IMG/VR virus record: IMGVR_UViG_3300007734_000539 | Span: 1-27,728 of that record | DNA length: 27,728 nt | DNA from: a virus | Direction: 5' to 3' (one strand) | Part shown: one piece after another, positions 1 through 27,728 of the stretch | Layout: the number at the start of each line of letters is the position of its first letter | How positions within the stretch are numbered: the stretch's first letter is position 1 | Position numbers and translations under genes: made by a program | Notes under the pieces: generated by a model | Database searches by the model: none | What the model was told of the DNA's origin: nothing | Seen by the model: only the letters and a program-made list of their open reading frames with translations

Positions 1-62
1 CAACCCGCGTCACTAGAGGCATCGTCCCAAGTGATCTCAACTAGCGGGTACTGATAGTTCAT
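1..62 (-). CDS. Small phage protein, partial (N-terminal 20 residues)
   Basis: This reading frame starts with ATG at 62 and runs off the left edge, so only about 20 residues are visible (MNYQYPLVEITWDDASSDAG). Its start overlaps the stop of the preceding 55-aa gene by 4 bases (ATGA), which suggests translational coupling in the lysis-end operon. The fragment has the look of a group of very small phage proteins with an 'I-x-W-x-D-A-x-S-x-x-G-W' start, but this is a weak resemblance. Function is unknown. The overlap and in-frame continuation to the edge are the only direct support. Confidence 0.55.
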   Translation of the reverse strand, partial: MNYQYPLVEITWDDASSDAG

Positions 63-226
63 TGGATAGTCACCGGACTCTCTAATAATCCAATCCCAAC
101 GGCTCCAACAAGGATTAAAACCTTCCCGTCAGACAAACTTAAATGAAGCCCATCTTCATAGACCTCGATAGATACCACTTCCCTGCCAATTACCTCATTA
201 GACAATTCTTCAATGGTATCTAGCAT
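59..226 (-). CDS. Small hypothetical protein, 55 aa
   Basis: ATG at 226 opens a 55-codon frame ending in TGA at 59-61. It overlaps the 3' end of the endolysin gene by 17 bases and the next gene by 4 bases. The N-terminal 20 residues are helical and acidic (MLDTIEELSNEVIG). The rest alternates polar and hydrophobic residues like a beta-rich domain, with a 'DGLHLSLSDGKVLIL' stretch, followed by a glycine/valine segment that is too short and broken to call a membrane helix with confidence. I do not recognise the family. The tight packing between coding frames on the same strand is the main reason to call it. A lysis-related role is only inferred from position. Confidence 0.6.
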   Translation of the reverse strand: MLDTIEELSNEVIGREVVSIEVYEDGLHLSLSDGKVLILVGAVGIGLLESPVTIQ

Positions 227-698
227 TTAAGTATATGGCTCGTTCGTCATTCCTGCGTTTAATTAAACCAGGCAACTCTCTACCACCGGCCTTAGTCCAC
301 ATCAAAAAGGCATCCGCTGCACCCTCAAAATCCCCACGGTTATGCCTCATCCTGATACTAGATCTTTGGAGATTCCCCAAGCCTACATTGAAAGCAAAGG
401 AAACCAGCGCATCAAAGCGAGACTGATTAAGACCAGTAGGACACAGTCTAAGAACACCCTGCTCAAACCTGCGTAAATCGTCCGTAAGGAGCTTATCCAC
501 TTCATCTGGTGTCAAGACCCTATCCCAGCCCTCGGGGATCGCCAAAGCCCTCCTAGACTCGATTGGAACAGATATATGCGAAGGGTCGATTACGTGCCCT
601 ACACCAACCGTCCAGAGTAATGCAGGACAGCGGTAAGGCTTAAATTTAACTCCTTCGTGGTGTTTAATAACCCTTATGACTTCAGGGCTGACTTTCAT
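210..698 (-). CDS. Endolysin, GH24 (T4-type) lysozyme
   Basis: This is a 162-aa muramidase that would hydrolyse peptidoglycan glycan strands at the end of infection. The N-terminus carries the GH24 signature: HHEG with catalytic Glu15, then PYRCP, then WTVGVGH with Thr30. The spacing (Glu +9 Cys +6 Thr) matches the Glu11/Asp20/Thr26 triad of T4 lysozyme, but the middle position is Cys24 instead of Asp. Length is that of a single-domain phage lysozyme without a cell-wall-binding domain. There is no signal peptide or N-terminal signal-anchor, so export through a holin is expected. The start ATG overlaps the stop of the upstream holin gene (ATGA), so translation is probably coupled. Family assignment is firm; the effect of Cys24 on catalysis is inferred. 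Confidence 0.95.
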   Translation of the reverse strand: MKVSPEVIRVIKHHEGVKFKPYRCPALLWTVGVGHVIDPSHISVPIESRRALAIPEGWDRVLTPDEVDKLLTDDLRRFEQGVLRLCPTGLNQSRFDALVSFAFNVGLGNLQRSSIRMRHNRGDFEGAADAFLMWTKAGGRELPGLIKRRNDERAIYLNARYH

Positions 699-1180
699 TT
701 CTTACTAAACGCCTGGGTTCCAAACCAAAACGCTACCACAGATGCCCAAATCAGTTGCGTTTCATCATCCCACAGTTGGTCTAACACCACGGAAAAGTCG
801 GCGTCGACTTGTGTGGCGTACCAGAAACCAGCAACTTCCACAAAGCAGAAGATCAGGAAAAGCCCGTAGGTAATGGCAGGACGCACTGAGGCGCGAAGAT
901 TCACGACCCATTGACTCGCACCCTTCCCGATCTCGATATCGTGCTTGTAGAGTGATTCTCGCTCCTGAACTGCGGTCTGTAAGGCGATCTGATCCGTCCT
1001 GATTTCCTCGACACGCTGCTGTGCAACAAAGCCGAGTTTAATCATTTCCAACTCTTTTTCCTTCTGTAAGTTAGCAAGTGCTAACTCATGTTTCTTGTCA
1101 GACTTATCTTGGAAAAAGTCTAAGAGTTTAGGAAGCCCACCGGCCAGGAAGGATACAAGAGTAGAGAGTAGGGTAATCAT
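695..1180 (-). CDS. Holin, GTA_holin_3TM family
   Basis: This 161-aa membrane protein probably permeabilises the inner membrane so that the endolysin can reach the wall. It has a hydrophobic N-terminus (ITLLSTLVSFLAGGLPKLL, about residues 2-20), a long charged helix with coiled-coil character (about 25-85), then two membrane segments near 98-121 (RPAITYGLFLIFCFVEVAGFW) and 140-156 (LIWASVVAFWFGTQAF). The 'SVRPAITY...WASVVAFWFGTQAFSKK' C-terminus is typical of the three-TM holin family first described from gene transfer agents. It sits directly before the endolysin with a 4-base overlap, which is the expected arrangement. The holin role is by family and position; the pore has not been shown here. 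Confidence 0.85.
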   Translation of the reverse strand: MITLLSTLVSFLAGGLPKLLDFFQDKSDKKHELALANLQKEKELEMIKLGFVAQQRVEEIRTDQIALQTAVQERESLYKHDIEIGKGASQWVVNLRASVRPAITYGLFLIFCFVEVAGFWYATQVDADFSVVLDQLWDDETQLIWASVVAFWFGTQAFSKK

Positions 1181-1198
1181 ACAAATCCCTTATTCATA

Positions 1199-1675
1199 TC
1201 AATAAATTTTTTTGAGTTCTATCGCAAACATGAACAATATCCAGAAAAGTACGCCAGTAAGAAAAAAAGATAACAAGATAAAAAACCAGTTCTCAATTTC
1301 CTGTTGTATTCTCTTTCGCTCCATTTTTAATCTTCGCTCCTCTTTGGCAGCGTCGATCTCCATCTGTTTAGCGCGAGACACAATCCTAGCCCAAACATCT
1401 ATTTTTCCGCTTTGGGCAAACAACATCTTGACCTGTTCTTCAAACTGCCGGGCTTGCTCTAATGCAAGTTCTAACTCAACGGCTTTACCTAACGCAGAAC
1501 CTTTAAACGAACCAGTCTTTGCCTCTTTTATAACCTGAACCGCTTGCGCTTTGGCGTCAAAATATTTGCCCAACACTGGGCCTAAAGACTGAACATCCTC
1601 AACAGTCTTAATAGCTTTCTTGACAAGATTAACTGCCGATGAAACGGCGGCTAATGCGGTAAAGGGGTCAACCAA
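1199..1675 (-). CDS. Membrane-anchored phage protein, 158 aa, TTG start
   Basis: The protein starts MVDPFTALAAVSSAVNLVKKAIKTVEDVQ, an N-terminal style often seen in aquatic podoviruses. A long charged helical region with coiled-coil character follows (about 60-125), and one strong membrane helix lies near the C-terminus (about 130-152, FFILLSFFLTGVLFWILFMFAI). The start codon is TTG at 1675, two bases after the upstream stop. AAGGA lies about 10 bases upstream, and the next Met is far inside, so TTG is the likely start with coupling to the upstream gene. Function is unknown. Position between ejection proteins and the holin/endolysin pair fits a virion-associated membrane protein or a lysis accessory such as a holin modulator; this is inference. 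Confidence 0.75.
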   Translation of the reverse strand: MVDPFTALAAVSSAVNLVKKAIKTVEDVQSLGPVLGKYFDAKAQAVQVIKEAKTGSFKGSALGKAVELELALEQARQFEEQVKMLFAQSGKIDVWARIVSRAKQMEIDAAKEERRLKMERKRIQQEIENWFFILLSFFLTGVLFWILFMFAIELKKIY

Positions 1676-1676
1676 C

Positions 1677-1946
1677 TCAGTTTGTCCTTCCCTTCTGCCG
1701 TTCTTCCATCAGTTTGATGCGTACTTGAAGATCGTGCAGGTCATGGTAAATCTGCTCCTTCAGTTTGTGCCTCGACTCAGCAGACAACGGGCTATCCGTC
1801 GGAACGCCTTGCGGAGTGATGAGAGCAGGCATCTGCCCCTCGATCTTTGTTAAACGTGTATTGAATGAGGAGACTTCACCTAACAACCAGGCTAGCGCAG
1901 CAACCACAATCGGAATTACAGCCTTTAATACGTCTTGCCAGTTCAT
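1677..1946 (-). CDS. Small single-TM protein, 89 aa
   Basis: An N-terminal membrane segment (about residues 8-24, LKAVIPIVVAALAWLLGEV) is followed by a short hydrophilic helix, a Pro-rich linker (PALITPQGVPTDSPL) and a charged C-terminal helix (about 57-86). The topology (one N-terminal helix, soluble periplasmic or cytoplasmic tail with coiled-coil potential) is compatible with an i-spanin-like or antiholin-like protein, but no lipobox partner (o-spanin) was seen nearby, so I do not assign either. GGAAAG lies about 8 bases before the ATG. The gene is packed between two other membrane protein genes in the lysis block. Confidence 0.75.
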   Translation of the reverse strand: MNWQDVLKAVIPIVVAALAWLLGEVSSFNTRLTKIEGQMPALITPQGVPTDSPLSAESRHKLKEQIYHDLHDLQVRIKLMEERQKGRTN

Positions 1947-1950
1947 CGGG

Positions 1951-2187
1951 TTACTTTCCTAAAATGAAGTTTTTACTAGACAAATAAAAGGAATACATAA
2001 CACCACCGCAAGCCGCAATCCAGAGAATAGGTTTGGCTAACTTAGCTAACCATTCAAGAACAAGAAACGCACCTTTCGCAGCCTCGAAAGCCTGAACAAT
2101 CCCTTTGGTGTTTTCTTCTACTCGGTCAACCTTTTTCTCTACTGCGATAAGACGATCATAAATCTCACGGTGGCTAATATCTTCCAT
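1951..2187 (-). CDS. Small coiled-coil plus TM protein, XhlA/holin-like, 78 aa
   Basis: The N-terminal half is a coiled coil (MEDISHREIYDRLIAVEKKVDRVEENTKGI) and the C-terminal half has a hydrophobic helix (about residues 50-70, LAKPILWIAACGGVMYSFYL) and a lysine at the very end. This layout resembles haemolysin-XhlA-type phage proteins that act with holins, as well as small holins of podoviruses. It comes right after the largest ejection protein gene, with a GAGGAA ribosome-binding site inside the end of that gene. Holin or holin partner is the best guess; the sequence alone does not decide it. Confidence 0.75.
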   Translation of the reverse strand: MEDISHREIYDRLIAVEKKVDRVEENTKGIVQAFEAAKGAFLVLEWLAKLAKPILWIAACGGVMYSFYLSSKNFILGK

Positions 2188-2189
2188 GA

Positions 2190-4820
2190 TTATTCCTCGG
2201 TTTGCATTTGCTGAACTTGACCACGCGCACCGCCAGTTAAAAAGTCTCTAGTGGCAGAATTAACATAATCAATCCCATACCTAGTCATAACATCAGTAGC
2301 TTCTTTTACTTTCTTAGGGTCAATCGTTTTTGCTTGTGGAGCAATAACAGACATAACTTTCATTGCGTCTTTAGGATTAAGCAATATCTCTTTTAACTTT
2401 TGCTCTGTTCCTTCTAATGCTTGTTTTGCCCAAAACTTACTAAAGATATAACTCATCGCATAAACAGGGCCAGAAACAGGGTTATAGAACCTAGACAAAA
2501 TTGTTTCAGGAGGGACGCCAATCATTTGCTCAATAGGAGTCTTAGGCACCGTTTCTCCACGGAAAGGCACGTTCGTGATATCCCGAGTTAACCGATCCGA
2601 TGCCACAGCAAAATCTTTAACTTTCTCAGAATAAGTAGGGCCAAACACACGGTTAAAGATTGCGGCTTTATTGCGGTCATTTAAGACTGCCAGAGGATCG
2701 CCAGAGTTAACAATGTCATCCAGCATAAAAGAGCGTATGGCATTTAAGTTGTCTTTATTGCCACCGTATTTACGCAAGAACCCATCAGTAAACTCTCGTG
2801 AACCATACATCGAGTTAACAAGTTGCTGAGTATTTTTACCTTCAAGCCTCAATAACTCGTCACCGGCAACTTTAGTAAAGTTTGCGTTAAGGCGACTCTT
2901 ATAATCATTAAGTTTTTGAACATCTCCAACAATTCCCCTGACCTCATCCTCAAGACCTGGGACAAGAGACATTCCACCTTTATTTTTCTCAATCCACTTG
3001 TTTGCCAGTTGAGGATTGATAATGTCATTTCTGACAGCACTCTTTGAGAAATTATCAAGGAATGCGTCTTTGACAAGCCTAACCCCGTCATCACCAACGG
3101 CATTTATAAAGTCAATAACATTAGACTTGTTCCCAATAATCGCAGGAGCAATCTGTTCGTTAAACTTCTTCCTATCTACGTTTTGCAGGGTAAAAGAGTC
3201 AAAAGGAAGTCCAACGCGCCTAAAGTATTCCCTGTCTGCGTTCTTGTAAGCAGCGACAAAGTTTTCATCCAGGCTTTCAATAGTGGAATTAACTTTGTCT
3301 TTCAAGGTACTTAACAGCCTGATCTCAGAAGGCTCATTGGTTTTGCGTAGTTGACGATTGATTTCGCGCTTCAGAGAATCAAGATCATCAACGCTAGCAG
3401 GAGCAAACATTTCTTTAACGCCGCCAGTTAACTCTTCGCCTCTAGCTCCAAGAATAACCGGAGCCTCTACCTCCGCAGGTGAAAACCTTGATTTAACCTT
3501 TGCATAAATGCTAGGAAAAGTCCTAAAAACATCAGAGGCTTTTTCACCGGCAACAAAGTTGTATATGTCTCCTACAGAATTAGCAGGTAACTCAACATTG
3601 TTCTTTGAGGCAATATCAAATGCCTCTTGGTAAAGCGGCCTAACAACAGCCCTTGCATCATCTTCTTTCTTAGCGATAAGAGATGAAATCCTCTGACCAA
3701 ACGCAAACGGATCTACAGTATCTATCTTTGAAATATCAGCAATTTGCTCATCAATAGATCGCAGCCTTCTTTCAACAGGCTTTTCTACTTTAGGAGCAGA
3801 AATGCTTACCTGTGCTTTTGAAGGATCTCCAAAAAGGCGCATCTGGTTTAACGTCAATGCGGCCTTTGCTCGTTCAAATTGACTGGCGTAGTTGGCCCTG
3901 AACACCGGGTCTTTTGCCGCTAATCCTTGAATAAAGTTGTTGATGACAGGGTTGTTTGCCAAAACAGCATTAATTGGCAATTCAACAGCCTCTGCACCTG
4001 GCGCTCTAATGGATACGCCTTTTTGAGCCTTAACCGCTTCTTCAATAACTGAAGCAAACTTAGGATCGGCTGCGGCAGCGGCTACAAAGATGTTGTTTAT
4101 GCGGGTATCAATATCCCGAGTAAGCTCATCCTGCGGAGTCCTACCGGCAAGAGAATCAAGTTTTGATTTAACGGCCTGTGCAGCAGGAGTAACCCTGGGT
4201 ATGAATCCAGCCATTGACTGAGCCGCGCCGCCGCCAATAAAACTCCCGATAATTTCTCCAGCAGTAGGAGCACCAACTTTCCTGCCAGCAAACCCACCTG
4301 CTTGCGCTCCTGCTTCCGCGCCAGCACCAATCGCGGCAGCTTCAATAGGTCGAGTAATTGCTTGACCGAACAAACCCATCCTCCTAGCCGCAGAGAGGGC
4401 AGGGAACAAGTAGCTCTCAGGAGAGGTTACAGCCTCAATTCCAGCACCTATAATTCTTTCGGTACCAGTCTGCGGTTTCGCTCCGGTCGATCCTAACGCA
4501 GCCATCAAAGGATCATATATAGCGCTTCGTAATTCACCGAACGTCCTGCCAGGACTTACCAATTCAGCCGGAGGAACATTAGCCCCCATAGATCTAGCGG
4601 CAGCGCGTTGCATTGCAGATTCAGCAGTCAACGCTGAACCCGCAGCGGCCAAAGCAGACGCTACGCTACCAGCGAAACCTTTTCGAGCAGACTCTGCTTT
4701 ATAGTCACCGGATGGTTCTCCGGCCAATGCCATTAAAGTAGCATCAGATAACTTTGTGTAATCACCAGCAGCAAGAGCTTGAAGTTCAGCGTCAGACAAC
4801 TTTGAATAATCTACACTCAT
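2190..4820 (-). CDS. Large internal virion / DNA ejection protein, 876 aa
   Basis: By size and position (last and largest of three genes between tail and lysis blocks) this is the counterpart of the gp15/gp16-type ejection proteins of T7-like phages, released into the cell envelope with the DNA. The N-terminus has two imperfect 16-residue repeats (DYSKLSDAELQALA at 4-17 and DYTKLSDATLMALAG at 20-34). An Ala/Gly-rich, partly hydrophobic region follows (about 45-220, with AAAIGAGAEAGAQAGGFAG near 160), and then a long helical body. No lytic transglycosylase Glu motif was recognised, unlike T7 gp16. ATG start with weak spacing; three bases separate it from the upstream gene's stop. Function is inferred from gene order rather than from a catalytic motif. 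Confidence 0.8.
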   Translation of the reverse strand: MSVDYSKLSDAELQALAAGDYTKLSDATLMALAGEPSGDYKAESARKGFAGSVASALAAAGSALTAESAMQRAAARSMGANVPPAELVSPGRTFGELRSAIYDPLMAALGSTGAKPQTGTERIIGAGIEAVTSPESYLFPALSAARRMGLFGQAITRPIEAAAIGAGAEAGAQAGGFAGRKVGAPTAGEIIGSFIGGGAAQSMAGFIPRVTPAAQAVKSKLDSLAGRTPQDELTRDIDTRINNIFVAAAAADPKFASVIEEAVKAQKGVSIRAPGAEAVELPINAVLANNPVINNFIQGLAAKDPVFRANYASQFERAKAALTLNQMRLFGDPSKAQVSISAPKVEKPVERRLRSIDEQIADISKIDTVDPFAFGQRISSLIAKKEDDARAVVRPLYQEAFDIASKNNVELPANSVGDIYNFVAGEKASDVFRTFPSIYAKVKSRFSPAEVEAPVILGARGEELTGGVKEMFAPASVDDLDSLKREINRQLRKTNEPSEIRLLSTLKDKVNSTIESLDENFVAAYKNADREYFRRVGLPFDSFTLQNVDRKKFNEQIAPAIIGNKSNVIDFINAVGDDGVRLVKDAFLDNFSKSAVRNDIINPQLANKWIEKNKGGMSLVPGLEDEVRGIVGDVQKLNDYKSRLNANFTKVAGDELLRLEGKNTQQLVNSMYGSREFTDGFLRKYGGNKDNLNAIRSFMLDDIVNSGDPLAVLNDRNKAAIFNRVFGPTYSEKVKDFAVASDRLTRDITNVPFRGETVPKTPIEQMIGVPPETILSRFYNPVSGPVYAMSYIFSKFWAKQALEGTEQKLKEILLNPKDAMKVMSVIAPQAKTIDPKKVKEATDVMTRYGIDYVNSATRDFLTGGARGQVQQMQTEE

Positions 4821-4823
4821 ATA

Positions 4824-6077
4824 TCACCTTGCGGTTGGTTTTCTTGCTTCAAGTTGCCTAATTAACGCAGCTCTTTCCTCTGGAGTTAATGTTTTAGTTC
4901 CGGCAGAAGGAGCAACGGATTCAAGTTCTTTAAATTGAAAAATCTTATTAATGTCTGCCGGCTTAAATCCAGCGGCAACAGCTAAGTCACGCTGCGTTTG
5001 TAGCTCATTATTTGCCCTATTTGTAGCAACGGTTTTTAAAGCATTTAGTGTGGTTTTAATTTGATTTTGCGTTTCAATGGATGGTGTACTTGTAAACAAA
5101 GTTGATGCCACATCTTGGAATCTTCCAATGAGTGATGGATCGCCACCGGCAGCTTGAATTTCTCTAATTGCCAGATCGCCACCACCACCAATAGCCCTAG
5201 CTAACTGAACCCTTGCGGCATTAAATGATGCAAAGTTGCTTTTCTTTATGGAAATATCAAGCTGTTCAAGAGATTGTTGAGTTGCCCTTATGACATCTAA
5301 ATCATGCTTAACAGTATCTTGTATTGTTCTCCTAAGAGCAGGTAAATCTTTAACTTCTTTTACGCCAGGTATATTTACGTTAACTTGAGGCGCTCTTGAT
5401 GATGCAGATTTGTTTACTTCGGTATTAACTGTCCTCATTTGATCTTGAGTTAAATCACTGAAAGGCTTGCCGAACAACTCCATCGCTTTTCTTTCTGCCT
5501 CTGCACCATAATTCATTCTTTGCGTGCGTTCAGGTCGCACAAGTTGTCCAAGTTGAGCGTTGATAGTAGCTAACTGTGCATCACGTTCAGGACTTTGAGG
5601 CATTCCTTCCAGTTGTCTTTTCGCGCCTTCAAGATCAGCAACGTATTGTGCCTCTTGGATACTTGTTGGAACTTGTTGAACTCGCTCCCTTCTGGCGGCA
5701 GCTTCACGTTGAGCAACTAAAGCCTGAGATTCCACAGTTCTACGTTGTAAGTCACCTAAAGCCGCAGCAAGTCTTGGATTGCCCATTTCTGCCGCCATCC
5801 TTGCGCCAGCAGCGATAGACTCAGGGTCGTTTTGGTCTACATTACGAAGAATCTGTTGTTGTTGAGCAATCATCCGTAACTGAGGATCTTCAACGCCTAA
5901 CAGAGAGCCAACACCTCGACCAATGCCTTGACCGGCTTGGAAAGCACTCATCCTTGCAGCTTGCAGAGGATTTAATTGTGCGAATTGGAATGCAGCACTC
6001 TGATCTGCCGCACGTTGAGCTTGTTGGTAAGATTCTGGCGTAAGGCCAAACAAACCTAAGATTTCACTTTGGGCCAT
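4824..6077 (-). CDS. Internal virion / ejection protein, 417 aa
   Basis: This is a highly helical, Gln/Ala-rich protein. The N-terminus (MAQSEILGLFGLTPESYQQAQRAADQSAAFQFAQLNPLQAARMSAFQ) contains a short glycine-rich hydrophobic stretch (GQGIGRGVGSLLGV, about 48-62), followed by extended charged coiled-coil regions. Such sequences are typical of the second ejection protein of podoviruses (gp15-like) and, in aquatic phages, lie between a smaller gp14-like and a larger gp16-like gene, as here. No enzymatic motif is visible. The ATG follows the upstream stop by 12 bases. The structural role is inferred from composition and order. Confidence 0.75.
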   Translation of the reverse strand: MAQSEILGLFGLTPESYQQAQRAADQSAAFQFAQLNPLQAARMSAFQAGQGIGRGVGSLLGVEDPQLRMIAQQQQILRNVDQNDPESIAAGARMAAEMGNPRLAAALGDLQRRTVESQALVAQREAAARRERVQQVPTSIQEAQYVADLEGAKRQLEGMPQSPERDAQLATINAQLGQLVRPERTQRMNYGAEAERKAMELFGKPFSDLTQDQMRTVNTEVNKSASSRAPQVNVNIPGVKEVKDLPALRRTIQDTVKHDLDVIRATQQSLEQLDISIKKSNFASFNAARVQLARAIGGGGDLAIREIQAAGGDPSLIGRFQDVASTLFTSTPSIETQNQIKTTLNALKTVATNRANNELQTQRDLAVAAGFKPADINKIFQFKELESVAPSAGTKTLTPEERAALIRQLEARKPTAR

Positions 6078-6089
6078 GATTATTTCCTA

Positions 6090-7118
6090 TCAAAGAAAAC
6101 CAAAGGTTCCAGAACCCAAAGATCCTGGTACGGTAGATATTGGTGATGCCGGACTGCCAAACAGAGAACTGAAATTAAATCCCGGCATACTACTTGCAGC
6201 CTGACCTGCGCCAGAATAGAACGATGCCAGAGGACTAAAGCCCATCGGCGCCATCCTGTTTTGCGCGGCAGTCATACCGCCACTAAATAATGCTTGAGCG
6301 CCTTGAGGATTAGCAATCCTTCCACCTAACGCAGAACCAATCGTCAGCGGCTCCATGCCAAGTTGTTCAATCGAGCCAACCGTTCCGAGAGAGGTGCTAA
6401 ACGGAGTCAGTGCGCTAGTAACACCTTGACCATATCCACCAAGCAATCCTGCGCCAGTGTCAAACAGCCCCGCCCCAAATAAAGTCTGACGTTGACCGGC
6501 TTCCATCGCGCGAGCAGCAAGGGCTGCGTCCTGTTGAGCCAGTGTGTTGTAGTAGGCTTCCATCTCAGGAGAAGCCGCGCCAAGTCCAGCAGCGCCACTA
6601 GGACGAGCAGAAGTCCCTCCTACGGCTAATCCACCCCTGCCAGTCTGGAATAAGCGGTTTTGCAGTTGAGCAAATTGGCGCTCTCTGGAAGGTGCCAAAA
6701 GCTCTTGTTGCTGTGCAATATACCGTTCTGCGGCTTGTTGTGGAGACTCGGCAAGATATCCCTGACCTAAGTTAAACAGTCCGGTGGCGGCAGAGGTTAA
6801 AGGTGCGTAAAGACCTGGTGCCTGTTCTGCGAAGGCAAGATTCTGGCCGGTAAGGGCCATGATCCTGTCTTGCAAAGCTCGTAGTTCAGGGGATACTGTG
6901 TATTCAGCAGAGGAAACACGACCAGTCTCAGGATCGTATCCAAATTGAGATGACCCGAACCTAGTGGTAATCCCAATCGGACGGAACCTAGCTTCTTCAG
7001 CCGCGAGTCTGGCCGCTTCGTTCTGAGCATTAGCGGCAACATCTGCCGCGTATTGCGCTTGGGATTGAGCTTTCCTTGCGCCGAGGAAACTCAGTGCGCC
7101 GCCTACTAAATTACCCAT
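6090..7118 (-). CDS. Internal virion / ejection protein (gp14-like), 342 aa
   Basis: The protein begins with a glycine-rich hydrophobic N-terminus (MGNLVGGALSFLGARKAQSQAQ) and a helical Ala/Gln/Glu-rich region. It then becomes Gly/Ala/Ser-rich with many aromatic and Leu residues to the C-terminus. This is the usual style of the first and smallest ejection protein of T7-like phages (gp14), which forms the outer-membrane part of the DNA channel. Its place immediately after the gp13-like gene and before two larger ejection genes repeats the T7 order 13-14-15-16. There is no sequence motif that proves the function. Confidence 0.75.
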   Translation of the reverse strand: MGNLVGGALSFLGARKAQSQAQYAADVAANAQNEAARLAAEEARFRPIGITTRFGSSQFGYDPETGRVSSAEYTVSPELRALQDRIMALTGQNLAFAEQAPGLYAPLTSAATGLFNLGQGYLAESPQQAAERYIAQQQELLAPSRERQFAQLQNRLFQTGRGGLAVGGTSARPSGAAGLGAASPEMEAYYNTLAQQDAALAARAMEAGQRQTLFGAGLFDTGAGLLGGYGQGVTSALTPFSTSLGTVGSIEQLGMEPLTIGSALGGRIANPQGAQALFSGGMTAAQNRMAPMGFSPLASFYSGAGQAASSMPGFNFSSLFGSPASPISTVPGSLGSGTFGFL

Positions 7119-7122
7119 AATC

Positions 7123-7410
7123 TTATCTCCAGAGATACAGCTTTCTAGTTACACCATCTAAACACTTGTGGTTTTCGATTACCTTAAAACCAGTTATCAC
7201 AGCCCATTTACGCATCTTTTCATCGTCTATAAACGGCATTGCGTAAATATGTTGTTTCTTGCTTTTAGCCCAATCGTTCCAAACTTTAGTAAAATTTTTC
7301 TTTACACTTTTCGTCCACCTGAAAACATCCATGTGAACGAATAACAATCCATGTACGTCTTCTGTGTATATAATGTAATCATTGGTGATGATTACTGGTT
7401 TCTTACTCAT
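7123..7410 (-). CDS. T7 gp13-like protein with GNAT-like fold, 95 aa
   Basis: The chosen start is the ATG at 7410, giving MSKKPVIITNDYIIY; it overlaps the end of the upstream tail fibre gene by 8 bases. The upstream in-frame extension to 7479 lies inside that gene and does not look coding. The pattern 'HMDVFRWTKSVKKNFTKVWNDW...HIYAMPFIDDEKMRKWAVITGFKVIENHKC' is like the small GNAT-related phage proteins near tail genes that include T7 gp13 (virion assembly). The 'MRKWAVITGFKVIE' part resembles the C-terminal strand-helix of acetyltransferases, but the acetyl-CoA loop is not evident, so catalysis is doubtful. An assembly role with the ejection proteins is inferred. Confidence 0.75.
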   Translation of the reverse strand: MSKKPVIITNDYIIYTEDVHGLLFVHMDVFRWTKSVKKNFTKVWNDWAKSKKQHIYAMPFIDDEKMRKWAVITGFKVIENHKCLDGVTRKLYLWR

Positions 7411-8413
7411 ACATAATATTGATGGAACCGGCGTCAAACGCATCAGTACCGTTTGCGGTAAGCAGTTTAATCCTATCAAGCACTCCAGATAACGCTACTC
7501 GGCCAGCAGCCATTTGAACGGCAGAGGATTTATATCGGACAGATGACGTATAAGCCCAAGTATTCGACCCCATTAAAGTAATTACGACAGAGCCAGAGAT
7601 TGAGTATGCGCTAGGAGTAACAGAGATCAAAAATCCAGATGTATTAGAATTTGCGCCAACTGTAGCCCCATCAATTGCGCCTAAAGAAGAATCATATCCA
7701 GTGGTCGTGTAAGTAGTAGACCCAATCTGAATAATTAAATCACTAGTTCCGTTGGTGCTTACCGCATCAAACATCATGGTGATACGCTTAACCCATGATG
7801 GAATGCTGGTAAATTCTTTGGATACTCCAGAGGTGGTTGCTTGAGCAGTCCCAAGCGTAATCTTAGCTACAGACGCCCAAGTACTACCGTCAGACTGTAA
7901 GACGTTTCCAGAGGTGCTAGGGGCCACGACTTGCAGGGCAGAGGTGCCGTTCCCGAGAAGGACGTTGTTAGCGGCTAACGTCGCGGCTCCAGTGCCGCCA
8001 TTGGCAACAGGAAGGGTTCCTGAAACATGGGTAGTCAGAGCAATCTTCCCCCAGGACGGTGCTACACCTACCCCCCCGGAGATTAGAGCATTGCCTGTGG
8101 CTACGTCTGCCAGCTTGGAAAGAGTGGTGGTGCCAGAGGCATAAATAAGGTCGCCAATTGCGTAACTAGCAAGACCAGTTCCACCAGATGCAACACCTAA
8201 AGCGTTCGATAAGGTTGCGGTAGTCGCAGACAGCGTAGGAATCGTAACAGTGCCAGTAAAAGTAGGGCTGGCAAGGTCTGCTTTCGTAGCGATCGCGGTG
8301 GCAATGTTATTAAACTCGGTGTCAATCTCAGTGCCTTTGACGATCTTATTTGCATCACCAGACGGGAGAGTGTCTTTGGTGGCAAAGTTAGTACTCTTGG
8401 TGTAGTTTGACAT
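7403..8413 (-). CDS. Tail fibre protein, 336 aa
   Basis: The N-terminus (MSNYTKSTNFATKDTLPSGDANKIVKGTEIDTEFNNIATAIATKADLASPTFTGTV as a style) is typical of phage tail fibres that attach to the tail tip: a 'GTEIDTEFNNIATAI' segment followed by 'K-DLASPTFTGT' triple-stranded fibre repeats. Repeats of the type 'GVASGGTGLAS' and 'PVANGGTGAAT' (about residues 73-82 and 136-145) are common fibre-shaft motifs. The C-terminal third is beta-rich (about 180-336) and is the likely receptor-binding or trimer-capping domain. It follows the nozzle gene, the expected location for a fibre that docks to the tail. No chaperone gene is evident nearby. The receptor is unknown. Confidence 0.88.
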   Translation of the reverse strand: MSNYTKSTNFATKDTLPSGDANKIVKGTEIDTEFNNIATAIATKADLASPTFTGTVTIPTLSATTATLSNALGVASGGTGLASYAIGDLIYASGTTTLSKLADVATGNALISGGVGVAPSWGKIALTTHVSGTLPVANGGTGAATLAANNVLLGNGTSALQVVAPSTSGNVLQSDGSTWASVAKITLGTAQATTSGVSKEFTSIPSWVKRITMMFDAVSTNGTSDLIIQIGSTTYTTTGYDSSLGAIDGATVGANSNTSGFLISVTPSAYSISGSVVITLMGSNTWAYTSSVRYKSSAVQMAAGRVALSGVLDRIKLLTANGTDAFDAGSINIMYE

Positions 8414-8421
8414 GGTTGTTC

Positions 8422-9981
8422 CTAGCTATATTTACCGTTTTTGGCCTGGATTTCGATCTTTTGGATACTCAGCGCAGCGCCGTTGATATCTGTTTCGTAT
8501 CCACTCTGGACTAGCTTACCTGCTCCAGACGCGGAAACAGTAAGGGTCTGGATCAGTTGTCCGTTGCTGTAGTAAGACACAGGGACAGCATTTGCACCGT
8601 ATTGAGCAATTCCATACTCTGAGATACCTTGAGTAGGAATTTGAGTGTTGTCAGACAAGTAGTTTCCACTAAGATCAAACGCCCACTTAAACGTCACCAT
8701 CTGATTCGTCCCGCCAATCACAACAATGGACAGACGTTTAAGAATAGACGTTTGAGATATGTTCCCTAAGTCTGCGTGGTTGGTGTAATACTGCATCCGG
8801 TAGGATGAACCGTCATCCTGATAACCGGAATACTTCATCACATAGCCAGTTTTACCGAACAGAAGATCTCCGTTAGACCTAGAGCAGAAAGACTTAGGGT
8901 CTATCGAGTTCCAGACAGTCACCCTCAGAGAACCGTCTGGTAATTGTCCTCTAGTGTCAAAGCAGTAAATCTGTTTAACAGATGGTAGAGTAAGCAGGTA
9001 GAAAGCGTTTCTCTCTGAGAACACAGCTTTAACCTTGCTCAAGTCTTCACCGGCCACAATGCTCATCAGGTCATTGCGGACATTCTTAGAAAGATCGCGG
9101 AAGGGTAAAGACTTCTCTTGAATCGTTCTCATCAAAGACCTGACGCCAGTGTTTGACAAAAACAACACATCGGTACCTATGGTCTTTGCTGTATCCCTTG
9201 CGATACATCCGGTTCCAATAATTGAGTCGGAGATTACCAGGTCTGCTGGAGTCGTTGCGTTGGCGTAAACCAAAATCTGATTACGGCCAAAAATAAACAG
9301 GAAGCCGTTATGAGAAGCCAGTGCTTGTATTTCATCAACACCCTCACCCCATACCCTAGCGATATCTAAACTTCCAGAGGTTCCGGTATTCCAGACATGA
9401 CCAGCAAGAAGGTCAGAAAAGTAAATCGTCGTCTTGTCAGTAGCGGTATTGGCTGCCCATAACCGTCCGTATGCGCTCAGAACGATATTTGCGTTAGGCA
9501 CAGTAGCGCCATAACCAGTCTTTTCTGAAACCCTGCGGTAGGTAGTCGTGCTAACCGCAGGATCGTAGATTAAAGGGTCGTGACTGGTCTGGAAGAAGTA
9601 TGCGATATTGTTAAGTGTCGCAATGCTCCAGTTGTTCGCGGTAATCGTCGGAGCAGTACCCCCGCCCCCGTAGGTCAATTCCACTACGGCATTGCTAGAA
9701 TCCAACTTAAATAGCTTGTTGTTTGCAGCAAACAGGACGGTCTTGGTGCCATCGTCCTCGATTAACTCATGCAAAGCCTGGACTTCGTTCGACCCTAACG
9801 CACCAGATGTTGAATTTACTTTGACATATCCTTTTCTACTACCGATACGTCCGTATTGGTCGATGACACAATTAGTAGCGTTTAACGCAAAACCAGCGGC
9901 TAGATCTAGCGGCGAGTCTTGGGTATTTAACCCAAAGAACCCTGGGGCCGCGATGCTGAATATTTGTATAGGTTGAGCCAT
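8422..9981 (-). CDS. Tail nozzle protein (gp12 / P22 gp10-like), 519 aa
   Basis: This beta-rich 519-aa protein looks like the hexameric tail nozzle of podoviruses. The N-terminal 'APGFFGLNTQDSPLDLAAGFALNATNCVIDQYGRIGSRKGYVK' segment is characteristic of these proteins. The middle contains repeated propeller-like blades ('LFAANNKLFKLD', 'NIAYFFQTSHDPLIYDP', 'GRLWAANTATDKTTIYFSD', 'HNGFLFIFGRNQILVYAN'). The length is close to that of P22 gp10 (472 aa) and shorter than T7 gp12. Its start overlaps the stop of the adaptor gene by one base. Together with the adaptor it would close the portal vertex and carry fibres. Confidence 0.88.
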   Translation of the reverse strand: MAQPIQIFSIAAPGFFGLNTQDSPLDLAAGFALNATNCVIDQYGRIGSRKGYVKVNSTSGALGSNEVQALHELIEDDGTKTVLFAANNKLFKLDSSNAVVELTYGGGGTAPTITANNWSIATLNNIAYFFQTSHDPLIYDPAVSTTTYRRVSEKTGYGATVPNANIVLSAYGRLWAANTATDKTTIYFSDLLAGHVWNTGTSGSLDIARVWGEGVDEIQALASHNGFLFIFGRNQILVYANATTPADLVISDSIIGTGCIARDTAKTIGTDVLFLSNTGVRSLMRTIQEKSLPFRDLSKNVRNDLMSIVAGEDLSKVKAVFSERNAFYLLTLPSVKQIYCFDTRGQLPDGSLRVTVWNSIDPKSFCSRSNGDLLFGKTGYVMKYSGYQDDGSSYRMQYYTNHADLGNISQTSILKRLSIVVIGGTNQMVTFKWAFDLSGNYLSDNTQIPTQGISEYGIAQYGANAVPVSYYSNGQLIQTLTVSASGAGKLVQSGYETDINGAALSIQKIEIQAKNGKYS

Positions 9982-10634
9982 TAGATAGCGATGAACTCTT
10001 GCGCTTCAGGATAGCGGGTAGCTTCTAAAGCAATGTAGTCAGAAAGCATCTGACGATACAGGTTGTAAGCCTCAGAACTGTTAAGTCCACCATCTTCACC
10101 GCGCTCCACTAATGCACGAGCGTAAGCATTCTGGATGACAAGCTCGGACGGGACTAAGATGACAGTCGAATCACTGCTTAACACATCCTGCGGGATAACC
10201 AGGGAAAACTTCAGAGTGTAAGCGGTATCAGGAACAGGAAATACATTAACTTTAGTATCGTAGCTTCCATCCACACCGTTAAATGCGTAGTAGGTAGGAA
10301 TAGTTTGGGCTGGAGTGCCAAAACTAAGATACCGATTCATTTCAGCGTATGAAATGTTCGACAGCGGAGTTTCAGCGGTAACATTGATCGCGTCTGCAAC
10401 CCGGAATTTCATTCCACTCCCAGTTACAGAGTAACTACTGGTTCCAGCTACCGTAGTAACATTTACGTTACTTAGCAAAACATTCCAGTTATAGGCGTCC
10501 TCTACCTGCCTCTTGGCGTCATTGACAAACTTACCAATGAGGGTTGAGTAGGTGGTTTGGGTTACGGTCGATACCTGGGCCTCGCGTAACCGAACAAGAA
10601 CGTCATTAACTGCTTGTAGGTAAGTTGTACTCAT
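9981..10634 (-). CDS. Tail adaptor protein (gp11 / SU10-type), 217 aa
   Basis: The protein (MSTTYLQAVNDVLVRLREAQVSTVTQTTYSTLIGKFVNDAKRQVEDAYNWNVL at its start) has the helical N-terminus of podovirus head-tail adaptors, with the signature 'KFVNDAKRQVEDAYNW'. A beta-rich middle follows, and a helical C-terminus with 'NAYARALVERGEDGGLNSSEAYNLYRQ'. It is comparable in length to T7 gp11 (about 196 aa). It forms the ring between portal and nozzle. It lies directly before the nozzle gene, and its start overlaps the previous gene by 4 bases. Family assignment is good; ring stoichiometry is known only from homologues. Confidence 0.88.
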   Translation of the reverse strand: MSTTYLQAVNDVLVRLREAQVSTVTQTTYSTLIGKFVNDAKRQVEDAYNWNVLLSNVNVTTVAGTSSYSVTGSGMKFRVADAINVTAETPLSNISYAEMNRYLSFGTPAQTIPTYYAFNGVDGSYDTKVNVFPVPDTAYTLKFSLVIPQDVLSSDSTVILVPSELVIQNAYARALVERGEDGGLNSSEAYNLYRQMLSDYIALEATRYPEAQEFIAI

Positions 10635-10966
10635 TCTCGTTGATTACCCTTTAAAACAAAGGTCAAAACGACAGTAAACGTACTCCCTGCTTCTGGAGTG
10701 ACTTTAACTTGGTCGCCTTCTTCCAAAACCACATAAGCACCACCGTCCAGTTTCAGATATTCTTTTGAACTGAAGTTATATTGACTAAGAATCTCATACG
10801 TCAATGACGCGCTGGAATCAAACCAAGACAACGTGCAGTTCTTGGTGCTACCGCTGGTATTATGTAGGTAGGAAAGATTCCAAAGAGCGCGATACCCCGT
10901 CGGCACTGTGTACAGTGTCGTAGTAGATCCTGCGGTGGGGGTTGCGCCTACAGAATATTCCCGCAT
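10631..10966 (-). CDS. Small beta-rich virion protein, 111 aa
   Basis: The protein is beta-strand rich and Ser/Thr-rich (MREYSVGATPTAGSTTTLYTVPTGYRALWNLSYLHNTSGSTKNCTLSWFD), with 'GDQVKVTPEAGSTFTVVLTFVLKG' near the end. The 'LYTVPTGYRALWNLSYLHNT...' pattern is common in small phage virion proteins that look like a single jelly-roll domain. AAGGA stands 6 bases before ATG. It is coupled to the adaptor gene by ATGA overlap. It may be a decoration, head-completion or fibre-linked protein; the sequence does not distinguish these. Confidence 0.75.
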   Translation of the reverse strand: MREYSVGATPTAGSTTTLYTVPTGYRALWNLSYLHNTSGSTKNCTLSWFDSSASLTYEILSQYNFSSKEYLKLDGGAYVVLEEGDQVKVTPEAGSTFTVVLTFVLKGNQRE

Positions 10967-11042
10967 CGTTTATCCTTTTGGTTAGGAGGCCCGACGCGGG
11001 TTGTCACCTGAATATTAGGAAAATACCAGAGTTACAGAGTAT

Positions 11043-11315
11043 TTACCACTTGACTTTATCAGCCCAATAAGCCGCGCTTAACTTACCTTTAGCGATATTC
11101 GAGGCATGACGAGCCTTAAACGATTTCCGTCTAGCCTTATCAGCAGCGGATTCACCTTCCCTTGCGGGGGAACCGGAAACACCCTGCTGACCAAACCGGA
11201 TTAACTTAACAGTCTCTCCGGACTTGGCAAGCACCGCATGGCTTTTAGTAGGGTGCCCCGGCGTCCTCTTGGGTTTGTTAAACCCCTGAAACTGCTCTTT
11301 CCCGCGTTTAATCAT
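11043..11315 (-). CDS. Basic small phage protein, 90 aa
   Basis: This is a very basic protein with many Lys and Arg and a C-terminus 'DKARRKSFKARHASNIAKGKLSAAYWADKVKW'. The pattern 'RTPGHPTKSHAVLAKSGETVKLIRFGQQGVSG...KARRKSFKARHASNIAKGKLSAAYWA' is one that I recognise as conserved in many phages of water bacteria, but without a known role. Its start overlaps the stop of the preceding 49-aa gene (TAATG), so the two are translationally coupled. High charge suggests nucleic-acid contact or packaging with DNA; this is inference. Confidence 0.8.
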   Translation of the reverse strand: MIKRGKEQFQGFNKPKRTPGHPTKSHAVLAKSGETVKLIRFGQQGVSGSPAREGESAADKARRKSFKARHASNIAKGKLSAAYWADKVKW

Positions 11316-11464
11316 TACCGACCTCGTTTAGCGGTCTTTTTAGCGGCCTTAAAAGCCTTCGCAGTGGGTGCGCCCTTAGTACCGGGCTTCCTCATGCGTT
11401 CCCCGCTGCCAGCGGCGATCCTAGCGCGTTTGGCGTGGATATTTGCGTACAGTCCGGCCTTCAT
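11315..11464 (-). CDS. Very basic small protein, 49 aa
   Basis: This gene is short but well supported. ATG at 11464 overlaps the stop of the previous gene (ATGA), and its own TAA overlaps the next start (TAATG). The protein starts MKAGLYANIHAKRARIAAGSG, continues with ERMRKPGTKGAPTAKAF and ends in a Lys/Ala-rich tail, KAAKKTAKRGR. The 'LYANIHAKRARIAAGSGERMRKPG' pattern recurs in many phage genomes next to similar basic mini-proteins. It has 17 Lys/Arg in 49 residues and no acidic residue apart from one Glu. Function is unknown; DNA or RNA binding is plausible from charge only. Confidence 0.78.
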   Translation of the reverse strand: MKAGLYANIHAKRARIAAGSGERMRKPGTKGAPTAKAFKAAKKTAKRGR

Positions 11465-11613
11465 TTGCGCTTCTTCGCCATTCCAGCCTCAGACAGGGCG
11501 ATGGCAATAGCCTGTTTGCGGGATTTAACTACCGGGCCTTTCTTTCCAGAATGCAGACCACCGGCTTTGTATTCACGCATCACTTTCGCCACTTTCTTCC
11601 CGTTCTTCTTCAT
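11461..11613 (-). CDS. DUF6496-like basic small protein, 50 aa
   Basis: The start is the ATG at 11613, preceded by a strong AAGGAG ribosome-binding site with 6-base spacing. The protein (MKKNGKKVAKVMREYKAGGL, then HSGKKGPVVKSRKQAIAIAL, then SEAGMAKKRK) matches the DUF6496 pattern 'VMxExKxGxLxSGxxxxVKSRKQAIAIALSEA'. It begins inside the 3' end of the Cys-rich gene (41-base out-of-frame overlap) and overlaps the following gene by 4 bases. DUF6496 proteins are small, basic and frequent in phages and some bacteria; their role is not known. Confidence 0.82.
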   Translation of the reverse strand: MKKNGKKVAKVMREYKAGGLHSGKKGPVVKSRKQAIAIALSEAGMAKKRK

Positions 11614-12007
11614 ATTCACTCCTTGTGATAGGGCCACCGACTAACCAAGCATCGCAAGTGCGGTCGGCAGCACACTTGAAATGGAACAGTTCACAATAGC
11701 CAAGTTTCGCGGCTTCTACGACTTCTTCCTCGTAGCCGTTATCTTCTTCGCCATGTTCCATCCCTGATTTAATACAATCCATCATCTCAGGGGTTTGAAT
11801 GAACGCAGCACAGTTCCCACAGCGCATCTTTTTGACCTCTGCGGTAGGACTGTTATACATCTTGGCTTTCTTCAGCCAAAACGCTTCATTCGGCTCCATC
11901 GGGTTTGCAGGGCCGTAACCATACTCTTTAAAAGCATGGTTCCTGTTCTTTAAGTTTATGTGAACATCTTGCGTTGCAACAGGACACTTATAGCCAAATA
12001 AACCCAT
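11573..12007 (-). CDS. Cys-rich putative metal-binding protein, 144 aa
   Basis: Seven cysteines are present. Six lie in a central-to-C-terminal pattern: C63-x2-C66, C78, C105-x6-C112-x5-C118, in the context 'MRCGNCAAF ... GYCELFHFKCAADRTCDAW'. This resembles small Fe-S or zinc-binding phage proteins ('CGNC...GYC...FxC...RxCDxW', reminiscent of high-potential iron-sulfur proteins). The N-terminal 60 residues have no cofactor pattern beyond C8, and the C-terminus is acidic. ATG has AAGGA at 7-base spacing. It is located among structural genes. Metal binding is inferred from the cysteine spacing; the cofactor cannot be told. Confidence 0.78.
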   Translation of the reverse strand: MGLFGYKCPVATQDVHINLKNRNHAFKEYGYGPANPMEPNEAFWLKKAKMYNSPTAEVKKMRCGNCAAFIQTPEMMDCIKSGMEHGEEDNGYEEEVVEAAKLGYCELFHFKCAADRTCDAWLVGGPITRSEYEEEREESGESDA

Positions 12008-12016
12008 GATAAATCC

Positions 12017-12202
12017 TTAAATAGACTTAGGCCGACCAGGTTTCTTCTTTGGGGGAAGCATCGGGATGTTTACGCGCTGCTCCGGTTCTTTTTCTTCAGC
12101 GTCAATCCGTACATATCCCGCGTGTCCCTTCATGGATTCTATATCGTGTGGAAGCACAAACTCCACCAGATTGCCACTTTGCAGACATTTAAATACAGCC
12201 AT
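12017..12202 (-). CDS. Small hypothetical protein, 61 aa
   Basis: The protein starts MAVFKCLQSGNLVEFVLPHDIESMKGHAGYVRI and ends in a basic Pro/Lys-rich tail (PPKKKPGRPKSI) with an AT-hook-like GRPK core. GAGAGGAG directly precedes the ATG, a strong ribosome-binding site. The N-terminal 35 residues look like a short beta domain seen in many phage genomes next to capsid genes. Function is unknown. It begins only 12 bases after the U-run of the upstream terminator, so its expression from the head promoter would need read-through. Confidence 0.7.
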   Translation of the reverse strand: MAVFKCLQSGNLVEFVLPHDIESMKGHAGYVRIDAEEKEPEQRVNIPMLPPKKKPGRPKSI

Positions 12203-12214
12203 AATCTCCTCTCG

Positions 12215-12240
12215 AAAAAAAACGGGGGCCGAGGCCCCCG
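12215..12240 (-). terminator. Rho-independent terminator after decoration gene
   Basis: Read on the minus strand the sequence forms a stem of CGGGGGC/GCCCCCG with a CTCG loop, followed at once by eight T residues. It starts 3 bases after the stop of the 108-aa gene. It is one of the clearest terminators in the window. The ribosome-binding site of the next gene starts directly after the T-run, so no promoter fits between them. Confidence 0.93.
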
Positions 12241-12243
12241 CCT

Positions 12244-12570
12244 TTAGTCCACCATCCTAGCTACAACAACACGGACGGTCGCAGACGCAAGATCCACGGC
12301 ACCGCCAGATTCATTCTGATAACGCAGCGAAACCACGTTACTAGCACTGACGTAAGGCGTAACCGTAATACCTGCCAGATCAACCGAGGAAGAAAAACCA
12401 ATAACCATATCCCCAAGACGAACACCGGGAACAGCAATGGTATTGGTTTCACCAGCACCGTCAGCAAGGTTGCTTGCATTCAGGACGCAGGATACTTCCC
12501 AAGTATCACTGTAAACACCACGGAACTGATCGTTACCGCGACGAGAAACAACAGAAGTAGCAGCGGGCAT
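12244..12570 (-). CDS. Putative head decoration protein, 108 aa
   Basis: The protein follows the major capsid gene and is a beta-rich domain of 108 residues: 'DTWEVSCVLNASNLADGAGETNTIAVPGVRLGDMVIGFSSSVDLAGITVTPYVSASNVVSLRYQNESGGAVDLASATVRVVVARMV' in style. The 'GDMVIGFSSSVDLAGITVTPYVSASNVVSLRYQNESGG' part is a pattern of small jelly-roll-like virion proteins encoded next to capsid genes in many aquatic phages. AGGAG stands 7 bases before ATG. It has its own terminator downstream and another upstream, suggesting its level is set separately. A role in capsid decoration or cementing is inferred from location, size and fold type. Confidence 0.75.
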   Translation of the reverse strand: MPAATSVVSRRGNDQFRGVYSDTWEVSCVLNASNLADGAGETNTIAVPGVRLGDMVIGFSSSVDLAGITVTPYVSASNVVSLRYQNESGGAVDLASATVRVVVARMVD

Positions 12571-12590
12571 CTTATTCTCCTAAAACAGTT

Positions 12591-12620
12591 AAAGAATCCC
12601 CCCCCATGACTGAGGGGGGA
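12591..12620 (-). terminator. Probable terminator after major capsid gene
   Basis: On the minus strand TCCCCCC pairs with GGGGGGA around a loop of about 10 bases, followed by ATTCTTT. It lies 6 bases after the capsid gene stop. The T-run is interrupted, so termination is probably partial, leaving some transcript for the decoration gene. Confidence 0.75.
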
Positions 12621-12625
12621 CTGTA

Positions 12626-13588
12626 TTAGGCAGGAACCGCGAGGGCAAATGCCGAGCTGGACAGCGCAGCGCCGGTCGTAGCCGCAGCACGCATGGCTTT
12701 CACACCATACAGGGTATCGGCGGTGTACAGCGTCGCCAGATATTCCTGCTTGTACTGAGTCTGCGAACGAACGCCAAGCTGCTCAACCAGCACCATCGAG
12801 TCACGATGACCCATCAGGCAAATCCGGTCGGCACCCGAGCTACCCGCGCCAAAGTCGGCGTTGGAGGTAACAAACACGGGGATACCGTACAGATTGCCGA
12901 TTTCGCCATTGCGAATCGCGTTGCCGTCGCCAACAAACGCCTGTTCCGTATAACGGGCCAGACCCATGAGGGTGTTGCGGCTCGACGGAGGGATGATGAA
13001 GAAACGACCGTCCATCGGGGTGTCGTTGTCATCCAGACGCTGAATCGTGCGACGGATCGCAGCGTCAGTCAGAGCAGCGGCGTTGGAGGTGCTGCTGTTG
13101 TACGCGGTCGTGCCATCAGAGCCAATGAAGGCTTTGGTGGTGGCGGCAGCGGTGGCGTAGTCATCGGTACCAACCGTAGCACCGTTGAAAGCGCGGCCCA
13201 GTTGAATCAGGTCGGTATCAACCTGACGCGCCAGGGCGTAGCCAGCGTCTTCCGTATAGAAAGAACGGAGGCTCGACAGAGCTTGCACTTCAACGATATC
13301 CTCGATCAGGCGCGAGTACTCATAGTGCTTGTTAATCAGCACTTGAACTTCGGTTTCCGTCGCGGCGATCAGCGTCACGGCGGTCGAAGCCGCTTTCGCG
13401 CTGGCGCTACCACGGGTCGGGGCAGGAACGTGAACGGTGTCACCTTTCTTGCCCTTGAAGTTCATACGCTTGACCAGATTGGCCGCAACAAGGTTTTTCT
13501 TGTACGCGGCAACAATCTCATCACTCCAAATTTCCGGAATGAAGGTTGCTGCGGTGGTGGTGGTTACTGCTGGGGTAGGAAACGGCAT
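12626..13588 (-). CDS. Major capsid protein (HK97-fold), 320 aa
   Basis: This is the building block of the icosahedral head. The sequence is typical of podovirus capsid proteins: an Ala/Thr-rich N-terminus with 'FIPEIWSDEIVAAYKKNLVAANLVKRMNFKGKKGDTVHVP', a middle 'EYSRLIEDIVEVQALSSLRSFYTEDAGYALARQVDTDLI' and 'RRTIQRLDDNDTPMDGRFFIIPPSSRNTLMG', and 'GEIGNLYGIPVFVTSN' towards the C-terminus. These blocks match the E-loop, spine helix and P-domain order of HK97-type coats. It follows the scaffold gene by 17 bases with a good ribosome-binding site (AAGGAG). Codon use is noticeably more GC-rich and regular than in its neighbours, consistent with very high expression. A separate protease is not seen, as usual for scaffold-dependent podovirus heads. 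Confidence 0.93.
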   Translation of the reverse strand: MPFPTPAVTTTTAATFIPEIWSDEIVAAYKKNLVAANLVKRMNFKGKKGDTVHVPAPTRGSASAKAASTAVTLIAATETEVQVLINKHYEYSRLIEDIVEVQALSSLRSFYTEDAGYALARQVDTDLIQLGRAFNGATVGTDDYATAAATTKAFIGSDGTTAYNSSTSNAAALTDAAIRRTIQRLDDNDTPMDGRFFIIPPSSRNTLMGLARYTEQAFVGDGNAIRNGEIGNLYGIPVFVTSNADFGAGSSGADRICLMGHRDSMVLVEQLGVRSQTQYKQEYLATLYTADTLYGVKAMRAAATTGAALSSSAFALAVPA

Positions 13589-13605
13589 GGTTTAATCTCC
13601 TTGAG

Positions 13606-14370
13606 TTATCGTACACGACCCTCTGCGTATGCTTGCATGATCTCGTCAGAGAGTGCTTCATACCTTTGAGGGTCAGTCATTCGTAAACGGATAAGGTCTG
13701 CCCTTCGATAGACTCTTTTTGAAGATTCACCCGAACCACCTACATCAACAGATGCCGCTTTTAGAGCCTGTTTACGGACTTTATCTCCGCTTTGCTCCGC
13801 TTTTTTGGCGGCGATTCCTTTAAGTTGCTTGTAGGTAGAAAGCAATTCGTTAGCACTGTCGTAATCATACTCGCCGTCTGCCTTTGCCCACAGGTCTAAA
13901 CGGACTTTGCTGGATTTAACCCATTCCGCGAATTGAGGGTCGCGGGCAACGTCCATAAAGTCAGGATGTTCTGAGGACAGTTTTTGCTGAATCTGAATCT
14001 TCTTCAGTTCCAGAGTAGCCTGTCTTGCGGCAATAACATCAGGATGAGTAGCAACAGTATTAGCAACGGCTTTCTTGGGATCTTCAAAGAAATCTACTTC
14101 AGGTTCTTTTGCTTCGGTAGTTTTTTGCCCTGCAAGGTTTTGTTTAATTAAGTCATCGGCAAGTTTCCGAACCTCTCCGACTTCTTGAGCTTGTTTCCCA
14201 ATCAGCTTTTCGGCTTCTTGGTGCATCTTAATGATGTCATCCAGCGACTTACCCTTGTATTTCTCAGGGATATCGTTGGAAACTTCCTCAACAGTCTTTT
14301 CCAGATCAGATACTTCCGACACCTTATCAAGAACCTCGTCTGTGCTGTCAACATTATTGTCAACTAACAT
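13606..14370 (-). CDS. Capsid scaffold protein, 254 aa
   Basis: This acidic, helical protein directly precedes the capsid gene, as scaffolds do. The start is taken as the ATG at 14370 (MLVDNNVDSTDEVLDKV), because AAAGG stands 10 bases upstream; a longer version from a TTG at 14412 is possible but less likely. The N-terminal 45 residues are acidic and probably disordered. 'IPEKYKGKSLDDIIKMHQEAEKLIGKQAQEVGEVRKLADDLI' is a strong signature of phage scaffold/assembly proteins. The central part is coiled-coil, and the C-terminus (KRVYRRADLIRLRMTDPQRYEALSDEIMQAYAEGRVR) is basic and probably the coat-binding helix-turn-helix. It is expected to be absent from the mature virion. Confidence 0.9.
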   Translation of the reverse strand: MLVDNNVDSTDEVLDKVSEVSDLEKTVEEVSNDIPEKYKGKSLDDIIKMHQEAEKLIGKQAQEVGEVRKLADDLIKQNLAGQKTTEAKEPEVDFFEDPKKAVANTVATHPDVIAARQATLELKKIQIQQKLSSEHPDFMDVARDPQFAEWVKSSKVRLDLWAKADGEYDYDSANELLSTYKQLKGIAAKKAEQSGDKVRKQALKAASVDVGGSGESSKRVYRRADLIRLRMTDPQRYEALSDEIMQAYAEGRVR

Positions 14371-14417
14371 ACCTTTCCCGCCTTTCTGGTTATGGGAGAT
14401 TAAACTCGCCAAATAGG

Positions 14418-14645
14418 TTATGAGTTTGCTTTACGTTCCGCTTTTAACTTTTCGCGGTGAATCCGATCGAATTTCCCATGTGCAGAAGGAAACGAACCAG
14501 ACCACCCCTCAAGTTTAATAAACGGAGTTGAAATGACGCGGGAAGCTGCCGCGCCGCAGTCACACTGAACGCTATTGTGTTGATACTCAACGTAGCGTTC
14601 TAGCCTATGTCCGCTTTCGCAGACAAATTCATACATCCTTTTCAT
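14418..14645 (-). CDS. FmdB-like zinc-ribbon protein, 75 aa
   Basis: The N-terminus 'MYEFVCESGHRLERYVEYQHNSVQCDCGAAASRVIS' is a compact zinc ribbon with C9, H13, C28 and C30 as likely ligands (the family usually has C-x2-C, here C-x3-H plus C-x-C). The C-terminal half contains basic 'GKFDRIHREKLKAERKA'. Zinc ribbons of this type are frequent between the portal and scaffold genes of phages; their job is not established. GAGGAA before ATG supports this start, and the gene overlaps the preceding one by 17 bases. Confidence 0.8.
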   Translation of the reverse strand: MKRMYEFVCESGHRLERYVEYQHNSVQCDCGAAASRVISTPFIKLEGWSGSFPSAHGKFDRIHREKLKAERKANS

Positions 14646-14868
14646 TTAATTCCTCGTAAGCCCTGGAACTGATCTCGTTCAGATTTACCAGCCAATCCAA
14701 GATACTTAACTCACCTTTATTAAATTGTAACTGAGATTCATTCTCAATTACAGCGATATTATTTAATGTTTTTCTGATCTTTTCAACATCTTCTATTAAA
14801 TCTTTCCAGCCTTCCGTAGCCATCATAGAAAAGCGGTTTTCGTAGTATTTTTGAAGTTCTGGAGTCAT
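14629..14868 (-). CDS. Small conserved phage protein, 79 aa
   Basis: The protein (MTPELQKYYENRFSMMATEGWKDLIEDVEKIRKTLNNIAVIENESQLQFNKGELSILDWL at its start) is helical and acidic. The pattern 'YYENRFxMxATEGWKDLIEDVE...QLQFNKGELSILDWLVNL' is one I associate with a small conserved gene near the zinc-ribbon and scaffold genes in aquatic podoviruses. Its function is not known. The ribosome-binding site is weak (AAGG about 12 bases upstream). It starts shortly after the large adhesin gene. Confidence 0.75.
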   Translation of the reverse strand: MTPELQKYYENRFSMMATEGWKDLIEDVEKIRKTLNNIAVIENESQLQFNKGELSILDWLVNLNEISSRAYEELNEKDV

Positions 14869-14882
14869 TTAATTAAATAACC

Positions 14883-17800
14883 TTACATAAACATTAAAAA
14901 CATACCAGTGCCAACAGCAGGAGGTATTGGAGCATTTTCAAAATACCAACCCAAACTGCCGTTGTTGGTAGAGTTTGTCCCGGCATACCAGGTATCGGTA
15001 AGGTTGTATGCTCTGACCCCGGTTATAGCTAAGTAATCAACGGAAGGATCGTTAATTCCAGTAAGGATTAAGGTTGCAGGGCTGGAAGCAGAAGTGCCTT
15101 GTATCGTCAAAAGCCTACCCGCTTCGCCAGCGGCAGTCCACTGCGACACGCGCTGAGTAGTAGTCCCCAACGTAATATTAGTTGCGCCAGTAGCTTTGTA
15201 TGTGTTGGTGATGTCTTTGAATGTGTTGTTGCCTGTGATGGTCAGCGTACCTGCGCCGCCTTGGTCAACGGTGATGCCAGAGTAGGACAGGCCACCACCC
15301 GCAAAGGTTTTGGAAGATGCACTGGTCAGGCTGATAGTTCCTGTGCCTGTGACGGTGAGGTTTGTGGAAGTGCTTGCATTCCAAACACCCCCAGCAGTGG
15401 CCCCAGAAAGCGTCCAGGTTCCAGAGCCTATTGCAGCAGTTCTTGTTCCCGTGTAATTGGCTAGGAAAGGGCCAGACAGTGTTACGTTGTACCCGTTTGC
15501 GTCAAACGTACCTGCTTGCAGTTGAATTGTGTTGCTCGTGGCCGACCCGGTATAGGCGTCCTGGAGTGTTACCGATCCTCCCGGACTAATAATGGCTACG
15601 GCCTGCGGGAACGTCTTTCCTGCGCTTGTGACTGTCTGACTACCGCGTCCAGCAAACGTCAACGTCCCAGTACCCGTCAGCGTAGTGCCTGTTCCATTAA
15701 TCCAGTTGCCGTAGATCGTTGGTGCGTTTGTACTAGTTGCCAGCGTCATCGTGTTGCTGGTACGGGCACTCATGTCGATGGTGCCAACGTTATAGGCGGC
15801 GTTGAGGTTTAGTGTCGATCCTGAGGCCGGAGCAGTACTTTCAATGATGGCGGTGTCTTGAGCCAGCGGGAAATAAATGTCGTCTCCCGTCCCACCAGAT
15901 GTATTTGACCAACTAGCAGATGATGACCAGTTTGCTCCGGTTGTTACACGGTAAACCGTCTTACCCGCAGGAAACGTAATCCCGCTGTTGCCCTTGCAGT
16001 CACCCAATCGAGTACCGCTTACAGGAGCAGCAGCTCCAGCTATGGTGATGTCGCGGAAATCAACGTCTGTGCCTGAGAAGGCCGCTGCGGTGATTGTGCG
16101 GGTTGTGCCGATGGTGTCTGAGCGCACAAAAGTCCGCATTGTGGCGTTAGTGCCTGCGGAGAGCGTCAGAGTGCCGTTGATGGTTTGGTTAGCGGATAGA
16201 TTGATGTTGGCGATGCCAGCAGAGGTTCGGCCTGCAACGGACAGATTGTTAAAGGTGTTTGCACCGTTTAAATCAATAGAGGCTATAGTTGTTGCAGTAA
16301 AACTGAGGTTGTAAAAAGTTTGGTTGTTGCCAGAACAAGTAACGCCTGTTCCATTTGAGTTAATTTGTGACGTACCTGAGTTAAACGTAAAAGTGGCCCG
16401 TACGCTTTCGGAGCTGCCAAAGTTGAAAGAGGCAATGGTAACTGTTGAAGAACCAAGGATAATGCTTCTGCTGTGTAAGGTATCTGAAACAAGAGTGTTG
16501 CAGGTTAGATTGTAGTTTGCAGTGTCAAACGATCCGTTTAAAAACGTAAAACTGCCAGTGTTATTTAAAGCATCTGCCAGTGCCCACTCCGCGCTGACCC
16601 CGTTAACAGACAAACTAGATTGCAGCGCCACTCCGTTCGTCGTCAATGTCCGACCAGTAGACGAGCCAGACAGCGTGATTGCTCCGGTATATGTCCTTGT
16701 CAGTCCCGTTCCTGGCAGCGTCACGTTGCCGTGAATTCCGTCTATTGCTGTTGATCCAGCCAATGTCACGTTGCCAGATGCAGGGCCAGCAATGGTAAGC
16801 GACTTCATCCTGATTCCGCCGGTTACTGCGTTTACCGTGGCGGTGTACGCAGTCGCGTTTGACGAAGAATTAAACACGACATCGTCATGGCTTCTGGGAA
16901 CTGAAGCTCCGCTACCACCGCCTGAAGCAGTAGACCATCTCGCAGTGTCCGACCAGTTGCCTGTCCCGCCAACCCAGTAGCGGGTGGAATCTGCGGGCTT
17001 AGCAGTACGGTAAACAGGTGCTCCGGCAGACCCAGTAGAGTTAGCCCCAGCGTAAAACTCGCCCGGAGATGTAGCGGCAAAACCGATGCTCCCCATCTGG
17101 ATATAGTCAATACCAGAAGTGCAAGCGCCAGCAAGTACGTGAGAGGTTCCAGTCCCCGTTAGCGTGACTAAATTACCAACAGTTCCAGTAACAGTCCATT
17201 TGCCGAACGTCTGTGAGGTTGTACCAAGCGCAATGGTATGGGCTACGGTTTTGGTGGAGGCAAGCTCGGTGAACTGGTTGTCTTGCGAAATTGTTAGTGT
17301 TGATGTGCCCGTTGCGCCGCCAATGGTCAGCTTGTTAAAAGACAACCCCCCACCTGTAATTGTCCGAGCAGAGGCGCTTGTATCAGACAAGACAATGTTT
17401 GCTGTGCCTTTGTAGAAAGCAAGATTAGTTACTGTTGCTGATGCCCAAACTGCGCCTGTTCCCGATAACGTCCAAGTACCAGAACCCATTTTTAAAGTTC
17501 TAGTATTTGAAAAACTTGTATTAAACAACCCCGTCGTCACGTTGTAGCTGACAGCATCAAACGTACCGCTGTTCAGGGTCAGGGTTCGTGCGGAGTTTAA
17601 AGACAGTGCATCTGCAAGATTTACAGTGCCTGTGGCGCAATCGATTGTGATTGGGCAACCAAACGTTACACCGTTGCTGGTGATTGTTTCAGTACCCCTA
17701 GTAGCGAATGTGATCGTGCCGGTTGTGCTGCTGTTAGTCACTCCAGTTCCAAACTTCCAATCACCGTAAACAACTGGAGCGTTTGTGCTTGTAGTCAGCG

Positions 17801-19865
17801 TCATTGCACTGGTACGTGCAGAGGCATCAAACGTGCCGATGTTCCAAGCAGTATCAATCGTGATCGTGCCCGTCACCGATCCTGTGTTATCAAACACTGC
17901 CGTGTCTTGTGCCAGCGGGAAGTTATTTACCGCAGGTGATCCACCCGATCCTGTAGCCCATCCCGTTGCACTCCAGTTCTGAGCGCCAGCCAAGTTCCAG
18001 TAGACCGTCTTTGCCGCAGGGAATGTAATGCCTGAGTTGCCGCCGCAATTCCCTGCGCGTGTTGGAGATGATCCTGACGCTGTGCCAGCAATCGTGATGT
18101 CGCGGAAGTCGCAGTCTGTTGCGGAGAGCGTACCAACCGTCAGGGTGCGGGTAGTGCCAAGGGTGTCAGAGCGCAAGAAAATGCGGCGAACTGCTGTGGC
18201 TCCAGCAACGGTGAGAGTTCCGTTGATGGTTTGATTGGCCGAAAAAATATAATTTTGAACCCCGGCGCTTGCTGGAGCAGACAAAGTTAAATTATTAAAT
18301 GTGTTTACACCAGCTATGGTTATAAGTGGTGTTGCTAAGGTCGTTATAGTGAAATTGTAAAACTGCAACCCACCAGAATTTAAAACTGTGGAATCGCCAC
18401 CAATGCTTGACGCAGTGATTTGAGATGTGCCAGCACTAAATGTCAGGTTTGTTGTTGTAGTCAAAACAACGGACAATGACGAACTCAACGTCACCGTGCT
18501 ACTTCCCAACGTAATCGTCCTGACGTTGGAGTTGCTGGAAGACAAAGTTCCAGCAGTCACATTGTAGTTTTTGGTGTCAAACGTGCCGGTAACAATCAAT
18601 AAAGTGTTTGTGCCAATGTTCAGCGCATCAGCAAGTTCGACGGCACCGCCGTAGGTGTCAATAGTGATTGTTTGGGCAAATGTTTTACCTGCGCTTGTAA
18701 TTGTCTGCGTATTTCTTCCAAAAAACGTCAAGGTTCCGGTTCCGGTTAAGGTCGTGCCAGAACCGTTTGTCCAATTGCCATAAACAAAGGGATTTACCGA
18801 TCCGGTTGCCAATGTCATTGCATTGGTTCTTGTTGACATGTTAACCGTAGGCAACGCCAAACCAGACGCGCCAATAGCCGCATCAACCGTCACCGTTGCA
18901 CTGGTGTTCAGCCCAGTATTCTCAATAACAGCAGTGTCTTGAGCCAACGGGAAATTGTCTGTGCTTGCCGCACCACCAGATGTTGCTGCCCAGTTTGTTC
19001 CTGACCAGTTACCGCCAGCCGCAGTGACCCAATAAACTGTTTTTGGTGTAGACGCAGTGATCCCACGGATGCCGCGCAAATCACCAATGCGAGTGCCGCT
19101 GATCGGTGCAGCAGTGCCAATCACATAGATGTCGCGAAAATCAGCATCAGTCAGGCTTGGTGCGCTGTTGACGGTCAGGGTTTGAGCAATGCCGTAGGTT
19201 GTACCACGGAACCAGACCCGACGGTTTCCTGCTGTGCCAGTGGTGGACAGAGTTCCGTTGATGGTTTGTCGAGCAGAAAAAGTAAATTCAATAACTCCAG
19301 CGGAAGCAGGGCCAGCCACCGTCAAATTGTTAAAAGTGTTTGCTCCTACAATACCCTTTGTCCCTGTTGCCGTGCCAGTCCAACTAACATTGTAAAAAGT
19401 TTGACCAGTTCCACCATCAAAATTATTGCCAAGTCCACTGCAAATAATTGACGATGTGCCAGCGTTAAAAGTTAGATTGGTAGATATTCCAAATGTAATT
19501 GGGCTACTGTTTGCACTCAACGTCAACGTAGAGCTACCCAGATTGATCGTCCGTGTGTTGCTGTTGCTGGACGATAGGGTCGTGGCAGTGACGTTGTTGT
19601 TATTTGTGGTGAAGGTTCCAGCGGTTAAGGTAATCGCGCCAGAACAAGTCAATGTGCCGCCAAGACTCAATGTTGCAGCAGAAGCGTTAATTGTGACTGA
19701 AATGACAGATGCGTTGTAGTTCGTGGTAACTGTGGGCGAACCAGAGTTGCCATCAATGGTCACATCGTCAGCAGCGCCTGGAACAGACGCGCCGCCAGCC
19801 CCACCTGAAGTGGCAGACCAGTTTGTAGTATTTGTTGTACTCCAAGTTCCCGACCCGCCAACCCA
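14883..19865 (-). repeat. Five tandem ~1.03-kb modules inside the adhesin gene
   Basis: Repetition is visible at the DNA level as well. The segment coding FPLAQDTA (GTGTCTTG-GCC-CGGGAA core on the plus strand) occurs near 15852, 17901 and 18933; the distances are about 2,049 and 1,032 bases. Module starts correspond to about 19865, 19043, 18011, 16985 and 15962. Copies have diverged at many positions but keep frame and length. Confidence 0.85.
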
Positions 19866-19880
19866 AAATCGTGCGGCCAT
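14883..19880 (-). CDS. Giant modular beta-repeat adhesin, 1,665 aa
   Basis: This is the largest gene of the window. It encodes an almost entirely Thr/Ser/Gly/Asn-rich protein of short beta strands, of the kind expected for a beta-helix or beta-solenoid surface adhesin. Five modules of about 340 residues can be lined up at Trp6, Trp284, Trp628, Trp969 and Arg1311 (spacing 278, 344, 341, 342). Two kinds of module head occur: 'RFWVGGSGTW..W..SGG.GGASVP..DDV' (modules 1 and 4) and 'KTVYW...NWS..W..GSGG...FPLAQDTAVIENTG' (modules 2, 3, 5). Two kinds of module tail occur: 'NTFNNL...ANQTINGTL...DFRDI.IAG...GNSGIT' (1, 2, 4) and 'LGTT.Q....W...G..G.L..L.G......DY......Y.G.NST' (3, 5). There is no signal peptide and no protease or autotransporter domain. 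The start ATG follows the previous stop by one base, with AAAGG upstream. It lies between portal and scaffold genes, so a virion-associated (head or tail) adhesin binding host or environmental surfaces is the best inference. Confidence 0.85.
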   Translation of the reverse strand: MAARFWVGGSGTWSTTNTTNWSATSGGAGGASVPGAADDVTIDGNSGSPTVTTNYNASVISVTINASAATLSLGGTLTCSGAITLTAGTFTTNNNNVTATTLSSSNSNTRTINLGSSTLTLSANSSPITFGISTNLTFNAGTSSIICSGLGNNFDGGTGQTFYNVSWTGTATGTKGIVGANTFNNLTVAGPASAGVIEFTFSARQTINGTLSTTGTAGNRRVWFRGTTYGIAQTLTVNSAPSLTDADFRDIYVIGTAAPISGTRIGDLRGIRGITASTPKTVYWVTAAGGNWSGTNWAATSGGAASTDNFPLAQDTAVIENTGLNTSATVTVDAAIGASGLALPTVNMSTRTNAMTLATGSVNPFVYGNWTNGSGTTLTGTGTLTFFGRNTQTITSAGKTFAQTITIDTYGGAVELADALNIGTNTLLIVTGTFDTKNYNVTAGTLSSSNSNVRTITLGSSTVTLSSSLSVVLTTTTNLTFSAGTSQITASSIGGDSTVLNSGGLQFYNFTITTLATPLITIAGVNTFNNLTLSAPASAGVQNYIFSANQTINGTLTVAGATAVRRIFLRSDTLGTTRTLTVGTLSATDCDFRDITIAGTASGSSPTRAGNCGGNSGITFPAAKTVYWNLAGAQNWSATGWATGSGGSPAVNNFPLAQDTAVFDNTGSVTGTITIDTAWNIGTFDASARTSAMTLTTSTNAPVVYGDWKFGTGVTNSSTTGTITFATRGTETITSNGVTFGCPITIDCATGTVNLADALSLNSARTLTLNSGTFDAVSYNVTTGLFNTSFSNTRTLKMGSGTWTLSGTGAVWASATVTNLAFYKGTANIVLSDTSASARTITGGGLSFNKLTIGGATGTSTLTISQDNQFTELASTKTVAHTIALGTTSQTFGKWTVTGTVGNLVTLTGTGTSHVLAGACTSGIDYIQMGSIGFAATSPGEFYAGANSTGSAGAPVYRTAKPADSTRYWVGGTGNWSDTARWSTASGGGSGASVPRSHDDVVFNSSSNATAYTATVNAVTGGIRMKSLTIAGPASGNVTLAGSTAIDGIHGNVTLPGTGLTRTYTGAITLSGSSTGRTLTTNGVALQSSLSVNGVSAEWALADALNNTGSFTFLNGSFDTANYNLTCNTLVSDTLHSRSIILGSSTVTIASFNFGSSESVRATFTFNSGTSQINSNGTGVTCSGNNQTFYNLSFTATTIASIDLNGANTFNNLSVAGRTSAGIANINLSANQTINGTLTLSAGTNATMRTFVRSDTIGTTRTITAAAFSGTDVDFRDITIAGAAAPVSGTRLGDCKGNSGITFPAGKTVYRVTTGANWSSSASWSNTSGGTGDDIYFPLAQDTAIIESTAPASGSTLNLNAAYNVGTIDMSARTSNTMTLATSTNAPTIYGNWINGTGTTLTGTGTLTFAGRGSQTVTSAGKTFPQAVAIISPGGSVTLQDAYTGSATSNTIQLQAGTFDANGYNVTLSGPFLANYTGTRTAAIGSGTWTLSGATAGGVWNASTSTNLTVTGTGTISLTSASSKTFAGGGLSYSGITVDQGGAGTLTITGNNTFKDITNTYKATGATNITLGTTTQRVSQWTAAGEAGRLLTIQGTSASSPATLILTGINDPSVDYLAITGVRAYNLTDTWYAGTNSTNNGSLGWYFENAPIPPAVGTGMFLMFM

Positions 19881-19881
19881 A

Positions 19882-20094
19882 TCACTGCGCCTTTACATAC
19901 TTGACGCCATCAATCTCGATGAACTCAGGAGCGGGTTCCTCAACAGGAGGCGCAGTCACCACAGCAATCCAGTTGTCCCTGCGCTGAACCTTCATCGCCT
20001 TAATCTCGGCATCCGTGAAGGTGTGATTGTCAGGCAGATGCAGGGCATCCGCAAACTTGCCATGAGGGGTTTCAAATTCAAAGTCGATCTTCAT
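19882..20094 (-). CDS. Small fibre-associated protein, 70 aa
   Basis: The protein reads MKIDFEFETPHGKFADALHL, then PDNHTFTDAEIKAMKVQRRD, then NWIAVVTAPPVEEPAPEFIE, ending IDGVKYVKAQ. An N-terminal beta part leads into a helix (TDAEIKAMKVQRRDNWIAVV), a Pro/Glu linker and a final beta hairpin (IEIDGVKYVKAQ). I recognise this pattern as a small gene next to fibre or adhesin genes in aquatic phages, without known function. It stops one base before the adhesin start, so they are co-translated. A chaperone or connector role for one of the flanking fibres is a guess from position. Confidence 0.75.
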   Translation of the reverse strand: MKIDFEFETPHGKFADALHLPDNHTFTDAEIKAMKVQRRDNWIAVVTAPPVEEPAPEFIEIDGVKYVKAQ

Positions 20095-20103
20095 TTAGTC
20101 TTC

Positions 20104-21198
20104 TCAAGCCTGTGTTACTGTTGCTATAGCGTCCCAAAATACATCGGTAGAATTGTAAATACAGCCTACATAAGTTATCTTAGATGCTGTAGTGGTAGTT
20201 GGCAGCGTAATTCCAACGGCCCTGTATGCACCGCTTGTAGTAGTCCAGGTAATAGCCCTTCCGGTTCCATTATCTTCAAAGCGAAGAATTATTCTTTGCC
20301 CGTCTACTGGAGTTCCGCTTGGCGCTAACATAGTAATCGCGCCAGTTAAACCAAAGGCATTAAAAACGTCCGTCGCATCCCCGTCTGGCGTCAAATTTCC
20401 TGATGTAGAGCCAGCAGAAACGGCGCGAGGGTTAACCCTTTTACTACTTAGAGTTTGTGTGTCAGTTGTGCCTACAACGCTTCCAGACGGCAACGATTTC
20501 CCACCGTCTTTAATAAGTTTTCCTGAAGTGCCATCAAACAATACAATATTATTTGCAACGCTTGATGCTGGCCCGGAGACATCCCCGCCTCCACCTCCAC
20601 CGGTTACGTTAACAGTTACAGAGTCTCCAGAAGCGGTAGCCGTAACTCCGCTTCCAGTAAAATTGATGCTCGTAACACCACTAGTGATTACGTTGCCTTC
20701 ATCTTTAATCTCCACCGATGCGTTGGTGGACATGGTGTTGATAACTTTAATTTTCTCTGCGATGTCAACCGGAACAATCTCTCCGACGTTAATTTCCGTT
20801 CCGTCTGAAAGATAAAAAACAAGACTTCCGTCAAAGTCGATGCTGGCGTTGGTGACAGAAACACCGTCCTGACCGTCCTTGCCATCTCGCCCGTCGCGGC
20901 CGTCTTTGCCATCCGCACCGTCTTGGCCTGGCGCACCGTCCAGCCCGCGGTCACCCTGATCGCCCTTCGGCCCACGCTCTGGCACGATAGACCTGGCGTA
21001 GTCCAGTTGTGCTTTCGTCTCTTGCCTGATCTTGTTGATCTCATCAATAATCAACTGCACATTGAACTTGACGCGCTCCTCCTTCTTGGCTTTTAGCTCC
21101 TGAAGGGAAGCCTCGACCTGAGAGAGCGCGGCGAGTTTCTCCTCGTAGGAGATGTCGCCAGATTCGATCTTGCGGAGGAGGTCTTTGACGTTAGGCAT
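20104..21198 (-). CDS. Collagen-like fibre protein, 364 aa
   Basis: Three parts are clear. Residues 1-72 form a charged coiled coil (MPNVKDLLRKIESGDISYEEKLAALSQVEASLQELKAKK at the start). Residues 76-114 are 13 uninterrupted Gly-X-Y triplets, mostly G-x-D with Lys/Arg/Asp, as in bacterial and phage collagens. Residues 115-364 are beta-rich, with a poly-Gly hinge (about 200-206), fibre-type sequences ('NNIVLFDGTSGKLIKDGGKSLP') and a C-terminal capping domain resembling phage fibre tips ('GDATDVFNAFGLTGAITMLAPSGTPVDGQRIILRFEDNGTGRAITWTTTSGAYRAVG'). A trimeric fibre is therefore very likely. It overlaps the portal gene by 8 bases. Its place in the head block suggests a head fibre or portal-vertex fibre, but a tail fibre cannot be excluded. 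Confidence 0.88.
   Translation of the reverse strand: MPNVKDLLRKIESGDISYEEKLAALSQVEASLQELKAKKEERVKFNVQLIIDEINKIRQETKAQLDYARSIVPERGPKGDQGDRGLDGAPGQDGADGKDGRDGRDGKDGQDGVSVTNASIDFDGSLVFYLSDGTEINVGEIVPVDIAEKIKVINTMSTNASVEIKDEGNVITSGVTSINFTGSGVTATASGDSVTVNVTGGGGGGDVSGPASSVANNIVLFDGTSGKLIKDGGKSLPSGSVVGTTDTQTLSSKRVNPRAVSAGSTSGNLTPDGDATDVFNAFGLTGAITMLAPSGTPVDGQRIILRFEDNGTGRAITWTTTSGAYRAVGITLPTTTTASKITYVGCIYNSTDVFWDAIATVTQA
20857..20973 (-). repeat. Collagen-like Gly-X-Y repeat
   Basis: Thirteen consecutive Gly-X-Y triplets (residues 76-114 of the fibre protein), beginning GPKGDQGDRGLDGAPGQDG. The codons vary (GGC/GGA/GGT), but the nine-base unit GGC-NNN-GAC recurs. Confidence 0.93.
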
Positions 21199-23209
21199 TT
21201 TGCTTGAGGCCGTTGGTCAACTCGTTCAGAAAGTCCTCTTCCGTCTTGGCGGCGGCTGAGAGTTTATCGGCCATCTGCAACTCGACGATCTTCGTCTTGT
21301 TCTTGATGTCCGCCTCCTTTAGCATGAGTTCCGCAATCTTGACCCTCTTATCAAATTCTTTAGACGCAAGATCGTCGTTAGTGGGTAAGTTCTTGGTGAC
21401 TGCCGAAAGGGTCTTGGCTTCAATTTCTTTGGGAAGCAATTGAGTCTCAACGGCCAGTTTCGTAGCTTCAGCCCTGTTCTGTTCTGCTTGTGTAGTCTGA
21501 ACAGCAATCTGCGCTTGAGCAGCCTGGATAGCGAGTTGTTCTTTCGCCATCTGAAGCTGTTGCGCTTCAGGATTAGGTTGAGCCATCTGCTCAAGCATGG
21601 CAATCAGTTCATACCTGTTGGACAGGCTGGAGTTTGCAAGGATACCTTTCAGGATTACCGGAAGAACAGGCGTATCTGGCCCCAAAGTCTGGAGGAGGCC
21701 GATAAACTGTTGCTGCTCGTACTCCCGAGCGATAATTCCCAAAGTCGCGGTAGGAATAAACTTCATATCCACAGACGGATACCGTTCAGGGTCAAACTGC
21801 ATATACCTGTAAACGGCTTTGTGGATAAACGGAATCAGGAAGTCCTCTTGGAAGTTCACCAGAGTCCGTTTGTACTTCTTGATAATCGTAGCCACCGCAA
21901 GGGACATATTGCCGTCCCTTGAAACTTGAGATACCATACCCTGAGAGTCTAAAGTACCCGTAGCTTGTAAGAGCATCCTCTCAAAGTCTTTAGCGGTAGC
22001 AAGACTATTGGGATCGGTATTTCCGAACTTAAACGGATAGAGAATCTCGTTAGGAGCGCCGTTCGTCAGAATGGCTTTTCCAGGTTTAACTTCAAACTTC
22101 ATCCCGCGAGGAAGCCTAGTAGCGTCCATCGCAATCATCGGAGAAGTCGTTAAAGCCAGAGAATCCAGATGACTACGCACCTGAGCGTCAATGGCTTTCT
22201 GCATATTGTAAGCCTTCTCAATCGTTCCACGACCTAACAAACGATTGGGTACAGTATCGTCCTGATAAGCAATCACAGGACGGTCTTTCATCATGTACGG
22301 GGATTCTTCGGCTTTTAAGAGAGTCCCGTCATTTGCAATTACAACGATTGCTTCAACAAGATCATCGTATTCGTCTTGAATCGAGTCTTCTGGGAACAAC
22401 TCTACGGTTTCTTCTTTGCCAGAGATATACTCTCGCGGCACAAGACCATAGTAAGTTAACAGTTTAACTTTATCGTCTTGGAACTGGACTAACTCTTGAG
22501 TCGGCTCTAACCTATCGTCTTCAGGAGCAGTGCCAATCTGGACTTTCCTGTAGACTCCATCCTCTTGTCCTTTGACGACTTTATGAATTGAGACATACTT
22601 CTCAATCGCAACACCCAAACAGTCATCAATGGACGTACCATTGGGGTCAAACAGGAAGTTTTTAGGGTTTACCGGGACGATTTTCACCCCGATACGGTCT
22701 TTTTCTACTACTCCAATCGCAGCGACTTGTTGTCCTGGGATCTGTTGGGTAGAAGGTTCAAAGACTTTCTCAGTAGTGACTACAATCTCACCAATACCCG
22801 TACCGTAAATCTCGGCCATTAACTCGATCTGGTCGATAGACTTGCGGATTTTGTCTACCTTAAAGTCCTCCATGAGTTGATTTTTAATCATCTCAACGTC
22901 AAGAGGATTACCATTTACGTCTTTTATGTCATCTTCAATGTCAAAGAAGTCACCTTGACCAAAGATGGCTTCCATAATCTCAGCATGACGGGTTTCTACA
23001 GCTTGTTGGGCAGCAGGAGTGACTAACCTACTCCTCTCAGACTCCCGAGTTCTATCATCGGAGGCCCATTCACCACGGAAAATACGCTCGTATTCTTCCC
23101 AGGCGTCTAAAAAGTTGGAATTTCGATAATCTCGCCACCGATCGCAGTGATTTACAACAAAAGCGACTAATTCGTTGTCTTTTTCGGACGGTTGCTCGAA
23201 ATTTTCCAT
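21191..23209 (-). CDS. Portal protein (SU10/P22-like), 672 aa
   Basis: This is the dodecameric ring through which DNA is packaged and ejected. It is recognised by 'SRLVTPAAQQAVETRHAEIMEAIFGQGDFFDIE' near residue 70, 'NPKNFLFDPNGTSIDDCLGVAIEKYVSIHKV' near 185, 'RPVIAYQDDTVPNRLLGRGTIEKAYNMQKAIDAQVRSHLDSLALTT' in the centre, and a long Gln/Ala-rich C-terminal helix that fits a barrel (about 555-670). The likely start is the ATG at 23209, which comes one base after the terminase stop. A TTG at 23224 would add five residues but lies inside the terminase gene. The order small terminase, large terminase, portal is standard. Confidence 0.92.
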   Translation of the reverse strand: MENFEQPSEKDNELVAFVVNHCDRWRDYRNSNFLDAWEEYERIFRGEWASDDRTRESERSRLVTPAAQQAVETRHAEIMEAIFGQGDFFDIEDDIKDVNGNPLDVEMIKNQLMEDFKVDKIRKSIDQIELMAEIYGTGIGEIVVTTEKVFEPSTQQIPGQQVAAIGVVEKDRIGVKIVPVNPKNFLFDPNGTSIDDCLGVAIEKYVSIHKVVKGQEDGVYRKVQIGTAPEDDRLEPTQELVQFQDDKVKLLTYYGLVPREYISGKEETVELFPEDSIQDEYDDLVEAIVVIANDGTLLKAEESPYMMKDRPVIAYQDDTVPNRLLGRGTIEKAYNMQKAIDAQVRSHLDSLALTTSPMIAMDATRLPRGMKFEVKPGKAILTNGAPNEILYPFKFGNTDPNSLATAKDFERMLLQATGTLDSQGMVSQVSRDGNMSLAVATIIKKYKRTLVNFQEDFLIPFIHKAVYRYMQFDPERYPSVDMKFIPTATLGIIAREYEQQQFIGLLQTLGPDTPVLPVILKGILANSSLSNRYELIAMLEQMAQPNPEAQQLQMAKEQLAIQAAQAQIAVQTTQAEQNRAEATKLAVETQLLPKEIEAKTLSAVTKNLPTNDDLASKEFDKRVKIAELMLKEADIKNKTKIVELQMADKLSAAAKTEEDFLNELTNGLKQNA

Positions 23210-23210
23210 A

Positions 23211-24467
23211 TTAAACACCCGCAATTATGTCAATCGGTTCCCACTCGTCCGTAGACTCATCCTCAAAGTAAGAGGTTACGGCTAACTGGTCTATGTAAGA
23301 CAAGGCATCCGGTAAGTCGTCATGCACACCCTTAGAAGGAAACATCAGCAACTGGTCGATAAACTCATCAAAGTCATAGTCTTTATTTAAGGTTATCTTC
23401 CCGTGTTCAAACCTTCCCTGTAAAGCCCATATTACCCTGTCAGTCTTCTTTTTGTTTCCGTGTGTCAAGTCTTCAATGTGGCAATATACATTATATTTAC
23501 GCATTAAATCACTTAAATAAGGCAGTACGGCGTTCTTCAGAGATCCCCTCTCAATGCCTATCTTCATAGGCTTGTAGTCGTTCGCGCATTTAATAATGTT
23601 AAACGCTGTCTCTTTGATATCCCATCTACCATGTTCAATCTTCTGAACAAACCAATTCCCGTCTTCTGTTACTTTAACAACAGCAATAGCACTCTCGTCC
23701 AACTTCTGATTCCCACCCTTGTTCTTAGCTACTTCCTCAAAGCCAGCTAAGTCACAAGCAATGTAATAACTCCCTCCAGTAGGCTCATCCCCAAACTTAA
23801 TCCACTGTTCTTTAAATATGTCACTACCGGCGTTATCAAAAGATGCCATGTACTCCTGTTTAAACGCGAACGAACTTAAGGTCTTCTTCGCAGCCTCAAT
23901 CTCTTTCGGGTCTATTAAAGGATTGTCCTTAGTCGTAAAGTGCCAAGACTTCCATTCCTCGTCTTTTTCACTTTGACCTAACTTAAACAACTCATAGAAC
24001 CAATTACGCCCTTTGGGAGTCCCGATAAATATCGCTCTACCGCGTTTGTCAGATAAAGACGCCCGTATAACCTGTTCCCAGGCTTCAGGTTTAATATCCG
24101 CTACCTCGTCCAAAACTGCATAGGTTAAAGACACACCCCGTAAAGTATCCGGTCTATCAGCACCTCTAACATAGATCATCGCTCCGTTTATTAAAGTGAT
24201 GTCCATGTTGTTTATATGACTACTCGCTATAACTCCTCTTCCAATATCCAACAAAACATTCCAGATAATCTGCCTAGCCTGTCCGTTAGTAGGAGCAACA
24301 TATAACACCGCACTCCCTGGAGGACATTTAAGACCCTCAATTAACAAAGTCGTAGCCGCTAGACGAGACTTCCCACATCTCCTACCAGCAGCGATAACCT
24401 TAAACCTCGTCTTATCCTGAAATACATCCTTCTGCCAGGGCAGTAAACTAAAGTTAAGGTCAGCCAT
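23211..24467 (-). CDS. terL: Terminase large subunit (TerL), 418 aa
   Basis: This is the packaging motor ATPase and nuclease. Walker A is AGRRCGKS (residues 27-34), Walker B ends in YAVLDE with Asp120-Glu121, and the coupling motif is FIGTPKG (147-153). The nuclease domain has its first acidic residue at Asp239 (YIACDLAG), a second acidic site in IGIERG (near 309), and the C-terminal cluster HDDLPDAL with Asp383 and Asp387. All expected motifs are intact and the length is normal for a compact TerL. GGA lies about 8 bases upstream of the ATG. It is 23 bases after the small subunit and 1 base before the portal start. Confidence 0.97.
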   Translation of the reverse strand: MADLNFSLLPWQKDVFQDKTRFKVIAAGRRCGKSRLAATTLLIEGLKCPPGSAVLYVAPTNGQARQIIWNVLLDIGRGVIASSHINNMDITLINGAMIYVRGADRPDTLRGVSLTYAVLDEVADIKPEAWEQVIRASLSDKRGRAIFIGTPKGRNWFYELFKLGQSEKDEEWKSWHFTTKDNPLIDPKEIEAAKKTLSSFAFKQEYMASFDNAGSDIFKEQWIKFGDEPTGGSYYIACDLAGFEEVAKNKGGNQKLDESAIAVVKVTEDGNWFVQKIEHGRWDIKETAFNIIKCANDYKPMKIGIERGSLKNAVLPYLSDLMRKYNVYCHIEDLTHGNKKKTDRVIWALQGRFEHGKITLNKDYDFDEFIDQLLMFPSKGVHDDLPDALSYIDQLAVTSYFEDESTDEWEPIDIIAGV

Positions 24468-24490
24468 GCTGTTTCCAATATGTATTAAAG

Positions 24491-24871
24491 CTAGCCAATC
24501 TTCTCACCTTCAATCACTTGACTAGTATCCAAGCCAGTAATGTTAATCGTCACCGCACTCCTCTGGCCTTTCTCCTTTTCAAACATACTCAAAGGCAGTA
24601 ACCTATCTACACATAGCTTAATCATCGCACCCTGATGAGGGTGTTCATCGTTCATCGCAATCTCTAACGCCTTCTCTACGACATCCTTCCCCCTTGAGCT
24701 TATCAGTAAATCTTTAAGCTCCTTTAACTTATCCCCCTCAGTCTTTAGCAAATGCGGGTTCTGAGCAACCCTCTGTAAAGTCATCTTCACAGACCCCTTA
24801 GGTCGTCCCCTCTTCTTCTGAGAACGATTCTCATTCAAGACTTCATCTACCTCAATAGTCGCAGTTTCCAT
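24491..24871 (-). CDS. Putative terminase small subunit, 126 aa
   Basis: The protein lies directly before TerL and has the layout of small subunits in many aquatic phages: an acidic N-terminus, an AT-hook-like 'KKRGRPKGS' (19-27), then a helical DNA-binding and oligomerisation part ('KELKDLLISSRGKDVVEKALEIAMNDEHPHQGAMIKLCVDRLLPLSMFEKEKG') and a beta 'SAVTINITGLD' tail. The assignment follows order and style rather than a signature motif. The start lacks a good ribosome-binding site: TTTTTTAAAAAAAAATGG precedes the coding region, so a later start such as Met30 cannot be ruled out. It is probably the first gene of the long minus-strand late operon. Confidence 0.8.
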   Translation of the reverse strand: METATIEVDEVLNENRSQKKRGRPKGSVKMTLQRVAQNPHLLKTEGDKLKELKDLLISSRGKDVVEKALEIAMNDEHPHQGAMIKLCVDRLLPLSMFEKEKGQRSAVTINITGLDTSQVIEGEKIG

Positions 24872-24929
24872 TTTTTTTTAAAAAAGGTGGAGATGAGGAA
24901 GAATAACCTAAATTCGCTTTTTTTGTGGC

Positions 24930-24977
24930 GGGGGGGTACCTGCAATTTTTCTTCGCAGCGCCGACCCTCCCCCCCCC
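24930..24977. other. G7...C9 tracts enclosing an inner CTGC/GCAG hairpin
   Basis: Seven G residues (24930-24936) face nine C residues (24969-24977), with CTGC (24940-24943) and GCAG (24955-24958) between them. The whole could fold as a two-tier stem. It is not a normal terminator because no T-run follows on either strand. Similar GC-rich hairpins occur in regulatory or origin regions; the role here is unknown. Confidence 0.5.
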
Positions 24978-24980
24978 TAT

Positions 24981-25000
24981 GTTAGTGACCACCCACTAAC
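24981..25000. promoter_or_regulatory. Palindromic operator-like site, left copy
   Basis: The sequence is GTTAGTGACCACCCACTAAC: 7-bp perfect inverted arms (GTTAGTG/CACTAAC) around ACCACC. The same arms recur at 26234-26249. Symmetry and placement between divergent genes suggest a binding site for a dimeric regulator. Confidence 0.6.
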
Positions 25001-25020
25001 GACCAGGCTGTGAACGTGAC

Positions 25021-25080
25021 GAAAATTGTCACCGACTGCCGCTGATCGTCACCAAGTGCCGAAAATTGTCACCGCGTATT
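25021..25080 (+). repeat. Three 20-bp iteron-like direct repeats
   Basis: Units start at 25021, 25041 and 25061, exactly 20 bases apart. Copies 1 and 3 share GAAAATTGTCACCG, copy 2 has GCTGATCGTCACCA, and copies 1 and 2 end in TGCC. The common core is AT(T/C)GTCACC. In addition, GTGAC at 25016-25020 makes an inverted pair with the GTCAC of copy 1. Two helical turns of spacing fits cooperative protein binding. Confidence 0.7.
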
Positions 25081-25087
25081 GGCGCAG

Positions 25088-25204
25088 GATTTAACAGTTC
25101 CCAATGGAATCAATGATTTAACAGTCTGGCACGAAACTGGCTTATATACAGGCAGGCGCGGAATGGTGCGGGACTGTATAAATGAACAGCTTGACACTGT
25201 TAAA
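25088..25204. repeat. Three TTTAACAGT boxes (two direct, one inverted)
   Basis: GATTTAACAGT occurs at 25088-25098 and 25115-25125 (27 bases apart). The inverse ACTGTTAAA lies at 25196-25204 and overlaps the predicted promoter spacer. The arrangement looks like operator half-sites for the plus-strand promoter. Confidence 0.55.
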
Positions 25205-25218
25205 CGCCGCGGCAGAAT
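25191..25218 (+). promoter_or_regulatory. Sigma70-like promoter of the plus-strand island
   Basis: A perfect -35 hexamer TTGACA (25191-25196) is followed after 16 bases by CAGAAT (25213-25218; 4 of 6 to TATAAT). A start near 25225 would place the hairpin at 25231 at the very 5' end of the RNA. The -10 match is modest, so this is a prediction. Confidence 0.5.
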
Positions 25219-25230
25219 GTAGTCACCGCC

Positions 25231-25251
25231 GCCGGACGGTTTCCGGCTTTT
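25231..25251 (+). terminator. Leader hairpin with T-run before first plus-strand gene
   Basis: GCCGGA pairs with TCCGGC around CGGTT, followed by TTTT. It looks like a small intrinsic terminator but is placed between promoter and gene, so it may work as an attenuator, as a 5' RNA stabiliser, or as an end signal for transcription arriving from the left. Confidence 0.5.
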
Positions 25252-25268
25252 CAGATATGGAGAAAACA

Positions 25269-25556
25269 ATGAAACAATATAAGTTTACGATTCACGCAAG
25301 CCCCTCAAAACGCGGACCTGTTGAGGGATTGGTTATGACTTATCCTATGTCGACCGTTCATGGCGAGGAGTTCGAGGGGACGCTAGACTCTGCGATTCAC
25401 CGCATGAAACAAATTCACGGCGAACTCATTAAGAGCCGTAAATTTGAAAGCGGGGAGGGTTTCAGCATTAACATTCTATTGCGGCGCGGCCAAAGAAAGC
25501 CGCAGGGTTTTGATTCTCGCCGCCGCGAGCGTTGCGCCAATTTTATAGCAGCATAG
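25269..25556 (+). CDS. Hypothetical protein, 95 aa (plus-strand island gene 1)
   Basis: The start is the ATG at 25269 (MKQYKFTIHASPSKRGPVEG), because GGAG stands 6 bases upstream; the longer frame from 25182 includes the hairpin and promoter region and is unlikely. The protein has an alternating N-terminal strand, a 'GEEFEGTLDSAIHRMKQIHGELIKSRKF' helix, another strand ('GFSINILLRRG') and a basic tail with 'RRRERCANFIAA'. I do not recognise the family. It is transcribed against the structural genes and followed by two hairpins. Confidence 0.75.
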   Translation: MKQYKFTIHASPSKRGPVEGLVMTYPMSTVHGEEFEGTLDSAIHRMKQIHGELIKSRKFESGEGFSINILLRRGQRKPQGFDSRRRERCANFIAA

Positions 25557-25567
25557 TGCTCGGCCTG

Positions 25568-25610
25568 CTGCGCCTCGAGGGGCGCAGTGGGGCGCGTATT
25601 GCGCCTTTTT
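25568..25610 (+). terminator. Two tandem hairpins, the second with T5
   Basis: CTGCGCC pairs with GGCGCAG (25568-25574 / 25581-25587). Then GGCGC pairs with GCGCC (25591-25595 / 25601-25605), followed by TTTTT. Because the GGCGC and GCGCC segments are interchangeable, alternative pairings are possible, as in attenuators. The ribosome-binding site of the next gene follows directly. Confidence 0.7.
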
Positions 25611-25627
25611 CAGACATGGAGACTTAA

Positions 25628-25948
25628 ATGAGCACTGAATACAACGGTTGGAAAAACCACGAGACTTGGCTAGTCAATCTGTGGATTGATAACGATGGCG
25701 CTGCCGAGCATTGGCGGGAGCGTGCCGCAGAACTGCGCGATACCTATGATTTAAGCTGCGAAATGGAGCAGTTCTACACGGAACTAGCCGCGCAGAACAT
25801 TCCGTCTTCCGGTATGTTTAATGATCTGTTCAATTCGGCGCTGCGTGAAGTCTGCTGGTATGACATTGCTGAGCATTACATCGAAGACGCTGAAAACGAA
25901 CAAGACGCGCTGGACCGCCGAGACCAGATGGAACGCCTGGCAGATTGA
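25628..25948 (+). CDS. DUF7249-like protein, 106 aa (island gene 2)
   Basis: The N-terminus YNGWKNHETWLVNLWIDNDG is a recognisable hallmark of a small protein family found on phages and plasmids (DUF7249-type, 'YNGWxNxETWxVNLWxxN'). The rest is helical and acidic: 'AAEHWRERAAELRDTYDLSCEMEQFYTELAAQ', then 'SGMFNDLFNSALREVCWYDIAEHYIEDAENEQ'. This second part also follows the family pattern ('L...AL..V.W.EIA.H.I.D'). The biochemical function is unknown. GGAG lies 6 bases before ATG. Its sequence is very acidic, so a DNA-mimic or protein-binding role is conceivable but not shown. Confidence 0.88.
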   Translation: MSTEYNGWKNHETWLVNLWIDNDGAAEHWRERAAELRDTYDLSCEMEQFYTELAAQNIPSSGMFNDLFNSALREVCWYDIAEHYIEDAENEQDALDRRDQMERLAD

Positions 25949-25963
25949 CGCGCCGCAACAAAG

Positions 25964-25987
25964 AGCCGGGTATTTTCCCGGCTTTTT
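25964..25987 (+). terminator. Rho-independent terminator after DUF7249-like gene
   Basis: AGCCGGG (25964-25970) pairs perfectly with CCCGGCT (25977-25983) around TATTTT, followed by a run of T. It starts 15 bases after the stop codon. Confidence 0.85.
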
Positions 25988-26037
25988 CGGCATTTTGCCC
26001 CTTGGTTGCACTGCACAATAACATAGGATTATCAGAC

Positions 26038-26127
26038 ATGAACCCGAAACTTCACGCTGTTCTGGAATACTTAGCTGGTGCGCTGCTAGGCGCATGGATA
26101 CTCTTTGCGCTGTGGATCAGCCTATGA
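26038..26127 (+). CDS. Membrane mini-protein, 29 aa (island gene 3)
   Basis: The frame reads MNPKLHAVLEYLAGALLGAW then ILFALWISL. It would form a single membrane helix (about residues 9-28) with a basic N-terminus. AGGA lies 10 bases upstream, and the preceding TCAGACATG resembles the TCAGAYATGGAG leader of the two genes before. Too short for statistical support, but the hydrophobic content and overlap with the next frame favour a real gene. Confidence 0.5.
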   Translation: MNPKLHAVLEYLAGALLGAWILFALWISL

Positions 26128-26180
26128 TCGCGCTGATTAACGCACTGATCGCGCTGGTAATCATCATTTTACGCGGATAA
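26124..26180 (+). CDS. Membrane mini-protein, 18 aa (island gene 4)
   Basis: ATG at 26124 overlaps the previous stop (ATGA). The product MIALINALIALVIIILRG is a pure hydrophobic helix with a terminal Arg. It stops 19 bases before the strong terminator at 26200. Coupled translation of two tiny hydrophobic peptides is suggested, but chance cannot be excluded. Confidence 0.35.
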   Translation: MIALINALIALVIIILRG

Positions 26181-26199
26181 AAACCTAATCGAATCAATC

Positions 26200-26225
26200 G
26201 GGGGGCTTCGGCTCCCCTTTTTTTT
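26200..26225 (+). terminator. Strong rho-independent terminator ending the plus-strand island
   Basis: GGGGGGC pairs with GCTCCCC (one G-U) around a TTCG loop closed by C-G, the very stable cUUCGg tetraloop, followed by eight T. It marks the end of the plus-strand unit. Confidence 0.95.
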
Positions 26226-26233
26226 GGGCTTAT

Positions 26234-26269
26234 GTTAGTGGTCACTAACGTAAGTTAGCGCTTACTAAC
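26234..26269. promoter_or_regulatory. Two tandem operator-like palindromes, right copies
   Basis: GTTAGTGGTCACTAAC (26234-26249) and GTTAGCGCTTACTAAC (26254-26269) are 16-bp sites identical at 13 positions, with centres 20 bases apart. The first has the same 7-bp arms as the site at 24981, and TATGTTAGTG is shared by both. The 160 bases from 26270 to the end of the next minus-strand gene show no further gene or signal that I can support. Confidence 0.6.
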
Positions 26270-26430
26270 ATATGGGCGGGGCGAGGTTGCATCCCTCACT
26301 CTTACGCTTTAACTATCTTTGCTGCCTGTTTTATCTTTTCTGTCTTCGATTGTGTCGTCTACTCTATAGGCTCTCTTTACCCTGGGTTCTCTAGGATTCG
26401 ATTAGAGCTATCCTACCCTTCGGGGCGAAG

Positions 26431-26766
26431 TCATGCTTGGTTCGCGGTCTGCGCTGCGTTTATAGGCGATTCTGGCGAATCCTCGGCCGCGTTTAAGCGA
26501 GGCCTTTCTTTGTAACTCTTATCATTCCACCATAGCTTGCGTAACTGCGAATCCGTATTGTTTAAACAGATACTTACGGTAAGGCTTTCTCTAGGGTAAT
26601 GGGGTCTGTAACCTAGTCTGTAAAAGTAGGCATAGAAACTTAAAACCTCGTGATATCCCCTGCTGATGTTCCCATGTCCAGCTGCTAGTAAGATAGCCCG
26701 ATCAGCTTCGGTTATCCTTCGTTTTAACCATTTACTGTCGGGCTTACTAGGTCTACCTTTAGGCAT
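26431..26766 (-). CDS. Putative ribbon-helix-helix-like regulator, 111 aa
   Basis: The N-terminus (MPKGRPSKPDSKWLKRRITEADRAILLAAGHGNISRGYHEVLSFYAYF) contains a basic GRPSKP arm, a short strand (WLKRRIT), then two helices with the turn 'GHGNISRGYHEVL'. This looks like ribbon-helix-helix proteins that bind palindromic operators as dimers. The C-terminal half is polar and probably flexible. It overlaps the upstream winged-helix gene by 8 bases. It is the nearest regulator gene to the GTTAG...CTAAC palindromes, about 160 bases from the right copies, so it is a reasonable candidate for their ligand; this is inference. Confidence 0.65.
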   Translation of the reverse strand: MPKGRPSKPDSKWLKRRITEADRAILLAAGHGNISRGYHEVLSFYAYFYRLGYRPHYPRESLTVSICLNNTDSQLRKLWWNDKSYKERPRLNAAEDSPESPINAAQTANQA

Positions 26767-26998
26767 CTTGGCTCGCGGTCTCCGCTACCGCTTCCGCTGC
26801 GGTCAGACTGTAAAAATAAACAGCTTTCGGGCCGCTTGATTCTAGGTTTTTTGGGCCTTTTTCCTTTTTTATCTTATTTTTTTTCGTCAAGTAATTCAGG
26901 ATAACGTGGATATTCTGGCATCCGGTCATCTGCTGTAATTGCTTCGCCGTAAAGCTACCCTGTTTCAGAGCTTCCAGAATCCTCTCGACTGGTTTCAT
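26759..26998 (-). CDS. Small winged-helix DNA-binding protein, 79 aa
   Basis: The protein (MKPVERILEALKQGSFTAKQLQQMTGCQNIHVILNYLTKKNKIKKE at its start) has the helix pattern of winged-helix domains: 'ILEALKQGSFTAKQLQQMTG' followed by the recognition helix 'NIHVILNYLTKKNKI', with wing-like 'GPKAVYFYSLT'. ATG overlaps the preceding stop (ATGA). It is the second helix-turn-helix protein in a row, which suggests paralogous or cooperating regulators of early genes. The target is unknown. Confidence 0.72.
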   Translation of the reverse strand: MKPVERILEALKQGSFTAKQLQQMTGCQNIHVILNYLTKKNKIKKEKGPKNLESSGPKAVYFYSLTAAEAVAETASQDA

Positions 26999-27204
26999 TT
27001 GTTTCCCTTAAGTTTATATTGTTTAACTGATGTCGTGCCGTAGCGGGTTTTTACAGGTTTCATATAACCTACGATCTCGTGGCCTTCTTTCTTTAAGTCA
27101 TAAATCCGGCTCGCAAGTCTCGTCACCCCGTATTTCTGGAAGGCTTCCATCGAGGTTATCGGTGATTTCTGGAGGTGTTTCAGAATCGAAAGCGCTTGGC
27201 TCAT
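26995..27204 (-). CDS. Helix-turn-helix protein (HTH_39-like), 69 aa
   Basis: The sequence MSQALSILKHLQKSPITSME, then AFQKYGVTRLASRIYDLKKEGHEIVG, then basic 'YMKPVKTRYGTTSVKQYKLKGNK' matches the phage HTH_39 style ('ITSxEAxxKxGxTRLxxRIxDLxKxGHxI'). The start codon has GAGGGA 5 bases upstream. The first 107 bases of the gene lie inside the 3' end of the preceding zinc-finger gene in another frame. It ends with ATGA overlap to the winged-helix gene. A DNA-binding role is likely; which operator it reads is unknown. Confidence 0.85.
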   Translation of the reverse strand: MSQALSILKHLQKSPITSMEAFQKYGVTRLASRIYDLKKEGHEIVGYMKPVKTRYGTTSVKQYKLKGNK

Positions 27205-27496
27205 GTTCCCTCGCGTATTTAAGTAATCGCTGATTATGCTTCTCTGTTTGAGACTGGGGAATGAATCCCTCTATTTCACCGTTCTTTGTGTAAAACTGGA
27301 CGTATTCGTGGTCGCACGTTCCTTTCTTTAGGTTATAACGCTGAAAACTAGGTGTGCAGTCCTGGCAAAACCAGATATTGTAGGGCGGTTTATAAAACGC
27401 TGCCGCCTTCCTCCATTCTTGAAACTGCTCTTGAGTAGCGCATCTCGGAACCCGCTTAACATGATAACTTAATAAATCCTTCTTGGCGATTCTCAT
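27098..27496 (-). CDS. Zinc-finger-type early phage protein, 132 aa
   Basis: The protein has C19 and then a compact 'WFCQDCTPSFQRYNLKKGTCDHEYVQF' with C44-x2-C47 and C61-x-H63, the pattern of a group of small phage proteins of the type 'C-x-D-C-T-P-x-(F/Y)-x...G-x-C-x-H'. The N-terminus is basic ('RIAKKDLLSYHVKRVPRCATQEQFQEWRKAAAFY'), and the last 35 residues are acidic and low in complexity. That last part overlaps the helix-turn-helix gene by 107 bases. ATG overlaps the preceding stop (ATGA). Zinc binding is inferred from the residues; the role is unknown. Confidence 0.8.
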   Translation of the reverse strand: MRIAKKDLLSYHVKRVPRCATQEQFQEWRKAAAFYKPPYNIWFCQDCTPSFQRYNLKKGTCDHEYVQFYTKNGEIEGFIPQSQTEKHNQRLLKYAREHEPSAFDSETPPEITDNLDGSLPEIRGDETCEPDL

Positions 27497-27681
27497 TTAA
27501 GTTTATACCTATCTCGGCATGGGGCGCAAACCCCTTCAACCAAACGCATAGAGTGCTCCCCGCATAAATCACACTCGCCTGGCGTTCCTTTCTTTAACTC
27601 CGCTTTCGTCCTGATTAACTTAACCAACCTATTCACGTGGTGGTCAGCTTCATCATTGGCGCGGTCAATCTCGTCACTCAT
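27493..27681 (-). CDS. TraR/DksA-like zinc-finger protein, 62 aa
   Basis: The protein starts MSDEIDRANDEADHHVNRLV and ends with a four-Cys finger: C37-x2-C40 and C52-x2-C55 ('ECDLCGEHSMRLVEGVCAPCRDRYKLK'). The short length, an N-terminal 'DEIDRANDEAD' helix and C-terminal C4 finger are typical of phage TraR/DksA-like proteins, which bind RNA polymerase secondary channel in characterised members. Here the finger loop is a little shorter than usual. It is coupled on both sides (ATGA overlaps). An effect on host transcription is possible but only by family. Confidence 0.75.
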   Translation of the reverse strand: MSDEIDRANDEADHHVNRLVKLIRTKAELKKGTPGECDLCGEHSMRLVEGVCAPCRDRYKLK

Positions 27682-27728
27682 AGTTTCGCCAGCTTTTCCT
27701 TGTAGGTTTCGATCATGTCGTTAAGGTC
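27678..27728 (-). CDS. Partial gene at the right edge (C-terminal 16 residues)
   Basis: An open frame enters from the right and ends DLNDMIETYKEKLAKL with TGA at 27678-27680, overlapping the next start by 4 bases. Only a charged helix is visible. It shows that the minus-strand operon continues beyond the window. Confidence 0.6.
   Translation of the reverse strand, partial: DLNDMIETYKEKLAKL

Follow-up and report, generated by a model that had tools for sequence, protein, structure and literature searches.

A giant five-module protein in a virus record, most likely a phage adhesin formed by joining two beta-helix units

The window, meaning the whole stretch of DNA that was analysed, is a 27.7-kb virus record (27,728 nt), possibly a fragment. 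Its minus strand encodes, in order, a terminase, an SU10-type portal, a collagen-like fibre protein, a small protein called g70, a giant protein, a 79-aa protein, a zinc-ribbon protein, a scaffold-like protein and the major capsid protein, beyond which lie an SU10-type adaptor and other structural genes. The giant gene is thus placed between the collagen-like fibre gene and the head genes:

20104..21198, minus strand: collagen-like fibre protein gene with a phrog_3030 C-terminal domain, in conserved gene order
19882..20094, minus strand: g70, a small 70-aa gene directly upstream of the giant gene; its match to Pfam DUF2673 is barely above the cut-off
14883..19880, minus strand: putative giant five-module adhesin gene, one ORF of 1665 aa, divided into five modules by HMM segmentation
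14629..14868, minus strand: 79-aa gene, the downstream edge of the adhesin slot by gene-order comparison

The giant protein consists of five homologous modules of about 340 residues, each made of a head (type A or B) and a tail (type X or Y), in the order A-X, B-X, B-Y, A-X, B-Y. This is the arrangement that the first-pass annotation of the sequence had proposed, and it is supported by alignment, motifs and trees. The proposed module length holds overall, but module 1 has only 279 aa compared to about 345 in module 4. The modules are as follows:

19044..19880, minus strand: module 1, residues 1-279, A head and X tail, without 67 residues that the other modules have
18012..19043, minus strand: module 2, residues 280-623, apparent chimera of a B head half and an X tail half, from half-module trees and windowed identities
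18555..18587, minus strand: GTFDTKNYNVT motif, residues 432-442, where windowed identities switch from B-like to X-like within module 2
17004..18011, minus strand: module 3, residues 624-959, B head and Y tail, closing the putative first unit (module and half-module trees)
15963..17003, minus strand: module 4, residues 960-1306, internal A head and X tail, opening the putative second unit (module and half-module trees)
14886..15962, minus strand: module 5, residues 1307-1665, B head and Y tail, with the C-terminal end GTGMFLMFM (translation and trees)

The A heads carry the motif RFWVGG at residue 4 or RYWVGG at 967, while the B heads have KTVYW at 280 and 624 or KTVYR at 1307, followed by FPLAQDTA at 310, 654 and 1337. 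The X tails are marked by NTFNNL (181, 526 and 1208), INGTL (207, 552 and 1234) and DFRDI (247, 591 and 1274), and the Y tails by AGANST at 944 and AGTNST at 1633. These motifs lie where they had been reported. LGTT, previously listed as a Y motif, does occur in the Y tails but is not specific to them, since it is also present in an X tail (574). A Y tail closes the protein, as claimed, but the true end is about 20 residues past GSLGW (...YFENAPIPPAVGTGMFLMFM).

A dot plot of the protein against itself, suggested earlier as a check, has off-diagonals tying modules 1-3 to modules 4-5: at offset 961 (heads 1 and 4), at 1023-1028 (module 1 with 4 and 2 with 5) and at 682-686 (module 2 with 4 and 3 with 5). 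By BLASTP, residues 1-961 match residues 962-1665 with 364 bits (E 1e-117). Single modules give 149 bits (E 2e-47) for M1-M4, 174 bits (E 2e-56) for M3-M5, 196 bits for M2-M4 and 164 bits for M2-M3. Shuffled controls reach a maximum of 24 bits; M4-M5, at only 19.6 bits (E 0.12), is within their range and M1-M5, at 31 bits, modestly above it, while the other module pairs are far above. The two low-scoring pairs are those that are unlike in both head and tail.

When heads and tails are treated separately in trees with 14 diverse relatives, the previously assigned types are recovered: the heads divide into A = {1,4} and B = {2,3,5} and the tails into X = {1,2,4} and Y = {3,5}, each split with a support of 100/100. 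In the whole-module tree, M1+M4 and M3+M5 are sisters, both at 100/100, and M2 stands apart. The first half of M2 groups with M3 and its second half, weakly, with M4; the switch falls at module position 154-160, around a GTFDxxNYNVT motif. Module 2 therefore looks more like a B|X chimera, joined mid-module, than like a primitive module. The ancestral form suggested earlier, A-X-(B-X)-B-Y, is thereby retained as an A...Y unit, but not with the extra B-X as a primitive module.

About 70 distinct relatives in viral contigs have five modules in unchanged order; lower module counts among them come from sequences that run off a contig or have a broken frame. A search with the B-head motif FPLAQDTA, followed by searches for an A start and a Y end, uncovered the shorter forms. 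Among complete distinct ORFs, there are 54 stand-alone A-X-B-Y proteins of 606-1067 aa (median 709), many of which stop just past the Y tail, 28 one-module A-Y proteins, a single fully recognised three-module A-X-B-X-B-Y protein of 1021 aa and three A-X-B-X-B proteins without a recognised last tail, next to about 60 five-module proteins (in 16 of these, the score lacks the shortened first head). A four-module form, A-X-B-Y-A-X-B-Y, is present as one ORF of 1987 aa and in a second contig at 90% identity. Shorter homologues ending after a Y tail had been predicted, and the stand-alone A-X-B-Y proteins are just that; the predicted pairing of A and Y at the termini is also present, with genes that start with A and mostly end with Y.

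Counts of neighbouring pieces over all distinct ORFs give X-B 431, A-X 278, B-Y 278, B-X 122, Y-A 111 and A-Y 37, with no Y-B adjacency. The exceptions are few: X-A 5 (mostly with heads ambiguous between A and B), A-A 5, A-B 2, Y-Y 1 and B-A 1. The family thus appears to follow a rule, A(XB)nY, obeyed by nearly all members, in which modules are linked only by X-B or Y-A. The giant protein itself conforms, starting with A, ending with Y and having only X-B and Y-A joins; for this protein alone, only four of the 100 labelings with two A and two Y would comply. Searches of the giant protein against Pfam, PHROG and NCBIfam gave no significant family (a Pfam DUF881 match, E 0.013 and below the cut-off, was dismissed as chance), seven stand-alone relatives had no match in PHROGs, and no similarity to PDB chain sequences was detectable. 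A plasmid search returned, with weak scores, Bacteroidota surface proteins and a hypothetical protein of Bradyrhizobium, and nothing else. In the literature on modular or fused beta-helix adhesins, searched by title and abstract, no paper on an A(XB)nY family was found.

Members of different length occupy the same genomic slot, defined by the gene order portal, collagen-like, g70, adhesin, 79-aa gene, zinc ribbon, scaffold and capsid. Counting complete distinct proteins with both flanks present, this slot holds 15 A-X-B-Y, 11 one-module, four five-module and four A-only proteins, plus that of the window. In the portal tree, near-identical phages switch time and again between one and two modules. 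The nearest relatives of the window, at 90% portal identity, carry the A-only form, and other five-module phages are found elsewhere on the tree. Module number therefore shifts rapidly, and the giant cassette has probably been passed from phage to phage. Where upstream sequence is available, g70 is immediately upstream of 51 of 57 A-X-B-Y genes, 49 of 51 five-module genes and 17 of 28 A-Y genes. Collagen-like and fibre genes often adjoin genes of the family, and tail-fibre genes do so in L158, L006 and P19250A.

The short A-Y proteins examined correspond to residues 1 to ~160 plus ~513 to the end of their A-X-B-Y relatives, as if one module had been removed at a junction located mid-module. 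The switch site in module 2 lies at about the same mid-module place. The reciprocal product of an exchange that forms A-Y would be A-X-[B|X]-B-Y, which is the layout of modules 1-3 of the giant. No peak of DNA similarity was found at the mid-module junction, and a homology-driven crossover therefore stays a proposal. The A-Y genes may share ancestry.

The place where modules 3 and 4 meet is of particular interest, having been described as a fossil joint near residue 960:

16965..17060, minus strand: candidate fossil joint, residues 941-972, Y end into A start, compared with stand-alone ends and starts: EFYAGANSTGSAGAPVYRTAKPADSTRYWVGG

Stand-alone proteins end with WYAGANSTNVSNNTGWIFTAPPAG...FFLMF and start with MADRYWVGG or MANRYWVGG. 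The Y-A joint of one conservative relative, L048, reads EFYVGANSTNVSNNTRVVFTATPAPRTLYWVGG and matches the stand-alone end WYAGANSTNVSNNTGWIFTAPPAG of L095. A profile HMM of stand-alone ends scores 28-37 bits over 24 columns on conservative joints and 11.8 bits on the eroded joint of the window. A Y end does meet an A start at the proposed place, but the resemblance that is clear in some relatives is eroded in the window. The four-module protein L312 has the same joint: its second tail falls with M3 (100/99), and its third head falls with M4 (100/98). A single origin of the Y-A joint follows, with a fifth module that was either added later or lost from L312. The fusion is old and common to every five-module relative, not particular to the gene of the window.

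In 17 relatives, the ORF stops just before a WYAG motif, and in 16 of these the next ORF opens with WYAG at an overlapping ATG, a hint that this motif is a natural boundary. A programmed frameshift at the C-terminus of these relatives is disfavoured, since the ATG in the second frame overlaps the stop (CTATGAC... or TRATGAGC...). The overlap looks like stop-start coupling, less clearly so for L066.

The explanation that we consider quite likely is that the giant is an A...Y unit joined in frame to a second A-X-B-Y unit, and that it is a phage surface adhesin made of beta-helix modules. The unit gene would have the form A-(X-B)n-Y, with A at the start of the protein, Y at its end and X-B linking adjacent modules. 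Joining would have removed the stop and the hydrophobic FLMFF-type end of the first unit, letting the Y end run straight into the A head. The first unit would carry one extra module, the B|X chimera whose halves meet mid-module. In the opposite rearrangement, an A half would have been joined to a Y half with loss of X and B, yielding the one-module A-Y proteins in the same locus of sister phages. Both the direction of change and the mechanism, recombination, are what we infer from these comparisons.

The earlier suggestion that two copies of an adhesin gene were fused stands in so far as two A...Y units have been joined; these may be duplicates of one gene or two copies that had diverged. When stand-alone proteins are included, exclusive pairing of M1+M4 is rejected by AU tests for the A half (7e-33), as is that of M3+M5 for the B half (8e-5). 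M3+M5 is weakly rejected for the Y half (0.0135), a rejection that disappears (0.39) without the stand-alone proteins L106 and L116, and M1+M4 is not rejected for the X half (0.16). Recombination can mimic such rejections by producing the same pattern. In the trees, stand-alone proteins are interspersed with M1 heads and with M5 B heads, so exchange seems to be continuing.

One possible origin is a true tandem duplication, in which a single A-X-B-Y gene was doubled in place and fused, and the sisterhood of its halves was blurred as it later recombined with stand-alone versions in circulation. It is a serious candidate that falls somewhat short of probable. It would explain why both halves have the same order, why M3+M5 and M1+M4 are sisters when outsiders are absent, and the results for the Y half (without L106 and L116) and the X half, but not the rejections for the A and B halves or the dispersal of M1 heads and M5 B heads. 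A second origin, equally credible and again a little less than probable, is that two adhesins of one family had already diverged and were then fused through recombination between phages. It takes the AU rejections at face value and draws on matches to single stand-alone proteins: for L106 and L116 the matching modules are M3 (Y), M2 (X) and M1 (A), and for L126, L110 and L144 they are M4 (X) and M5 (B and Y). However, these are few stand-alone proteins, and the pattern could reflect exchange after the fusion.

An ancestral giant, from which the one- and two-module proteins would derive by deletion or splitting, is rather improbable. Module number clearly does vary in this slot, with A-Y and A-X-B-Y found among phages with nearly identical portals, but the two-module forms are frequent and varied, and the joint resembles a real protein end followed by a real protein start, signatures that the giant's own end and start also bear. 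Stepwise amplification of one module, with the four types arising by position-specific selection and not by descent, has a parallel in the plain A-A-A-A repeats of related modules in bacterial surface proteins but is very improbable, since the sisters at 100/100 are M1+M4 and M3+M5 and not neighbours, stand-alone genes begin with A and mostly finish with Y, and the joint holds end and start sequence.

AlphaFold2 models of the giant, for residues 1-961 (pLDDT 90.3) and 624-1665 (pLDDT 86.4) are almost all beta. With VIA-align, the model of module 2 aligns with AlgE6 (Z 15.6 over 292 residues) and the Phi92 gp150 tailspike (Z 15.5 over 276 residues), while the P22 tailspike gives a Z of about 14; the best alignments cover 276-292 residues at an rmsd of 3.7-4.0. 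Foldseek against the PDB gave no match with E below 0.001 for the 961-residue model. Each module is predicted to be a right-handed parallel beta-helix.

The giant is on balance best read as a host-binding fibre or spike, presumably carried on the virion and binding the host surface. The number of modules would set its reach and the number of binding faces, and g70 would be needed for folding or attachment of the adhesin. The protein opens directly with an A head, and no Pfam or PHROG attachment domain was matched. An autotransporter adhesin (type V secretion) is ruled against by the location among phage head genes and by the C-terminus, which ends in GTGMFLMFM right after module 5 and not in an outer-membrane barrel; Pfam gave no autotransporter domain. 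A tailspike enzyme that degrades capsule or polysaccharide, instead of a pure adhesin, is unlikely. The best structural neighbours do include an epimerase, lyases, the Phi92 colanidase tailspike and the P22 tailspike, but a shared beta-helix does not by itself show activity, and the non-enzymatic adhesins SRRP, Ag43 and UpaB score well too.

A tentative extension of the fibre reading is that the locus acts as a length-and-valency dial, by which near-identical virions could gain or lose whole beta-helix modules at fixed half-module junctions. If so, the one- to five-module versions would determine which hosts or surfaces are bound. The growth of very large phage fibre and adhesin proteins has usually been guessed from the finished giants. 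Here, intermediates survive, several of them in one genomic slot between the same neighbours, so that growth can be read step by step, and natural variants offer a way to test how a probable host-binding protein has grown. Viral contigs often encode members of this previously unnamed family, yet none of the family libraries searched contains it; a name would give an annotation to many genes that now have none, one of them in an isolated Limnohabitans phage.

Among known systems, the P22 and Phi92 gp150 tailspikes resemble module 2 in its predicted right-handed beta-helix fold, but sequence similarity of the giant to PDB chains is undetectable, and the giant has five modules in a row. Bacteroidota surface proteins, some annotated with T9SS or gliding-motility C-terminal domains, have modules of similar length headed by A-type sequence; their arrays differ in being mostly plain A-A-A, with no B heads and with rare and weak X and Y matches. 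The "PE family protein" of Methylophilaceae phage P19250A starts with an A head and directly follows the host specificity protein J and a tail fibre gene, but it has 925 aa and only the A head is recognised. A0A6J5T8W4, from an uncultured Caudovirales, is named "Parallel beta-helix repeat" and is represented by two 754-residue BFVD pieces. Each piece is 52% identical to one of the structure models over most of its length, and it evidently belongs to the same family, although its record holds an automatic name only, with no module grammar or function given there. Limnohabitans phage DC31 (PQ492658) is the one named phage in the collection to carry the full-length family; its gene is split by the record origin, one end of the record holding four modules and the opposite end the final B-Y, and is annotated only as small hypothetical proteins. 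DC31 is a long-tailed phage (PMC12195039), in contrast to the window with its SU10-type portal and adaptor genes, and it has g70 upstream, as in the window.

The adhesin reading frame ends in ...GVRAY(PL) in 17 relatives, and its stop codon overlaps an ATG:

L003 5690-5730, L004 8770-8810 and 15 other loci: end of the adhesin ORF with stop/ATG overlap

The motif WYAG.NSTNNGSLGW, found near the end of the Y tail that closes the protein, is in these same relatives carried by the ORF that follows the adhesin stop, and in several of these second ORFs it is followed by GVSATG-type repeats. The overlap, together with the presence of the motif in the next frame, suggests that the second ORF is a coupled gene that supplies the last strand of the adhesin plus an extension.

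In twelve relatives, about 300-720 additional residues follow module 5. These extensions include SETSTATDA-type repeats and in many cases also a tail made up of repeats resembling W..I(D/N)D.Q.P.W.

L006, L008, L011, L048, L056, L081: relatives named for a C-terminal extension

At the other end of the protein, module 1 of the five-module relatives comes in versions of about 156, 279 and 340 residues, as if helix coils had been deleted in the first module only.

Directly 5' of about 90% of the two- and five-module relatives, on varied phage backbones, lies a gene of 70-100 codons, whose product is a candidate chaperone or adaptor. Two small genes of the window, the first of them its copy of this upstream gene:

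19882-20094: small upstream gene (g70), weak DUF2673 match
14418-14645: small zinc-ribbon-like protein gene, within the head gene cluster

The position of the latter is conserved throughout the window's phage group.

One five-module gene (L418, 6498-11099) resides on a contig that was assigned to a Verrucomicrobia genome bin and that may be a phage contig within it.

The Limnohabitans phage DC31 has a full-length family gene, annotated only as fragments because its record (PQ492658.1) is cut inside the gene, with both record ends (L002 and L083) falling within it. The taxonomy line of the record reads Pakpunavirus; however, the DC31 tail is reported to be long, about 203 nm (PMC12195039).
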